From assembly GCA_913056345.1 (NCBI GenBank), contig CAJXMH010000015.1:1-64000 (forward strand): DNA of 64,000 nt. The letters are read 5' to 3'. The position numbers and the translations under genes were made by a program. Under the pieces are notes generated by a model, which had not been told where the DNA came from, searched no databases, and saw only the letters and a program-made list of their open reading frames with translations. This document shows positions 1-64,000 of this stretch, in pieces (within the stretch, counting starts at the first letter, position 1; each line of letters begins with the position of its first letter). This stretch comes from an uncultured Flavobacteriales bacterium. Its GTDB lineage: Bacteria; Bacteroidota; Bacteroidia; Flavobacteriales_E; Vicingaceae.

Positions 1-11
1 TTAACAAATAA

Positions 12-95
12 GGTATCTGTCTCCCTTCGACCGCATTACCGGCATCAGGTTCAACGGGTATGATCTCAGCCTTAAAGGCACCCCAACGAGATAGG
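12..95 (-). promoter_or_regulatory. TPP (thiamine pyrophosphate) riboswitch
   Basis: Read on the minus strand, the element has the conserved THI-box parts in order: GGGGTGCC (84-77), CTGAGAT followed by ACCC, GAACCTGAT, and AGGGAGA near the 3' end. A short P1 helix can form between TATCT (93-89) and AGATA (18-14). These are the pyrimidine-sensing and pyrophosphate-sensing arms of the TPP aptamer. The regulated gene starts left of position 1 and is not visible; in Bacteroidota such riboswitches usually precede thiamine biosynthesis genes or a thiamine TonB-dependent receptor. The 3' expression platform is cut off, so transcriptional versus translational control cannot be told. Confidence 0.95.
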
Positions 96-96
96 T

Positions 97-127
97 CAAA
101 ATTAAGATTTGAATTTGGAATCTAAAA
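97..127 (-). promoter_or_regulatory. Promoter for the TPP riboswitch transcript
   Basis: A perfect Bacteroidota -7 box, TAATTTTG, lies at 104-97 on the minus strand. Its first three bases are the TAA stop codon of the upstream kinase gene. A TTTT at 127-124 (consensus TTTG) sits 19 nt upstream as a -33 element. Transcription would begin about 4-5 nt after the box, at about 93-92, which is the first base of the riboswitch P1 helix. Boxes were matched by eye. Confidence 0.55.
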
Positions 128-626
128 TTTTAAGAGCAGCTTTTAATCGATTTTTTCCACTGCCTTCAACAACAGCAAATTCATCACCATTTTCTTTGAG
201 TTCTTTTTTATAGAGCTCAAAAAGCTCCATTCTATCCTCTATTGAAGGGTTCTCTCTTAGTGGGTCTTCTTCATAAATAAGATCAGGTTTTAGAAGTAGA
301 TGAAGGTTGTAAGCTCTAGAATGATGGAGTTGAACGATTCTTTGGTCAACCTTTCCATACTTGTAAAGACTCCAAATTTTGATAACCAATAAATTGGTGT
401 CAAAAAATACCAGCCCACTTGCTTCTTTAATAGCCTCATCTTCGGCATTTAATTGGCCAACTGCTATTTTCAAAAGGTCATCTTTTTTGTATGATAAACC
501 GATGTTTTGTAAGTATTCTCGGGCAAACTCCTTGGCAAATACGCTTCGGTAATGTTGCGCTAGTTCGTAAGCTAAACGTGTTTTGCCGCTCGCTTCAGGC
601 CCTACTATAGCAACCTTTTTAAGCAT
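102..626 (-). CDS. NadR/Ttd14-type P-loop ATPase, probable ribosylnicotinamide (or thiamine) kinase
   Basis: 174 residues from the chosen start. A Walker A motif (GPEASGKT) lies within the first 15 residues, followed by an AAA_28/NadR-like kinase fold with a FFDTNLL segment near residue 75 (Walker B/substrate region) and a YEEDPLRENP loop near residue 120. NadR-type domains phosphorylate nicotinamide riboside. I start at the ATG at 626, because translation then begins MLKKVAIVGPE; this overlaps the end of pnuC by 8 nt, a typical coupled arrangement. An in-frame ATG at 659 adds 11 unlikely residues. Together with PnuC it forms an uptake-and-trap pair: import of an unphosphorylated vitamin, then phosphorylation. 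The adjacent TPP riboswitch leaves open that the substrate is thiamine, not nicotinamide riboside. Confidence 0.8.
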   Translation of the reverse strand: MLKKVAIVGPEASGKTRLAYELAQHYRSVFAKEFAREYLQNIGLSYKKDDLLKIAVGQLNAEDEAIKEASGLVFFDTNLLVIKIWSLYKYGKVDQRIVQLHHSRAYNLHLLLKPDLIYEEDPLRENPSIEDRMELFELYKKELKENGDEFAVVEGSGKNRLKAALKILDSKFKS

Positions 627-1215
627 AACCGAGTTTTTTTCTCCATTGCACATAGCCATTTATAGCTATAATGGTGTAAACAAGAAATAATCCTGATGTC
701 AATAATAGTCCTTTCTCGAAGTACATAAGCATGGCAATGAAGTCTACTACAATCCAAATTAGCCAGTTTTCAATTACTTTTTTAACCACCAAAAAGGTGG
801 CCAAAACAGCATAAACTGTGGTAATGGCATCCCAATAAGGTAAAGCTGCATCGGTATATGATGCGCTGAAACCAAGCATAAGGCTAATTGCTAATGCTAA
901 TAAAAGCCAGATCACGAACTTTTTTAAAGACATGGAATTGACATTTAGGCTTTTTCCAGACCTTTTGTTGCTCCATGCAAACCAGCCATAAACAGACATA
1001 ACAACATAATAGAGGTTGATGAAGCTGTCAAAATAATATTTCAATATAGTGGCTAAGTATACGTAGATGGCGGAGCTAATTAGTCCGAAAACAAAGCACC
1101 ACTTGCTGCCTTTGCTTGCTAAAACAACATAAGCTAAAGCAGTTAAAACGGCCAATACTTCTAGGGCATTGAAGTTGCTACTTTCTTTTAAGAGTTGATC
1201 GATCAGCTCAGTCAT
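619..1215 (-). CDS. pnuC: PnuC-family vitamin transporter (nicotinamide riboside or thiamine, PnuT)
   Basis: 198 residues with about seven predicted membrane segments. The GWFAW sequence near residue 78 matches the WxxW substrate-binding motif of PnuC transporters, and a second aromatic cluster (ENWLIWIVVDF) lies near residue 150. PnuC proteins are facilitators for unphosphorylated B-vitamins and depend on an intracellular kinase to trap the substrate; that kinase is the next, overlapping gene. The gene lies 11 nt after the GGGP synthase gene, so all appear co-transcribed. Family membership is clear; whether it carries nicotinamide riboside (PnuC) or thiamine (PnuT) cannot be decided here, and the TPP riboswitch downstream makes thiamine a real option. 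Confidence 0.88.
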   Translation of the reverse strand: MTELIDQLLKESSNFNALEVLAVLTALAYVVLASKGSKWCFVFGLISSAIYVYLATILKYYFDSFINLYYVVMSVYGWFAWSNKRSGKSLNVNSMSLKKFVIWLLLALAISLMLGFSASYTDAALPYWDAITTVYAVLATFLVVKKVIENWLIWIVVDFIAMLMYFEKGLLLTSGLFLVYTIIAINGYVQWRKKLGYA

Positions 1216-1226
1216 TAGACTATAAG

Positions 1227-1973
1227 CTAGGCATTAGCCGACCTAAAGGATGCTAGTTCTTTGGCTAGCTTGTCGTTTTTTTCAAATGCGTCTCCGATTA
1301 CCACCACGTCAGCTCCTGCTTCATAGGCCTGGTTGAGCTGAGCTGCAGTTCTGATTCCGCCACCGACAATAATTGGAGTATTGGTGTATTCCCGCACTTT
1401 TTCGATCAGATTTGTTGGAATACTATTTTGGGCGCCACTTCCTCCGTCTAGGTAAGTGATTTGCATACCCATATATTGACCAGCTAAAGCGGTGCTGGCT
1501 GCTATTTCGCTTTTATTGGCGGGGATTGGGCTTGAATTACTAATGTAAGAGGCTGTTGTAGGCGCTCCTGAATCAATGAGAAGGTACGCTGTAGAAATTA
1601 CCTCTAATGCAGTCTTTTTAATGTAAGGAGCGGCAATCACTTGATTACCAATCAACATTTCGGGGTTTCTGCTGGAAAGCAATGAAAGAAAGAGTATGGC
1701 GTCAGCCTCCTCTGCGATCTGATTTGAGCTACCAGGAAAAATGACTACCGGCTTTGTAGTCAACTGTTTTAGTTTATTAATGGTTTTTCTGAGATCGCCA
1801 TCAGTTAATAAGCTTCCGCCAACTAAAAATAGATCAACCTTCAAAGGGGCTGTTTTTTCTATCAGAAGTTCTAAATAGCTGTCACTTGCCTTATCAGGAT
1901 CAATTAAAATAGCCAATTGCTTTTCGCCTTTCTGAGCGCTTGATATAATGCTATTTAATGTAGATGTGTTCAA
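1227..1973 (-). CDS. Geranylgeranylglyceryl phosphate synthase-like protein (PcrB/GGGPS family)
   Basis: 248 residues, a TIM-barrel prenyltransferase. Visible family motifs are ILIDPDK near residue 23, FLVGGSLLTDG near 50, VIFPGSSNQI near 78, TYLDGGSGA near 174 and VGGGIRTAAQ near 203, the last two being phosphate-binding loops. The family joins a polyprenyl diphosphate to sn-glycerol-1-phosphate through an ether bond, the first step of archaeal lipid synthesis; many Bacteroidota encode a group II member of poorly known cellular role. It lies between a phosphopantetheinyl transferase gene (22 nt upstream) and pnuC (11 nt downstream), probably in one operon. Prenyl chain length and the true product cannot be read from the sequence. 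Confidence 0.9.
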   Translation of the reverse strand: MNTSTLNSIISSAQKGEKQLAILIDPDKASDSYLELLIEKTAPLKVDLFLVGGSLLTDGDLRKTINKLKQLTTKPVVIFPGSSNQIAEEADAILFLSLLSSRNPEMLIGNQVIAAPYIKKTALEVISTAYLLIDSGAPTTASYISNSSPIPANKSEIAASTALAGQYMGMQITYLDGGSGAQNSIPTNLIEKVREYTNTPIIVGGGIRTAAQLNQAYEAGADVVVIGDAFEKNDKLAKELASFRSANA

Positions 1974-1995
1974 AAGTAAAACCTAAGGTGCAATA

Positions 1996-2652
1996 TTAAG
2001 AATTCAATAAATAAGCTAATACATAATTATCTATCATTTCTACATGTAGTTGATAAGAAGACACTTGATCTACATTGATAATCTTAGCTTTAGCGAGTAT
2101 TGTCTTGTCTTTAGAGCTTATGCTTTCAATCAGAAAGTTTGGTTTTAAAAAGAGTTCTTGGTTCCCATTAATCTTGAAAAGGGCCTCTTTCAGACTCCAC
2201 AAATAGGTTAATTCCGTCTCATTGTTTTCATCAATCAGAGCAAGTTCGCTTGGGTTGAGAAATTTATTTTTTATCCGTTTAATCTTAGGAGTTATGAGTT
2301 GAATATCTACTGCAGTAGGGTAGTGCTTGGAGACTGATACGGCTATTCGTTCATGCGAATGGGAAATGGAAAGGTGATCATTAGAGTCTTTTAAAAATGG
2401 TTTACCATTTGAATGATATTGTACATCCTGAAAGTCGGGTAGTAAAAAGTTCAACAAATAACGTACGCTCATCCACTCAACTTTTCTTTTCGGATTTTTA
2501 TAATGATCCAGTCTATTTTGTTCAAGATTTTTTTCACGAACAAACGAAAACAACTTTGCCTCTTGCTTGTAATCAATATTTGAATAAGCAACAAAATGCG
2601 AGTCAGAAACAGCAATCTTTTTATAATCCATATTTATAAGCTTACTAACCAA
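1996..2652 (-). CDS. 4'-phosphopantetheinyl transferase superfamily protein
   Basis: 218 residues of the Sfp/AcpT superfamily. The hallmark motifs are present: SISHSHE near residue 95, AVDIQ near 113 (Mg-binding Asp) and WSLKEALFK near 152. Such enzymes move phosphopantetheine from CoA to a carrier-protein serine; the likely target is the fatty-acid acyl carrier protein. Start choice is open: ATG at 2652 (MVSKLINMDYKK) or the internal ATG at 2631. A minus-strand -7 box TAATTTTG at 2685-2678 is compatible with either. It is divergent from ahcY with only 43 bp between the start codons and heads the operon that runs to the NadR-like kinase. Confidence 0.9.
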   Translation of the reverse strand: MVSKLINMDYKKIAVSDSHFVAYSNIDYKQEAKLFSFVREKNLEQNRLDHYKNPKRKVEWMSVRYLLNFLLPDFQDVQYHSNGKPFLKDSNDHLSISHSHERIAVSVSKHYPTAVDIQLITPKIKRIKNKFLNPSELALIDENNETELTYLWSLKEALFKINGNQELFLKPNFLIESISSKDKTILAKAKIINVDQVSSYQLHVEMIDNYVLAYLLNS

Positions 2653-2664
2653 TAGATTAATTAG

Positions 2665-2672
2665 TAAATTTG
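2665..2672 (+). promoter_or_regulatory. -7 promoter box for ahcY
   Basis: TAAATTTG is a perfect match to the Bacteroidota -7 consensus TAnnTTTG, 23 nt before the ahcY start. No convincing -33 TTTG is seen about 20 nt upstream. It lies 5 nt from the opposing box for the phosphopantetheinyl transferase operon. Confidence 0.55.
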
Positions 2673-2677
2673 CACCC

Positions 2678-2685
2678 CAAAATTA
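2678..2685 (-). promoter_or_regulatory. -7 promoter box for the phosphopantetheinyl transferase operon
   Basis: On the minus strand the bases read TAATTTTG, a perfect TAnnTTTG match, 25 nt from the ATG at 2652. It points away from the ahcY box at 2665-2672, so the two RNA polymerase footprints would overlap and compete. Confidence 0.45.
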
Positions 2686-2695
2686 AAATAAACAC

Positions 2696-4012
2696 ATGAG
2701 TACAACATCAGTAGAATATTTACCTTACAAAGTAAAAGACATTTCCCTTGCAGAATGGGGAAGAAGAGAAATTGATTTGGCAGAAGCAGAAATGCCAGGT
2801 TTAATGTCCTTAAGAGAAGAGTATGGCAAGGAGCAACCTTTAAAAGGATCTCGAATTGCAGGTTGTTTGCACATGACCATTCAAACTGCGGTTTTAATTG
2901 AAACGCTAGTAGCATTAGGGGCTGAGGTAACTTGGTCATCTTGTAATATCTTCTCAACTCAAGACCATGCAGCAGCTGCAATTGCAGCTGCAGGAATTCC
3001 TGTTTACGCATGGAAGGGTATGACCGATGAAGAATTTGATTGGTGTATCGAGCAAACGCTTTTCTTTGGAAAAGACAGAAAGCCGCTTAACATGATTTTA
3101 GATGACGGTGGTGATTTGACCAATATGGTTTTCGATAATTACCCAGAATTGGTAGAGGAAATAAGAGGATTGTCTGAAGAAACTACCACAGGGGTGCATA
3201 GACTTTATGAGAGAGAGCGAAACGGAACTCTTGTTATGCCTGCTATCAACGTAAATGATTCTGTAACGAAGTCAAAGTTTGATAATAAGTATGGTTGTAA
3301 AGAATCTTTAGTAGATGCAATAAGAAGAGCAACTGATGTAATGATTGCAGGAAAAGTTGCAGTAGTTGCAGGATATGGTGATGTTGGTAAAGGATCTGCT
3401 CAATCATTAAGAGGAGCAGGAGCGAGAGTAATCGTTACTGAGGTTGATCCAATTTGTGCTTTGCAAGCTGCCATGGATGGTTTTGAAGTGAAGAAAATGA
3501 TCAATGCGGTAGACGAGGTTGACATAGTTGTAACTGCAACTGGTAATAAAGACATTATTGCTGAAGAGCACTTTGTCAAAATGAAAGACAAAACTATTGT
3601 TTGTAATATCGGGCATTTCGATAATGAGATCGATGTTGCTTACTTAGAAAAAGAGCATGGTTCAACCAAGGTTGAGATCAAGCCTCAGGTGGATAAATAC
3701 ACCATCAATGGCAAAGATATCATCTTATTAGCGCAAGGTAGATTAGTAAATTTAGGTTGTGCAACAGGACATCCATCATTTGTTATGTCAAACTCTTTTA
3801 CAAACCAGACTTTGGCTCAAATTGAGCTTTGGAACCGTAGTGGTGACTATGAGAATAAAGTATACACCCTTCCAAAGCATCTTGATGAGAAAGTTGCGGC
3901 TTTACACTTAGAGAAGATAGGTGTTGAGTTAGAGGAACTAAGAAAAGATCAAGCCGATTACATTGGTGTAAAAGTAGAAGGACCTTACAAACCAGAATAC
4001 TACAGATACTAA
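2696..4012 (+). CDS. ahcY: Adenosylhomocysteinase (S-adenosyl-L-homocysteine hydrolase)
   Basis: 438 residues, full length. It hydrolyses S-adenosylhomocysteine to adenosine and homocysteine, closing the methyl cycle. Visible family features are [13 protein letters not shown] near residue 58, [16 protein letters not shown] near 81, the Rossmann NAD motif [11 protein letters not shown] near 225, [11 protein letters not shown] near 303 and the C-terminal KxxxYRY tail that completes the NAD site of the neighbouring subunit. The start codon follows a strong -7 box, and a clean terminator hairpin follows the stop, so it is monocistronic. The protein is cytoplasmic and normally a tetramer. Confidence 0.98.
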
Positions 4013-4035
4013 TAGTTTAATTCATAAGCATCAAG

Positions 4036-4066
4036 AAAGGGAAAGTTAAAAGCTTTCCCTTTTTTT
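4036..4066 (+). terminator. Rho-independent terminator of ahcY
   Basis: A perfect 10-bp stem, AAAGGGAAAG (4036-4045) and CTTTCCCTTT (4053-4062), has a 7-nt loop and runs into a T tract. It lies between ahcY and the convergent lipoprotein gene and may serve both. Confidence 0.85.
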
Positions 4067-4508
4067 AGTTAAACACCCTAAGGATACTCCCGTCAAAAGA
4101 GGTATTGTACTGCTTTAAAGGTTGAACGGCAGGTGGTCTTGTTACGCCGCCATCAGTCAGTAAAAAAGAAGAGCCGCAACAGTCGTCACTAGCGGTTATG
4201 TTATTGGGGTCAACACTCACAAGCGCACAGGTGCTAGAAGGGTTGAAGGTGCAATGGCGATCATAGGCTTTGAAGCTTTCGTTGTCGCTACGGTATAGGA
4301 TTATTCCTCTTGACCCTCCTGATACATATACCCAGCCTCCAATATTTTGAAGATTCAGGTATGCAGGATCGTTCACTGCAATAGTAAAGTTTACCTCTAC
4401 TAATGGAATGTTGTTGTTTTCAGTATCATCCTCGCAACCACTAAAAAACAGGCTAATAAAAAGGAAAAACCCCAAATGAGAGAAGAAGTCTTTTATAGGC
4501 TTATACAA
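4065..4508 (-). CDS. Rieske-fold-like lipoprotein without standard iron-sulfur ligands
   Basis: 147 residues from a TTG start at 4508. This start gives a compact lipoprotein signal: two lysines, a hydrophobic core, then LFFSGC with the lipobox Cys near residue 25. An in-frame ATG at 4550 would add 14 residues, but a perfect -7 box (TATCTTTG, 4535-4528) lies inside that extension, so the ATG would sit upstream of the promoter. The mature part resembles Bacteroidota Rieske-like lipoproteins (GGWVYVSGG, AYDRHCTFNPSSTC, CCGSSFLLTDGG, PLKQY). True Rieske proteins bind 2Fe-2S through CxH and CxxH; here I see C-x7-C and CC, so metal binding is doubtful. Function unknown. Confidence 0.6.
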   Translation of the reverse strand: MYKPIKDFFSHLGFFLFISLFFSGCEDDTENNNIPLVEVNFTIAVNDPAYLNLQNIGGWVYVSGGSRGIILYRSDNESFKAYDRHCTFNPSSTCALVSVDPNNITASDDCCGSSFLLTDGGVTRPPAVQPLKQYNTSFDGSILRVFN

Positions 4509-4527
4509 AGTGCTTACTTTAGTCGCC

Positions 4528-4535
4528 CAAAGATA
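4528..4535 (-). promoter_or_regulatory. -7 promoter box for the Rieske-like lipoprotein gene
   Basis: The minus strand reads TATCTTTG, a perfect TAnnTTTG match, 19 nt before the TTG start at 4508. This placement is the main reason for preferring the TTG over the ATG at 4550. No clear -33 element is visible. Confidence 0.45.
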
Positions 4536-4558
4536 ATCACAACAATTCATCTTGTCTC

Positions 4559-4858
4559 ATGTATAAAAATCGGTTGATTCCAGGCATCATTTTTTTATTC
4601 TTTTGTGTCTTTCAATTAAACGCTTCTGCTCAATCCGCAAAAAAGGTTGAGAAATCAGTAAATAAAAGAACAGAGCAGCTAGAGAAACAAAAAGAAAACA
4701 AGGAAGAAGAGCAGAAAGCTGAAATAGAAGCAGCGAAGCAAAGACATATAGATTTACAAACTAAAGAAGTACGAAAGAGGATGAAAAAAAGTAGAAAAAA
4801 AGCGAATAAGTACAACAAGAAAAAGAAAGGATTCTTCCTCACAAGGTGGTTTCGTTAA
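4559..4858 (+). CDS. Small exported, highly basic coiled-coil protein of unknown function
   Basis: 99 residues. An N-terminal signal peptide (hydrophobic residues 8-22, ending LNASAQ) is followed by a charged Lys/Glu-rich helix with coiled-coil character (residues 26-70) and a very basic Lys/Arg tail ending FFLTRWFR. Small periplasmic proteins of this kind are frequent in Bacteroidota; I do not recognise a named family. Its ATG is only 8 bp from the alternative ATG (4550) of the opposite-strand lipoprotein gene. The compositional bias makes homology weak evidence, but the signal peptide supports a real gene. Confidence 0.65.
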   Translation: MYKNRLIPGIIFLFFCVFQLNASAQSAKKVEKSVNKRTEQLEKQKENKEEEQKAEIEAAKQRHIDLQTKEVRKRMKKSRKKANKYNKKKKGFFLTRWFR

Positions 4859-4914
4859 GCTAAACTTGTGATTTAGAACTGTTTGTTTAGGGGTAAATTA
4901 AGGACGTGTTAAGG

Positions 4915-4947
4915 TTTGTTATTTTTTTTATTAAATGTATATCTTTA
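4915..4947 (+). promoter_or_regulatory. Promoter of the TonB receptor / T9SS operon
   Basis: A -33 element TTTG (4915-4918) and a -7 box TATCTTTA (4940-4947, one mismatch to TAnnTTTG) are separated by 21 nt, the spacing typical of Bacteroidota housekeeping promoters. The start codon of the receptor gene is 47 nt further on. Confidence 0.6.
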
Positions 4948-4993
4948 CGCTCCTGTAGTTTTACGACCATTGTAAGAACATAAAACAACAATT

Positions 4994-7900
4994 ATGCTAA
5001 AAAAATTACTGTTGACGCTAGTGATAGCGTTTGGTTCAATCTTGTCTATTCACGCTCAAGTGGGACAAGGATCAATAAAAGGAGTTGTTAAAGATGGGGA
5101 CTCTGGTGAGCCCATTCCCTTTGCTAACGTAACTTTAATGAATGGCTCCGATCAAGTAATAGGAACCACAACTGATTTTGACGGTAGGTATACCTTGAAA
5201 CCTATTCCTCCGGGAACTTATGACCTTCAGGTGTCTTACGTTGGTTACCAAACGAAGCGAGTTGCTGGTATTTCAGTATCGTCAGATAAGATTACAAAAC
5301 AGAACTTAGAGATAACTGCAGGTGTTAAATTGGACGTTGTGGATATCGTTGAGTATAAAAAGCCCTTAATTGAACTTGATAAAACGACTTCTGAAGAAAC
5401 AAAAACAAGAGAACAGATTGAACGTATGGCCGTAAGGTCCGCAATTGACGTTGCTAAAACAGCAGGTAACGGAGTGGTTTCAAGGGACAATGGGTCAAAC
5501 ACCATGAACATGCGTGGTAGTAGAGGAAGCAATAACGTTACCTTTATTGATGGTATTAAAGTTATTGGATCTACTTCTTTACCCAAATCAGCAATTGAGG
5601 AGGTTACAGTAAAGACAGGAGGTTTGTCAGCACAGTATGGTGACGTTACTGGTGGTGTAACCTCTATTACTACAAGGGGAGCCTTGAAAGAGTATTTTGG
5701 AAATGTTGAAGTATTAACTTCAGGCTTTAAAGCTTCTGAAGGAAATGTTGTTGGTTTGGATAACTTTGGTTACAACCTTTTTGGTTTTAGCGCAGGTGGT
5801 CCAATCATTACGAAAAAAGATGACGAAGGCAATGTTAAAGATGCTCCATTAGGTTTCTTGTTGACAGGGGAGTACCGAACGATTTTAAATCCAAGACCAT
5901 CAGCAGTGCAATTGTATAAACCAAGAGACGCTGTGCAAGATGAAATTCACTCTGATCCATTGTTTACAGATGGCATCAATCCTGGAGTTTTCAAAAAAGC
6001 TGAGTTCCTCCGTTCAAGTGATTTTGAAGAAATCGATTATCAAAGAAATGTAGAATCTAAGCGACTAGTACTGAATGGAAAAATTGATATCAAGATCAAT
6101 GATTTATCCGCACTAGCGATTGGGGGTACTTTTGATCGTAGGGTTGGTAACAGCGATTCGAGAAACTTTCAACTATACAACTACTTTAACAACCCTCGCT
6201 CTACCGCCAATGATGTAAGAGCCTACGTTAGGTATACCCAGCGTTTTGCAAATGCGGAGACCGAAGAAGGGGAAGAAGATAATTCTATTGTAAAGAATGC
6301 TTTCTTTAGTATTCAGGCTGACTTCTCTAGAAGAACCACAGTTTTGGAGGATGAACGACACGAGGATAATTTCTTTAACTATGGACATGTTGGTCAATTT
6401 AATGCTATCACTGAGCCATCTTATGCTTTTGAAACAGGAAATGGTAATGGGGTTTTGCTTGATAATGGTCAGCGTTATATAGGCGATTTCTTGACTGCAT
6501 TTAACAGTCCGATCGCTTATAATTTCACTCCGGGAACCACAAATCCACTTTTAGCAAATTATACTAGTAGTTTTTACCAGTTTAGAGATCAGTTCCCTCA
6601 ATTTTATGATACAAGAGAAGATGTTGAAGGATTTGGTGGATTAGTAAATGGTAGTACAATTCCGAACAATGTGTACAACCTATGGAGTCACCCTGGTGCA
6701 GTCTTTAACTCTTACCAACAAACACAGCGCGATCAGTATCGTTTGAGTGGTATAGGTTCTGCAGACATTGGCGAGCATGCAATAATGCTTGGATTTGAGT
6801 ATGAGCAAAGAGTTACAAGCAATTACAGTTTAAATCCTTTAGGTTTATGGCAGTTAGGTAGAGGTTCTGTGAATAGTCACATAGAGCAAATAGACTCAAG
6901 CAACTATACGATTGTACAAGCCTCCTCTTTTCCTGAGATTACATTCGAAAGAGCGTATGCAGGAGATGCAAGAACTTATTTTGCTTACAACATGAGAAGG
7001 GCTTTAGGCTTACCTGTTGATGGAACTGATTTTATTGATTTTGACTCTTACGATATCAGCACTTATAAAATGGAATACTTTGCTGCTGAGCAATTAATTA
7101 ACCCTGCTAATAATGTTAACCTGCAATACAGAGGTTATGATCATTTGGGTAACAAGTTTACTGATCAGCCCAGCCTAGATGACTTCTTTAATCAGACAAA
7201 TGAATTAGGATTTAAAACCAGACCCGTAGCTGCTTATCAGCCAATTTATATTGCAGGATTTATTGAAGACAAATTTGCCTTTGACGATTTAGTTTTTAGA
7301 CTTGGATTGCGTTTGGATCGTTTTGATGCAAATCAGCCAGTGTTAAGGGATCAATTCTCGTTTTTCCCAACTAGAGACGTTGCTTATGCAAGAGGACAAG
7401 GCTTAACAAACGTTCCAGGAAATATTGGTGAAGATTACGTTGTTTATGTTTCTGATATTGAAAATCCTGGGGTTGAGAATGTAATTGGTTACCGCAATCC
7501 CGAAACGAACACCTTCTTTAATGCTACAGGTGAAGAACTCAATGATCCTACAGTTTTACAGGCAGGTGGTTCAATAGCGCCTTGGTTGCAAGACCCTTCA
7601 AGAAGAAGTGTTGTTGAAGATATGGATGCATCTTCTTTCGAGGATTACGAACCTCAGTACACTTTGATGCCAAGAATCTCCTTTTCATTCCCAATCTCTG
7701 ATGAGGCTACCTTCTTTGCCAACTACGATATTTTAACTCAGCGTCCAACAGGTAATGTGGCACTAGATCCAATTGATATTATTTATATCCAAAACCATAA
7801 TAGGATTTTAACGAACCCGAACCTGCGTCCAACAAGAACGATAAGTTATGAAATTGGGTTTAAACAAAAATTAACCAATAGTTCAGCTTTAACCCTCAAT

Positions 7901-8749
7901 ACATTCTACAGAGAGCAAAGGGATGAAATTCAAGTAATTCGTTTAGTAGGTGCATTTCCTGAGGACTATTTAACATACTCTAACCAAGATTTTGGAACTG
8001 TAAAAGGGTTCTCTGTTAATTATGACTTGAGAAGGATAAAAAATATAATGTTGAGAGTGAACTACACCTTGCAATTCGCTGAAGGTACAGGTTCAGGATC
8101 GCTTAGTTCACTGAATTTAGTTAACTCAGGTCAACCAAACCTAAGAACTATCTTCCCATACAGCTACGATCAAAGACATCAGATAACTACTGATATTGAT
8201 TACCGTTATGCTAGAGGAAGCAGATACAATGGTCCTAAGATCGCAGGGAAGAACATCTTAGAAGATGCAGGTTTGAACCTTCAGTTTATCGCCGGTTCGG
8301 GAACCCCATACACTGCAAGATCAGGAGCAGATAATAGTGAAAATATTGGAGGGGGTCAATTTAGACAACCAATTGTTGGTGATGTAAGTGGATCTCGTTT
8401 GCCTTGGACAGTTAGACTAAACGCCCGTATTGATAAGAATTTTATGATCAAGTGGGGTAGTAAGAATGAGTCAAACGAAAGTTTATGGAAAAATGGTCAA
8501 AAGACCTCTACACTTAATGTTTACTTACAAGTGCTGAATGTGCTAGATCGTCAGAACGTACAGAATGTTTATGCCTACACAGGAAATGCTGATGATGATG
8601 GTTTCTTAACCTCTGCAGCCTTCCAAGACGTGATACGTCAGCAAATCAATGAAGAGTCGTTTAGAGATCAGTACGCAATAAGATTGCAAAACATGTACAA
8701 CTTTGAGCTTCCAAGAAGAATTCGTCTTGGATTAATGTTAAACTTTTAG
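4994..8749 (+). CDS. TonB-dependent outer-membrane receptor with carboxypeptidase-like N-terminal domain
   Basis: 1251 residues. A signal peptide (cleavage after SIHAQ near 22) is followed by a CarboxypepD_reg-like beta-sandwich (about 26-110; SIKGVVKDGDSGEPIPFANV), a TonB plug (about 130-240; MNMRGSRGSNNVTFIDGIKV and YGDVTGGVTSI) and a 22-strand-type barrel ending in the terminal aromatic of RLGLMLNF. It should import a bulky substrate with TonB energy. There is no SusD-like partner, so it is not a typical polysaccharide locus; the partners are a large T9SS cargo protein (20 nt downstream) and a PorV-like barrel. The plug precedes a very long barrel region with many loops. Substrate unknown. 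Confidence 0.93.
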   Translation: MLKKLLLTLVIAFGSILSIHAQVGQGSIKGVVKDGDSGEPIPFANVTLMNGSDQVIGTTTDFDGRYTLKPIPPGTYDLQVSYVGYQTKRVAGISVSSDKITKQNLEITAGVKLDVVDIVEYKKPLIELDKTTSEETKTREQIERMAVRSAIDVAKTAGNGVVSRDNGSNTMNMRGSRGSNNVTFIDGIKVIGSTSLPKSAIEEVTVKTGGLSAQYGDVTGGVTSITTRGALKEYFGNVEVLTSGFKASEGNVVGLDNFGYNLFGFSAGGPIITKKDDEGNVKDAPLGFLLTGEYRTILNPRPSAVQLYKPRDAVQDEIHSDPLFTDGINPGVFKKAEFLRSSDFEEIDYQRNVESKRLVLNGKIDIKINDLSALAIGGTFDRRVGNSDSRNFQLYNYFNNPRSTANDVRAYVRYTQRFANAETEEGEEDNSIVKNAFFSIQADFSRRTTVLEDERHEDNFFNYGHVGQFNAITEPSYAFETGNGNGVLLDNGQRYIGDFLTAFNSPIAYNFTPGTTNPLLANYTSSFYQFRDQFPQFYDTREDVEGFGGLVNGSTIPNNVYNLWSHPGAVFNSYQQTQRDQYRLSGIGSADIGEHAIMLGFEYEQRVTSNYSLNPLGLWQLGRGSVNSHIEQIDSSNYTIVQASSFPEITFERAYAGDARTYFAYNMRRALGLPVDGTDFIDFDSYDISTYKMEYFAAEQLINPANNVNLQYRGYDHLGNKFTDQPSLDDFFNQTNELGFKTRPVAAYQPIYIAGFIEDKFAFDDLVFRLGLRLDRFDANQPVLRDQFSFFPTRDVAYARGQGLTNVPGNIGEDYVVYVSDIENPGVENVIGYRNPETNTFFNATGEELNDPTVLQAGGSIAPWLQDPSRRSVVEDMDASSFEDYEPQYTLMPRISFSFPISDEATFFANYDILTQRPTGNVALDPIDIIYIQNHNRILTNPNLRPTRTISYEIGFKQKLTNSSALTLNTFYREQRDEIQVIRLVGAFPEDYLTYSNQDFGTVKGFSVNYDLRRIKNIMLRVNYTLQFAEGTGSGSLSSLNLVNSGQPNLRTIFPYSYDQRHQITTDIDYRYARGSRYNGPKIAGKNILEDAGLNLQFIAGSGTPYTARSGADNSENIGGGQFRQPIVGDVSGSRLPWTVRLNARIDKNFMIKWGSKNESNESLWKNGQKTSTLNVYLQVLNVLDRQNVQNVYAYTGNADDDGFLTSAAFQDVIRQQINEESFRDQYAIRLQNMYNFELPRRIRLGLMLNF

Positions 8750-8769
8750 GCCGAAGAAATAATAGAAAG

Positions 8770-11700
8770 ATGATGAACATTAGAAAAAATATCACATTAT
8801 CCTTACTTGTGCTCACTCAGGTGGCTTTCGCCGCTAAAGGCCCAAGTGAAAGTAATAATGATCGTAATGCCGCGAACAGGCAATCTTTAGCCGCTGGATG
8901 CTCGCCTGCCACACGAATTACTTACATGGAATACAATAATGTAAGGACTCGTGTAGAAACGGGTGGATTATGGTGGCAAGATAGACCAAATAGTCGCGCA
9001 GACTATGAAGTGCCGAGAAATTCCAACTCTTTCGCTCTATACGCAGGAGGATTATGGATGGCAGGAACTGATGTTAATGGTCAGTTAAAAGCTGCAGCAA
9101 GTTTATTCGGCACAGGCGGAGTAGACTATTGGACAGGTCCTCTCGATACTACAGGTACTGCCGAAATTAATGCTGCTACTTGTGAGGAGTGGGATCGATT
9201 CTTTGAAATCGATAAGCAGGAGGTCTTGCAATTTGTTTTGTATAGAAGAGCAGTCGAAGCAGGCACTGATGCTGAAGATTTTCCTGACTATCAAGTTCCA
9301 CTTTCTATCCAAAACTGGCCTGCTAATGGAGACCTATCTAAAGGACAAGCTAATAAATTAGCTCCTTATGTAGACGTAAATGGTGATGGCTTCTATGATT
9401 ATAACGACGGAGATTATCCTTTTTACGATCTTGGTTCTGGTTTCAATAGCTTAATTGATCCCAATATTCTCAATGCAAATGGACAGGTTGATTGCCGCGC
9501 TCCAAGAGCTAGCAGAAGTGAGAGTGCTTCAAGGCCACTATTTGGAGATAAGACCTATTGGTGGATTTTTAACGATAAAGGTAACCTTCATACTGAAACA
9601 AATGCACCTTCTATAGGAATGGAGATTCACGGTCAGACTTTCGCTTTCGCAACTAATGACGAGATTAATGATATGACTTTCTACAATTTTGAGTTAATAA
9701 ATCGTTCAACATTTACTTTAACAGATACATACTTTGCGAATTATGTAGATTCTGACTTAGGTAATCCTCAGGACGATTACGTTGGATGTGATGTAGAAAG
9801 GGGATTTGGCTTTTGTTACAATGGTGATGAAACGGATGAAGATTTCAATGGTCAGACCGGATATGGATCTACACCTGCTGTTATTGGAATAGATTTCTTT
9901 GAAGGTCCTTATCAGGATGCTGATGGAATAAATAACCAAGTTGGAATTCTTCCCGGCCAAGCATTAAACGGACTAGGTTACTTTAACCCTAATGAATTAG
10001 AACCCGATACTTTAATTGATAATGAGCGTTTTGGTATGAGAAGGTTCGTTTATTATAACATCGGAGGAGGTCAGAATGGAGACCCATCTTTGGCGATTCA
10101 TTACTATAATTATATGAGAGGTATTTGGCAAAATGGTCAAAACATGCGTCATGGCGGAGATGGATTAGCTTCAGGCGGGGTTGAGTCAATTCCAACTTAC
10201 TTCATGTTCCCAGGTGATAGTGATCCTTTACATTGGGGTACAACTGATGAAAATGGAATTACTACGGTCCCTCAAAATACCAATTGGACTGAGTCTACTC
10301 CTGGTGGAGGTTCTCCGAATGCTCCGGGTGATAGAAGATTCTTGCAGTCAGCCGGACCTTTTACTCTAGAGCCCGGAAATGTAAACGACATTACAGTGGG
10401 GGTTGTATTCGGTCAAGCTGAAACAGGTGGTCGTTTCGCTTCTTTAGAAAGAGCAATTACGGCCGATGATAAGGCTCAAGCATTATTTGACAACTGTTTT
10501 CAGGTGCTTGATGGCCCTGATGCTCCAGATTTAACAATTCAAGAACTAGATCAGGAATTGATCCTGTATTTAAGTAATAGTGAGTTATCAAACAACTTCA
10601 ACGAACAATATGAAGAAGATGATCCAAATATTGTAACTCCTGATACTTTACTGAATAGAAATCCACCTATTGTCTACGATAATACTTACAGGTTCCAAGG
10701 TTATCAAATTTTCCAACTTAAAGGTCCTGATGTATCTGTTTCTGAGATTGGTAATCCTTCAGTGGCTCGTTTAGCTTTCCAATGCGACATTAAAGATGGT
10801 GTAACAACCCTGATCAACTATACTTTTGATGAAGGACTTGGAGCTAATATACCAGTCTTACAGGTTGAGGGATCTAACGAAGGAGTTGTCCATAGTTTTA
10901 GAGCAACTGAGGACTTGTTTGCAACGGGTAACACATCTCTGATTAACTATAAAACCTATTACTACGTTGCGGTGGCATATGCTTACAATGAATTTAAGCC
11001 TTACGAGCAAGATCAAGCTCCTGATCTTGAAAACCCACTAGCACCGGCATCAGATGGTCAGAAGCAGCCTTATCTAGCTAGTAGAAAGACAGCAGATGGA
11101 GGTTCAATTGCCTCTGTTGCCGCTATTCCACACAGCATTACACCTGAAGAAAGTGGTACTGTATCACGTTCATCATATGGTGATTTGATAGGAATAACAA
11201 GACTTCAAGGACAAGGTAACGGTAACAATGGGCTTGAATTGACAAATCAGACTCTAGATCGTCTTATTGAAGAGAAGAGTTGGGAAGACGATTCTTCTTT
11301 TATAGACCGCTTAGATTACAGACCTGGTTCAGGGCCTCTCACAGTTAAAGTGGTAGATCCCCTTAACGTAGTAGATGGTAAGTTTTACTTTAAAATGCTT
11401 GATGAAGATATTAATGGAAACCCTGCGGTAACAGATACAGCAGAATGGATGCTTTGGGTTGAAGGTGGAGACACTGTGTATTCCAAGAATAGCATTGATA
11501 CAAGGACCGAACAATTGCTTTTTGATCCTAATTGGGGACTTTCCATCTTAATTGAGCAAACAGATAATCCTGGTCAAGATCCTGCAAACGGCAATGGGTT
11601 TATAGACTCTCGTATTGAGTACGATGATCCTACTAAAGCATGGCTTACAGGTATCCCTGATTCTGATGGAGAAACACCTTTTAATTGGATTCTTTCGGGT

Positions 11701-12972
11701 TCTTCGGGTGGTCTTCAGGCAGCTTACGGGGATCGAACGATTGGTGGAGACTTTGTAGACCCTAATGAAGATTTTGAAAATATACTTGAAGGTACGATTG
11801 CCCCTTATGGTTTGGTTGGTTATGGAACTGGAAATACCAATACAGGTTTACTTCTGAATAAGCCAGCCTTCGATTTTGTTTCTGCTCAAAGATCTAGACT
11901 AGAGTATTTGAACTCCACAGTTATTGTATACACAAAAGATAAAAGCAAATGGACTCGTTGCCCTGTGATTGAATTACAGGAGGAGACTAGTAGAGCGATA
12001 GCAGGAGATAGTAAGTATTCTAAGCGATCACTTGGATCTGTCGATAAGGATGGAAATATGTGGCAGCCTGGAGATCCTGCAGACGTTACAGATCCTAATA
12101 GCCCTGCTTATATTGATTCCATTGGTATGGGATGGTTCCCAGGATATGCAATAAACCTTGAGACAGGGGAACGAATGAATATGGCTTTTGGAGAGGATAG
12201 TTGGTATGGAGTTGACAACGGAGGCGATATGATTTGGAATCCTACATCAACTGTTTTTTCTGGAGCTCAAGGTAGTTTAGTATGGGGTGGTAAGCATGTT
12301 ACTTACATCTTCAGAAAAACGCTCGATGCAGAAGGTGTTCCTACGATTCCAACCTTGCCTACTAAAATGACAGAGTACGATGCCGGGGAGCGCTTGAATG
12401 AAATGTTGAAGAGCCCTGTAAGTATTATTCCTGGGTATGCTTGGGCTGCATGTAGTTGGGTATCTATACCATTACTCGAACAGGGTGCTGAATTGCTTGA
12501 AACAGATGCACGTGTTTATCTGCAGGTGGCTAAGCCATTTGATGTCAAATATTCTGAGATAGATGCCGATTTAATGAACGATGGCAGACCAGTTTATACT
12601 TTCGAGACACAGGGGATAGCTACTCTGAAAAATCAAAGAGGCGTTCTTGCAGATGCACTTGAGGAAATAAATGTTGTTCCAAACCCATATTATGCAGTTT
12701 CAGATTATGAAAATAGTGCTATTGATAATAGGGTTAAGATTACAAATCTGCCTCAAAATTGTAACATAAAAATTTACAACATGTCAGGGACATTAATTCG
12801 CGAATACAATAAGTCAGATCCGCTTAATTTCCTTGATTGGGACTTGTCCAACCAAGTGGGTATTCCAATATCGAGTGGTGTTTACATCATTCATGTTGAT
12901 GTTCCTGGGGTTGGTGAAAAGATTCTTAAATGGTTCGGTGTGATGAGACCGGTAGACCTTAACAATTTCTAA
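8770..12972 (+). CDS. Very large T9SS-secreted protein with C-terminal sorting domain
   Basis: 1400 residues. There is a signal peptide (MNIRKN then a hydrophobic stretch ending AFAAKG). The start of the mature region is Trp/Gly-rich (ETGGLWWQDRP, YAGGLWMAGTDVNG), followed by acidic calcium-site-like loops such as DVNGDGFYDYNDGDYPFYD near residue 200. The C-terminus (about 1300-1400) has a type A T9SS sorting signature: VVPNPYY, KIYNMSGTLIREY, SSGVYIIHVD and GEKILKWFGV. The product should cross the outer membrane and be attached or released. It lies between a TonB receptor and a PorV-like gene (gaps of 20 and 11 nt), so the three form one operon. I do not recognise a catalytic domain. A start two bases apart is equivocal, since ATGATG begins the gene. 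Confidence 0.88.
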   Translation: MMNIRKNITLSLLVLTQVAFAAKGPSESNNDRNAANRQSLAAGCSPATRITYMEYNNVRTRVETGGLWWQDRPNSRADYEVPRNSNSFALYAGGLWMAGTDVNGQLKAAASLFGTGGVDYWTGPLDTTGTAEINAATCEEWDRFFEIDKQEVLQFVLYRRAVEAGTDAEDFPDYQVPLSIQNWPANGDLSKGQANKLAPYVDVNGDGFYDYNDGDYPFYDLGSGFNSLIDPNILNANGQVDCRAPRASRSESASRPLFGDKTYWWIFNDKGNLHTETNAPSIGMEIHGQTFAFATNDEINDMTFYNFELINRSTFTLTDTYFANYVDSDLGNPQDDYVGCDVERGFGFCYNGDETDEDFNGQTGYGSTPAVIGIDFFEGPYQDADGINNQVGILPGQALNGLGYFNPNELEPDTLIDNERFGMRRFVYYNIGGGQNGDPSLAIHYYNYMRGIWQNGQNMRHGGDGLASGGVESIPTYFMFPGDSDPLHWGTTDENGITTVPQNTNWTESTPGGGSPNAPGDRRFLQSAGPFTLEPGNVNDITVGVVFGQAETGGRFASLERAITADDKAQALFDNCFQVLDGPDAPDLTIQELDQELILYLSNSELSNNFNEQYEEDDPNIVTPDTLLNRNPPIVYDNTYRFQGYQIFQLKGPDVSVSEIGNPSVARLAFQCDIKDGVTTLINYTFDEGLGANIPVLQVEGSNEGVVHSFRATEDLFATGNTSLINYKTYYYVAVAYAYNEFKPYEQDQAPDLENPLAPASDGQKQPYLASRKTADGGSIASVAAIPHSITPEESGTVSRSSYGDLIGITRLQGQGNGNNGLELTNQTLDRLIEEKSWEDDSSFIDRLDYRPGSGPLTVKVVDPLNVVDGKFYFKMLDEDINGNPAVTDTAEWMLWVEGGDTVYSKNSIDTRTEQLLFDPNWGLSILIEQTDNPGQDPANGNGFIDSRIEYDDPTKAWLTGIPDSDGETPFNWILSGSSGGLQAAYGDRTIGGDFVDPNEDFENILEGTIAPYGLVGYGTGNTNTGLLLNKPAFDFVSAQRSRLEYLNSTVIVYTKDKSKWTRCPVIELQEETSRAIAGDSKYSKRSLGSVDKDGNMWQPGDPADVTDPNSPAYIDSIGMGWFPGYAINLETGERMNMAFGEDSWYGVDNGGDMIWNPTSTVFSGAQGSLVWGGKHVTYIFRKTLDAEGVPTIPTLPTKMTEYDAGERLNEMLKSPVSIIPGYAWAACSWVSIPLLEQGAELLETDARVYLQVAKPFDVKYSEIDADLMNDGRPVYTFETQGIATLKNQRGVLADALEEINVVPNPYYAVSDYENSAIDNRVKITNLPQNCNIKIYNMSGTLIREYNKSDPLNFLDWDLSNQVGIPISSGVYIIHVDVPGVGEKILKWFGVMRPVDLNNF

Positions 12973-12983
12973 AATATAGATTT

Positions 12984-14051
12984 ATGAAACGAATAAATTT
13001 TAGTCTATTATTAGCTTCTTGTCTTTCTTTTACGCTCCTTTATGGAGGAAATGAAGATCGTGCAGGAGAAGCCGGTGCATCAGAGCTACTCATTAATCCA
13101 TGGGCAAGAAGTTCTGGATGGGGTAATGCAAATACCGCTTCTGCCTTTGGAATAGAGGCCATGCATTTGAATGTAGCCGGATTAGCCTATACCGAAGGAA
13201 CACAAGTAAACTTCGTTAATACGAGTTGGTTGTCTGGAACAGATATTAGTATCAATGCTGCAGGTTTAGCACAACGTCTTGGTGAATCAGGTGGTGTGCT
13301 AGGTGTTTCCTTGATGTCAATGAGCTTTGGTGATCTAGATATAACTACAGTTGATAATCCTGATGGAGGTTTGGGAACTTTCAGGCCTAATTATTTTAAT
13401 CTAGGAATGGCCTATTCTAAGAACTTCTCAGAAACAATCAGTGGGGGAGTTGTTGTAAAATTGGTTTCTCAATCAATGGCAAATGTTAGAGCTAGTGGAG
13501 TTGCAATTGATGCGGGTGTTAATTACGTTACCGGGGAAAACGACCAGTTGAAGTTTGGTATTGCCTTAAGAAACGTAGGGCCAACTATGCAGTATAGAGG
13601 GAATGGTTTATCAGATCGATTCGAAGATTTGGAAACAGAGAAGCAGCTGACGATTAATCAACGCTCAAATGATTTTGAACTTCCTTCTTTACTGAATATT
13701 GGATTGTCTTATGATTTTTACCTTGCTCAAAATCCAGAAAGTGATGAACTTTCAGAGCATAGATTAACCGCTGCAGGAACGTTTACTTCTAACTCATTTA
13801 CTAAGGATCAGTTTAGAATTGGCGCAGAGTATGCTTTTAGAGAGATGTTCATGGTTAGAGGTGGATATACTTATGAATCAGATATTGAAAGTGAAGAGGA
13901 AAGCAGAACAGTATCAGCAGGACCCTCATTTGGTGCTACTGTAGAGATTCCGCTAGGACAGTCAGGTTCTACTTTTGGCATTGATTATTCCTACAGAGTG
14001 ACACGGACTTTCGATGGAACGAACGCAATTGGTGTTTCCTTAAATTTCTAA
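12984..14051 (+). CDS. PorV/PorQ-family outer-membrane barrel protein
   Basis: 355 residues with a signal peptide (to about GG near 22). The early PWARSSGWGNANTASAFG and MHLNVAGLAY segments are typical of PorV-like (FadL/OMPP1-related) barrels, and the protein ends in the aromatic GVSLNF expected for barrel insertion. PorV is the T9SS shuttle that carries cargo from the translocon to the attachment complex. This copy lies 11 nt after a T9SS cargo gene and is followed by a terminator, so it is more likely a dedicated partner of that cargo than the general core PorV. Core T9SS genes (porK, porL, porM, porN, sov) are not in the window. Confidence 0.85.
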   Translation: MKRINFSLLLASCLSFTLLYGGNEDRAGEAGASELLINPWARSSGWGNANTASAFGIEAMHLNVAGLAYTEGTQVNFVNTSWLSGTDISINAAGLAQRLGESGGVLGVSLMSMSFGDLDITTVDNPDGGLGTFRPNYFNLGMAYSKNFSETISGGVVVKLVSQSMANVRASGVAIDAGVNYVTGENDQLKFGIALRNVGPTMQYRGNGLSDRFEDLETEKQLTINQRSNDFELPSLLNIGLSYDFYLAQNPESDELSEHRLTAAGTFTSNSFTKDQFRIGAEYAFREMFMVRGGYTYESDIESEEESRTVSAGPSFGATVEIPLGQSGSTFGIDYSYRVTRTFDGTNAIGVSLNF

Positions 14052-14077
14052 GAACAAATTAATTACATAGTTTTACG

Positions 14078-14109
14078 AAAGAGAATCCCGATGAGGGATT
14101 CTCTTTTTT
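14078..14109 (+). terminator. Rho-independent terminator of the TonB receptor / T9SS / PorV operon
   Basis: The stem GAGAATCCC (14081-14089) pairs with GGGATTCTC (14095-14103), is extended by AAA/TTT pairs, has a 5-nt loop and is followed by a run of T. It separates the operon from greA. Confidence 0.9.
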
Positions 14110-14130
14110 AAGTTATATAGCACAGATAAT

Positions 14131-14604
14131 ATGGGACAGATCAGTTATTTTACAGAAGAAGGTTTGCAAAAACTAAAAGACGAATTAAAACAGTTGCAAA
14201 CTGTCGAAAGAACATCAATTTCTCAGCAAATCGCAGAAGCTCGTGACAAGGGAGATTTATCAGAAAATGCAGAGTACGATGCCGCTAAAGAGGCTCAGGG
14301 TTTACTAGAGATGAAAATTAGTAAGCTGGAGACATTGATAGCTAATGCCAGAGTTGTCGATGAGTCTGAATTAGATACTTCTAAGGTCTTAATCCTATCT
14401 ACGGTAAAGCTGAAGAACCTTGTGAACGGCGCCAGTATGGAGTATACCATTGTTTCTGAGAAAGAGGCTGACATCAAGCAAAAAAAGATCTCGGTTGAAT
14501 CGCCTATCGCAAAAGGCCTGCTTGGAAAGAAAGTTGGTGATGTAGCGGAAGTTCAAGTACCATCAGGCAAGATGAAGTTTGAAATCCTTGAGATTAAACG
14601 GTAA
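14131..14604 (+). CDS. greA: Transcription elongation factor GreA
   Basis: 157 residues, the usual GreA length. The N-terminal coiled-coil hairpin (residues 1-75) carries the tip sequence ARDKGDLSENAEYDAAKEAQ, whose acidic residues enter the RNA polymerase secondary channel to stimulate transcript cleavage. The C-terminal FKBP-like domain shows VSPIAKGLLGKKVGD-type sequence near residue 130. Its stop codon overlaps the start of the HIT gene by one base (TAATG), indicating translational coupling. Confidence 0.97.
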   Translation: MGQISYFTEEGLQKLKDELKQLQTVERTSISQQIAEARDKGDLSENAEYDAAKEAQGLLEMKISKLETLIANARVVDESELDTSKVLILSTVKLKNLVNGASMEYTIVSEKEADIKQKKISVESPIAKGLLGKKVGDVAEVQVPSGKMKFEILEIKR

Positions 14605-14990
14605 TGGCTAGTCTATTCTCGAAAATCGTTGCAGGTGAAATACCGGCCCATAAAATAGCTGAGAACGAACACTTTTTGGCCTTTTTAGATATTAACCCAT
14701 TGGTTAAAGGCCATACCTTGGTTATTCCAAAAAAGGAAATAGATTACATATTCGATCTGGAAGAGCAAGAATACCGTGATCTATGGACATTTGCTAGGAA
14801 AGTGGGTAAAAAGCTTGAATCCAAAGTAAAATGTAAAAGGATTGGTATCGCTGTAATAGGACTGGAGGTGCCTCATGCACATATTCACCTTGTGCCTATT
14901 AATGAAGTAGAAGATATCAATTTTGCAGCTCCCAAACTTACTCTCAGTCATTCTGAATTGGCAGCAATTGCAGATTCAATTCGCGCTTAA
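14604..14990 (+). CDS. HIT-family (histidine triad) nucleotide-binding protein
   Basis: 128 residues. The catalytic histidine triad HAHIHLVPI lies near residue 91, and the N-terminal half carries FSKIVAGEIPAHKIAEN and FLDINPLVKGHTLVIPK, typical of the HINT branch. Such proteins hydrolyse adenosine phosphoramidates and similar nucleotides. It overlaps the greA stop by one base. Its 3' end overlaps the convergent ruvC gene by 4 nt, so no separate terminator fits between them. Confidence 0.95.
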   Translation: MASLFSKIVAGEIPAHKIAENEHFLAFLDINPLVKGHTLVIPKKEIDYIFDLEEQEYRDLWTFARKVGKKLESKVKCKRIGIAVIGLEVPHAHIHLVPINEVEDINFAAPKLTLSHSELAAIADSIRA

Positions 14991-15556
14991 GCTTTTCGGT
15001 CAGGGTTCTGCTTCAAAAAAGAATCCCACGAGCTGTATGACTTTGAAGTACTACTCATTCGCCCATTTTGATAATGATGACAAACCGCAACTGCTAAACC
15101 GTCGGTTGCATCTAAGTACTTAGGAGAAGCTTTGTGTGGCACAATAGTTTTTAGCATTGATGCTACTTGTTCTTTCGAGGCAGCTCCCTTTCCGGTAATG
15201 GCCTTTTTTATTTTTTTGGGCATGTACTCTGTAACAGGAACCTCTCTCACTAAAGAAGCTGCCATCGCTACACCCTGCGCTCTTCCAAGCTTTAACATTG
15301 ATTGAGCATTTTTACCGTAAAAGGGTGCTTCAATAGCCATTTCATCTACCTTGAATTCGTCAATTAAAGAAAGTGTGCGTTCAAATATTTTCTTCAAACG
15401 AATACTATGGTCACCAAGCTTAGCAAGGTGGATAGCACCCATAGAAAGTAAAGAAATCTCTTTTTTCTTTACTGATATCAAGCCGTAACCCATTATATTC
15501 GTACCTGGATCTATTCCGAGAATTATTTTATCCGCTTCAATTATCTGCTTCTCCAT
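14987..15556 (-). CDS. ruvC: Crossover junction endodeoxyribonuclease RuvC
   Basis: 189 residues from the ATG at 15556. It resolves Holliday junctions as a dimer with RuvAB. The acidic catalytic residues are visible: Asp in IILGIDPGTNIMGYGL near residue 16, Glu in MAIEAPFYGKNAQS near 73 with the following KLGRAQGVAM, and the Asp pair in YLDATDGLAVAVCHH near 150. An upstream alternative start at 15568 adds only four residues. The start codon abuts that of the divergent membrane-protein gene, so any promoter for ruvC lies inside that gene. Confidence 0.95.
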   Translation of the reverse strand: MEKQIIEADKIILGIDPGTNIMGYGLISVKKKEISLLSMGAIHLAKLGDHSIRLKKIFERTLSLIDEFKVDEMAIEAPFYGKNAQSMLKLGRAQGVAMAASLVREVPVTEYMPKKIKKAITGKGAASKEQVASMLKTIVPHKASPKYLDATDGLAVAVCHHYQNGRMSSTSKSYSSWDSFLKQNPDRKA

Positions 15557-16524
15557 TGTTAAAAACAAAGCTATATAAATTAACTAACTCTATACTCAGC
15601 ATATCGCTTGCAGTATTGGCCTCTTGGTATTTGATCTATTTATTTCAAGAAAGAATCTCTCGAGCTGATCTTAGTTTTATGTGGCAACAATTAAACGCTC
15701 ACCTTTACTTTTTTCTTCTAGTATTTGCGCTTATGCCCCTTAATTGGCTAGTTGAAACCTTCAAATGGCGTAATTTGGTTAAGCAATTTTCTATTATTTC
15801 TTTTCGACTATCCCTTTTATCAGTCCTGTTTGGGCTTAGTATGAGTCTTCTTACACCTTACAGGCTAGGAGAGCTTGCGGGTAGATTAATTCACATTTCA
15901 AAGAAGCAAAGAATCAAGGTTCTGTACGTAAATACCTTTAGTTCTTTTTCTCAATTGCTTCTTACAGTTTTGGCCGCAGTAGTTGTCTTTCCATTTTATC
16001 CCATTTTTATGTCAATTTCGTTTGGTCTTAAGTTAACCTTTTCTATAATTACCGCCATTTTACTTTTATACCTTTTCTTTTCTTCACACTTTATTAAACG
16101 GATCATACTTTTTATTAACCAACGGCTTAGGTTTGGTCAAGAGGTGGACCAATTGAACTTTAATACAGCAAAGCGTGGGTCGACATTTCTGCTCAGTTTT
16201 ATGCGCTACTTGATTTTCCTTATTCAATTTGTGCTATTGGTGTATGTTTTTGAAACAACTATTCCATTGAAAACAGCTATCATAGCCTGTGTAGCAGTAT
16301 TCTTTGTTGCTTCTGTTGTTCCTAGCGCTTGGATTTCAGACCTTCCTATTCGATCTTCAGTAGCTTTTATTGTTTTTGAGCATTTAGGCTACTCAGGGGT
16401 AATTGGCCTATTTAGTTCATTGATCTTGTGGTGCATAAATTTATTATTACCCGCATTTTTAGGCTTGACAGAAGCAAGGAAAGTAGATTGGTTGGCACTA
16501 AAAAAATTGCGGCATGCTGAATAA
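15556..16524 (+). CDS. Lysylphosphatidylglycerol synthetase/flippase-like transmembrane protein (UPF0104 type)
   Basis: 322 residues with eight or so hydrophobic segments and basic loops; the TPYRLGELAGRL segment near residue 97 matches the conserved region of LPG_synthase_TM (AglD/UPF0104) proteins. The catalytic domain of MprF enzymes is absent, so this is the membrane module only, possibly a lipid or glycolipid flippase. The start is a TTG at 15556, next to the ruvC start on the other strand; no ATG precedes the first membrane segment. It overlaps the following glycosyltransferase gene by 11 nt, suggesting a shared role in lipid-linked glycan synthesis. Confidence 0.75.
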   Translation: MLKTKLYKLTNSILSISLAVLASWYLIYLFQERISRADLSFMWQQLNAHLYFFLLVFALMPLNWLVETFKWRNLVKQFSIISFRLSLLSVLFGLSMSLLTPYRLGELAGRLIHISKKQRIKVLYVNTFSSFSQLLLTVLAAVVVFPFYPIFMSISFGLKLTFSIITAILLLYLFFSSHFIKRIILFINQRLRFGQEVDQLNFNTAKRGSTFLLSFMRYLIFLIQFVLLVYVFETTIPLKTAIIACVAVFFVASVVPSAWISDLPIRSSVAFIVFEHLGYSGVIGLFSSLILWCINLLLPAFLGLTEARKVDWLALKKLRHAE

Positions 16525-17632
16525 TTACCTTATTATTGGACTGGTTCCTTATTTGCTCTTGTTACTTAATTGGTTGAGGGGCATACAAAGGCTGGGTATC
16601 ATATCGAATAGTTCAAAAAGGGGAATAAATCAAGCTTGCAGTATTGTAATTGCCTTCCGCAATGAGCAGAATCAGCTTGGTAAATTGGTTGAATCCTTAA
16701 AAGCCCAAAATTTAGATAGGAATCAATTGGAGGTTCTTTTTATAGATGACCATTCAGAAGATGATGGGTTTAACTTATTAAAGGAAGTCTGTCTCAACAA
16801 TAAACGCTTTCACCTCCATAAGCTAGAAAATGGGAAAGGAAAGAAAGCAGCAATTAGGAAAGGAGTTGAGTTAGCGAAGCATGAATTAATTATAACAACT
16901 GATGCCGATTGTCGATTTAACGAAGATTGGGCAAGCACTTTACTGACTAATTTTGTGGCACAAAAGCTTGATTTTCTGACAGCACCTGTATCATTTTATG
17001 GCAATAGCTTTTGGTCAAAACTGTTCAACATAGAGCAGGGCGCATTAATGGCTGCAACTGCAGGCTCTATTGGAAATTCTAATGGTTTTATATGCAATGG
17101 CGCTAATATGATGTTCCGTAAAGCTGACTATTTAAAATTATCGAATAAAGATTTAAAGGCCGAACTGGCTTCGGGAGATGATGTTTTTCTTCTCCACGCT
17201 CTCAAAAAGTTAAAAGGGAAGCATGCAAGATTTAGTTTTTTGAAAGATCGAAAAGCAACTGTTAGAACTGGCTTTCCTGATTCACTTCACCTTTTTATTG
17301 AACAACGGTTAAGATGGGCCAAAAAAAGTAAAGCTTATGATGATCGAGATGCTTGGGTGCAGTCTGCTATATTGGTATCAGCAAGCTTACTTCAGTTATT
17401 TGCCTTGGTTCTTTTTTTGATGAATTATATAAGTTTATCACACTTACTTTTTGTCTTTTTATTAAAGTATCTAGGAGACATTGTCTTGCTGAGCGCTGTT
17501 AAACCATGGTTCAAGTTAAAAGGCCTATTTCCGAATTCCATTTTATTGGCAATTTTGTACCCACTTTACAGCTTATTAATCGCTTTCTTATCTTTATTTT
17601 ACCATCCTAAGTGGAAAGGTAGAAAAGCATAG
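16514..17632 (+). CDS. Membrane-associated family 2 glycosyltransferase
   Basis: 372 residues. An N-terminal membrane anchor (residues 3-20) is followed by a GT-A domain with IVIAFRNEQNQL near 46, the nucleotide-binding FIDDHSEDDGF near 78, the metal-binding TTDADCRF near 123 and the acceptor motif EQRLRWAKKS near 260. Two or three C-terminal membrane helices follow. This layout fits processive or lipid-linked sugar transferases. It overlaps the upstream flippase-like gene and is followed after one base by an ABC permease gene, so the three are co-transcribed. Sugar donor unknown. Confidence 0.88.
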   Translation: MLNNYLIIGLVPYLLLLLNWLRGIQRLGIISNSSKRGINQACSIVIAFRNEQNQLGKLVESLKAQNLDRNQLEVLFIDDHSEDDGFNLLKEVCLNNKRFHLHKLENGKGKKAAIRKGVELAKHELIITTDADCRFNEDWASTLLTNFVAQKLDFLTAPVSFYGNSFWSKLFNIEQGALMAATAGSIGNSNGFICNGANMMFRKADYLKLSNKDLKAELASGDDVFLLHALKKLKGKHARFSFLKDRKATVRTGFPDSLHLFIEQRLRWAKKSKAYDDRDAWVQSAILVSASLLQLFALVLFLMNYISLSHLLFVFLLKYLGDIVLLSAVKPWFKLKGLFPNSILLAILYPLYSLLIAFLSLFYHPKWKGRKA

Positions 17633-17633
17633 C

Positions 17634-18770
17634 ATGAGCATCCAAGATCACAGCAGTTTATCGCCCAGCCAATTGGCGTGGCGAAAGTTAAGAGCGAATC
17701 AATTAGCCTTGCTTGGTTTATTCCTTATTCTATTTTTCTTCGTGGTAGCACTTTTTGGACCTATTATAAGACCTGACAAGACTCCAAAAGCAAATCAGCA
17801 GCACTTAGAATTAGCCCGAAAGTCACCTGCTTTCAACTTGGACTTTCTGTTGTTACCCTCGCCTAATGTAAGTGATCGCGGGCTTATAAAAGGTTGGCTT
17901 TATGGTTTTCCTCAAAACTTTCGTGAAATACCGGTTTATCAATATGAATTAGAGCGAGCGCAAATTTTGATTGAAAAATATACAGGAAACACTCCCAATA
18001 ATGGAGAAAAATTAACTTTCCCAAAAGGCACTTGGACCGCAAAAGGATATGCGTTTTCTGAAGATCAAATTATTCAAGGGAGAACTTTTTGGCTAGGAAC
18101 TGATCGATATGGGAGAGATATGCTAAGTAGGTTAATGGCAGGAACCTGGATTTCCTTTACGGTAGGGTTTATTGCCATTGTGATTAGCCTTTTTATTGGT
18201 ATCACTCTGGGCTTATTAGCTGCTTATTACAAGGGCTGGCTCGATGAGCTCATTATGTGGTTCATCAATGTGGTTTGGTCGATACCTACTCTGCTTTTGG
18301 TTATAGCCATCACCTTGGCCTTAGGGAAAGGCTTTTGGCAGGTATTTGTGGCTGTTGGGCTAACCATGTGGGTAGAAGTAGCCAGAGTAGTGCGAGGACA
18401 GGTAATGAGTGTTCGCGAGATGGAATACGTAGAAGCTGGTCGGTCCCTTGGCTTCCGAGATTTTAGAATAATGTGGAAGCACATTTTACCGAATGTCACC
18501 GGACCCATCATTGTGATCTCAGCTTCTAATTTTGCAGCGGCTATCTTAATTGAGGCCGGTTTGAGTTTTTTGGGCCTAGGCGCTCAGCCTCCTCAAGCCA
18601 CTTGGGGAAAAATGATTAGCGAGCACAAAGGTTACATCATCACCGGAGATGCCTATTTAGCTATTTTCCCGGGAATTGCTATTTGTTTGTTGGTGTTATC
18701 TTTTGTCTTGCTGGGTAATGGCTTGCGCGATGCTTTTGACACCAAAAGCGTGAAGGGAGTGAATCTGTAG
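17634..18770 (+). CDS. OppC/DppC-type ABC transporter permease
   Basis: 378 residues. An OppC_N segment with the first membrane helix (residues 25-47) is followed by a periplasmic region of about 100 residues and then FWLGTDRYGRDMLSRLMAGT, the hallmark preceding the BPD_transp_1 domain. The EAA loop (EAGRSLGFRDFRIMWKHILPN near residue 265) contacts the ATPase. Five more membrane helices follow. Oligopeptide and nickel transporters normally have OppB, ATPase and binding-protein partners encoded alongside; none is here, so this is an orphan permease. The periplasmic insert before the GTDRYGRD motif looks longer than in OppC. Confidence 0.9.
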   Translation: MSIQDHSSLSPSQLAWRKLRANQLALLGLFLILFFFVVALFGPIIRPDKTPKANQQHLELARKSPAFNLDFLLLPSPNVSDRGLIKGWLYGFPQNFREIPVYQYELERAQILIEKYTGNTPNNGEKLTFPKGTWTAKGYAFSEDQIIQGRTFWLGTDRYGRDMLSRLMAGTWISFTVGFIAIVISLFIGITLGLLAAYYKGWLDELIMWFINVVWSIPTLLLVIAITLALGKGFWQVFVAVGLTMWVEVARVVRGQVMSVREMEYVEAGRSLGFRDFRIMWKHILPNVTGPIIVISASNFAAAILIEAGLSFLGLGAQPPQATWGKMISEHKGYIITGDAYLAIFPGIAICLLVLSFVLLGNGLRDAFDTKSVKGVNL

Positions 18771-18773
18771 AAG

Positions 18774-20168
18774 CTAAAAAATTAGCAAAGCAGACAAATA
18801 GATCAATCCTCCGACCAGCATCAACAGTAAAGTGTAAGGTAGAATGTCCTTCGCGTTCAACTTGGTGATTCCCAAAAGGGGAAGCGCCCAAAAGGGTTGC
18901 AACATATTAGTAAGTTGGTCACCGTAAGCCAAAGCCATAATGCTTTTTGGTAAATCAATGCCTAAGCTTTGCGTGGCTTGTACTATGATAGGCCCTTGTA
19001 CCGCCCATTGTCCGCCTCCGCTAGGTACAAATACATTTACAATTCCAGCACTGATCATGGTAAAAATGGGGAAAGTATGCTCATTGGAAATGCTTACAAA
19101 GAAGGCAGAAAACTCTTGTACTAAATCAGAACTCTTCATCATGCCCATAATTCCAAAATAAAGGGGGAATTGGATCAAAATACCGGCCGCACCACCAATG
19201 GCCTCATTCACCGCTTTTAAAAAGCGGTGAAAATTACCATGCAATAAGATTCCTAAACCTAAAAGCAAGAAGTTGATGTAATCCGGAGTGATAAACCCAA
19301 AGTTGCCACTGTTTTTCTGCATCAGCGCTTTATAAAGTGCGTAGAAAATAATCACCAAGCCAATTGAGTAAGCAAAGAGTTTAGAGTGGTCAAGTTTTTC
19401 TGCCCCCAATAAACTCTTCTGTTCTTTTTCTTCTTGATTTTCAGGAACTAAGCGAGGTAAACTAGTTGGTTTAGCTTTCTTTCCTAAAGCAAACATGAAA
19501 AGGGGTAAGATCAGCAAGACCAATAGACTACTGTATATATTCATGCCGGAGAAGACGGTTTCTGAGAAAGGTATTTGTTCTGGTAGTTGACCAATTTCAA
19601 CAGGTGAAATAATCCCTTTCATCATCTCACTTAAATGTTCCTTTTCAGCTACTTTGGCTAGCGAAGACCCACTTATGCCGCCATGCCATACCATTAATCC
19701 GGAATATCCTGCAGCGCCAATCAAGGGATAGTTTAGGTTTAACTTCTTCCGTTGCGCTTGCTCAGCTACTTTTCGCGCGAAGATGGCTCCAAAGATCAAT
19801 CCCAAACCCCAATTAAAGAGTGCCACTGCAATGGTGAATAAAGTCACTAAATAAGCCGCTTTAGCGGTTGAGTTGGCGTATTTAACTACTGCGTTGATCA
19901 AGCGGTCTACCGGCGAACTTAAAGCCAATACATGCCCCAAGACCAAGATCAACATCATTTGCATGGCAAACACCATTAAGCCTTTTTGCCATAAGCCTTC
20001 TTCCCAATAACCCAAAATATCCAAGGCATGATCGCCGAGCTTTTGTGACTCACTTTGCGTAAAAAACAGGGCTACTACAAAGGTAACTACCGTTAAGAGC
20101 AACGCAATGGTAAAAGGGGTGGGTAGTAAATACTGAAATAGCTTGGCGTAACGGTCTGTAAACTTCAT
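18774..20168 (-). CDS. AtoE-family short-chain fatty acid transporter
   Basis: 464 residues from the ATG at 20168, with about 12 hydrophobic segments; conserved stretches are NWGLGLIFGAIFARKVAE near residue 110, AAGYSGLMVWHGGISGS near 135 and FVPSGGGQWAVQGPI near 380, diagnostic of the AtoE/DUF401-like SCFA transporters. An upstream start at 20243 would add 25 residues lacking a signal and is not favoured. It should move acetoacetate or other short-chain acids across the inner membrane. It is convergent with the ABC permease gene (3 nt apart) and shows somewhat higher GC than its left neighbours. Confidence 0.9.
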   Translation of the reverse strand: MKFTDRYAKLFQYLLPTPFTIALLLTVVTFVVALFFTQSESQKLGDHALDILGYWEEGLWQKGLMVFAMQMMLILVLGHVLALSSPVDRLINAVVKYANSTAKAAYLVTLFTIAVALFNWGLGLIFGAIFARKVAEQAQRKKLNLNYPLIGAAGYSGLMVWHGGISGSSLAKVAEKEHLSEMMKGIISPVEIGQLPEQIPFSETVFSGMNIYSSLLVLLILPLFMFALGKKAKPTSLPRLVPENQEEKEQKSLLGAEKLDHSKLFAYSIGLVIIFYALYKALMQKNSGNFGFITPDYINFLLLGLGILLHGNFHRFLKAVNEAIGGAAGILIQFPLYFGIMGMMKSSDLVQEFSAFFVSISNEHTFPIFTMISAGIVNVFVPSGGGQWAVQGPIIVQATQSLGIDLPKSIMALAYGDQLTNMLQPFWALPLLGITKLNAKDILPYTLLLMLVGGLIYLSALLIF

Positions 20169-20319
20169 AGTCAAAAGTGGGTCTAAAGATAGTTTTTTGA
20201 AAGCTGAAACGGGAATTCGAAAAGTTGAAATTAGATTTGACAAAAAGCAAACAGAAGCGTTATAAAATCAAAGCAAGAATGCTATTTTGTACTGAAATTT
20301 GAAATACGAAAGGATCTAA

Positions 20320-24259
<3,940 letters not shown>

Positions 24260-24261
24260 AT

Positions 24262-24292
24262 AAAAATAGCCGTTAAATGTTTAACGGCTATT
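24262..24292 (-). terminator. Rho-independent terminator of the 24.3-24.7 kb exported-protein gene
   Basis: A perfect 13-bp inverted repeat (AATAGCCGTTAAA, 24265-24277; complement 24280-24292) has a 2-nt centre. On the minus strand it continues into TTTTTA. It lies 22 nt after the upstream gene's stop and 2-5 nt before the recQ start. Confidence 0.8.
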
Positions 24293-24314
24293 CGGAAAAG
24301 AAATTTAAACTTTT

Positions 24315-24665
24315 CTATTCTTTTTTAAACAGGTACCGGCTGATGAAGATTCCAGTGCTTTTATCTGCTGCATAAACTCCTGGAGTAATGGATTCTAATT
24401 TCCACCCTTCTTGGGCCATATCGTTTAGCATTTTAGCAATCATTTGGTCATTTTCTACTACGTTACCAAAATTGATACCCGCCATTGAGAAAAAGTTCTT
24501 CATTTTTATTTCCTCTGTCTTTCCTTCATTGTCAGTTTTAATCATTCTTGAGCGTCCAAGTCCTCCGGGAACAACAGATTCGATAGTAGTTACGATTTTG
24601 TATTCTTGGGCTGATGTTATGCTTGCTGAAGCCATAAGAATAATTGCAAAAAATAGTTTTTTCAT
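24315..24665 (-). CDS. Exported DUF4177-like protein of unknown function
   Basis: 116 residues. A signal peptide (MKKLFFAIILMASASITSA, cleavage before QEYK) precedes a small mixed alpha/beta domain with AQEGWKLESITPGVY near residue 84, which resembles DUF4177-type proteins (NxxGxxGWEL motif). The mature part also contains VVPGGLGRSRMIKT. It should be periplasmic or surface-associated. It is transcribed alone between the prfB promoter region and a terminator. No partner genes suggest a role. Confidence 0.75.
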   Translation of the reverse strand: MKKLFFAIILMASASITSAQEYKIVTTIESVVPGGLGRSRMIKTDNEGKTEEIKMKNFFSMAGINFGNVVENDQMIAKMLNDMAQEGWKLESITPGVYAADKSTGIFISRYLFKKE

Positions 24666-24753
24666 ATACAGTCTTATTAGTAGGTTTATTCTTGTACAAT
24701 ATATTACTTTAATAAGTAGCGTTCACCAAACTGCTCAGAAAACTTTGAAAGCT

Positions 24754-24761
24754 TAACTTTG
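24754..24761 (+). promoter_or_regulatory. -7 promoter box for prfB
   Basis: TAACTTTG matches TAnnTTTG exactly and lies 16 nt before the prfB start codon. A clear -33 element is not seen at the expected distance. Confidence 0.5.
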
Positions 24762-24777
24762 AGTTGAGAATTATTAG

Positions 24778-25881
24778 ATGGTTACACAAGAACAGATAAA
24801 AGAATTAGCTACTCGGGTAGAAGCCTTAAAAGGATACTTGAATATAGAAGACCTTAAAATTGAAATCGACCAAGAAGAGCAACGTACCCACCTACCTGAA
24901 TTTTGGGATGATCCGAAAGAGGCAGAGAAGATCATGCGTCAGATACGTAATAAAAAGGTGTGGACCGAAGGCTATGACAAAGTGAAAACACTTGTTGATG
25001 ATTTGGAAGTGCTTTATGACTTTTACAAAGAAGAAGGAGCCACTGAGGCTGAGGTGATGCAGGCTTTTGATAAAGCGACTAAAGGCGTTGAGGATTTGGA
25101 GTTCAAAAATATGCTAAGCGCAGAAGAAGACTCTCTGAATGCGGTACTTCAGATAACTGCAGGCGCGGGTGGAACAGAAAGCTGCGATTGGGCCTCCATG
25201 CTGATGCGTATGTATTTAATGTGGGGCGAAAAAAATGGCATGAAGATCAAAGAACTTGATCATCAGGAAGGGGATGTGGCCGGTATAAAAACCGTGACCC
25301 TAGAATTTGAGGGAGAGTTTGCATTTGGTTATTTAAAAGGAGAAAATGGGGTGCATCGTTTAGTTCGTATTTCACCGTTTGATTCTAACGCCAAACGACA
25401 TACTTCATTTGCCTCGGTTTATGTTTATCCTTTGGTCGATGATTCGATTGAGATCGAAGTCAGTCCTGGTGACATTAGCTGGGATACTTTCCGTTCCGGC
25501 GGCGCAGGAGGTCAGAATGTGAATAAGGTAGAAACCGGGGTTCGCTTGCACCACAAGCCAAGCGGAATTGTAATTGATAACACAGAGTCGCGCTCTCAGT
25601 TAGCGAATAAAGAAAAGGCTATGCAGCTTTTAAAGTCTCAGCTTTTTGAGTTAGAGATGCGTAAAAGAGAAGAAAAGCGAGCCGAGATCGAGGCCGATAA
25701 AAAGAAAATTGAATGGGGCTCTCAAATACGCAATTACGTGATGCATCCCTATAAAATGGTGAAAGATGTTCGTACCAACTACGAGACATCTAACGTAGAT
25801 GGCGTAATGGATGGAGCTTTAGATGACTTCATTAAGGCCTATTTAATGGAGTATGGATCTGGGTCAAGTAAAAAGAGCTGA
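24778..25881 (+). CDS. prfB: Peptide chain release factor 2 (no programmed frameshift)
   Basis: 367 residues in one uninterrupted reading frame. It recognises UGA and UAA: the tripeptide SPF is present in [15 protein letters not shown] near residue 198, and the catalytic GGQ is in [17 protein letters not shown] near 240. In many bacteria prfB carries an in-frame UGA near codon 25 (CTTTGA) read by +1 frameshifting. Here the same place ([10 protein letters not shown], codons 17-26) reads TAC TTG AAT with no stop, so autoregulation by frameshifting is absent. Confidence 0.97.
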
Positions 25882-25992
25882 CGCTAATGCCTTCTAGGTT
25901 TTGGAAAGCTGAAATCTTTTTTTAGATCAATTATTTTTGAACTTTCCTGTCCGGCTGAATCCATTCTTACTATATCTTTCTTTTTGGCTTGC

Positions 25993-26014
25993 TTATCGAG
26001 CGGAGTGGAGATAA
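25993..26014. repeat. Palindromic intergenic repeat (copy 1 of the TCGAGCGGAGT family)
   Basis: Core TCGAGCGGAGTGGAGA is flanked by the self-complementary arms TTATC (25993-25997) and GATAA (26010-26014). A related element lies at 44347-44382 with different but also complementary arms. It sits between prfB and arsC in a 168-bp gap that otherwise holds nothing I recognise. Confidence 0.6.
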
Positions 26015-26049
26015 AAGACAAAAGAGATTAAACCAAAATAAATTAAAAC

Positions 26050-26388
26050 ATGAAAATATACCATAACCCACGCTGCAGAAAAAGCAGGGAGACACTTACC
26101 TTAATCAAAGAAGCAGGCATAGAGCACACAATTGTGGAGTACTTAAAAGAGGTACCTTCTAAAGAAGAGCTAAATCAGTTGTTGGCTAAATTGAATATGA
26201 AGCCAGAAGAACTTCTTAGAAAGGGAGAAAAAGTGTTTAAAGAAAATTTTAAAGGCAAACAGTTTGCCGATGAGGAATGGATTCAAATTATGATTGAGAA
26301 TCCTAAGCTGATCGAAAGACCAATTGTAGTAAAGGGTAATAAAGCAATAATCGGGAGACCTCCTGAAACGGTAAAGGAGCTTTTCTAA
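26050..26388 (+). CDS. arsC: ArsC/Spx-family arsenate reductase-like protein
   Basis: 112 residues, thioredoxin fold. The N-terminal YHNPRCRKSRETL carries the active-site Cys with the CxxS/R pattern of glutaredoxin-coupled ArsC proteins, and the C-terminal ERPIVVKGNKAIIGRPPE (residues 91-108) is the family's conserved cis-Pro/arsenate loop region. ArsC reduces arsenate to arsenite using glutathione/glutaredoxin; no ars operon partners (arsR, arsB) lie nearby, so a general thiol-disulfide role is possible. Its stop overlaps by 4 nt the end of a small convergent gene. Confidence 0.85.
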   Translation: MKIYHNPRCRKSRETLTLIKEAGIEHTIVEYLKEVPSKEELNQLLAKLNMKPEELLRKGEKVFKENFKGKQFADEEWIQIMIENPKLIERPIVVKGNKAIIGRPPETVKELF

Positions 26389-26552
26389 GCCGCTTCAGCT
26401 TCGCCCTCTTCTTCTGTATCACTTCCTCCTTTTAGCTTTTCAACTACGTACATCGTAATAGCATAAGGCAAAGCAAAAGCCGATAGAAAGAGTAAAACCC
26501 AAAAAGCCAAAGAAAAGATGGCTAAAAACAATAAAAAACCTGCTGTAAACAT
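26385..26552 (-). CDS. Small membrane protein (55 residues) of unknown function
   Basis: This is a short gene in the arsC-fumC gap. It begins ATG at 26552 and ends TAG at 26385. The product has one or two hydrophobic segments (FLLFLAIFSLAFWVLLFLSAFALPY, positions 6-30, shown in part), then a short helix MYVVEKLKG and a very acidic tail rich in Glu (DTEEEGEAEAA). The clear signal of membrane core plus charged tail, and the 4-nt overlap with arsC, favour a real gene, but length is short and there is no clear ribosome binding site. Confidence 0.55.
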   Translation of the reverse strand: MFTAGFLLFLAIFSLAFWVLLFLSAFALPYAITMYVVEKLKGGSDTEEEGEAEAA

Positions 26553-26561
26553 AGCTTTGAA

Positions 26562-26569
26562 TAAATTTG
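26562..26569 (+). promoter_or_regulatory. -7 promoter box for fumC
   Basis: TAAATTTG is a perfect TAnnTTTG match, giving a leader of about 57 nt before the fumC ATG at 26631. The opposing small membrane gene starts 10 nt to the left. Confidence 0.45.
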
Positions 26570-26630
26570 CTTTGCAATTTTACGCATAAAAAATTGCTTT
26601 TAACGAATCAAAAAATAAAATCTAATTAAG

Positions 26631-28031
26631 ATGGGATATAGGATTGAAAAAGACAGTTTAGGTGATGTAAAAGTGCCTGCAGAAAAGTACTGGGGGGCGC
26701 AAACTGAGCGCTCGAGGAACAACTTTAAAATTGGTGATCATAAGCAGCAAATGCCTTTAGAAATTGTAAGAGGTTTTGCTTATTTAAAAAAGGCTGCTGC
26801 TTACACAAATGCTGAGTTAGGGGTTTTGTCCAATGAAAAACGCGATCTAATTGCTAAGGTTTGTGATGAGATCTTAAATGGTGATCTAGATGATCAGTTT
26901 CCATTGGTGGTTTGGCAAACAGGTTCAGGTACTCAATCTAATATGAACACCAACGAAGTAATTGCCAACCGTGCGCACGTTTTAGCAGGAAATAAGTTAG
27001 GCGAAGGAGACCGATTGATTCATCCGAATGATGACGTCAATAAGTCACAGTCTTCTAACGATACTTTTCCTACCGGTATGCACATCGCTTGCTACAAAAT
27101 GGTAGTTGAGACTACCATTCCTGGAGTGGAAAAATTAAGGGATACTTTAAAAGCAAAGTCAGAAGCTTTTATGAACGTGGTTAAGATTGGAAGAACCCAC
27201 CTAATGGATGCTACGCCACTTACCGTGGGTCAGGAACTTTCAGGCTATGTCTCTCAGTTAGATCATGGACTAAAGGCATTGAAGAATACCTTAGATCATT
27301 TATCTGAAGTTGCCTTGGGCGGAACTGCAGTTGGAACTGGAATTAACACACCAGAAGGTTATGCGGAAACAGTTGCTAAGCATATTGCTGACTTTACCGG
27401 CCTGCCTTTCAGAACAGCAGAGAATAAGTTTGAGGCCCTTGCTGCTCATGATGCGATAGTGGAAACACATGGTGCTTTAAAACAATTGGCGGTGAGTTTA
27501 ATGAAGATTGGTAATGATATTCGATTGTTGGCTTCAGGGCCGCGTTGTGGAATTGGAGAACTGAACATCCCTGCCAATGAGCCGGGTTCTTCGATCATGC
27601 CTGGAAAGGTAAATCCAACCCAAGCGGAAGCAATTACCATGGTGTGTGCCCAAGTTATTGGAAATGATATGGCCGTGGCAGCAGGTGGCATGAACGGACA
27701 TTTTGAACTGAACGTTTTCAAGCCTATGATGGCAAAGAACTTGCTAGAGTCAGCGCGATTGATTGGGGATGCTTGTGTGTCTTTTAATGATAATTGCGTG
27801 GCAGGAATTGAGCCAAATGAGAAAAATATCAAAGAGAATTTGAATAATTCCTTGATGTTGGTAACAGCGCTCAACACGCACATTGGTTACGATAAAGCTT
27901 CTAAAATAGCTAAAACCGCCCATGAAAATGGAACTACTTTGAAAGAAGAAGCAGTAAACTTAGGCTACTTAACTGAAGAGCAGTTTGACGAATGGGTTGA
28001 TCCGATGAAGATGATTGGTTCTTTGAAGTAG
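26631..28031 (+). CDS. fumC: Fumarate hydratase, class II
   Basis: 466 residues, full length. It interconverts fumarate and malate in the citric acid cycle, without iron-sulfur clusters. Visible family features are [20 protein letters not shown] near residue 97, TFPTGMHIA near 140, [16 protein letters not shown] near 186 with the catalytic His, and the superfamily signature [15 protein letters not shown] near 317. It is followed by a strong terminator whose sequence is duplicated 825 bp downstream. Confidence 0.98.
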
Positions 28032-28039
28032 AAGCAAAG

Positions 28040-28088
28040 CATAAAATAGCTTATCTTAATCCCGCTCAATGCGGGATTTTTTTTATGC
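28040..28088 (+). repeat. Direct repeat copy 1, containing the fumC terminator
   Basis: A 49-bp segment from CATAAAATAGC through ATGC. It is repeated at 28865-28912 with three substitutions and a T tract two bases shorter. The repeat spans the fumC terminator and part of its 5' flank. Confidence 0.85.
28059..28084 (+). terminator. Rho-independent terminator of fumC
   Basis: ATCCCGC (28059-28065) pairs with GCGGGAT (28071-28077) around a 5-nt loop and is followed by eight T residues in all. Confidence 0.88.
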
Positions 28089-28115
28089 CTATCGAATGAA
28101 AATGAACTGCAATTT

Positions 28116-28754
28116 TTATAAGTTGTAGTGTAAACCTAGTATAGCGCCAAAAGTGTCAGTTTTTAAGTGTAAAAAACCGTTTTCACTTTCTAGTTCTGTT
28201 AAAGCTCGATTGTTTCTAAGACCTAAACTTAGGTCGAACCGTTCGTTGTATGAAAACTCAATTCCACCACCTAAAAGCAACGATAGTTCAAACTCGTTAA
28301 AATTGGTTTCACTATCAGGAAATGCATTGTCATCGTGAGCTAATTCTTGATTGAATAAATACCCTAGATTACAACCCAAGCTTATGAAAAACTTGAATTT
28401 TCCGTTGCTTCTATAGGTTGCATATAGAGGGAGTTGTAAGAAGTTTAGATTAAACCTGTAAGGAGATGCTCCGGTGCTAAAACCCTGATCATTAAAAATA
28501 AGCGTTTCTCCTCTAGCTCCTTTTTTTTCATATTCTAAACCGCTACTTAAAAGTAACTTATTAGAGAGTTTATAATCAACAGCAGCGCCGAGAGATAAGG
28601 CATAAAACGGATCTAAGTTTAAGTCAGGATCAGTATCGTGAACAGAGGATACTATTGGTTTTATTCCAATTCCAACCCTAAGACTTGAAGATTGACAGAA
28701 AACATTTAGAGTAAAAAAAACAAAAATTACAGTTATAAGAATGGTCCTCAACAT
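28116..28754 (-). CDS. Outer-membrane beta-barrel (PorT-like) protein
   Basis: 212 residues. A signal peptide (ILITVIFVFFTLNVFC, cleavage near SSSLRVG) precedes a repeating amphipathic pattern ending in a terminal aromatic/Leu (FGAILGLHYNL) as in small eight-stranded barrels of the OMP_b-brl family. Barrel-like strands include GLEYEKKGARGE, NLNFLQLPLYATYR and FFISLGCNLGYLF. The gene lies between the two direct copies of the fumC terminator, on the opposite strand to its neighbours. Function unknown. Confidence 0.75.
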   Translation of the reverse strand: MLRTILITVIFVFFTLNVFCQSSSLRVGIGIKPIVSSVHDTDPDLNLDPFYALSLGAAVDYKLSNKLLLSSGLEYEKKGARGETLIFNDQGFSTGASPYRFNLNFLQLPLYATYRSNGKFKFFISLGCNLGYLFNQELAHDDNAFPDSETNFNEFELSLLLGGGIEFSYNERFDLSLGLRNNRALTELESENGFLHLKTDTFGAILGLHYNL

Positions 28755-28864
28755 TTCTTTTAGCTTATTCTCATATTACTCCGCATAATTACCAATTTAA
28801 ATCTTGCACTATTTTTATTTGGGTTTAGTAAAATTTTGTGATTTACGATTTAAACTAATTGTGT

Positions 28865-28912
28865 CATAAAATAGCTTATCTTAATCACGCTTATTGCGGG
28901 ATTTTTTATGCG
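28865..28912 (+). repeat. Direct repeat copy 2, decayed terminator ending at a start codon
   Basis: This 48-bp copy of 28040-28088 keeps CATAAAATAGCTTATCTTAATC, then has A in place of C at 28887 (mispairing with G in the stem), two loop changes and a T tract shorter by two. Its last bases, ATGC, contain the start codon of the following lipoprotein gene. Confidence 0.85.
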
Positions 28913-29942
28913 GTTTATTATCGGCTTATTACTATTTTTTTTATTGGCTTGCTCTGAAAAAGCAGCACAGAGGCAATCGTTTAAAATTAGTTTTACAGAG
29001 CAAGACTCACCCTTGCAGCTTAGTTTAAGAGGCATTTCAGTAGTAGATTCTAATGTGGTTTGGCTAAGTGGAACAAAGGGAACTATCTTGCGCACTTTAA
29101 ATGGTGGAACAAAATGGGAACTAATACAAGCTCCAGATCAAGACTCACTTGATTTTAGAAGTATTTATGCTTTTTCGGCTCAAAAAGCCCTAGTAGCAAG
29201 TGCTGGTTTTCCTGCTAGGGTGTATAAGACTCTTAACGGTGGGCTAAGTTGGGAATTGGTTTATGAGAATTTGGACTCTGCCGCTTTCATGAACTCCATT
29301 GCCTTTAGAGGTCCACAACAAGGGGTTATTTTCGGTGATCAACTTGGCGACTGTCATTTGATTTTACAAACACTAGATGCTGGTAACACTTGGAGAAGGA
29401 TTTCATGTGAAAAACTACCGAAACCATTAGCCTATGAAAATGGATTTGCAGCTTCTAATTCTTGTATTGTAGTGACAAGACAAAGGCGTTACGTCATTGG
29501 CTTAGGAGGGTTGAAAAGTCGAGTATTCACTTCACCAAGAGGGCTTGCTTGGCAGGCTAGTCACACTACTTTAGGAGGTGGCTTAAGCAGCAGAGGAATC
29601 TATGCCCTTGCCGCAGGGCGTCAGCGGTTAATTGCTGTTGGTGGCGACTATACTAAACCAGATTCTACCTACCAGGCTTCAATTTCAAATGACCAAGGAA
29701 AAACCTGGCAAAGTGGAGGTGTCTTGAATGGTTACAGGTCTATAGTTGATTACAGTTCAAAACATCAATTGTGGATGGCTGCTGGGACTAATGGAGTGGA
29801 CTATTCAGAAGATCATGGTAAAAGTTGGGAAAAAGTTTCACAGCTTGAACTTAACACCTTGCAGTTTGATCAAGCTTCCGGCTCGGCTTGGGCTGCATCT
29901 TCTAAGGGTAGAATTTTTCGAATCGAAATAAAAAGCAATTAA
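28908..29942 (+). CDS. Lipoprotein with Ycf48/BNR-like beta-propeller repeats
   Basis: 344 residues. A short signal with lipobox LLACS (Cys near 16) predicts a membrane-anchored, probably periplasmic lipoprotein. The mature part has five Asp-box-like motifs: LNGGTKWELI, LNGGLSWELV, LDAGNTWRRI, SNDQGKTWQSG and SEDHGKSWEKV, typical of photosystem II assembly factor-like (Ycf48) and sialidase-type propellers. No catalytic residues are apparent. The ATG lies at the very end of the second copy of a duplicated terminator, leaving no room for a normal ribosome binding site. Role unknown. Confidence 0.78.
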   Translation: MRFIIGLLLFFLLACSEKAAQRQSFKISFTEQDSPLQLSLRGISVVDSNVVWLSGTKGTILRTLNGGTKWELIQAPDQDSLDFRSIYAFSAQKALVASAGFPARVYKTLNGGLSWELVYENLDSAAFMNSIAFRGPQQGVIFGDQLGDCHLILQTLDAGNTWRRISCEKLPKPLAYENGFAASNSCIVVTRQRRYVIGLGGLKSRVFTSPRGLAWQASHTTLGGGLSSRGIYALAAGRQRLIAVGGDYTKPDSTYQASISNDQGKTWQSGGVLNGYRSIVDYSSKHQLWMAAGTNGVDYSEDHGKSWEKVSQLELNTLQFDQASGSAWAASSKGRIFRIEIKSN

Positions 29943-29951
29943 AGTCCACCA

Positions 29952-29983
29952 TTTAGTCGCAGTGATTTAAAGGCTTAATTTTG
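29952..29983 (+). promoter_or_regulatory. Promoter of the SulP transporter gene
   Basis: TTTA (29952-29955) and a perfect -7 box TAATTTTG (29976-29983) are separated by 20 nt. The ATG at 30000 follows 16 nt later. Confidence 0.6.
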
Positions 29984-29999
29984 CGTTTTTAATAGCTTG

Positions 30000-31574
30000 A
30001 TGGGAAAAGAAAAAGCAACTAAACGGTTTACAACTTTTAGGCAAGATTTTGCTGCCAGCATTGTCGTGTTCTTTGTTGCGCTGCCCTTATGTCTTGGCAT
30101 AGCACTAGCAAGTGGTGCTCCTCTTTTCGCAGGCTTAATAGCTGGAATTATTGGCGGTATTGTTGTTGGCAGTATCAGTGGCTCTGCTCTCGGAGTGAGT
30201 GGACCGGCCGCCGGACTTGCAGTAATTGTGCTGCAGGCAATCAGTGACCTTGGAGGTTATCAAGTTTTTCTAGCTGCCGTGATCATTGGGGGTTTGATCC
30301 AGCTGATGTTGGCAGTTTTTAGGGCAGGTATTATTGGTTATTACTTTCCTTCTGCAGTAATCAAAGGCATGTTGAGTGGTATTGGAATTATAATTGTGTT
30401 AAAGCAAATTCCACATGCTTTTGGCTATGACCTCGACTATCCCGGTGATTTAAACTTTAATCAACTTAATGGAGAAAATACTTTCTCTGAGCTTGCAAAT
30501 ATGCTTGACTACCTTTCTCCACCCGCTATTTTAGTTTCGTTTGTCTCGCTAAGTATTTTGATTGTTTGGGAAGCCTACCTAATGAAGAAGGCTAAACTCT
30601 TTAACCTGCTGCAGGGGCCAATAGTAGCTGTGCTCTTTGGTATAGCTTATCAGCTAGTATGTCAGCGGTTTTGGCCATCTTGGGCTATTTCTGAAGGCCA
30701 TTTGGTTTCTGTGCCTGTTGCTAAAAACATGGAATCATTTCTCGGTCAGTTCATGCTACCTGATTTTTCAGCTTTTTTAAACCCTGAAGTTTATTGGGTA
30801 GGTATAACAGTTGCCATAGTAGCAAGTTTAGAGACTCTTCTAAGCGTTGAGGCTACTGATAAGTTAGATCCGCACAAAAGAATTACGCCTACCACTCGAG
30901 AGCTGTATGCCCAAGGAATTGGAAATGTGCTTTCGGGTTTTATCGGCGGCTTGCCTATTACCCAAGTGGTGGTTAGGAGTTCTGCCAATATCCAGTCTAA
31001 TGGAAAGACCAAACTGTCGGCAATAATTCACGGCTTTTTGATCTTATTTAGTGTGATTCTTATTCCCAGGATCCTAAACCTTATTCCACTTGCGGTGCTT
31101 GCTTGTGTCCTTTTTATGGTGGGTTATAAATTGGCCAAGCCTTCGCTATTTAGCAAAATGTACCACTTGGGTGCCAAGCAATTCATACCATTTATTGTAA
31201 CCATAATTGGCATCATCTTCACTGATCTTTTATTAGGAATAAGTTTGGGCTTTGCTGCTTCTATTTTAGTGATTCTGAGAGAGAACTTTATGAATTCCTA
31301 TTATTTAAAGGAGAAAAAAGTAGATGATGGAGCAAATCGGATCACCTTGAAGTTAGCAGAGGAGGTTTCCTTTTTAAATAAAGCCGCCATTCTAGATGAA
31401 CTCAATCAAATTGAATCAGGCACTTTTGTAGTGATTGACATGTCGGAGTCTGTTCGTGTAGATTATGATGTGCTTGAGATCATTAGCAATTTTAGCCAAA
31501 AGACAGCTAAAGAGAAAGATATAGAGGTTGAGATAAAAAAAGGCAAGATCAAGATCGATCAAGCCTCCTTTTAG
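30000..31574 (+). CDS. SulP-family anion transporter (probable bicarbonate or sulfate)
   Basis: 524 residues. There are about 12 to 14 membrane segments, beginning with the family signature FRQDFAASIVVFFVALPLCL near 18. The typical SALGVSGPAAGLAVIV region (near 63) and the SVEATDKLDPHKRITPT loop (near 285) follow. A short STAS-like domain (about 455-520; FVVIDMSESVRVDYDVLE) closes the protein. SulP carriers move sulfate, bicarbonate or chloride, often with sodium. I start at the ATG at 30000; a TTG three bases earlier is part of the same region. The transporter is convergent with the guanylyltransferase gene, 6 nt away. Confidence 0.9.
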   Translation: MGKEKATKRFTTFRQDFAASIVVFFVALPLCLGIALASGAPLFAGLIAGIIGGIVVGSISGSALGVSGPAAGLAVIVLQAISDLGGYQVFLAAVIIGGLIQLMLAVFRAGIIGYYFPSAVIKGMLSGIGIIIVLKQIPHAFGYDLDYPGDLNFNQLNGENTFSELANMLDYLSPPAILVSFVSLSILIVWEAYLMKKAKLFNLLQGPIVAVLFGIAYQLVCQRFWPSWAISEGHLVSVPVAKNMESFLGQFMLPDFSAFLNPEVYWVGITVAIVASLETLLSVEATDKLDPHKRITPTTRELYAQGIGNVLSGFIGGLPITQVVVRSSANIQSNGKTKLSAIIHGFLILFSVILIPRILNLIPLAVLACVLFMVGYKLAKPSLFSKMYHLGAKQFIPFIVTIIGIIFTDLLLGISLGFAASILVILRENFMNSYYLKEKKVDDGANRITLKLAEEVSFLNKAAILDELNQIESGTFVVIDMSESVRVDYDVLEIISNFSQKTAKEKDIEVEIKKGKIKIDQASF

Positions 31575-31580
31575 TTTTTG

Positions 31581-32660
31581 CTAAACAAATTCTTCTCCTT
31601 TGTTAAGCTTTATGTCTGTTACAAACTGCTTAATTTTCTGCTCGTCTTCCTTCTTGCAAACCAATAGGGTATCGTTTGACTCTACCACGATGTAATCTTT
31701 TAATCCTTGCAGTACCACAAGTTTGTCTTTTGGCACACTTACAATACAGTCTTCAGAATCATAAAGCATTACATGCTTTCCCACTACTGCATTACCAGAT
31801 TCATCTTGATCTAGGTGAGTATAAATAGAACCCCAGGTACCAAGGTCTGACCAGCCAATATCCGCGCTGATTACGTTTACGTTCTCAGATTTTTCCATGA
31901 TTCCGTAATCAATGCTAATGCTCTTACATACGGAGTATATCTTATTGATAGCCTCCTCTTCATTTTCAGTATTAAAGGCATCCTTTTCTTCTTTAAAGAG
32001 GCTGTCCATTTCAGGAAGTAATTTTTCGAAAGCATTTTGAATGGAAGCTAAACTCCAAATAAACATGCCAGAGTTCCAACTAAAGTCTCCGCTCTCTAAA
32101 AACTGTTTCGCTAATTCTAAGTCTGGCTTCTCCGTAAAGGTTTTTACTTTTTTGATTTCATCCTCATTGCTATCATCAAATTGAATGTAGCCATAACCTG
32201 TATCCGGTCTGCTAGGACTAATACCCAGCGTTAGTAGCGCATCATGGGTTGAGGTGAAACTAAGAGCTTTTTCCATCACTTCTAGAAACTTTTGTTCCTT
32301 CAAAATCAAGTGGTCTGCAGGTGCCACAATAATGTTTGCATTTGGGTTTTTTTGTGCAATCTTATAGTTCGCGTAGGCTATGCAGGGAGCAGTATTTCTT
32401 CTGCTAGGCTCACATAAAACCTGATCAGCATCAATGCCCAATTGCTCCATCACAAGCTCTTTATAAAGCTCATTGGTTACTACTAAAATATTTTCCTTTG
32501 GAATGATCTTCTCTAAACGGTCAAAAGTTTGTTGGATCAGCGTTTGACCGGTGCCGAGAATATCAATGAATTGTTTTGGAAACTTCGTTCTACTCATAGG
32601 CCAAAACCTGCTGCCTATTCCACCTGCCATAATCACTCCGAAGTTGTTTGATCTTTCCAT
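31581..32660 (-). CDS. Mannose-1-phosphate guanylyltransferase
   Basis: 359 residues. The nucleotidyltransferase signature MAGGIGSRFWPMSRTKFPKQF is at residues 11-31, followed by VAPADHLI near 112, GYIQFDDS near 160 and FTEKPDLELAKQFL near 175. It makes GDP-mannose from mannose-1-phosphate and GTP for envelope glycans and GDP-fucose precursors. The isomerase domain of bifunctional ManC enzymes is absent, so it is monofunctional. A promoter box (32691-32684) lies upstream; the gene also follows sprT-like by 76 nt on the same strand. Confidence 0.93.
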   Translation of the reverse strand: MERSNNFGVIMAGGIGSRFWPMSRTKFPKQFIDILGTGQTLIQQTFDRLEKIIPKENILVVTNELYKELVMEQLGIDADQVLCEPSRRNTAPCIAYANYKIAQKNPNANIIVAPADHLILKEQKFLEVMEKALSFTSTHDALLTLGISPSRPDTGYGYIQFDDSNEDEIKKVKTFTEKPDLELAKQFLESGDFSWNSGMFIWSLASIQNAFEKLLPEMDSLFKEEKDAFNTENEEEAINKIYSVCKSISIDYGIMEKSENVNVISADIGWSDLGTWGSIYTHLDQDESGNAVVGKHVMLYDSEDCIVSVPKDKLVVLQGLKDYIVVESNDTLLVCKKEDEQKIKQFVTDIKLNKGEEFV

Positions 32661-32683
32661 TGTTGCTTAATTTAAAAGGAGAT

Positions 32684-32691
32684 CAAATTTA
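32684..32691 (-). promoter_or_regulatory. -7 promoter box for the guanylyltransferase gene
   Basis: The minus strand reads TAAATTTG, a perfect TAnnTTTG match, 23 nt before the start codon. It could allow expression independent of the upstream feoAB-sprT-like genes. Confidence 0.45.
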
Positions 32692-32736
32692 ATTAATTCA
32701 ACTTGCACTAAACTGCTAATAAGGATGAACGGAAGG

Positions 32737-33336
32737 TTAATTTTCTAAAATCTCTATTTCAGCAAGACCGCTGATCAGATAAACCTTATGTGTTTTTAGT
32801 TCAATACATTCAAAACGACTCCTGCGCCTGGCTCCTTTCTTAAAAACTCGATCTTTTCTGAATCGAAAAGAAGTTCCAATTTCTACATCCTCTAGAAAAG
32901 TGGCTTTTTGAGGGTCTAATTCTTTTAAGGCTCGATAGAGCATTGGATCGCTGCAACTTGAGGCTTTAGGTCTTGCCAAGTGTTGTTCAAGAACACTTTG
33001 GATTTCTTTTGGAAATTCAACTTCTTGCTTGATGAAAGCTAGCTTTTCAGTGTAGATGGATTGCCACTCCTTGCCATGCGGTTGCACACGATTTTGATAC
33101 TTTTCCCAAGCGGCTGCATGCGCAATTTCATGCACTAAGGTGATCAAGAAATGGTATTGGTTTAGGTCTCCATTAACTGATATACGCGGAGGTTTCCCGC
33201 CATGAGCAGGTCTAAAATCACCAAGTTTGGTTTTTCTGCTCTTGGTTATTCTTAAGTGCAATTGATATTTTCTTAGCCAGCTGGCTATAGTCGGCAGGGC
33301 TGCTTCAGGAATGTATTTCAATAAGGTTTTAGACAT
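32737..33336 (-). CDS. SprT-like zinc-metallopeptidase-family protein
   Basis: 199 residues. The zinc-binding HExxH motif is seen in LITLVHEIAHAAAWEKY near residue 66, followed by the third ligand region PHGKEWQSIY near 84, matching SprT-like domains. Human Spartan of this fold degrades DNA-protein crosslinks; the bacterial role is unclear. The C-terminal Cys-rich zinc ribbon of classical SprT is not evident. It lies 9 nt after feoB on the same strand, probably by chance co-transcription. Confidence 0.85.
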   Translation of the reverse strand: MSKTLLKYIPEAALPTIASWLRKYQLHLRITKSRKTKLGDFRPAHGGKPPRISVNGDLNQYHFLITLVHEIAHAAAWEKYQNRVQPHGKEWQSIYTEKLAFIKQEVEFPKEIQSVLEQHLARPKASSCSDPMLYRALKELDPQKATFLEDVEIGTSFRFRKDRVFKKGARRRSRFECIELKTHKVYLISGLAEIEILEN

Positions 33337-33345
33337 TATTGCCTG

Positions 33346-35343
33346 CTACGAAAACACCTGGAAAACCAAAAGACTTGCAAAATAGGCCAAAGCTCCCATG
33401 TATACCAACTGTAAAATGGGCCACTTCCAACCACCCGTTTCTTTAACTACTATTGCGACCGTTGCCATGCACTGCAAAGCAAAGGCATAGAAAATCAAGA
33501 GGGAGTAACCTGTCGCTTTGGTATACACTTTTTCGCCTGTAGAAGGGTGGGTGGCTCTTGCCATTTTTTCTTTGATTGAGGTAGTGTTTTCTTCATCACC
33601 TACACTGTAGAGTGTCGCCATGGTGCCTACAAAAACTTCTCGAGCAGCGAACGAAGTAATGATTGAAATTCCAATTTTCCAATCAAAACCAAGTGGCCTT
33701 ATAGCAGGTTCTATAAACTTTCCGATATGACCGGCATAACTTGCCTCTAGCTTTTCGCTCGCTATTTGGTCTTGGGTTAAGCTGAGCTCTTGCGAGGGAT
33801 CTTGTTCGATTTGTTCGTATTTCTGCTCAATGGCCTCCATCTTATTACCCGGTCCATAAGAAGACAAGACCCACAATACTATTGAAACAGCAATGATGAT
33901 TTTACCAGCTTCAAATAGAAACACTTTAACCTTGTTGTAGATGGTCATGCCTACATTTTTCCACCTTGGCATGCGGTAAATTGGAAGCTCCATAATAAAG
34001 TGGCTGCGCTCTTCTGTTTTAACCCAGTATTTCAGCAGCATAGCTGTCCCAAGGGCTGCAACAAAACCCAATAAATAAAGCGCCATCATTACGATACCTT
34101 GTAAGTTAAAACCAAGCAATTGTTTTTCAGCAGGAATAACCAAAGCGATCAATAAGGTGTAAACCGGTATTCTCGCTGAACAACTGATCAGTGGCGTTAC
34201 AAAAATGGTTAGTAAGCGCTCTTTTTTATTGCTAATGGTTCTGGCACTCATGATGGCAGGAACTGCACATGCTGCACCTCCCAATAAAGGAATGATGGAT
34301 CTCCCATTTAAACCGAAACGCTTCAAAACAGTATCGGTCAAATAACTTACTCGGGCTAGGTAACCGGTGTCTTCTAGAATTGCTATGAACATGAAGAGTA
34401 AGGCGATTTGTGGAATGAAGATCACGATACCTCCTAAGCCTGCCAGCACTCCTTCTACGAGGAGATCATTGAGAATGCCTTCTGGTAAAGCACCTCCTAG
34501 CCAATTCCCAAATACTAAAAAGCCATTTTCAATCCAATCCATGGGGTAGGTTGACCATGAGAAAATGGCTTGGAAGATCAAGAATAGAATAAATAAGAAG
34601 ATCACAAAGCCCCAGACTGAGTGGGTGAAAATTTTATCGATCTTACGGGTACTTTCAGCAGTTTTAGCCGGGCCATCTGCATGGTAGGTTTTGGCTAAAA
34701 TTTCTTTAATTCGTTTAAACCGATCTACTGTATTTTTTAGTTGGTTCTTTTCTTCATGTCTTTCGATTACTTTCGGAGCAGGTATGTAATCAAAGGTTTC
34801 GATGCGTGTTTTTAACTTAGACACTCCTTTCCCTAGTCTGGCATTCATTGGTATTACAGGAACTCCAAGTTCTCTCTCTAATCCTGCAATATCGATTTTT
34901 TGTTTGTTCCTTTCTACAATATCCATCATGTTTAAAACAAGGATGGTTGGATATTCTAGGTCGATCATTTGCGTGACCAATAAAAGGTTACGCTTTAGAC
35001 TTGAAGCATCGGCAATGATGACTACAATCTCTTCTTTGTCATTTCGATTTTGATCAATCAGGTATTCATAGGTTACCTTCTCATCTTCTGACCTAGGAAC
35101 CAAGCTGTAAGTTCCAGGTAAATCAACAACTTCTAATTTTTCTTGGCCCAGTTTAAGTTGACCGGTCTTTTTTTCTACCGTTACACCAGGAAAGTTGCCA
35201 ATGCGTTGATTTAAGCCAGTTAGGGCATTAAACAAAGTAGATTTACCAGAATTGGGATTGCCTACAAGAAGTAGACGTTTGCCTGAGCTTTTTTTTATTT
35301 GAGGTGCTTCGCTTACTGTTTCCAACTGCTTATTGCTTAACAA
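33346..35343 (-). CDS. feoB: Ferrous iron transporter FeoB
   Basis: 665 residues. An N-terminal GTPase carries G1 LVGNPNSGKST near 27, G3 VVDLPGTYSL near 73 and G4 LNMMD near 117, followed by a coiled GDI-like helical region and about eight to ten membrane segments with two gate regions: GGAACAVPAIMSARTI (near 353) and a C-terminal FAAREVFVGTMATLYSVG (near 565). The iron-pathway Cys is in ISCSARIPVYTLLIAL near 390. It imports Fe(II). FeoA lies upstream and overlaps by 14 nt. It is somewhat shorter than E. coli FeoB, as is usual in Bacteroidota. Confidence 0.96.
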   Translation of the reverse strand: MLSNKQLETVSEAPQIKKSSGKRLLLVGNPNSGKSTLFNALTGLNQRIGNFPGVTVEKKTGQLKLGQEKLEVVDLPGTYSLVPRSEDEKVTYEYLIDQNRNDKEEIVVIIADASSLKRNLLLVTQMIDLEYPTILVLNMMDIVERNKQKIDIAGLERELGVPVIPMNARLGKGVSKLKTRIETFDYIPAPKVIERHEEKNQLKNTVDRFKRIKEILAKTYHADGPAKTAESTRKIDKIFTHSVWGFVIFLFILFLIFQAIFSWSTYPMDWIENGFLVFGNWLGGALPEGILNDLLVEGVLAGLGGIVIFIPQIALLFMFIAILEDTGYLARVSYLTDTVLKRFGLNGRSIIPLLGGAACAVPAIMSARTISNKKERLLTIFVTPLISCSARIPVYTLLIALVIPAEKQLLGFNLQGIVMMALYLLGFVAALGTAMLLKYWVKTEERSHFIMELPIYRMPRWKNVGMTIYNKVKVFLFEAGKIIIAVSIVLWVLSSYGPGNKMEAIEQKYEQIEQDPSQELSLTQDQIASEKLEASYAGHIGKFIEPAIRPLGFDWKIGISIITSFAAREVFVGTMATLYSVGDEENTTSIKEKMARATHPSTGEKVYTKATGYSLLIFYAFALQCMATVAIVVKETGGWKWPILQLVYMGALAYFASLLVFQVFS

Positions 35344-35548
35344 TCATATTTTCTGCATCGTTCTTACGCAGGCTAATAAAACTATCTTCTACTCTTATGA
35401 TCATAGGCTCGCCAAAAGGCGCAACGCGCTCTAGAGTTATACGTTCACCAATTATGCAACCCATGCTGTAAAGCTGAACGGTTAGCTGTTCGTCCAAAAT
35501 CTTTTCTAAGGTTACTTGATCTCCTATTTTACAGCTCGCTAAATTCAA
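35330..35548 (-). CDS. feoA: FeoA family protein
   Basis: 72 residues forming an SH3-like FeoA fold (LASCKIGDQVTLEKI near start, LYSMGCIIGERITLERVAPFG near residue 27). FeoA associates with FeoB and is needed for ferrous iron uptake. Its stop overlaps the feoB start by 14 nt, so the two are translationally coupled. No Fur box was recognised. Confidence 0.93.
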   Translation of the reverse strand: MNLASCKIGDQVTLEKILDEQLTVQLYSMGCIIGERITLERVAPFGEPMIIRVEDSFISLRKNDAENMIVKQ

Positions 35549-35575
35549 TAGTTCCTATTATTATTTAGAAGAAGT

Positions 35576-35770
35576 CTAAATAGCAAAAATAACATTTCTG
35601 TTTCCCTTTTGTGCTAATAAAGCCTGATTTGTTTGTTGCTCGAGTTGATGATAACTCCAAGAGGGGCAATCGCATTTTTTCTTCTTTTTTCTATATCCTT
35701 TTGGTCCGCTTGCACAAGCGGTCAAGAGTAGGATCGATATTAAGATCAAAACCAGCATTCTATTAGACAT
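35576..35770 (-). CDS. Small lipoprotein with basic and Cys motifs
   Basis: 64 residues. The N-terminus MSNRMLVLILISILLLTACAS has a lipobox (LTAC, Cys near 19). The mature part begins GPKGYRKKKKKCDCPSW, a basic block followed by a CxC motif, then a short polar tail. Small lipoproteins of this kind recur in Bacteroidota, but I know no function. A perfect -7 box ends 4 nt before the ATG (35782-35775), so the mRNA may be leaderless. It lies 27 nt upstream of feoA on the same strand. Confidence 0.75.
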   Translation of the reverse strand: MSNRMLVLILISILLLTACASGPKGYRKKKKKCDCPSWSYHQLEQQTNQALLAQKGNRNVIFAI

Positions 35771-35774
35771 GGGG

Positions 35775-35782
35775 CAAAAGTA
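35775..35782 (-). promoter_or_regulatory. -7 promoter box immediately before the small lipoprotein gene
   Basis: The minus strand reads TACTTTTG, a perfect TAnnTTTG match, whose last G is exactly 4 nt before the ATG. Transcription 4-5 nt after the box would begin at the start codon. Confidence 0.55.
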
Positions 35783-35845
35783 GGCAAATCAATTACCCAA
35801 ACCTTCTGTCGGGGCTAAAGCGTTTGAAAGGATTGGGGAATCTTC

Positions 35846-35880
35846 GCAAAAAAAAGTCCTGCCTTCTGGCAGGACTTTTA
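35846..35880 (-). terminator. Rho-independent terminator of nrdJ
   Basis: AAAAGTCCTGCC (35852-35863) pairs perfectly with GGCAGGACTTTT (35868-35879) around a 4-nt loop. On the minus strand the hairpin runs into nine T residues, directly downstream of the reductase gene. Confidence 0.9.
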
Positions 35881-35916
35881 GCACACAAAACTCGGCTACT
35901 TGTTGGCTAATTTACA

Positions 35917-38535
35917 TTAACCACACTTACTTTCTCCGCAATCGGAGCAAGTCAAGCAGCCTTCTTTAAACATTAATCCTTCAGATGAACCGCAGTTCTC
36001 ACAGGTTTGACCCTCTGCTTTGGTGCCATCTGGTATGTATTTTTTAAGTGCTCTTTGTACACCGTTTTTCCAAGTGTTCAAGCTTTCATCACTCAGGTGA
36101 AGATTCGCTACCATATCTACAACAAAAGTAAGTGGCATACCGTGACGTAACACACCTGAAATTAGCTTAGCATAGTTCCAATACTCTTGGTTAAAAGTTC
36201 TTGACAAGCCCTCAATAGTGGTTTTGTAACCATCTTTGTCTTCATATTGGAAGTCGTAACGAGCACGACCGTCCTCAGATTTATTGCGGATTACCCAACC
36301 TTTGTCTACTTGACTCAAGATGCTAAAGGAGTCTTCTGCTCTTCCGGTAAAGATTTCATAAGGTCTGCCATCTATACAACCAACAACAGCAATCCATTTT
36401 TCTTGGTTGTTGTTGAATTTAACAATATCCGCTTCTAGTGATTTTGGACGTTTAGGGGCTTGGGTTTCCATAAAGGCTACCTTATCATCTTTTTTGCCTT
36501 TATCATCATTGCTTACCAACACGCCGGATCTCGATCCATCACGGTAAACAGTGATTCCTTTACAACCGCTTTCCCAACCGGTAACGTAGATCTTACCGAC
36601 CATTTCTTCAGAAATTTCATTCGGTACATTTACTGTTACACTGATCGAGTGATCAACCCACTTTTGAACGGCACCTTGCATTTTTACTTTCGCAACCCAA
36701 TCTACATCGTTAGCTGTTGCTTTAGAGTATGGCGACTTTTCAATGATTTTGTTCAGTTCTTCTTGTGAGTAGGTAGCTACTTCTTCAAGGTCATACCCAT
36801 TTACCTCTAACCAGGTTTTGAAATTGTGGTGGAATACATTGTACTCTTCCCATGAATCTCCTACTTCATCAACAAAATCTACACGAGCGCTTTTGTCATT
36901 AGGATTTACTTTTCTTCTTCGCTTGTAAGCTACCATGAATACTGGCTCAATACCAGAAGTAGTTTGCGTCATAATACTGGTAGTACCTGTTGGCGCTATA
37001 GTCAACAAGGCAATATTTCTTCTACCGTATTTTACCATGTCCTCATAAAGAGCAGGATCTGCATCTTTAATTCTTTGGATCATCGGGTTTTTTTCTTCTC
37101 TTATAGAGTCATAGATAGGGAATGAACCTCTATCTTTTGCCATTTCCACTGAAGAACGATACGCTTCAATTGCAAGTGTTTTATGCACTTTAACGGAGAA
37201 ATCAAGTGCCTCATCGGTTCCATATCTTTTTCCTAGTGCTGCAAGCATGTCACCTTCTGCCGTAATGCCAACCCCAGTTCTTCTTCCTTCAATACACTTC
37301 TGCTTGATCTTTTTCCAAAGATTTAATTCAGTGCGTTTGATCTCAATGTTTTCAGGATCGTCTTCAATCTTTTTGATGATCGCATCGATTTTTTCCATTT
37401 CAAGGTCAACAATATCATCCATTATTCTTTGAGCATATCGTGCATGCTTTTTGAACTTGGGCATATTGAATGTTGCTTCTTCAGTAAATGGGTTTTCAAC
37501 GTAACTGTATAGGTTAACCGCTAATAAACGACAACTATCATACGGACATAGAGGTATTTCGCCACAAGGGTTGGTTGACACTGTTTTGAAACCTAAGTCT
37601 GCGTAGCAATCAGGGATTGATTCGTTTGTAACCGTATCCCAAAATAAAATACCAGGTTCAGCAGACTTCCATGCATTGTGAACGATTTTGTTCCATAGTT
37701 TCTGTGCATTGGTCTCCGTTTCATAAACGGGCTGATCACCTTCAATCGGATATTGTTGTTTAAATGGCTTATTATCTATCACTGACTTCATAAAGTCATC
37801 GGTGATTTTAACCGATACATTAGCCCCCGTTACTTTTGTGCCGTCCATTTTAGCATCAATAAAACCTTCAGCATCTGGGTGCTTAACAGAAACACTTAAC
37901 ATTAACGCTCCTCTTCTTCCATCTTGTGCAACTTCACGAGTAGAATTAGAGTAACGCTCCATAAAAGGTACAATGCCAGTGGAAGTTAAAGCCGAATTCA
38001 TAACCGGACTACCTTTAGGTCTGATGTGAGAAAGATCATGTCCTACCCCGCCTCTTCTTTTCATTAATTGAACTTGCTCTTCGTCGATCTTGAGAACTCC
38101 ACCATAAGAATCTGCCAAGCCTTTGTTGCCAATTACAAAGCAATTTGATAAAGATGCAATTTGATGATTGTTGCCAATACCTGTCATTGGACCACCCTGT
38201 GGAACAATGTATTTGAAACCCTCTAACAGTTCAAAAACCTCATTTTCGCTTAATGGATTTGGATAACGCTGTTCTACTCTTGCAATTTCGCTTGCTAATC
38301 TGCGGTGCATGTCGTCAGGATTCTTTTCGTAGATATTCCCTGCTGAATCTTTTACTGCGTATTTGTTTACCCAAACGTTAGCTGCTAGTTCATCACCATC
38401 AAAATATTCAGTTGCAGCATTAACTGCTTCCTCATAAGTATATATTGTTCTTTCTCTTGATTCTGCTGTTTGACTTTTTGAAGAATCTTGCTTGATTCCA
38501 AGGCTGTTTTTTTCGGCTGTTTCTTTCATTTTCAA
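35917..38535 (-). CDS. nrdJ: Adenosylcobalamin-dependent ribonucleotide reductase (class II)
   Basis: 872 residues. It reduces ribonucleotides to deoxyribonucleotides using vitamin B12. Visible are the redox Cys in SLSNCFVIG near 128, the NPCGEIPL triad with thiyl radical Cys near 322 and Glu, GRRGALMLSVSVKHPD near 206 and the thymine/phosphate-binding LLTIAPTGTTSIM near 512. The C-terminal Cys-rich ribbon CENCGSSEG plus CLTCSDCGESKCG passes electrons from thioredoxin. The length and the zinc tail match the Bacteroidota class II form. Start M1 at 38535 or the ATG two codons on. I see no cobalamin riboswitch upstream and no class I genes. Confidence 0.95.
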   Translation of the reverse strand: MKMKETAEKNSLGIKQDSSKSQTAESRERTIYTYEEAVNAATEYFDGDELAANVWVNKYAVKDSAGNIYEKNPDDMHRRLASEIARVEQRYPNPLSENEVFELLEGFKYIVPQGGPMTGIGNNHQIASLSNCFVIGNKGLADSYGGVLKIDEEQVQLMKRRGGVGHDLSHIRPKGSPVMNSALTSTGIVPFMERYSNSTREVAQDGRRGALMLSVSVKHPDAEGFIDAKMDGTKVTGANVSVKITDDFMKSVIDNKPFKQQYPIEGDQPVYETETNAQKLWNKIVHNAWKSAEPGILFWDTVTNESIPDCYADLGFKTVSTNPCGEIPLCPYDSCRLLAVNLYSYVENPFTEEATFNMPKFKKHARYAQRIMDDIVDLEMEKIDAIIKKIEDDPENIEIKRTELNLWKKIKQKCIEGRRTGVGITAEGDMLAALGKRYGTDEALDFSVKVHKTLAIEAYRSSVEMAKDRGSFPIYDSIREEKNPMIQRIKDADPALYEDMVKYGRRNIALLTIAPTGTTSIMTQTTSGIEPVFMVAYKRRRKVNPNDKSARVDFVDEVGDSWEEYNVFHHNFKTWLEVNGYDLEEVATYSQEELNKIIEKSPYSKATANDVDWVAKVKMQGAVQKWVDHSISVTVNVPNEISEEMVGKIYVTGWESGCKGITVYRDGSRSGVLVSNDDKGKKDDKVAFMETQAPKRPKSLEADIVKFNNNQEKWIAVVGCIDGRPYEIFTGRAEDSFSILSQVDKGWVIRNKSEDGRARYDFQYEDKDGYKTTIEGLSRTFNQEYWNYAKLISGVLRHGMPLTFVVDMVANLHLSDESLNTWKNGVQRALKKYIPDGTKAEGQTCENCGSSEGLMFKEGCLTCSDCGESKCG

Positions 38536-38858
38536 TTAATTGGCGTTAATAATTTGTGGAGCATGTTAAGAGTAACTTAACAGAGACCAAAGTAGGAAGG
38601 CATTGATGCTATTTCAACAACCCAAGGTTCGATTTTATTAACAAATCGATAACATTTTTAAGGCCCTTTTTAGATGCGTTGTTCACGCTTTTTTCATCTT
38701 TTTTTTCAACAATTTAAGTTTTGGCATCCTGTTTCATTACTTAACCTAAAATTCACTTTGTATGAATTGTTCGGTAAATCAAGCTTTTAATAATGAACAA
38801 GCAGTGGCTGAAATTGTGTTTAATCTATCTGTAATTTTGAAGAAACTATCAGCTGTAG
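38536..38858. other. 323-bp divergent intergenic region between nrdJ and hemA-C
   Basis: This region holds the divergent promoter zone. I see the hemA-C -7 box (38832-38839), a short imperfect inverted repeat GTTAAG-N5-CTTAAC (38565-38581) just upstream of nrdJ that could be an operator, and pyrimidine-rich runs near 38690-38715. A GCCACTG (minus strand, about 38809-38803) resembles a B12 box, but the rest of a cobalamin aptamer is absent. Nothing else recognisable. Confidence 0.5.
38832..38839 (+). promoter_or_regulatory. -7 promoter box for the hemA-C operon
   Basis: TAATTTTG is a perfect TAnnTTTG match, 19 nt before the hemA-C start. A TTG at 38814-38816 is 15 nt upstream, shorter than the usual 19-21. 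Confidence 0.5.
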
Positions 38859-41051
38859 ATGGATCGAATCGTAGGAATTGAACTGAGTCATAGAACTGCC
38901 CCCATTGCTATAAGAGAGCAGCTTGCTTTTAATGAAGAGCAAACGAAGCAAGCATTACTTGCCTTAAAGCAACATTATCAGGAAGTATTTATCATATCGA
39001 CCTGCAATAGGCTTTCCCTCTATGCTTATGGTGATACCTATTTAGCTTTAGAAGAATATTTAGAGCAATTCGGAGACTACAGTCAATACTTAACTGTGTT
39101 GCCTGATACCCGTATTGCTATTTCAAACCTCTTTTCTACTTCCGCTGGTTTGGAATCGCAAGCGATAGGCGAACATCAAATCGTAGGTCAGATCAGAGAC
39201 TCTTTAAATTTGGCCCGCGATTTAAAAACCATAGGTCCAATCCTTGATGAGCTAATCAGGCAATCTATTCACACCGGAAAACGGGCGAGGGTAGAGACAA
39301 GTGTTGGCAAGCATTCAGCATCTTTAGCCACCGTAGGTTTTGAGTTGATTAAAAGGCATGATTACGACTTAAGTGATGCCTCTTTTTTAGTTGTAGGGAC
39401 AGGGAATATGGCCAATTTGGTCAACACTGTGCTAGACCGTTCGGCAATTAAAGAGCTTTACATTGCGAGCCATAATCTTGAAAGAGCTTCTAAAATGGCT
39501 GAGGAATGGGGAGGTGAAGCGGTTCATGTTTCTCACCTTCACCGTGTTTTAGGTAAGGCTGATATTATTATTGGAGGGACACAAGGGGAAGTTAACCTCT
39601 TAAGTGAGAAAGATGTAGAGGATAGTAAATGTACTCGGGCGCAATTCGCTATGAATGCTAAAAAACCAAAGTTGTTAATCGATTTTGGTTTACCACGAAA
39701 CTTTAATCCAGTCTTAAAGGAATTTGAAAATGTACATTTATATGACTTAGATGACATCAAGCAAATGACCTTTGAAAGCCTTCAAAAAAGGCAAGACGAA
39801 ATCCCAAAGGTTAAAGCCATTATAGATGAAGAAGCTAAGAAGTTTACTGAATGGTTTTATCACCGAAAGGCTTCACCAGTGATTGAGGCGTATTGGAAGG
39901 GTTTGTTGGATGTTAAAGAGGATGAGCTAAAATGGTTAAAGCCTAAGCTTGGGGAAATTAGTGAGGAGCAAGAGCGATTGCTTGAAAAATTTGCCCACCG
40001 CTTAATAAGACGCGTGTCAAAGAAACCTTTGGAGGAAGTGAACAAGTTTGCGCAAAACATGCATCACAGAGATAATCCAATCAATACGGTTAAAAAGGTA
40101 TTTGATTTGGACGATGTAGACATCTTCGTGCCCAAAAAACGAGTAGTGATTGGCACGAGAGGCAGTAAGTTAGCGCTTACTCAGACTCACTTTATGATTG
40201 AAAAGTTGCGTGCGCAAGAACCACAAAATGAATACATTACTAAAATTATTCGGACGAGTGGAGATGACGGGAACATTGACGTAATGGGTGCCTTTACTAC
40301 TGCAATTCAGCGTGCCCTGCTTGATGGGCAGGTAGACATTGCAGTACACAGTTACAAAGATCTCCCCATAGAGCAGGTGCCCGGTTTACGTTTAACCGCA
40401 ATTTCTGAGCGTGAAGATGTGCGAGATGTTTTGATTGCCAAAAAAGGGGAGAAATTCAAGGATCTAAAAAAGGGTGCTGTAGTAGGTACAGGTAGCTTGC
40501 GAAGAGAGATTCAATTAAAGCAGATGCGACCGGATCTTGAGGTGCGTTTCATTCAAGGTAATCTGGATAGTCGGATGAAGAAAATGTATGAAGGGGATTA
40601 TGATGCGATTATTTTAGCAGCTGCAGGCTTAAAGCGGTTGAGTATGCTTGATAAAGCAACCGATATATTTACAGAAGAGGATTTGATTCCTGCAGTTTGT
40701 CAAGGTGCATTGGCGCTAGAAGTTCGCGACGGGGATAAAGAAATTTCGGCTTTAGTCGAAAAAGTAAGCCATGAAGACACAAAAATAGCTACTGATGCTG
40801 AACGTACTTTTTTATTAGCTCTTGGTGGAGGGTGCAACTATCCGATAGCCGCTTACGCTAAAATAGAAGAGCAAGAATTGAATTTACACGGACTTTATGC
40901 TTCAGCAGATGGAAAAGTGGTGGCTACTGATAGCATTCAAGGACATAAGCGCTTGGCGCATCAATTGGCTCAAAGATTGGCCGAAGACTTGAATCAAAAG
41001 GTAAGGCAACAGACAAGAGAACTACAAAGTGAAGAGAAATCTGAAGGGTAA
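38859..41051 (+). CDS. Fused glutamyl-tRNA reductase (HemA) and hydroxymethylbilane synthase (HemC)
   Basis: 730 residues in one frame. Residues 1 to about 415 are HemA: catalytic Cys49 in ISTCNRLSLYAYG, GEHQIVGQIR near 107, a NADPH-binding Rossmann domain (VVGTGNMANL near 178) and the C-terminal dimerisation helices (SPVIEAYWKG near 340). A short linker leads to HemC from about residue 429: VVIGTRGSKLALTQ, then VHSYKDLP near 493, and the dipyrromethane cofactor Cys in LALGGGCNYPIAAYA near 655. HemA makes glutamate-semialdehyde from Glu-tRNA; HemC makes hydroxymethylbilane from porphobilinogen, three steps later. It overlaps hemD by 23 nt. Both catalytic halves look intact. In most bacteria these are separate genes. 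Confidence 0.93.
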   Translation: MDRIVGIELSHRTAPIAIREQLAFNEEQTKQALLALKQHYQEVFIISTCNRLSLYAYGDTYLALEEYLEQFGDYSQYLTVLPDTRIAISNLFSTSAGLESQAIGEHQIVGQIRDSLNLARDLKTIGPILDELIRQSIHTGKRARVETSVGKHSASLATVGFELIKRHDYDLSDASFLVVGTGNMANLVNTVLDRSAIKELYIASHNLERASKMAEEWGGEAVHVSHLHRVLGKADIIIGGTQGEVNLLSEKDVEDSKCTRAQFAMNAKKPKLLIDFGLPRNFNPVLKEFENVHLYDLDDIKQMTFESLQKRQDEIPKVKAIIDEEAKKFTEWFYHRKASPVIEAYWKGLLDVKEDELKWLKPKLGEISEEQERLLEKFAHRLIRRVSKKPLEEVNKFAQNMHHRDNPINTVKKVFDLDDVDIFVPKKRVVIGTRGSKLALTQTHFMIEKLRAQEPQNEYITKIIRTSGDDGNIDVMGAFTTAIQRALLDGQVDIAVHSYKDLPIEQVPGLRLTAISEREDVRDVLIAKKGEKFKDLKKGAVVGTGSLRREIQLKQMRPDLEVRFIQGNLDSRMKKMYEGDYDAIILAAAGLKRLSMLDKATDIFTEEDLIPAVCQGALALEVRDGDKEISALVEKVSHEDTKIATDAERTFLLALGGGCNYPIAAYAKIEEQELNLHGLYASADGKVVATDSIQGHKRLAHQLAQRLAEDLNQKVRQQTRELQSEEKSEG

Positions 41052-41808
41052 GAAAATTGTAGTCACCAGAGCCGAGAAACAGGCTAAGAGTCTAGTCGAC
41101 GGAATAGAACGGGCAGGAGGAGAAGCGCTATTATTTCCACTGATTGAGTTTGCTCCGGTAGCAGATCAAACTGAGCTAAAACAAGCGTTTCAGAACCTAG
41201 AAAAATACCACTGGTTGGTTTTTACTTCTACCAATGCGGTTGACTATTTTTTTGATGCTGCAGAGGAAGAAAAGGTGAAATTTTACTTTTATCCGGACTT
41301 GAAGATTGCCACCGTAGGTGAGAAAACCAAGTTGCAGTTAGAGCAAAGAGGCTACCGTACCAATTTTGTTCCAATTCAATTTACCGCAGAAGTCTTGGCA
41401 GAGAATATGGATGAAAATATTCGAGGCAAGCATATCTTAATCCCTCGTTCTGAAAAAGCCTCAGATGAATATTTGGAAGTATTTGTGAAAAGAGGAGCCA
41501 TTCCGCACGCTATTAATGTTTACCAAAATCTTAAGGTTGCTCATAAAGCAGAGGCAGTAGAAAATTTATTGGCACAAAAACCCGACTACATTACTTTTAC
41601 ATCTCCTTCAACGGTGCAGGCTTTTTATGATCTGCTTCCTGAAAAAGAACATACATTGAATTCAGTAAAAATAGCTTGCATTGGACCAAGTACAGCCAAG
41701 CGAGCTGAGATCTTGGGTTTTTCTGTAAATGCATTGGCTAGTCCGCATACAGTAGATGGCCTTTTAGAAGCACTTAAAAATATAGAACCTCATGTTCAGA
41801 CCACGTAG
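41029..41808 (+). CDS. hemD: Uroporphyrinogen-III synthase (operon copy)
   Basis: 259 residues from a GTG start that overlaps the hemA-C gene by 23 nt. It closes hydroxymethylbilane into uroporphyrinogen III. The two-domain HemD fold shows [20 protein letters not shown] near the start, [14 protein letters not shown] near 63 (conserved Ser-Thr/Asn-Ala-Val), and [15 protein letters not shown] near 186, which is the matching C-terminal motif. A second, diverged copy is at 58348-59094. Its end overlaps hemB by 17 nt. Confidence 0.92.
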
Positions 41809-42748
41809 ACTTAGAAAGAACAGTGCCATCCGCGATATGGTAAGAGAGAATCACCTTTCGGTGAAGGATTTTATTTATCCAGTTTTTGTAGAAGAAGGAG
41901 AAGGAATCAAAAAAGAAATTGCTTCCATGCCGGGAATTTTTCGTTATTCTTTGGATCAGATCGATCAGGAATTACAAGAAGTTGTGGACTTGGGAATTCC
42001 TTCTATTATGCTGTTTGGTATTCCAAAAAACAAAGATGCGGAAGGTTCAGAGTCCTGGAACGACGAAGGTATTGTGCAACAAGCCATTAAGTACATCAAG
42101 AATAAATTTCCTCAGTTGTATGTGATTGCCGACGTCTGCTTTTGCGAATACACCGATCATGGGCACTGTGGGGTGATTGTGAACCAAGATGTAGACAATG
42201 ACTTAACGTTAACAAACCTAGAAAAGCAAAGCCTATCCATGGCCAAGGCAGGTGCAGATCTGTTAGCGCCTTCGGGCATGATGGACGGTATGATTGCCAC
42301 AATGCGTGATGCTTTAGACTTGAACGGGCATTCTAATATGCCGATCATGTCTTACGCCGTTAAGTATGCTTCTGCTTTTTACGGGCCTTTTCGCGATGCG
42401 GCAGACTCAACTCCAAGCTTTGGCGATCGAAGAACCTATCAAATGGATCCGGCCAACCGCATTGAAGCCTTGAAAGAAACGGCTTTGGATGTGGAAGAGG
42501 GAGCGGATATTTTAATGGTAAAACCAGCGCTTTCTTATTTGGATATTTTACGAGAATTGAAAGACCTGCATGATTTGCCCATGGCGGCCTATAACGTAAG
42601 TGGAGAATATGCCATGATTAAAGCGGCAGCGGAAAAAGGATGGATTGATGGTGAAAAAGTAATGCTAGAAAAACTCATCTCCATGAAAAGAGCTGGAGCC
42701 GATATCATTTTGACTTATCATGCGAAAGAGGCGGCGAGATTGATTTAG
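41792..42748 (+). CDS. hemB: Porphobilinogen synthase (delta-aminolevulinic acid dehydratase)
   Basis: 318 residues. It condenses two 5-aminolevulinate molecules. Family motifs are YPVFVEEGE near 30, [17 protein letters not shown] near 112 (Cys/His metal site), [14 protein letters not shown] near 160, the Schiff-base Lys in [20 protein letters not shown] near 185-205 and the second Lys in [17 protein letters not shown] near 240. The Cys-rich zinc segment is present, so it is a zinc-type enzyme. It overlaps hemD by 17 nt. Confidence 0.96.
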
Positions 42749-42772
42749 TTTAAATGGTTGTTTTGTCGCTGT

Positions 42773-42932
42773 CGATACCTGCCTAGGGCAGACAGGCATT
42801 TTTCTTGTCACATCGAGTGATTACATTGTTGTTCTCGATACCCGTCCGAACGGAGTCCATCCGGGCGGGTATCCTGATAAAATCAGGACACTCGAACTGA
42901 CAATGCAATAGTATCGAGATGGACAAGAAAAA
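42773..42932. repeat. Large nested palindromic (REPIN-like) intergenic element
   Basis: About 160 bp between hemB and hemL. The outer arms TTTTTCTTGTC (42799-42809) and GACAAGAAAAA (42922-42932) are complementary. Inner arms GATACCCGTCCG (42837-42848) and CGGGCGGGTATC (42862-42873) pair 11/12, and TCCTGAT/ATCAGGA (42872-42888) forms another hairpin. Left of the element CCTGCC-TA-GGGCAG is a further short palindrome. It contains TCGAGTG/TCGAACTG motifs related to the TCGAGCGGAGT repeats. It fills most of the 303-bp gap, with no gene visible. Confidence 0.65.
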
Positions 42933-43039
42933 CACTCGAGCTTCCAAAATAAAGAATGAGTCAATAAAAAGAGACTTAAAAATCAATTGAAACATTAAGA
43001 TTCCTTCTCTTTCTTTAAACAAAAGCCCTTCGTCTGCCT

Positions 43040-43047
43040 TACTTTTG
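43040..43047 (+). promoter_or_regulatory. -7 promoter box immediately before hemL
   Basis: TACTTTTG is a perfect TAnnTTTG match that ends 4 nt before the hemL ATG at 43052. A possible -33 TTTA at 43014-43017 lies 22 nt upstream. The mRNA would start at or next to the start codon. Confidence 0.55.
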
Positions 43048-43051
43048 CACT

Positions 43052-44335
43052 ATGAAATTAGAACGATCTAAAACACTTTACGAAAGAGCGAAAAAGTCCA
43101 TGGTTGGTGGTGTAAATTCACCGGTTCGGGCTTTTAATTCAGTGGGAGGGAATCCACTTTTTATCGATAGAGCAGAAGGCATTCATATTTACGATGCTGA
43201 TGGGAATGAGTATATTGATTGTGTTGGCTCCTATGGTCCCATGATCCTCGGTCATGCCCACCCCAAAGTGAACGAAGCGGTAAAAGCTGCCATTGATAAA
43301 AGTTATACCTATGGAGCTTCAACAGAAGTTGAGGTAGAAATGGCTGAAATGGTAAAAGAAGCCTTTCCGCATCTAGATAAAGTTCGATTTGTCAATTCTG
43401 GAACGGAAGCGGTGATCTCTTCTATCCGCTTGGCTAGAGCTTATACCGGAAAGAACAAGATCATCAAGTTTGCTGGTTGCTACCACGGTCATTCTGATAA
43501 CCTTCTAGTGGCTGCCGGATCTGGTTTAGCCACTTTGGGAATTCCTGGAAGTAAAGGAGTACCGGAGTCAGCGGTGAGAGATACTTTAATTGCCAAGTTC
43601 AATGACATTGAAAGCGTAAAGCTCTTGATTGATGAATTTCCGGATGAAATTGCCGGCATTTTCATAGAACCGGTGGCTGGAAATATGGGGGTGGTGGTTC
43701 CTGACAAATCCTTTATGCAGGAGCTGCGCAGCTTAACCAAAGAAAAAGGCATTGCTTTGGTAATCGATGAAGTAATGACTGGTTTTCGTCAAAAGTTTGG
43801 CGGTGCTCAAGATTACTTTGGGGTAGAAGCAGACATTACCTGTATGGGAAAAGTAATTGGTGGCGGCATGCCGGTAGGAGCCTACGGTGGCAAATCAGCC
43901 ATTATGGATATGGTTTCGCCGCTTGGTGGAGTTTATCAGGCAGGTACTTTAAGTGGCAGTCCCATTGCTATGGCCTGTGGATTGGCTACTTTGAACGAAT
44001 TGAAAAAGCACGATTACGACCGAGCTGACCAAATTGGAAAACGCATTAAAGCAGCCTTAGAAAAATCAGCTGAAAAGCATGGCTATACGATTACAGTTAA
44101 TCAGTTTGGCCTGATGGTGAATCCCTTCTTTACCGATCAAAAGGTGGTTGACTTTGAAACGGCGCAAAGTTCAGATACGGAGATGTTTGCCAAGTTCTTT
44201 TGGGCTGCGGCAGAGAATGGCTTGTATTTGCCGCCTTCACAGTTTGAAGCTTGGTTTATGCCCATAGTATTGACTGATGAAGAAATTAATTTAATAGAAG
44301 AAAGAATAGAAAAAGCCTTTCAGGCGATGAAATAA
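43052..44335 (+). CDS. hemL: Glutamate-1-semialdehyde 2,1-aminomutase
   Basis: 427 residues, full length. It turns glutamate-1-semialdehyde (the HemA product) into 5-aminolevulinate using pyridoxal phosphate. Motifs are GGVNSPVRAF near 19, RFVNSGTEAVISSIRLARAYTG near 113 (shown in part), FAGCYHGHSDNLLVAAGSG near 140, VIDEVMTGFR near 235 and the PLP lysine in CMGKVIGGGMPVGAYGGK near 268. It follows a palindromic element and has its own promoter box, so it can be transcribed apart from the hemA-C-D-B genes. Confidence 0.97.
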   Translation: MKLERSKTLYERAKKSMVGGVNSPVRAFNSVGGNPLFIDRAEGIHIYDADGNEYIDCVGSYGPMILGHAHPKVNEAVKAAIDKSYTYGASTEVEVEMAEMVKEAFPHLDKVRFVNSGTEAVISSIRLARAYTGKNKIIKFAGCYHGHSDNLLVAAGSGLATLGIPGSKGVPESAVRDTLIAKFNDIESVKLLIDEFPDEIAGIFIEPVAGNMGVVVPDKSFMQELRSLTKEKGIALVIDEVMTGFRQKFGGAQDYFGVEADITCMGKVIGGGMPVGAYGGKSAIMDMVSPLGGVYQAGTLSGSPIAMACGLATLNELKKHDYDRADQIGKRIKAALEKSAEKHGYTITVNQFGLMVNPFFTDQKVVDFETAQSSDTEMFAKFFWAAAENGLYLPPSQFEAWFMPIVLTDEEINLIEERIEKAFQAMK

Positions 44336-44346
44336 AATTCTGTTTG

Positions 44347-44382
44347 TTTTCGCACATCGAGCGGAGTCGAGATGCGCGAAAA
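44347..44382. repeat. Palindromic intergenic repeat (copy 2 of the TCGAGCGGAGT family)
   Basis: Core TCGAGCGGAGTCGAGA is flanked by the arms TTTTCGCACATC (44347-44358) and GATGCGCGAAAA (44371-44382), complementary over 12 bp with one mismatch. It lies between hemL and hemE, and an in-frame ATG inside it is a misleading hemE start. Confidence 0.7.
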
Positions 44383-44404
44383 AAGAACAACAACGAAAAC
44401 GAGC

Positions 44405-45430
44405 ATGACCCAATTCAACGATCGATTTTTAAAAGCTTGCCGACAGGAAGCCACTGACCGTCCACCGGTTTGGTTTATGCGTCAGGCGGGACGATATCAA
44501 GAGAAATATAGAGCCATTCGAAAGAAGCACAGCTTGGTAGAAATTTGTAAGATTCCCGAAGTATGCGCTGAGGTTACCCTCTTGCCCATCCTGCAGTTTG
44601 GTTTTGATGCAGCTATTGTCTTTTCCGATATCATGATTCCGTTGGAGCCAATGGGTATCGACTTTGAATACAAGCCCGGAGTGGGGCCGGTAATTCATAA
44701 TCCGATTAAGACAGAAGCGGATGTAGACAAGCTGAAAGAATTGGATTTTGGAAAGGATCTACAATACACCGGAGAATCTTTGGGTATTTTGAAAAGAGAA
44801 TTGAATGTTCCTTGTCTTGGATTTGTGGGAGCGCCTTTTACCTTGGCTTCTTATATGCTTGAAGGTGGCCCTTCTAAGAGTTACATTCAAATGAAGTCTT
44901 TCATGTATCGAGAAACCAAAGCATGGCATAAACTGATCGACAAGTTGGCGAGTAATATGGCAAATTATCTGCTTTACCAGGTGGAGAGTGGAGCCATGGC
45001 AGTGCAAATCTTCGATAGTTGGGTTGGCATCTTAAGTCAAGCTGATTACCGCGAATACGTTTTTCCACACATGCAGAAAATGGTGCAGGAGATAAAAAGC
45101 AGAACGGACGTTCCAGTAGTGCTCTTCGGAACTAATTCTTCGCATCTCTTGCAAGACATGAAAGCCACCGGAGCAGATGTGATTGGTATTGATTGGAAAA
45201 CAGACATGGCCAAAGCTTGGGAAAGCATGAATTACGAAGTAGCCGTACAAGGAAACTTAGATCCTACTTTACTTTTTGCAGACTTTGACTTGATCGAGAA
45301 GCGAGCGAAAGCCATTCTTGATTCTATGCCAGATCAACCAGGCTTTATCTTTAACCTCGGACACGGAATCTTACCTAAAACCCCGGAGGAGAATGTGAGA
45401 CGGTTGGTGAACTTGGTGCAAGGAAGGTAG
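44405..45430 (+). CDS. hemE: Uroporphyrinogen decarboxylase
   Basis: 341 residues from the ATG at 44405, chosen because translation then starts MTQFNDRFLKACRQEATDRPPVWFMRQAGR, where PPVWFMRQAGR is the family signature near residue 20 (shown in part). An ATG at 44372 lies within a repeat and is not used. Further motifs are FSDIMIPLEPMG near 75, GFVGAPFTLASYMLEG near 140 and the C-terminal FNLGHGILPKTPEENV. It converts uroporphyrinogen III to coproporphyrinogen III. It ends the hem cluster; later steps (hemN/hemF, hemG, hemH) are not in the window. Confidence 0.97.
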   Translation: MTQFNDRFLKACRQEATDRPPVWFMRQAGRYQEKYRAIRKKHSLVEICKIPEVCAEVTLLPILQFGFDAAIVFSDIMIPLEPMGIDFEYKPGVGPVIHNPIKTEADVDKLKELDFGKDLQYTGESLGILKRELNVPCLGFVGAPFTLASYMLEGGPSKSYIQMKSFMYRETKAWHKLIDKLASNMANYLLYQVESGAMAVQIFDSWVGILSQADYREYVFPHMQKMVQEIKSRTDVPVVLFGTNSSHLLQDMKATGADVIGIDWKTDMAKAWESMNYEVAVQGNLDPTLLFADFDLIEKRAKAILDSMPDQPGFIFNLGHGILPKTPEENVRRLVNLVQGR

Positions 45431-45453
45431 TTAAATGCGCTAAAATTTGCGAA

Positions 45454-45519
45454 TGCCTAGAATTAGAGAATTTGAAAATGCCTAAAATGGAGAAATTGTA
45501 ATATACATTTTAGCTCATT
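45454..45519 (+). repeat. AT-rich modular intergenic repeat, copy 1
   Basis: TGCCTAGAATTAG...GAGAAATTG (45454-45498) is followed by an inverted TTTTAGCTCATT module. Related copies lie at 47246-47292 and, inverted, at 48438-48504. It fills the gap between hemE and the convergent T9SS gene. Confidence 0.6.
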
Positions 45520-45546
45520 CTCTTTTTACTTGCTCGTTTAATTGGT

Positions 45547-47148
45547 TTATTTTACCACGATCTTTTTAGTACTAAAGTATTTATGATCAACTGCTAGAGT
45601 GAGACTTAGGGTTCCACTTTTTAGCTGATCTGAAAGCTTTAAGTTAAGCTCATTATCTCCTACTCTTCCTTCCCAAATGCCTTGCTGTATGATTTGCCCC
45701 TGCACATTGCTTAGCAGATAGCTAATGGGTGCTGCTTGATCCAAGTGTAACTCCAAATGAATGGTGTTTTCTACAGGATTCGGAAATACTTTGAAGTCTA
45801 GTTGATGCTCACCTTTAATGTCTTGTAGATTAGTTGATCTTGACCGAATTAAATCTACTTGATAGATGCTTGGGTCGGCACTGGTTGTATTGGTTTGATT
45901 GGTGCTGAAAGGATTTAGGCTGTTGCTTAGAATACCTCCATAAATATGTCCGATGGCAATGGTATCTGCTTGAATATCATTTAATTTAATGATCTCAGAT
46001 TCGTAGTGAGGAAGATTTTCATTTAAAATGAATTCAGCACTTGCTCCTTTAAAGTTTGGCATTTGGCTACTGAGTTGAAATTCTTGCAAACTACTGTCAG
46101 CATATCGACTCAGACGGCTAATGGTTCTTACAAAAGGCACTTGATTGTCTTGAATCAGGTTGCCATTTTGGTAATAATATTGGCTCATGCCACCAAAAAA
46201 GAGGCTGTGCATCTCATTTTGTAGACTGTCGTAAAATGCAACTTTAGCACTGTGATAATTGCTTAAGTATTGATTGAAAGATGTTATTGGATTGTAGCCA
46301 TTGGCTGTAATGTCAACTGGGTAAAGAAAAGGCAAGTCAACTGTAGGTTGGAAAACACCAGAGGAGATGGTGTAGCCCTCAGTTCCGTCAGGAAAGATTT
46401 GTGGCATTAAATTGTAATCTCTTCGACGAAGGTGCACCGCATCTGTAATGGTTTGGTAATTTCTTACAGACAAGCTCGTAGCGTTTTGGGTAATCTCAAA
46501 TTTTCTTATTTGGTTGGTATAGCTTTGGGTGTAGGTAGGATTTCCCCTCGGGTTGTATCGGCCATTAAAATTATGTCCGCCTACTAGGTAGAAGGTGCTC
46601 CCAATCTTTCCGATTTGACCACCACTGACCGCAAAATTAGGGTAACTGATCTGCCTGATGTAAGGAGAAATTGCAGTTCCGTTGACAATTGCCGTAATAA
46701 GGGCCGGAACATCAATGGCACTTAAGTTGGGAAAAGTAATGTGATTGTTAGCTGTGGGAGAAAAAGCATAACCCCCAATGATATATAAGGAGTCTCCATC
46801 TTGGTAAAAGTTCATATTGGTCGACTGAAGCTGCTCTTTGATGCTGGTGGCTAAGCTGTTTAAGGAGGCGCTCCAAAACTGCTGAGCTGCAATGTCGACT
46901 ACGTAAATGCTGTCGTTATTTTGGTTTTGAGGAAAAGAATTGAAAGGTTGACGGGCATGCAATCCATCCCTTCTTCCTCCAATAATCAGCCATTTGCCAT
47001 TATCTTGACCAAAGGCATAAGAGTGCAAACCCGGAAGACCAGGAATGCTAATGGGGTTTAGTTGTACTTCATAGTTGGTGGTTACTTGCGCTGTGCTGCT
47101 TGATAAAGCAACAAACAGGGCGAAAGCCAGAGTAAGTAGTTGTTTCAT
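45547..47148 (-). CDS. T9SS-sorted kelch-like beta-propeller protein
   Basis: 533 residues. A signal peptide (TLAFALFVALSSSTAQ) precedes several kelch-like blades with GG pairs: GKWLIIGGRRDGLHA, DSLYIIGGYAFSP, GSTFYLVGGHNFNG, MHSLFFGGMSQYYY and IAIGHIYGGILS. The C-terminal about 85 residues are a type A T9SS sorting domain: LDFKVFPNPVENTIHL, APISYLLSNVQGQII and SGTLSLTLAVDHKYFSTKKIVVK (last given in part). The product is exported across the outer membrane. It is unlinked to other T9SS genes and convergent with hemE. Ligand or target unknown. Confidence 0.85.
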   Translation of the reverse strand: MKQLLTLAFALFVALSSSTAQVTTNYEVQLNPISIPGLPGLHSYAFGQDNGKWLIIGGRRDGLHARQPFNSFPQNQNNDSIYVVDIAAQQFWSASLNSLATSIKEQLQSTNMNFYQDGDSLYIIGGYAFSPTANNHITFPNLSAIDVPALITAIVNGTAISPYIRQISYPNFAVSGGQIGKIGSTFYLVGGHNFNGRYNPRGNPTYTQSYTNQIRKFEITQNATSLSVRNYQTITDAVHLRRRDYNLMPQIFPDGTEGYTISSGVFQPTVDLPFLYPVDITANGYNPITSFNQYLSNYHSAKVAFYDSLQNEMHSLFFGGMSQYYYQNGNLIQDNQVPFVRTISRLSRYADSSLQEFQLSSQMPNFKGASAEFILNENLPHYESEIIKLNDIQADTIAIGHIYGGILSNSLNPFSTNQTNTTSADPSIYQVDLIRSRSTNLQDIKGEHQLDFKVFPNPVENTIHLELHLDQAAPISYLLSNVQGQIIQQGIWEGRVGDNELNLKLSDQLKSGTLSLTLAVDHKYFSTKKIVVK

Positions 47149-47245
47149 GGTATGGGTTTAAAAATCAAAGGAAAGACTTTGTGGCTTGCTTTGAGGTAAC
47201 TTATGTTACAGATTGAGTAGGAAGCTAGTTTTTAAAGATGAACAA

Positions 47246-47292
47246 TGCACTAGAATTAGTGAAATTGGAAATTTGCTGAAATGGATGAATGA
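47246..47292 (+). repeat. AT-rich modular intergenic repeat, copy 2
   Basis: TGCACTAGAATTAGTGAAA... matches the 45454-45498 copy with a few substitutions and sits upstream of the DUF2971 gene within a 189-bp gap. The rest of the gap (47149-47337) shows nothing else. Confidence 0.55.
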
Positions 47293-47337
47293 CTCAAAAT
47301 TTATATATATTGTTTGACAGATTAAAGCCCCTTTCTC

Positions 47338-48426
47338 ATGTCAAAGAAGTCATACAGATATAAAAAGCACCTATATGTTCAAATTAATAATGAAATCGAA
47401 GAACCAAGGTTTGACGTCATTCATAATGAATCTAAGCCCAAGAGACTTTACAAATATTTTGGATTAAACAAGAATAGCGCAGATGCACTTCTAAATTCCT
47501 ATTTATTTGCTAGTCACCCCTTTCATTTGAATGATATTATGGATTGTAATCCCTTACTAACCTATTCTTCTAAAAAGATTGCGATTGATATTTATAAGAA
47601 ATTCATAAAGAATACCTCAGATAAGGAGTTGAATAGATTTAGAGATGAGGATGTTCATAATCGACAATTTATCAATTTGATGTGGTCATTGCTCAGTAAT
47701 GTTTATGGAGTAGTTTCCTTAACAGGAAGAAAGAACCACTCATTAATGTGGCCACACTATACAAATGAAGATGGATTTCAAATTGGTTTTGACTTTAATT
47801 TGTTAGAGAAATCATTAGCGTTTAAAGTTGGCAATGGTTCAATCCTTGGGATTTATCCTATTAATTATGTCAAGAAACTTGAGCCAATTGATATTTATGA
47901 ATTTATACCAAAATTTCTAGGTGTACCATTTCTATACTTAACTAATTTAAAAAACAAAAAATGGAAATATGAAATGGAATGGAGAATCATAGCTTCAAAT
48001 AAGCATATGGGGGTCCCATTTAATGAGTCTGGATTAACAACATTTAAAGAAGAAACGAATAGTGAGTTTACTAATTCAAGATTTTTATACTATTCCAAAG
48101 AAGCTATTTCAGAAGTTACATTAGGACACAAGTTCTTTAATAATAAATACTTTAATATCGATTATAGGGGTGCGAGATTAGATATTAAATTCAAGAATTT
48201 TAAAAAGGGAAACAAGGATAATAAAGAAGATTTGAGATTACTTTATGAGTTGTTTGACTTTATGGTAGAAAACTTTGCTGATAAGCTGTATTATTCTACA
48301 TTCAAATATTCTGGTACAGATAGTAACCCTAAACTAATAAGGAGTAAAGAGGGAATGAAAATTAACAAAATAGCAATGGGACATTATTGTTGGAATCGGA
48401 CCAAAAATGTAATAGAATTAGGTTAA
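47338..48426 (+). CDS. DUF2971-domain protein
   Basis: 362 residues. KRLYKYFGLNKNSADALL near residue 34, then FASHPFHLNDIMDCNP near 58 and SLMWPHYTNEDGFQIGFDF near 139 match the DUF2971 pattern (LYKYR, NDPFDC, WshYadnhkGfcigF). The domain is common in accessory and phage-defence-neighbourhood genes, function unknown. The gene is markedly more AT-rich than its neighbours and lies between repeat copies in opposite orientations, which suggests acquisition. No partner gene is present, so an isolated accessory gene seems likely. Confidence 0.75.
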   Translation: MSKKSYRYKKHLYVQINNEIEEPRFDVIHNESKPKRLYKYFGLNKNSADALLNSYLFASHPFHLNDIMDCNPLLTYSSKKIAIDIYKKFIKNTSDKELNRFRDEDVHNRQFINLMWSLLSNVYGVVSLTGRKNHSLMWPHYTNEDGFQIGFDFNLLEKSLAFKVGNGSILGIYPINYVKKLEPIDIYEFIPKFLGVPFLYLTNLKNKKWKYEMEWRIIASNKHMGVPFNESGLTTFKEETNSEFTNSRFLYYSKEAISEVTLGHKFFNNKYFNIDYRGARLDIKFKNFKKGNKDNKEDLRLLYELFDFMVENFADKLYYSTFKYSGTDSNPKLIRSKEGMKINKIAMGHYCWNRTKNVIELG

Positions 48427-48437
48427 TCCAATCAATA

Positions 48438-48504
48438 ATTTTAGCTCATTTTCAAATTTTAGGCATTTCTAAATTCTCAAATTCACCCATTTTAGCTCAT
48501 TTCT
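48438..48504 (-). repeat. AT-rich modular intergenic repeat, copy 3 (inverted), overlapping the recJ stop
   Basis: Read on the minus strand: GAAATGAGCTAAAATGGG, then GAATTTGAGAATTTAG, AAATGCCTAAAAT and GAAAATGAGCTAAAAT. These modules match the copies at 45454 and 47246. The recJ stop codon (TAA, 48494-48492) and its last codons lie inside the first module. Confidence 0.6.
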
Positions 48505-50219
48505 TCACATTCCCTAATATCCTTCACATTCAACTGTAAACTAACCTTCCCATTCCACTCATTCTCTTCAATGGAGTAGGCGACATCAAAAGGTTTTCCA
48601 CTTCGGATTAGTTCGAATTTGTCGCCCAAGCCAAAGGCAATGGCAGGGTAGAAGGTGTGAGGGTTCTCAGGCTTGATCAAGTCTAGCTTAAGGTGATTTT
48701 TGCCTACGATCTTTCCGTAACCTCTTTCTTTTAAGCCTCTACTTACAAACACCGGTTTCATGTTTTTTGGGCCAAAAGGCGCGAATTGTTTCAGCACATT
48801 ATAAAACTTAGCGGTAATTTGATCTACCTCTAATTCGGCGTCGATTTCAATTTCTGGAGTGAGCAATTCTTCTGGAATGCTGGCGGCTACCACTTCTTCA
48901 AACTTCTGTTGAAAAGCTTTAATGTTTTCAATCGGTAAAGTCATGCCGGCGGCATATTTGTGTCCGCCAAACTGAGTGAGTAGGTCACTGCACTTTTCTA
49001 TAGCCTCGTAAACATTAAAGCCTTTTACAGAGCGGGCAGAGCCTGCTGCTTTTCCATTGCTTTCGGTTAAAATGATAGTGGGGCGGTAGTAATTCTCAAT
49101 GCAACGAGACGCTACAATCCCAATCACGCCTTTGTGCCAATTTTCATCATACAGCATGGTGGTTTTTTGCCGAATCAATTTTTCGTCGCCAGCAATCATG
49201 GCCAAGGCTTGCTCGGTGATGCTAGAGTCCAATTCCTTACGGTCTGTATTATGCCCGTCAATGTAGGTTCCGCCTTCCAAAGCAGTTTCCGGATTGTCGG
49301 AAAGGATCACTTCTACCGCTTTGTTGCCACTCTCTATTCTTCCTGCTGCATTGATTCTTGGGGCAAGGGTAAAAACCACATCGGTAACAGTTAATTCTTT
49401 TTTCTTGACTTTAGCCAAGTCCAGCATAGCTTGAAAGCCCGGCTGAGGTTTTTCATTTAACTTTTGAATTCCAAAATAAGTTAGGATTCTATTTTCTCCG
49501 ACAATGGGCACAATATCAGCGCAAATGCTCACTGCTAGAATGTCGAGTTTATCGTAAAGTGCCTTTAGGGGAAGCTGATTTTTTTCAGCATAAGCTTGCA
49601 TTAATTTAAAGCCTACCCCACAGCCTGAAAGTTCTTTAAAAGGGTAGTGGCATTCTTTTCTTTTGGGATCAAGCACGGCCACAGCCTTGGGTATATCCTC
49701 CCCAGGTGTATGGTGATCACAGATGATAAAATCAATGCCTTTTTCATTGGCATAATCAATCTTGTCGATGGCTTTTATACCGCAGTCCAACGCAATAATC
49801 AGCGAAATGTCATTGTCATGTGCGTAGTCAATACCTGTGAAAGAAATTCCGTATCCTTCAGCATAGCGATCAGGAATGTAATAGTCCAATTGAGGGTAGA
49901 AGGTGTTGAGGAAACCATAAACCAAGCTCACCGCCGTTGTGCCATCCACATCATAATCGCCATAGATCAAAATATTTTCCTTATTCTCAATGGCTTTTTC
50001 CAACCTCTCTACTGCAGTTTGCATATCCTGCATTAAAAAAGGATCATGTAGATCTTCCAATTTAGGTCGAAAGAATTGCTTCGCTTCCTCAAAAGTTGTG
50101 ATCCCTCTTTGAATCAGTAGTTCAGTTAAGGTAGGATCCAGGTCGTTTAGTTCAGATGAGAGCTTTTGAATTTCTTCTTTTTCTACTTCAGCTTTCTTGG
50201 TCCATCTTTTTTTGTTCAT
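48492..50219 (-). CDS. recJ: Single-stranded-DNA-specific exonuclease RecJ
   Basis: 575 residues. DHH phosphoesterase motifs are clear: ILIYGDYDVDGTTAVSLVYG near 79 (motif I), PDRYAEGYG near 116, LIIALDCGIKAIDK near 140, IICDHHTPGE near 165 (the DHH motif) and the DHHA1 region GGHKYAAGM near 425. It degrades single-stranded DNA 5' to 3' in recombination and mismatch repair. Length is standard. The C-terminal residues EEMS and the stop are coded within an AT-rich repeat, hinting that the original end was altered. It is divergent from cysH. Confidence 0.95.
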   Translation of the reverse strand: MNKKRWTKKAEVEKEEIQKLSSELNDLDPTLTELLIQRGITTFEEAKQFFRPKLEDLHDPFLMQDMQTAVERLEKAIENKENILIYGDYDVDGTTAVSLVYGFLNTFYPQLDYYIPDRYAEGYGISFTGIDYAHDNDISLIIALDCGIKAIDKIDYANEKGIDFIICDHHTPGEDIPKAVAVLDPKRKECHYPFKELSGCGVGFKLMQAYAEKNQLPLKALYDKLDILAVSICADIVPIVGENRILTYFGIQKLNEKPQPGFQAMLDLAKVKKKELTVTDVVFTLAPRINAAGRIESGNKAVEVILSDNPETALEGGTYIDGHNTDRKELDSSITEQALAMIAGDEKLIRQKTTMLYDENWHKGVIGIVASRCIENYYRPTIILTESNGKAAGSARSVKGFNVYEAIEKCSDLLTQFGGHKYAAGMTLPIENIKAFQQKFEEVVAASIPEELLTPEIEIDAELEVDQITAKFYNVLKQFAPFGPKNMKPVFVSRGLKERGYGKIVGKNHLKLDLIKPENPHTFYPAIAFGLGDKFELIRSGKPFDVAYSIEENEWNGKVSLQLNVKDIRECEEMS

Positions 50220-50289
50220 TGTCGGTAATTTGAATCGAAGTTAATAAATACTAGCGCTTACTATGTCTTTTCATTCTTTCCATCTTCTT

Positions 50290-50297
50290 TATTTTTG
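50290..50297 (+). promoter_or_regulatory. -7 promoter box for cysH
   Basis: TATTTTTG is a perfect TAnnTTTG match, 9 nt before the ATG at 50307. The TTG within it, which could be read as an upstream start, is therefore promoter sequence. Confidence 0.5.
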
Positions 50298-50306
50298 ACA
50301 ACCCCA

Positions 50307-50963
50307 ATGCAGGAGCTCGAAAAAATAAAAAAGCAGATAGCAGAATATCAAAAGGCTGGTAAAAGGCTTTTTGCGACCTCTTCTTTTCAGACGCACAGTA
50401 TTCCTTTATTGCATATCATTAGCAAGATTGACAAAAGCATACCCATTTATTATTTGAATACTGGTTATTTATTTCCTGAAACCATTGCATTTAAGGATCA
50501 GCTTGCAAAGCATCTAGGTTTGACCTTCATCGCTCTGGAGAGTTCGATTTCTAAAAGCCAGCAACGAGATGAGAATGGACAGTTGTTTTTTACCTCAGAT
50601 CCCGATTATTGTTGCTTTCTGAATAAGACTCAGCCAATGGAACCCATATTGGCTAGTCATGATGTTTGGATCAACGGCATTCGGGCTGATCAAAATGCAA
50701 ATAGAGCAGGAATGAAGGTGGAAGAGCAGACTCCTCAAGGTGCATTACGCTATCATCCCGTCTTACATTGGACTGCCAAGGATATTTTCGAGTACCGAAA
50801 AGCCCATGCTCTGCCTGAACACCCGCTTGAAGCAGAAGGGTATTTGAGTATTGGTTGCGAACCATGCACAAGAAAGCACATAGCAGGTGACGAAAGAACA
50901 GCTCGTTGGTTTGGGATGAATAAAGTTGAATGTGGCTTACACACTGATCTAATTCAAAAGTAA
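50307..50963 (+). CDS. cysH: Phosphoadenylyl/adenylyl-sulfate reductase, [4Fe-4S] type
   Basis: 218 residues from the ATG at 50307. It reduces APS or PAPS to sulfite in sulfate assimilation. The iron-sulfur ligands CC (DPDYCCFLNKTQP near 98) and CxxC (IGCEPCTRKH near 183) are present, indicating the APS-reductase type that needs a 4Fe-4S cluster. The catalytic Cys is in KVECGLH at the C-terminus. ATSSFQTHSIPLLHII near residue 22 is the PP-loop region. The epimerase gene starts right after its stop. Other cys genes are not in the window. Confidence 0.93.
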   Translation: MQELEKIKKQIAEYQKAGKRLFATSSFQTHSIPLLHIISKIDKSIPIYYLNTGYLFPETIAFKDQLAKHLGLTFIALESSISKSQQRDENGQLFFTSDPDYCCFLNKTQPMEPILASHDVWINGIRADQNANRAGMKVEEQTPQGALRYHPVLHWTAKDIFEYRKAHALPEHPLEAEGYLSIGCEPCTRKHIAGDERTARWFGMNKVECGLHTDLIQK

Positions 50964-51881
50964 ATGCACGTATTAATTACCGGAGGAGCCGGCTATATCG
51001 GGACAGCTTTAGTTGAGCAATTGAATCAAGATGATAAGGTCGAGCAGATTGATATATACGACAACCTAAGTCGTGGAAATCGAAACTTATTCATTGGAAT
51101 AGATAAGCTGAAAACAAAGAAGGTGAAATTTATACAGGGTGATTTACTTGATTCCCGTAAGTTGAAGAATGCCTTGAATGGAGTTGATATTGTGTATCAT
51201 TTGGCAGCCAATGTAAGTACCCCTTTTTCCGATCAAAATCCTCACTTATTCGAACAAGTTAATCATTGGGGTACGGCTGAATTGACCTATGCAGTAGAAG
51301 CAAGCGAAGTGAAACGCCTGATCTATTTGAGCAGTGTTTCAGTTTATGGGGCCTCAGAAGATATTTGCAGATTAAGCGATAAGCCTAACCCTCAAACCTT
51401 TTACGGTATTTCAAAACTGCGAGGAGAGGAACATGTGCAACGTCTTTCAGAAAAGCTTGAAACATTTATTATCCGCTGTGGAAATGTATATGGCTACAAC
51501 AAAAGCATGCGCTTTGATGCTGTCATTAATCGTTTTTTGTTTGAAGCTAATTTTAAAGGCCAAATTACCATCAATGGTACCGGTGAGCAACATCGACCCT
51601 TCATTCACATTCAAGACGTGGCAAGCGTTTTAACTGCATTAAGCGAAGCTGAACTCCCTAAAGGAGTGTATAATCTAGTAGATAAGAATCGGGCTATTGG
51701 TGAAATTGTAGAAAGCTTGCGTAAACTCTACCCTAATTTGGAAATGTTGTTTGTAAACCAGCATATGAAAATGAGAGAACTACAAGTAGAGCCTTCCGCC
51801 GATTTGCAAGCTTATTTCAGTAAACCACTTACTAGTTTTGAGGAGCAAGTTTCAAACTTCAAAAAGGCTTTTACTTTTTAG
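50964..51881 (+). CDS. NAD-dependent sugar-nucleotide epimerase/dehydratase
   Basis: 305 residues, an extended short-chain dehydrogenase. The Rossmann motif ITGGAGYIGTAL is at residues 5-16, D36 of YDNLSRGN suggests NAD specificity, the catalytic YxxxK is in FYGISKLRGEE near 142, and the serine is in YLSSVSVYG near 119. Such enzymes act on UDP-, GDP- or dTDP-sugars. The context (rsmI, glycosyltransferases, O-antigen ligase) fits surface glycan synthesis. It starts directly after the cysH stop and overlaps rsmI (opposite strand) by 11 nt. Substrate unknown. Confidence 0.88.
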   Translation: MHVLITGGAGYIGTALVEQLNQDDKVEQIDIYDNLSRGNRNLFIGIDKLKTKKVKFIQGDLLDSRKLKNALNGVDIVYHLAANVSTPFSDQNPHLFEQVNHWGTAELTYAVEASEVKRLIYLSSVSVYGASEDICRLSDKPNPQTFYGISKLRGEEHVQRLSEKLETFIIRCGNVYGYNKSMRFDAVINRFLFEANFKGQITINGTGEQHRPFIHIQDVASVLTALSEAELPKGVYNLVDKNRAIGEIVESLRKLYPNLEMLFVNQHMKMRELQVEPSADLQAYFSKPLTSFEEQVSNFKKAFTF

Positions 51882-52539
51882 ACTTACCTTCCACTACCAG
51901 TACAATTTCTCCTTTCAGGGTATTATTTTCGTAGTAATCAACTAATTTTAAGAAGCTTCCTCTTACAGTCTCTTCATGCAGTTTAGTAAGTTCTCTGCTT
52001 ACTGAAGCTTTGCGTTCTCCAAAATACTCATGGAGTTGCTTTAAGGTTTTAATCAGTCGATGAGGTGATTCATACAAAATGATGGTGCGGCTTTCTTCGG
52101 CCAAGAACTTTAGTCTTGTTTGTCGACCTTTCTTATGGGGTAAAAAGCCTTCAAAAACAAATTTATCACAAGGCAAGCCGGAGTTTACCAAAGCGGGAAC
52201 TAATGCATTAGCGCCAGGCAGGGTTTGCACATCAACCTCTTTTTCTATGCATAAGCGAAGCAGTAGAAACCCCGGATCTGAAATGCCCGGAGTGCCGGCA
52301 TCGGTAATCAGGGCCATGCTTTCACCTTCAGCTAAACGCTCTGCCAAATTTTCTGCTAGCTTGTGTTCATTGTGTTGATGGTAAGCTTGCAGCGGCTTTT
52401 GTATTTCGAAATGCTTTAGCAATTTACCACTTGTGCGTGTGTCTTCACACAAGATTACATCAACCGACTTAAGCACATCAACTGCTCTGAAGGTCATGTC
52501 GGCTAAATTGCCGATAGGGGTGGGAACAAGATAAAGCAT
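51871..52539 (-). CDS. rsmI: 16S rRNA (cytidine-2'-O)-methyltransferase RsmI
   Basis: 222 residues from the ATG at 52539, chosen because it begins MLYLVPTPIGNLADMT, the family hallmark, and follows a promoter box by 8 nt. It methylates the ribose of C1402 in 16S rRNA. Further motifs are CEDTRTSGKLLKHF near 32, ALITDAGTPGISDPG near 78, LPGANALVPALVNSG near 100 and YESPHRL near 147. It is divergent from the GT2 gene, and its 3' end overlaps that of the convergent epimerase gene by 11 nt. Confidence 0.95.
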   Translation of the reverse strand: MLYLVPTPIGNLADMTFRAVDVLKSVDVILCEDTRTSGKLLKHFEIQKPLQAYHQHNEHKLAENLAERLAEGESMALITDAGTPGISDPGFLLLRLCIEKEVDVQTLPGANALVPALVNSGLPCDKFVFEGFLPHKKGRQTRLKFLAEESRTIILYESPHRLIKTLKQLHEYFGERKASVSRELTKLHEETVRGSFLKLVDYYENNTLKGEIVLVVEGKSKK

Positions 52540-52547
52540 AGAACAAC

Positions 52548-52555
52548 CAAAGGTA
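52548..52555 (-). promoter_or_regulatory. -7 promoter box for rsmI
   Basis: The minus strand reads TACCTTTG, a perfect TAnnTTTG match, 8 nt before the rsmI ATG. Confidence 0.5.
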
Positions 52556-52587
52556 TTCAATTCTGAGATTAAGTGTTATTTTGCAGT

Positions 52588-53346
52588 ATGCAAGTGAAGC
52601 TATCCGTAGTGGTTATTGCCCTTAATGAGGAAAGGCGCATTGGAGAGGTTATTGACGCTGTATCAAAAATCAGTGATGATATCCTGGTAATTGATAGTGG
52701 TTCTAAAGATCGCACGGAAGAGATCGTTTGCGCTAGGCAAAACACCCGCTTTATTTATCATAAGTGGCAAGGTTTTGCAGCTCAGAAAAACTATGGGAAC
52801 CAAGCAGCCAAGCACGATTGGATATTATCCTTGGATGCGGATGAAGTCCCCGATCAAAAGCTGATTAACGAAATACAAAATAGATTATCTGAGGAGCCTA
52901 CTTGTGCATATCTTATCAATAGAAAGTCTGTTTATTTGGGAAAGGAGATGAATTACGTTTGGCAACCAGATTATCGCTTGCGCCTCTTCCATAAATCTCA
53001 GAATCCGGTTTGGAAGGGTGATTTTGTTCATGAAAAATTACAGTTAGAAAGTGAAGTAAAGAAATTGAAGGAACCCTTATACCATTACTCATATGATGGT
53101 TTGAGAGACCATTTTCAAAAACTGGTAAAGTATGCTGAATTAGCCTCCCAAGAAATGAAACAAAAAGGTAAGCAGCCATCGGTCACCAAGCTGGTGGTCA
53201 ATCCGCTAAGCAAGTTTGTCTCGCATTATCTGGTTAAAAGAGGATTCTTGGATGGTTATCGAGGCTTGATCGCTTCTTTTTCTTCTTTGGTTTATACTTT
53301 TTTGAAGTATGCCTTTTTATTTGAAAAACCATCAAAAAAAGAATAA
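52588..53346 (+). CDS. Family 2 glycosyltransferase (lipopolysaccharide core type)
   Basis: 252 residues. The GT-A fold shows SVVVIALNEERRIGEVI near the start, DDILVIDSGSKDRTEEIV near 36 and WILSLDADEVPD near 78 (DxD region), then NYVWQPDYRLRLFHKS near 118. This layout resembles KdtX/WaaE glycosyltransferases that add glucose or heptose to lipopolysaccharide core. ATG at 52588 is chosen; a GTG 15 bases upstream lies within TTATTTTG (one mismatch to the -7 box, ending 4 nt before the ATG). The next gene starts immediately after its stop. Confidence 0.87.
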   Translation: MQVKLSVVVIALNEERRIGEVIDAVSKISDDILVIDSGSKDRTEEIVCARQNTRFIYHKWQGFAAQKNYGNQAAKHDWILSLDADEVPDQKLINEIQNRLSEEPTCAYLINRKSVYLGKEMNYVWQPDYRLRLFHKSQNPVWKGDFVHEKLQLESEVKKLKEPLYHYSYDGLRDHFQKLVKYAELASQEMKQKGKQPSVTKLVVNPLSKFVSHYLVKRGFLDGYRGLIASFSSLVYTFLKYAFLFEKPSKKE

Positions 53347-54432
53347 TTGAAAAGGTCTGTCTTGCACATATCTACTCCTTTGAGTTGGAGAGGAGGAGAG
53401 CAGCAATTAGCTTATTTGTTGCTTGAATTACAAGATGAGATCAACCAAGTAGTGCTTTGCTCTAAAGGATCAGCGATGGAGCAATTTTGTCAAAAAAATG
53501 GGATAGACTATGAATCCCAACCTAAGAGAGGAGGTTTTGACCTGGCTTTTGCGTTTAAGATCAAAAAGCTTTGTAAAAAACTGGAGATCGATCTTTGCCA
53601 CATGCACGATGCACACGCTCATACTTTTGCTGTTCTAGCCGCAATATTTGGGAATAAGACTCCTTTGGTTCTTAGTCGTCGGGTTGATTTCCCCATCAAG
53701 CAAAAATGGACCTCCAAGTTCAAATACAACCATCCTTCGATCAAAAAGATACTTTGCGTAAGCGAGATGATCAAACAAATTACAGCGTCTGATATTCAAG
53801 ATAAAAGTAAGCTGCATACCGTTTATTCAGGAATTGACTTAACTAAATTCAGTACGCGTTCAGGAAAGTTGAGAAAGGAGCTTGGGATTTCCAAAAGCAC
53901 ACTCTTGGTTGGAAATACTTCTGCTTTAGCTGACCATAAAGATTATTTTACCTTTTTAGATAGTTGTCGGACGGTGTTAGAAAAAAAGCCAGAGGTTCAG
54001 TTCGTGGTAATTGGGGATGGGCCCATGCGAGCAGAGATTCAAGACTATGCAGCAAAACAACAGCTAACTGAAAAAGTGATCTTTACCGGTTACCGAACCG
54101 ATATTACTGAAATTTTAGCAGATTTGGATGTGTTCCTGATTACTTCTAAAACGGAGGGTTTGGGAACTTCTATCTTAGATGCTTTCGCTTGTGGTGTTCC
54201 GGTAGTGGCAACTCGTGCAGGAGGAATTCCCGAATTGGTTGAAGATCAAAAAAGCGGTTTGCTTTGTGAGGTTAAGGATAGCGACTGTTTGGCTAAATCG
54301 ACCTTGTCATTGCTAGAAGATCAGGCTTTGGTTGATAAAATTCGTGCTGAGGCAAAAGAAAAAGTTAAGAAGTTTTCAAAAGCAGAAACGGCAAAAAAAA
54401 CCTTAAAGCATTATCGAGAAGTATGGTCTTGA
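53347..54432 (+). CDS. Family 4 glycosyltransferase
   Basis: 361 residues starting at a TTG that follows the previous stop directly (TAATTG); no ATG is near the start. N-terminal Rossmann domain with ISTPLSWRGGEQQL near residue 9 and DLCHMHDAHAHTF near 83; C-terminal nucleotide-binding domain with FVVIGDGPMRAEI near 219 and the ExnE motif GLGTSILDAFACGVPVV near 277. GT-B retaining transferases of this type build envelope polysaccharide or glycolipid. It overlaps the O-antigen ligase-like gene (opposite strand) by 22 nt. Sugar and acceptor unknown. Confidence 0.9.
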   Translation: MKRSVLHISTPLSWRGGEQQLAYLLLELQDEINQVVLCSKGSAMEQFCQKNGIDYESQPKRGGFDLAFAFKIKKLCKKLEIDLCHMHDAHAHTFAVLAAIFGNKTPLVLSRRVDFPIKQKWTSKFKYNHPSIKKILCVSEMIKQITASDIQDKSKLHTVYSGIDLTKFSTRSGKLRKELGISKSTLLVGNTSALADHKDYFTFLDSCRTVLEKKPEVQFVVIGDGPMRAEIQDYAAKQQLTEKVIFTGYRTDITEILADLDVFLITSKTEGLGTSILDAFACGVPVVATRAGGIPELVEDQKSGLLCEVKDSDCLAKSTLSLLEDQALVDKIRAEAKEKVKKFSKAETAKKTLKHYREVWS

Positions 54433-56000
54433 TCTCTTAACCCTAAAAGGATTAGGCTGTTGAAAGCTGCAAAGAAGGTAACACCTGCCTGGGTTTCCAA
54501 AGTATCTTCAGTTAAAAAAGAGAGGCAAGCTATAACAAAAAATGCCATGTACATAAGGTGTCTTCCCTTTGGGATGTGCCATAAAGGAAAGATCAAAGAG
54601 AATAAGAAGTAGAGTAAACCAAAAAGTCCAAGACCAACCCAAATAGCTAGGTATTGGTTATGAGATCGTCTTCTGTATTTCATTTCTAGGTTACTGTCGT
54701 CTGCGATGTATTGCGCCAAGAAAAGGTCGTTTACATCTCCGCTACCAACACCAAACCAAATGTTCTTTGAAATGATCTTAAATGCTGTTTTCCAATAGAT
54801 CCAACGCATCACCATTGAATAGCCACTTGCATAGCCGTGATCCCTGTACATCTCTATTTCATACCAAACATCATGTATGCGATTTTCAACCTTATTCTGA
54901 TCCAAATATTTATAATTAGCTACACCTTCTTCTATAGCTTTGATGTCTCTCTCGCTAAGTTTGCTAACTCCTAATGAATCTTTGGTGAGGCCTTTAGAGC
55001 TTAAGTATCGGATCAAGGTGGAGGCGATACTTTGTCCTTTTTTGTCTTTTCCTTTTATGTCAATTTTACTTCGCTTATTCCAGGCCTTGTAGAGTTCTTT
55101 GTAGGCAATATAGCGCCATATATAAACACCATTAGTAGACTGTTTATCATCCATTTTATGGTAAAACCGACTTCCATTAATGTTTTGCTTTTTAGGTAGT
55201 TCTTGATTATAGCTTGTTGGAACTTCTGCTGCGTAAGTAGAATAGACACTTTTGAGCCAAAATGTTGAAGCGACTATAACAGCTAGAAACGAAAAAAGTA
55301 TCAGTAATCGAGGAATCAGCCTTTTTTTAATAAAGAAGTAGCGAACAATGCTTAGAACCATTAGTAAAAGCGCAATAATAAGGCCTGTGTAGAGCTGAAA
55401 AATGAATAAGCAAATGAGAAACCATAGGGCAAGTGTTAGCCTAAGCCATGGCTTTAGATTTATGTTTGAGTAGGCGAGAAGTGCAATTCCGAAACAGATA
55501 TTAAGTCCATACCGGATATGCGAGATGTTGATTGCAAGTTCTCTTTTGTCTAGAAAGGCATCAGATAGTAGCCGATTTAAACTAAAACCAGAAAGGATAA
55601 AAAGTGTAAGAAGGTATACTTTTATCAGGAGGCTCCATTCCTGTTTTTGAATGGGTTTACTACTTGCAATAATTAAAGGGAGTACTATTAATGGCAATTT
55701 GTTTCTCAGATCTTTAAACCAATAATCTAAATTAGTTGACCAAAGGATACTGAGTAAGTGAAGTAGAAAAAGACCAATCAATACCCAGAAGAGTGGCTGG
55801 CTTTTTAGACGTTTCCACTTGAGTTTAAAATCTAATTCAAGCAAGGCATTTCCAAGCAGAACAAACTGTCCAATACTCAATAGCGCATGTGACCAGGCTA
55901 GGCCGCACATAATACCTACTAAACCTAAAAGGTAAAGGTTGCGGTGTGAAACAAAACCAGCCAAGGATGTGCCGGAAAAAATCTTATCAATAAGCCCCAA
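54411..56000 (-). CDS. O-antigen ligase/polymerase-like membrane protein
   Basis: 529 residues with about a dozen hydrophobic segments and a large soluble insert (residues 260-400) rich in charged residues. The segment YRRRSHNQYLAIWVGLGLFGLL near 440 (given in part) and the IWFGVGSGDVNDLF region near 410 match the Wzy_C/WaaL fold (conserved RxxxHNxxLxxxxxxGxxG). Such proteins join O-antigen or polysaccharide chains. It is the neighbour of two glycosyltransferases and the epimerase, which supports an envelope role, and follows the protease gene by 5 nt. Ligase versus polymerase cannot be told. Confidence 0.8.
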   Translation of the reverse strand: MGLIDKIFSGTSLAGFVSHRNLYLLGLVGIMCGLAWSHALLSIGQFVLLGNALLELDFKLKWKRLKSQPLFWVLIGLFLLHLLSILWSTNLDYWFKDLRNKLPLIVLPLIIASSKPIQKQEWSLLIKVYLLTLFILSGFSLNRLLSDAFLDKRELAINISHIRYGLNICFGIALLAYSNINLKPWLRLTLALWFLICLFIFQLYTGLIIALLLMVLSIVRYFFIKKRLIPRLLILFSFLAVIVASTFWLKSVYSTYAAEVPTSYNQELPKKQNINGSRFYHKMDDKQSTNGVYIWRYIAYKELYKAWNKRSKIDIKGKDKKGQSIASTLIRYLSSKGLTKDSLGVSKLSERDIKAIEEGVANYKYLDQNKVENRIHDVWYEIEMYRDHGYASGYSMVMRWIYWKTAFKIISKNIWFGVGSGDVNDLFLAQYIADDSNLEMKYRRRSHNQYLAIWVGLGLFGLLYFLFSLIFPLWHIPKGRHLMYMAFFVIACLSFLTEDTLETQAGVTFFAAFNSLILLGLRDQDHTSR

Positions 56001-56005
56001 GGCGT

Positions 56006-57673
56006 TTATTTTTCCTTAGTAAACGTACCGGCAAGAATTTCATTGTATGTATTTGGCTCATTAAGTACCTTAACCGCCTTTTGAATATCAGGGTCTTTTG
56101 ACAATGATTGTTCAATTCGCCCTCTTTGGTAGTAGTAACGGGATACGATCTCATTTTCGAGCATTTCGCTAACTTCTTCTTGGAACTTTTCAAGATCGGC
56201 ATCTTTATCACCTGAAAGTTTAGCTTTCAAGGCCTCATATTCTGTTTTAGCTCGATCATAATAGCGTTCTTTCTCAGCTACTTTCTGAAGTTTTTCGAGT
56301 AGTTTTTCGCTCTGAGTTTCGTAGTCATATTCTTTATTCTCTAAGAAGGATTTAAATGCTTCGTATTGTGAGTCACTAAAGTCAAATTCATCTGGTGCGT
56401 CAATACTATCATGTTTCAGCTGGTATTGAGTAGCATAATCAAAAACTAGGTATTGCCTCATCAAGGTTGAGCTTAATGGACTAAGTCTCTGCTCTTCTGT
56501 TTTTACATCTGGTTTAATGCCTTTACCATCAAAAACTTCTCTTTTGTTAATAAGGGTTTTAAAGGAATGGATCATCGAATCAGGTACTTGCTGTGCAATT
56601 CCTGATTCATTCCTATTTGAATAATCGATTTTCTGAATGCAACGACCGCTAGGAATGTAATATTTAGCAACTGTTACTTTTAGTTGTGCATTGTAGCTTA
56701 AAGGAACTGTTTGCTGCACAAGCCCCTTGCCAAAAGTTTGTTTGCCAACTACAACGGCGCGGTCATAATCTTGTAGTGTACCTGCAACAATCTCAGAGGC
56801 AGAGGCAGAACGCTCATCAACTACAATGACAACTGGTATTTCTGTATCTATCGGAGTTTTACTTGTTTTATAAGTGGCATCCCACTCTTTTCGTTTTCCG
56901 CGGGTTTCTACAACTATTTTTCCTTTAGGGATTATAGTGTTAACGATTTCAACAGCTTGAATGAGTAATCCTCCGCCATTTCCCCTAAGGTCAAAAACTA
57001 ACTTCTTCATCCCCTGATTTTCTTTTAGGTCTTTGAAGGCTTTTATGAAATTCTCAGAAGCAGTTTGGGTAAAGCTGCTCAATTTAATATATCCTACTTC
57101 TTTATCTAGCATTCCATAATAAGGTACATCATCAATTTTAATGTTTTCTCTCTCTAAACCTTTGATCAATGGCTCTTCCTTTCCGGGTCTTTTCACTTTG
57201 ATTTTCAGGCTCGTTCCGGCTTGACCTTTTAAAATACTGCTGATTTCCTCGGTGGTTTTACCGTCTATACTTTTTCCATCTATTTCGAGTATTTGGTCAC
57301 CTGCTTTTAGGCCTGCCTTAAATGCGGGAAAACCTTCATAAGGTTCAGAAATAAAAACCTGTCCGTCTTTTCGATGAATTAAGGAGCCGATACCTCCGTA
57401 TTGGCCGGTGGTCATGAATTTAAAATCCTCAATTTTCGATTCAGGAATGTAATTCGTGTAGGGGTCTAGAGAAAGAAGCATCTCGTCAATCGCAGTTTTA
57501 ACCAATTGACCCGGTTCAGTATCGTCTACATAGTAGGTATTTAGCTCTTTGAAAAGGGTGCTAAAAATGTCTAAGTTCTTTGAAAGTGCAAAGTAATTAT
57601 CAGCAAATCCAAAGGAGAATACAACGCTTAAACCAACGGCAATCCCTACTATAAATCCTTTAATCTTTTTCAT
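56006..57673 (-). CDS. C-terminal processing protease (S41 peptidase, CtpA type)
   Basis: 555 residues from the ATG at 57673, chosen because it begins [14 protein letters not shown] and provides a signal anchor; the ATG at 57706 adds 11 residues overlapping yidD. PDZ domain (about 80-160; [16 protein letters not shown] and [12 protein letters not shown]), then the S41 catalytic region: [13 protein letters not shown] near 225, [15 protein letters not shown] near 285 with the nucleophilic Ser, and the catalytic Lys in [12 protein letters not shown] near 310. It cleaves C-terminal tails of periplasmic proteins. It overlaps yidD by 14 nt. Confidence 0.93.
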
Positions 57674-57905
57674 TTGTTTTCTTTTTTGGCACTGGATCAT
57701 AACCATGACCTCCCCACGGATGGCATGATGCTATTCTTTTAAGCGCTAGCCACCCACCTTTTAAGGGGCCGTGCAGTTTAATCGCCTCTACAGCATACAC
57801 TGAGCAAGTTGGCATATATCTGCAATTTTGACCTAATAACGGAGAGATCGTATATTGATATAGGCGAACTAAAAAAACCAGTATATAGCTAATGAGGCGG
57901 CTCAA
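57660..57905 (-). CDS. yidD: Membrane protein insertion efficiency factor YidD
   Basis: 81 residues. [20 protein letters not shown] near residue 16 (given in part) and [29 protein letters not shown] near 44 (in part) are the near-invariant YidD core with three conserved Cys. It helps YidC insert membrane proteins. It lies between rnpA (4-nt overlap) and the protease gene; rnpA-yidD adjacency is common, but rpmH and yidC are not here. Confidence 0.97.
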
Positions 57906-58282
57906 ATTTTTGCTTCCAGCTCTCGTAAAATTAATACAATTTTTGGCTCTAAAGCAGCGTAGTTCACTAAATCACTTCCTTGGAAAACAAACATTAACAG
58001 ACAATGCTTTTGCTTTAGTTCGCATTGCTTTTCTATTTGTACTTGGTTTAGTCTGAAACCTTCTCTGATCAGACGTTTAAGCCTGTTTCTGTCTACTGCT
58101 CTTTTAAACTTTTTTTTGGGAACACTTACACCTAACTTGAAGGGTTCACTATTACCTGCTACGTTTTCAACTAAATAGATCAACTGAAGTTCTCCTTTCT
58201 TTATGCGTTTCCCCTCTTTAAATAAGCGCTGGATCTCATCACGCTTTTTTAATTTTTTTTCTTTGGGAAGGCTAAACTTCAT
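57902..58282 (-). CDS. rnpA: Ribonuclease P protein component
   Basis: 126 residues. [24 protein letters not shown] near the start and the signature [20 protein letters not shown] near residue 60 (given in part, RNR motif) are typical of RnpA, which assists the catalytic RNA in tRNA 5' processing. The start follows a perfect -7 box by 4 nt, so the mRNA may be leaderless. It overlaps yidD by 4 nt and follows the terminator of the second hemD-like gene. Confidence 0.95.
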
Positions 58283-58286
58283 CTTT

Positions 58287-58294
58287 CAAAAATA
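58287..58294 (-). promoter_or_regulatory. -7 promoter box immediately before rnpA
   Basis: The minus strand reads TATTTTTG, a perfect TAnnTTTG match, ending exactly 4 nt before the ATG. It partly overlaps the T tract of the upstream terminator. Confidence 0.5.
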
Positions 58295-58296
58295 AA

Positions 58297-58329
58297 AAAA
58301 GGCATCTTCCTTTTTGGAAAATGCCTTTT
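58297..58329 (-). terminator. Rho-independent terminator of the second hemD-like gene
   Basis: AAAGGCAT and ATGCCTTT form the outer stem and CTTCC/GGAAA the inner stem. The hairpin lies just after the gene's stop and on the minus strand runs into a T tract. Confidence 0.8.
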
Positions 58330-58347
58330 ATCCAATAGAGTTAATTG

Positions 58348-59094
58348 CTATTTCTTATTTGACTTTTTTATGTATTGCTCTAGCGCCATAGTCATAGAAG
58401 GAGCTTCAGGTTTTGGTGCGGCAATGTTTATTTCTAAACCTGCTTTTTCAGCAGCTTTTGCTGTAGTTGCTCCAAAAACGGCAATGCGGGTGTCATTTTG
58501 CTTGAAATTTGGAAAATTCTCATAAAGAGAAGTGATGCCGGCTGGACTAAAAAACACTAAAACGTCGTAGTTTACATTTTCCAAGTCTGATAGGTCGCTG
58601 CAAACGGTTCGGTAAAGCATTGCCTTGGTAAAATCAATCTCGTTTTTCTCTAATGTTTCAGGAATTTCTTGTTTAAGAATATCTGAACATGGTAGCAAAA
58701 ATTTCTCCTTTTTATGCTTTTTGATCAAAGGAATCAGATCTGCTATCTTCTGTCTTCCGTGAAAGATCTTTCTTTTACGGTAGACCACATACTTCTGCAA
58801 ATAATAGGCGGTTGATTCTGATATGCAAAAGTACTTCAATGAATCAGGTACGCTGTAACGCGTTTCTTCTGCAATACGGAAGAAATGATCTACGGCATTT
58901 CGGCTAGTAAAGATTACTGCTCCATAGTCTTGCAAGCTTACTCTTTGCTGTCTGAATTCCTTAGATTCAATGCCTTCTACGTGGATAAAAGGTCTAAAAT
59001 CAACTTTTACTTTGCAATTTTCCGATAAATCGAAATAAGGTGACTTCTCCGTTTCTGGCTCAGGTTGTGAAACTAATATAGTTTTAACTTTCAA
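58348..59094 (-). CDS. Second uroporphyrinogen-III synthase (HemD) homologue
   Basis: 248 residues. The fold and motifs parallel the operon copy: AVIFTSRNAVDHFF near 58 and YDVLVFFSPAGITSLYENF near 175. The N-terminal sequence starts KTILVSQPEPETEKSPY, and the C-terminal part ends with a basic NKK tail. It is only loosely similar to the hemD at 41029. In Bacteroidota this copy is often found next to a DUF4271 gene, as here (39 nt upstream). Whether it is a real second synthase or an accessory paralogue cannot be told. Confidence 0.82.
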   Translation of the reverse strand: MKVKTILVSQPEPETEKSPYFDLSENCKVKVDFRPFIHVEGIESKEFRQQRVSLQDYGAVIFTSRNAVDHFFRIAEETRYSVPDSLKYFCISESTAYYLQKYVVYRKRKIFHGRQKIADLIPLIKKHKKEKFLLPCSDILKQEIPETLEKNEIDFTKAMLYRTVCSDLSDLENVNYDVLVFFSPAGITSLYENFPNFKQNDTRIAVFGATTAKAAEKAGLEINIAAPKPEAPSMTMALEQYIKKSNKK

Positions 59095-59133
59095 AACTGA
59101 TTCTGTTTTTAAAATTACTACTAGAGAGAGGCT

Positions 59134-59931
59134 CTAATTCAATCCTTGATTAAGGTATTTGGCCATTAAAAACCAAGGCAAAATTTCGAGGGTGCAAAGA
59201 TACAAAATAATGAACTGAATTGGAACACCTTTCTCCAAGCCGATCAAAACTCCTCTAACTGATTGAATAGCAAGAAGTAATGTTAAAAAAGTCAGGCTGG
59301 TTAGTAAAAGCCAGTTTAGGGGAGCTTTGGTGTATAGTAAGCAAATGAGTAGTAAGAGGTTAATAATGCCATAAATCTTATTGACTAAACTGCTTTGGAA
59401 AATGTATTCTTCTATGGCCGATTTAACCTCCAGCAGCCAAGCAAATAGATAGTGTGTAAATAATTTAAGCAGCAAAAAAAGGAGCAAAGCTAGGGTTATG
59501 CTAGTAACTGATTGCGAATAATCGCCTGAAGCGAATATACCTTCTCGAATAAAAAAGCCAAAAAATAGCGGGCTACTAATTAGGAAAATTCCTGTAAGCA
59601 TCAAATTTACAGGATGGGTGTATACCTTTTCATACCGAATGATTTGCTTGGCTATTTTCCAATTAAAAATCGTTTTAAACAGTAATTTGAATCGTTTTCT
59701 GTAAAAACTCCTGCTGATCGCTATACCCAAGAAGCAAAGTACAATCAGAGGAGTTAGGTATTCGATTTCTTCAACTGCTTCTTTTTTTAGGCTTCCTTTT
59801 AGATAAGGATTTTGTTTGCTTTCAATTAAATACAATTCTCTAATGTAGCTCAAATGATCTTGAAAGGTATAGACTGTATCAGTCTTTAGGGTTTCGTAGT
59901 TTATAAAGCTGCCTTTTTGATTCATGACCAT
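59134..59931 (-). CDS. DUF4271 membrane protein
   Basis: 265 residues with about six hydrophobic segments spread from residue 80 on, preceded by a soluble N-terminal region (about 75 residues). The pattern matches the DUF4271 family seen in Bacteroidota beside the hemD-like gene. Conserved-looking pieces are FKLLFKTIFNWKIAKQI near 92 and LLFLLLKLFTHYLFAWLLEVKS near 152 (in part). Start at 59931 or the ATG two codons on. Function unknown. A weak -7-like TAATTTTA at 59974-59967 lies upstream. Confidence 0.75.
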   Translation of the reverse strand: MVMNQKGSFINYETLKTDTVYTFQDHLSYIRELYLIESKQNPYLKGSLKKEAVEEIEYLTPLIVLCFLGIAISRSFYRKRFKLLFKTIFNWKIAKQIIRYEKVYTHPVNLMLTGIFLISSPLFFGFFIREGIFASGDYSQSVTSITLALLLFLLLKLFTHYLFAWLLEVKSAIEEYIFQSSLVNKIYGIINLLLLICLLYTKAPLNWLLLTSLTFLTLLLAIQSVRGVLIGLEKGVPIQFIILYLCTLEILPWFLMAKYLNQGLN

Positions 59932-60031
59932 AAGTTGAACACCTGAGTAAGCAAGGTGTTAAGGTGTAAAATTAAGCCGAATTTATCAGCAGTAATTTTT
60001 AATGCTGTGCTTTTATAGATAAGGCTTTTGC

Positions 60032-60039
60032 TACTTTTG
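60032..60039 (+). promoter_or_regulatory. -7 promoter box for the acyl-CoA dehydrogenase gene
   Basis: TACTTTTG is a perfect TAnnTTTG match, 16 nt before the ATG. A TGTG at 60006-60009 about 22 nt upstream may be a weak -33 element. Confidence 0.5.
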
Positions 60040-60055
60040 TAAAAAATAAACAACT

Positions 60056-61234
60056 ATGTCAAGCGATAGATTTCAAGCACCCGACTATTACCAAATTGAT
60101 GATTTATTAACGGATGAGCATAAGCTGATTCGCGATACAGTTAGAGAGTGGGTAAAAAAGGAGGTTTCTCCAATTATAGAGGAGAGTGCTCAAAAGGCAG
60201 AATACCCGCGACATCTAAATAAAGGAATTGCCGAAGTAGGGGGGTTTGGTCCCTACATTCCCACTGAATATGGTGGTGCAGGTTTGGATCAAATTTCTTA
60301 CGGTCTGATTATGCAAGAGCTAGAGCGCGGAGATTCAGGAGTGCGATCTGCCGCCTCTGTACAAAGCTCTTTGGTAATGTATCCAATCTATCAGTACGGT
60401 AATGAGGAGCAGCGTAATAAATATTTACCTAAGCTGGCTTCAGGAGAGTGGGTTGGTTCTTTTGGATTAACTGAACCAGATCATGGCTCTAATCCTAGCG
60501 GCATGATCTCCAATTTTAAGGATGAAGGCGATCATTATTTGTTGAATGGCGCAAAAATGTGGATAACCAACGCTCCAATTTGTGATGTAGCAGTAGTTTG
60601 GGCAAAAAACGAATCAGGAAGAATACACGGTTTGATTGTTGAAAGAGGAATGGAGGGTTTTACAACTCCTGAAACTCATGGCAAATGGTCTCTGCGCGCT
60701 TCTAGAACTGGTGAGCTTGTTTTTGATAACGTAAAAGTTCCAAAGGAAAACCTTCTGCCTAACAAATCAGGCTTGGGAGCTCCTTTGGGTTGTTTGGATT
60801 CTGCACGATACGGAATAGCTTGGGGAGCAGTTGGTGCTGCGATGGATTGTTATGACTCTGCTTTGCGTTATTCAAAGGAAAGGTTGCAATTTGATAAGCC
60901 AATTGCCTCTTTTCAATTGGTTCAGAAGAAACTCGCTGAAATGATTACAGAGATCACTAAAGCGCAATTGTTGAACCTTAGGTTGGGCCAATTAAAAAAT
61001 GAAGGAAAGGCTACAACCCAACAAATATCTATGGCGAAGCGTAACAACGTTAATATGGCCTTGGAAATCGCAAGGGAAGCACGTCAAATTCATGGTGGCA
61101 TGGGAATCACCGGGGAGTATCCAATCATGCGTCACATGATGAACTTAGAGTCTGTAATCACCTATGAGGGAACCCATGATATCCATTTACTAATTACTGG
61201 TATGGATGTTACAGGTGAAAGTGCTTTTCGCTAG
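60056..61234 (+). CDS. Acyl-CoA dehydrogenase, glutaryl-CoA dehydrogenase type
   Basis: 392 residues. FAD-binding and catalytic features: SFGLTEPDHGSNPSG near 138, WITNAPICDVAVVWAK near 170, GIAWGAVGAAMDCYDSALRY near 258 (given in part) and the catalytic Glu in TYEGTHDIHLLITG near 375. The last motif (TYEGThdIh) is that of glutaryl-CoA dehydrogenases, which oxidise and decarboxylate glutaryl-CoA in lysine and tryptophan breakdown. The gene is monocistronic with a promoter and terminator of its own. Confidence 0.93.
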   Translation: MSSDRFQAPDYYQIDDLLTDEHKLIRDTVREWVKKEVSPIIEESAQKAEYPRHLNKGIAEVGGFGPYIPTEYGGAGLDQISYGLIMQELERGDSGVRSAASVQSSLVMYPIYQYGNEEQRNKYLPKLASGEWVGSFGLTEPDHGSNPSGMISNFKDEGDHYLLNGAKMWITNAPICDVAVVWAKNESGRIHGLIVERGMEGFTTPETHGKWSLRASRTGELVFDNVKVPKENLLPNKSGLGAPLGCLDSARYGIAWGAVGAAMDCYDSALRYSKERLQFDKPIASFQLVQKKLAEMITEITKAQLLNLRLGQLKNEGKATTQQISMAKRNNVNMALEIAREARQIHGGMGITGEYPIMRHMMNLESVITYEGTHDIHLLITGMDVTGESAFR

Positions 61235-61260
61235 AAAATAAAATTCGAATTCATATTGCA

Positions 61261-61290
61261 AAAGCCCCGATTCAATCGGGGCTTTTTTTT
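61261..61290 (+). terminator. Rho-independent terminator of the acyl-CoA dehydrogenase gene
   Basis: AAAGCCCCGA (61261-61270) pairs perfectly with TCGGGGCTTT (61276-61285) and runs into eight T residues. It sits against the stop codon of the convergent repeat protein and may act for both. Confidence 0.92.
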
Positions 61291-64000
61291 ATTTGTTGAT
61301 CAAAGCAATTTTCCTAGTATAGGCTTTTCCATCTATGCGTAAGTTCAAGAAGTAGAAGCCTGCAGGCAGCGCTGCAAGGTTTAATTGAATTTGTTTGTCT
61401 AGTCGTAGTACTTCTGGCGCATTGATTTGTGCTCCTAAGCTATTGAATAAAGCATACTCAACGGCTTGATTTGTTTTGCTTTCAAAAGTGATGTTCAACA
61501 GCCCACTGCTAGGGTTAGGGAACACCTCAAGACTTTCTTGAACACTGTTTTCGCTCAAGCCGATAGCCCTAATGGTGTCTTGCGTTACCATAATGGTTTG
61601 AGGAACTAATGGCGGAGCCGTAACCGTAATCATATCTGTTCTTACATTCCCACTGTTATTGGTTTCGGTGGCTCTAACCGTAATTCTACTCGAGAATGCC
61701 CCACTATCAGGGCTAACCGTCATCCAATTAGAGCTTTCTTCCACTTTCCATGAAATTAGGTTTGAACTGATATTGAAATTCACCTCATCTTGTGCATCAC
61801 TTCCAAGAATTAAAACAGTCGGTGAGGTTTGAAATAAAGGAGTGGATGAACGTTGGATTACTGTAATTGCAGTGTCGCTAAATCCATCTGCTGATGCGAT
61901 GATTGTTCCGCTGCGCTGGTTGCCAAATATGTTGTTACCTGCGGCAGTTAAAGTAATTAGTTGAGTATTGTTACCCCTTGCCGGATTTACAACTAACCAT
62001 GGAATGTTTTCACTTAAGCTCCAGTCTACAGCATTGGCAAGCACACTGAAATTTGCTGTACTACCTGCTGTTTCATCAACAAAAATGGTGTCTCTCGAAA
62101 CTTGAAAACTTGGTGCAGTTCCGTCAATTTGGGTAATCATGACCATAACGTCAGGCAAGCCCGGTGATGAAAAAGTAAGGTTAGCTGTTCGGCTACTACC
62201 GCTCAAATTATCAGTAATTGCGCTCACTGTAATGTTTGCATTGTTACTACCAGAATTCGTTGAAAGATTTAACCAAGTAACCGGATTACTCACTGTCCAA
62301 CTAACATTTGCAGTTACTGTCAATTGATCATTGCTACCTGCTGCAAAATTTAGATTAAGACTAGAAGGGTTAACAGAAAGTTGTGGCTGCTGACCCGCTT
62401 GGATAACCACAAGGGTGTCAATCTCTACAGGAAGTGAGCTCGCACTGCTCAAAACGAGCGTACTTCTTTCGTTAAAAGAAGAATTGGTCGAATTAGCAGT
62501 CGCTGTAATCGTGGCATCTCCAGTACCTGAGTTTTGGCTTAAATCCAACCAAGTTGCCTGTGGATTAGAAACCCAAGAGAAGGTTGAACTAGGCGCATCT
62601 AAGCTGAATGAACCACTACTATTGGCTGCTGCAGCTAGTCTCAAGGTATCAGGACTGGTTTGTATGCCTGCCGATTGAGCTGCTTGAACGACAATTACCG
62701 TATCTGTTAGATTTCCACCTGCTTCAGCAAAGGCAAGAAATGAAAATCTGCTATTGCCAGTTGTGTTGTCACTGTTTGCCGTTAAAGTAATGTTTTGGCT
62801 ATTTGTCCCATTGCTTGGGTTGGCAGTAAACCAAACTGCACCGTTACTGCTGTTCCAGCTGAGGTTCGAACTTAAACTTAATGATACAGTAGAGTTCGCG
62901 CTTGAAGCCAAAGTAACGGTATCATTGAGGGCATTTAGGGTAGGTGAATTCCCTAATTGGTCTACCCAGACTGTATCTGTAAGGTTTCCTGCTAGGTCCA
63001 TAATCGAAACATAAGAACTCCTTGCATTCGGGTTTGTATTCGCAGTATTTGCAATTACTTGAACCACGCCGGTGTCTGAAGTTGGATTTGGATCAATTAC
63101 TGTTAGCCAAGTAGCACCTGCCATAGTTTGCCAAGAAGTATTAGAATTAACAGTAAAGTTTCCGCTACTGCTAGCAGCTTGATTAAGACTTAAGTTGTTA
63201 GGTGTTACACTTAAGGTTGGCGTTAGTCCATCTTGGGTAACAAAAATCGTATCGGTTACATTACCATTTACTGAAGCCAATGCAATAAAAGATGCACGTG
63301 GGCTAATAGAGGTGTTTTCCGTAGTGGCTGAAACTGTGAGGTTGGCATTTCCATTTCCTGAACTTGGACTTACATTTAACCAGCTTGGATCACCTGATGT
63401 AGCGTTCCACATGAGGTTTGAACTCAAGTTAGCATTAGCGGAACTATTTGCAGCTTGAGCCAAGTTGAGGTTTTTGGGTGATGCATCTAAAAGAAGTGTT
63501 CCACCTAATTGACGAACCACAACTGTGTCAAAAAGGGTTCCTCCAATATCTTGAATCGCAACAACAGTAAAGCGATCCGTCGTGCTTACATTCATGCTGT
63601 TGCTCATCACTTGTACTAAGTTGGTGTCAGACATACGCTGTGGGTTAAGAATGTCTAACCATGCAGCAGGAGTGGAAGTTTGCCAGACCACAGTTGAGTT
63701 AATAGTGAAGTTGCCCATACTGTTTGCTGCCTGATTTAGGGTGACCGTATCAGGTGTGCTGCTTAGGCTTGGCGGTCTGGATGGTAAGCTATCTTGAACT
63801 AAGAATACAGTATCGTTCGAAGTGTTAGGGGCCGTGCTGTTTAGAACTGCAGCATAAACTTGAATGTTGTTAGTCAAATTAGGAGGAAGCGTGATCGCGA
63901 CTGAATCGTCTCCGTTGCCTGTGTTTGGACTAATTGTACTTGTAGCAGGTGCATTGGGGGAGCTTACATTCCAATTTACGCTTGCTAGCACTTCAAATTT
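61289..64000 (-). CDS. Long BACON/Ig-like repeat protein with T9SS sorting domain (5' end cut)
   Basis: At least 903 residues, open to the right edge; no start is visible. It contains part of one and then eight repeats of about 90 residues (from about 63783 to 61575 in descending order), each with a pattern LNxAANSSGxFxxxSNxxW...AxWLxxxPxSGxxxxxxTVxAxxNxxxxxRxxFxxxxxxxGxxxDTxxVxQ typical of BACON-like carbohydrate-binding beta-sandwiches. Repeats 1 and 3 are closest to each other, as are 2 and 4, implying a two-repeat unit that was duplicated. The last 85 residues are a T9SS sorting domain (LEVFPNPSSGLLNITFE, LPAGFYFLNLRIDGKAY). The product is a secreted, probably surface, adhesive or glycan-binding protein. 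The Ser/Asn-rich bias is strong. Confidence 0.87.
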   Translation of the reverse strand, partial: KFEVLASVNWNVSSPNAPATSTISPNTGNGDDSVAITLPPNLTNNIQVYAAVLNSTAPNTSNDTVFLVQDSLPSRPPSLSSTPDTVTLNQAANSMGNFTINSTVVWQTSTPAAWLDILNPQRMSDTNLVQVMSNSMNVSTTDRFTVVAIQDIGGTLFDTVVVRQLGGTLLLDASPKNLNLAQAANSSANANLSSNLMWNATSGDPSWLNVSPSSGNGNANLTVSATTENTSISPRASFIALASVNGNVTDTIFVTQDGLTPTLSVTPNNLSLNQAASSSGNFTVNSNTSWQTMAGATWLTVIDPNPTSDTGVVQVIANTANTNPNARSSYVSIMDLAGNLTDTVWVDQLGNSPTLNALNDTVTLASSANSTVSLSLSSNLSWNSSNGAVWFTANPSNGTNSQNITLTANSDNTTGNSRFSFLAFAEAGGNLTDTVIVVQAAQSAGIQTSPDTLRLAAAANSSGSFSLDAPSSTFSWVSNPQATWLDLSQNSGTGDATITATANSTNSSFNERSTLVLSSASSLPVEIDTLVVIQAGQQPQLSVNPSSLNLNFAAGSNDQLTVTANVSWTVSNPVTWLNLSTNSGSNNANITVSAITDNLSGSSRTANLTFSSPGLPDVMVMITQIDGTAPSFQVSRDTIFVDETAGSTANFSVLANAVDWSLSENIPWLVVNPARGNNTQLITLTAAGNNIFGNQRSGTIIASADGFSDTAITVIQRSSTPLFQTSPTVLILGSDAQDEVNFNISSNLISWKVEESSNWMTVSPDSGAFSSRITVRATETNNSGNVRTDMITVTAPPLVPQTIMVTQDTIRAIGLSENSVQESLEVFPNPSSGLLNITFESKTNQAVEYALFNSLGAQINAPEVLRLDKQIQLNLAALPAGFYFLNLRIDGKAYTRKIALINK

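Follow-up and report, generated by a model that had tools for sequence, protein, structure and literature searches.

A conserved trio of TonB-dependent receptor, type IX secretion cargo and PorV-family barrel in Bacteroidota: a candidate uptake unit

What might a TonB-dependent receptor, a large cargo of the type IX secretion system (T9SS) and a barrel of the PorV/PorQ family do together in one operon? The question is posed by a window of 64,000 nucleotides, the whole stretch of DNA analysed here, from an uncultured Flavobacteriales bacterium. Three open reading frames (ORFs) lie head-to-tail on its + strand, separated by 20 nt (receptor to cargo) and 11 nt (cargo to barrel). The features of the locus, by position in the window, are these:

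4915..4947, + strand: Bacteroidota-type promoter, TTTG (4915-4918)-N21-TATCTTTA (4940-4947), read from the sequence
4994-8749, + strand: TonB-dependent receptor ORF, 1251 aa
5330..5371, + strand: TonB-box-like segment LDVVDIVEYKKPLI, which aligns with VVVEYERPLI-type sequences of orthologues
8770-12972, + strand: T9SS cargo ORF, 1400 aa
12634..12969, + strand: CTD of the VPNPY subtype, cargo residues 1289-1400
12946..12969, + strand: module-specific C-terminal tail RPVDLNNF, past the usual CTD end
12984-14051, + strand: PorV/PorQ-family outer-membrane barrel ORF, 355 aa
~14076-14110, + strand: intrinsic terminator, a 12-13 bp stem followed by a T run

The operon and its conservation

The layout put forward in the original prediction (three ORFs with tight spacing, a TTTG-N21-TATCTTTA promoter and a single strong terminator) is borne out in the sequence. 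Of 52 receptor genes, 22 have a site of the form TTTG-N17-23-TAnnTTT[AG] upstream, where Markov shuffles lead one to expect 1.9; these promoter-like sites mostly fall 68-88 nt ahead of the receptor start. The terminator, overlooked by a simple scanner, was seen by its folding energy (-20.7 kcal/mol, z = -6.1). It was also correct that the operon contains no SusD gene; a single SusD match lies elsewhere in the genome.

The receptor carries a signal peptide (predicted mature N-terminus, Q22), a CarboxypepD_reg domain (residues 27-106) and a Plug domain (residues 130-222), and its C-terminal residue is F. The Plug scores 34.9 bits against PF07715 (cut-off 23.9), as befits a TonB-dependent transporter. 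The Pfam scan gave no match to the barrel domain PF00593 in this receptor; that domain was matched in one of the two paralogous module receptors scanned. Nor does the receptor match the SusC/RagA model TIGR04056; by this and by the lack of SusD in the operon, the system falls outside the SusCD class. From its sequence, we regard LDVVDIVEYKKPLI as a putative TonB box.

Synteny excludes a chance neighbourhood. The order of TonB receptor, CTD cargo and PorV-family barrel is kept in 21 further families of the class, and other classes of the phylum show it as well; a contig of Crocinitomix algicola carries all three genes. Among 60 related genomes, the cargo has matches in 59, and the orthologous receptor and the orthologous barrel in 54 each, mostly as single copies. 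Wherever receptor and barrel share a contig (38 of 38 genomes) they are on the same strand and 3.9-5.0 kb apart, which is space enough for the cargo gene. In 14 genomes the two are on separate contigs, several of which end at the cargo gene; in the genera that we inspected, such ends are explained by a second cargo copy with identical ends. Three genomes (G010, G016 and G028) have a second copy whose ends are fully identical over 76-445 nt, which points to cargo copies that were recently duplicated or that have undergone gene conversion. Assemblies that break exactly at the cargo gene were noted in six genomes, these three included. Three near-complete genomes (G043, G050 and G057) gave no match to an orthologous receptor or barrel, and weak cargo matches or none; one incomplete genome (G008) has the cargo and lacks both partners. 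All 28 genomes tested for SprA have it, some that lack the trio among them.

A scan of the genome collection returned at least 566 relatives. For the best 80 of these loci, both neighbours are found beside 41 of the 62 testable cargo genes, the rest being mostly without either; in other classes, 15 of 16 testable loci have receptor, cargo and barrel in that order. The conserved gene order for which the original prediction had looked is therefore found across families and classes. Many cargo copies, those of Crocinitomicaceae and Fluviicola among them, have neither a receptor nor a barrel beside them, so the pairing is not invariably one to one in some lineages. Two loci have the order receptor, cargo, barrel, second cargo. 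The trio or the cargo also turns up in six metagenome-assembled records titled Chryseobacterium gleum, Sphingomonadales or Chitinophaga pinensis; these titles are probably wrong.

The module is repeated in other classes. One genome (G088) has ten sets of receptor, VPNPY-CTD protein and PorV-family barrel, the trio among them, and its barrels outside the modules include its own PorV, PorQ-like and PorV2-like genes. Across the other-class loci of seven genomes, 32 of 42 barrels are in complete modules, with up to 10 modules per genome. These paralogous modules differ in their cargo bodies and share the CTD subtype; five such cargo bodies gave no Pfam match, in keeping with varied ligand binders rather than a single enzyme. 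Module-to-module distances in the receptor, in the CTD and in the barrel go up and down together within genomes (Spearman 0.42-0.70; no more than 2 in 1000 within-genome shuffles reach such values), so the three parts mostly duplicate and diverge together. This parallel divergence supports a functional pairing without proving contact, since operon duplication alone yields some correlation. The original interpretation is thereby supported in part: the paralogous modules and the parallel divergence of their three parts strengthen the proposal of a dedicated unit, with a putative physical complex and a receptor that may import, export or only dock. We rejected a replacement of SusD in the form of an inverse count across genomes, as the trend did not reach significance (rho -0.42, p 0.17, n = 12).

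A distinct barrel and an atypical CTD

The barrel had been described as PorV-like, and that description holds for the family and not for PorV itself. It scores 156.5 bits against the PorV/PorQ family model NF033709 (cut-off 90), and it fails the models for PorV (NF033710: 80.9 bits, cut-off 250), PorQ (NF033711: 85.3 bits, cut-off 220) and PorV2 (NF052325: 61 bits, cut-off 325); the genome has a separate, true PorV (G000:C22, 479 bits), as well as a true PorQ (G000:C1) and a true PorV2 (G000:C40). With these three and SprA all separately present, we rejected the trio as a T9SS core component. In a tree of 78 barrels, all 25 trio barrels, drawn from several classes, form one clade (SH-aLRT 99) that is separate from PorV, PorQ and PorV2. 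An AlphaFold2 model of the barrel (pLDDT 83) finds the PorV of the T9SS translocon as its best structural match (8gl6_F, TM 0.70; also 6h3i_F), with FadL and BamG weaker. The original prediction had named a grouping with FadL-type transporters as its possible undoing; family scores, tree and fold search instead place the barrel among T9SS PorV-family barrels, and on these grounds we rejected both a FadL-type transporter and BamG.

A second PorV-family barrel gene of this genome lies directly 3′ of the gene for a 948-aa receptor, with CTD proteins encoded upstream (positions 5824-9689 of G000:C4:15000-32000). This barrel, too, is not recognised by the PorV, PorQ and PorV2 models. The arrangement has an orthologous counterpart in G088 and has the look of another conserved set of receptor and barrel, one whose cargo gene lies upstream.

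The cargo comprises a conserved N-terminal body (approximately residues 44-700), a variable middle and the C-terminal CTD. The C-terminus scores best against the PorZ model (E = 3e-9), better than against the general type A CTD model. The CTD reaches 23.1 bits against TIGR04183 (cut-off 23; 27.1 bits in the genome search) and 14.8 bits against PF18962 (cut-off 27), and profiles built from trio CTDs give hardly any match to the genome's 30 top-scoring ordinary CTDs. Its extra tail is conserved, with Phe as the last residue in 84 of 123 orthologous cargos. No trio protein matches the type B CTD or PorP/SprF models, which sets the cargo apart from type B substrates. Among strong VPNPY-type CTDs (at least 80 bits) in eight genomes, 25 of 29 are followed, on the same strand and at no more than 1.5 kb, by a PorV-family barrel gene, for which the chance expectation is 0.1-0.3% each. 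Elsewhere in the window, two more type A CTD ends occur on the - strand (61307-61525 and 45550-45789), in open frames of 1207 and 536 aa, respectively.

As predicted, the cargo has no recognised catalytic domain: the Pfam scan gave nothing above cut-off, and no sequence relatives were found in the PDB. An AlphaFold2 model of residues 41-1235 (pLDDT 87) is mostly beta. In its fold search, glycoside hydrolases such as dextran dextrinase, GH116 and GH94 phosphorylases came up as weak local matches (TM no higher than 0.2 in the top rows); SusD is absent from these top matches, which are themselves weak and partial. Dextran dextrinase, GH116 enzymes and GH94 phosphorylases have a large beta-sandwich domain in common. 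We take these matches as no more than a hint that the cargo body may be a binding scaffold. On the strength of the missing Pfam and PDB sequence matches, and of structural matches to glycoside hydrolases that are no better than weak, we rejected the reading of the cargo as an enzyme, and we give it no catalytic assignment.

A proposed working and its alternatives

We hypothesize, and consider it marginally probable, that the trio is a SusCD-like TonB-dependent unit in which the T9SS exports a surface partner whose CTD keeps it on a dedicated barrel, in place of a lipid anchor. The cargo would cross the inner membrane via Sec and the outer membrane via the cell's T9SS. Its VPNPY-type CTD would be captured by the co-encoded PorV-family barrel rather than by PorV, and would stay uncleaved there, the barrel acting as a protein anchor in the way of PorQ for PorZ and of PorP/SprF for type B CTD proteins. 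That the CTD scores best against PorZ, a protein held by PorQ, we count in favour of a CTD seated on a barrel. The cargo body, in a ternary complex, would lie over the co-encoded receptor as a substrate-binding lid, in the role that SusD has for SusC, and the receptor would import the bound ligand with TonB energy; we infer import from the receptor's plug and its conserved TonB-box-like segment.

Could the cargo instead be an adhesin or structural protein that is shown at the surface on its private barrel, while the receptor imports nothing and acts as a platform for docking or assembly? Most type B CTD proteins that have private shuttles are adhesins, known or predicted (PMC12618676), and this cargo is without an enzyme domain. 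However, a mere platform sits poorly with a receptor that retains its plug and whose TonB-box-like segment is conserved, and almost all paralogous modules have kept a receptor of their own, so we find such a display unlikely. We think it quite improbable that the receptor serves export, i.e., the TonB-energised moving or release of the cargo, in the manner of Oar and PopC in Myxococcus: PopC secretion needs a TonB-dependent transporter with a CarboxypepD_reg N-terminal architecture (PMC6434023), a domain that our receptor shares, yet this architecture predominates in Bacteroidetes at large, and a cargo with a T9SS CTD, in a cell with SprA, has no need of a second exporter. Either role for the receptor, export or display only, is in our view less likely than uptake.

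That the barrel is a secretion shuttle only, with the cargo cleaved and then attached or released like ordinary type A substrates and the receptor merely co-regulated, strikes us as likewise quite improbable. PorV itself does work as a shuttle (PMC5562754), and the genome encodes a 583-aa protein (G000:C21:10375-12021; 8370-10118 in locus L204) that is paralogous to the N-terminal body of the cargo and bears an ordinary type A CTD, so that the same body is used with both types of CTD. Against this, the CTD of the trio is not a typical one (at 27 bits it ranks close to last among the genome's 97 type A matches, and it has its extra conserved tail), and the distance correlation is stronger between receptor and CTD than between CTD and barrel.

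Known systems and wider meaning

PorQ anchors PorZ, and PorV anchors PorU (PMC5562754). The PorZ-PorQ pair is like the trio in that a CTD surface protein is set on a PorV/PorQ-family barrel; it differs in having no TonB receptor and in that PorZ has beta-propellers and delivers A-LPS, and the trio barrel belongs to a clade other than that of PorQ. Type B pairs such as SprB-SprF and PG1035-PorP-PorE (PMC12618676, PMC9143113) also have a CTD gene followed by a private barrel gene, with cognate pairing and several paralogous pairs per genome; interfaces predicted for type B pairs reach an ipTM of about 0.8 (PMC12618676). The trio would fit in as a third set of CTD-barrel pairs, beside these and the PorV/PorQ ones, to which a TonB receptor is added. 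In contrast to those PorP/SprF systems, the trio has a type A-like CTD, a barrel of the PorV/PorQ family and a TonB receptor in place of PorE. With SusCD, the trio has in common a TonB receptor that is co-encoded with a large surface protein and a many-copy paralogous expansion, whereas its surface partner is not SusD and, rather than bearing a lipid anchor, carries a T9SS CTD and is paired with a barrel. The BamG-BamH pair of the Bacteroidota BAM (PMC12578637, PMC12611786) offers another likeness, in that the extracellular loops of BamG, a FadL/PorV-superfamily barrel, bind a large surface protein; BamH, however, is a lipoprotein, and the trio barrel is structurally closest to PorV, not BamG. 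Oar-PopC (PMC6434023) likewise ties a CarboxypepD_reg TonB receptor to one secreted protein. PopC differs from the cargo in being a protease. To our knowledge, the Oar-PopC system has neither a CTD nor a PorV-like barrel.

We found no description of the trio in the literature searched, a scope outside which subscription papers and preprints lay. Each part belongs to a known kind; what is new to us is how they are combined and how widely, as surveyed in genomes of the phylum Bacteroidota. More broadly and more tentatively, the modules may constitute a second large class of Bacteroidota TonB uptake systems, parallel to SusCD, in which the uncleaved CTD of a T9SS-exported lid fixes it to a private barrel. 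In several classes the systems would have diversified into as many as about ten paralogues in a genome, and in the class of the window they would be reduced to a single core copy.

Private PorP/SprF shuttles have been assigned to type B CTDs, type A CTDs being said to use PorV (PMC12618676). If our preferred reading of the trio is true, the private pairing of CTD and shuttle seen for type B CTDs and PorZ-PorQ would extend to a large group of type A-like CTDs, and the view that all type A CTDs use PorV, with private shuttles confined to type B, would need revision. A review has proposed that cognate PorV-like barrels shield CTDs from cleavage (PMC10202324), and the modules would supply specific gene pairs for testing what keeps a CTD uncleaved. 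Many unnamed PorV/PorQ-family proteins would gain a function, and type IX secretion would be tied directly to nutrient import.
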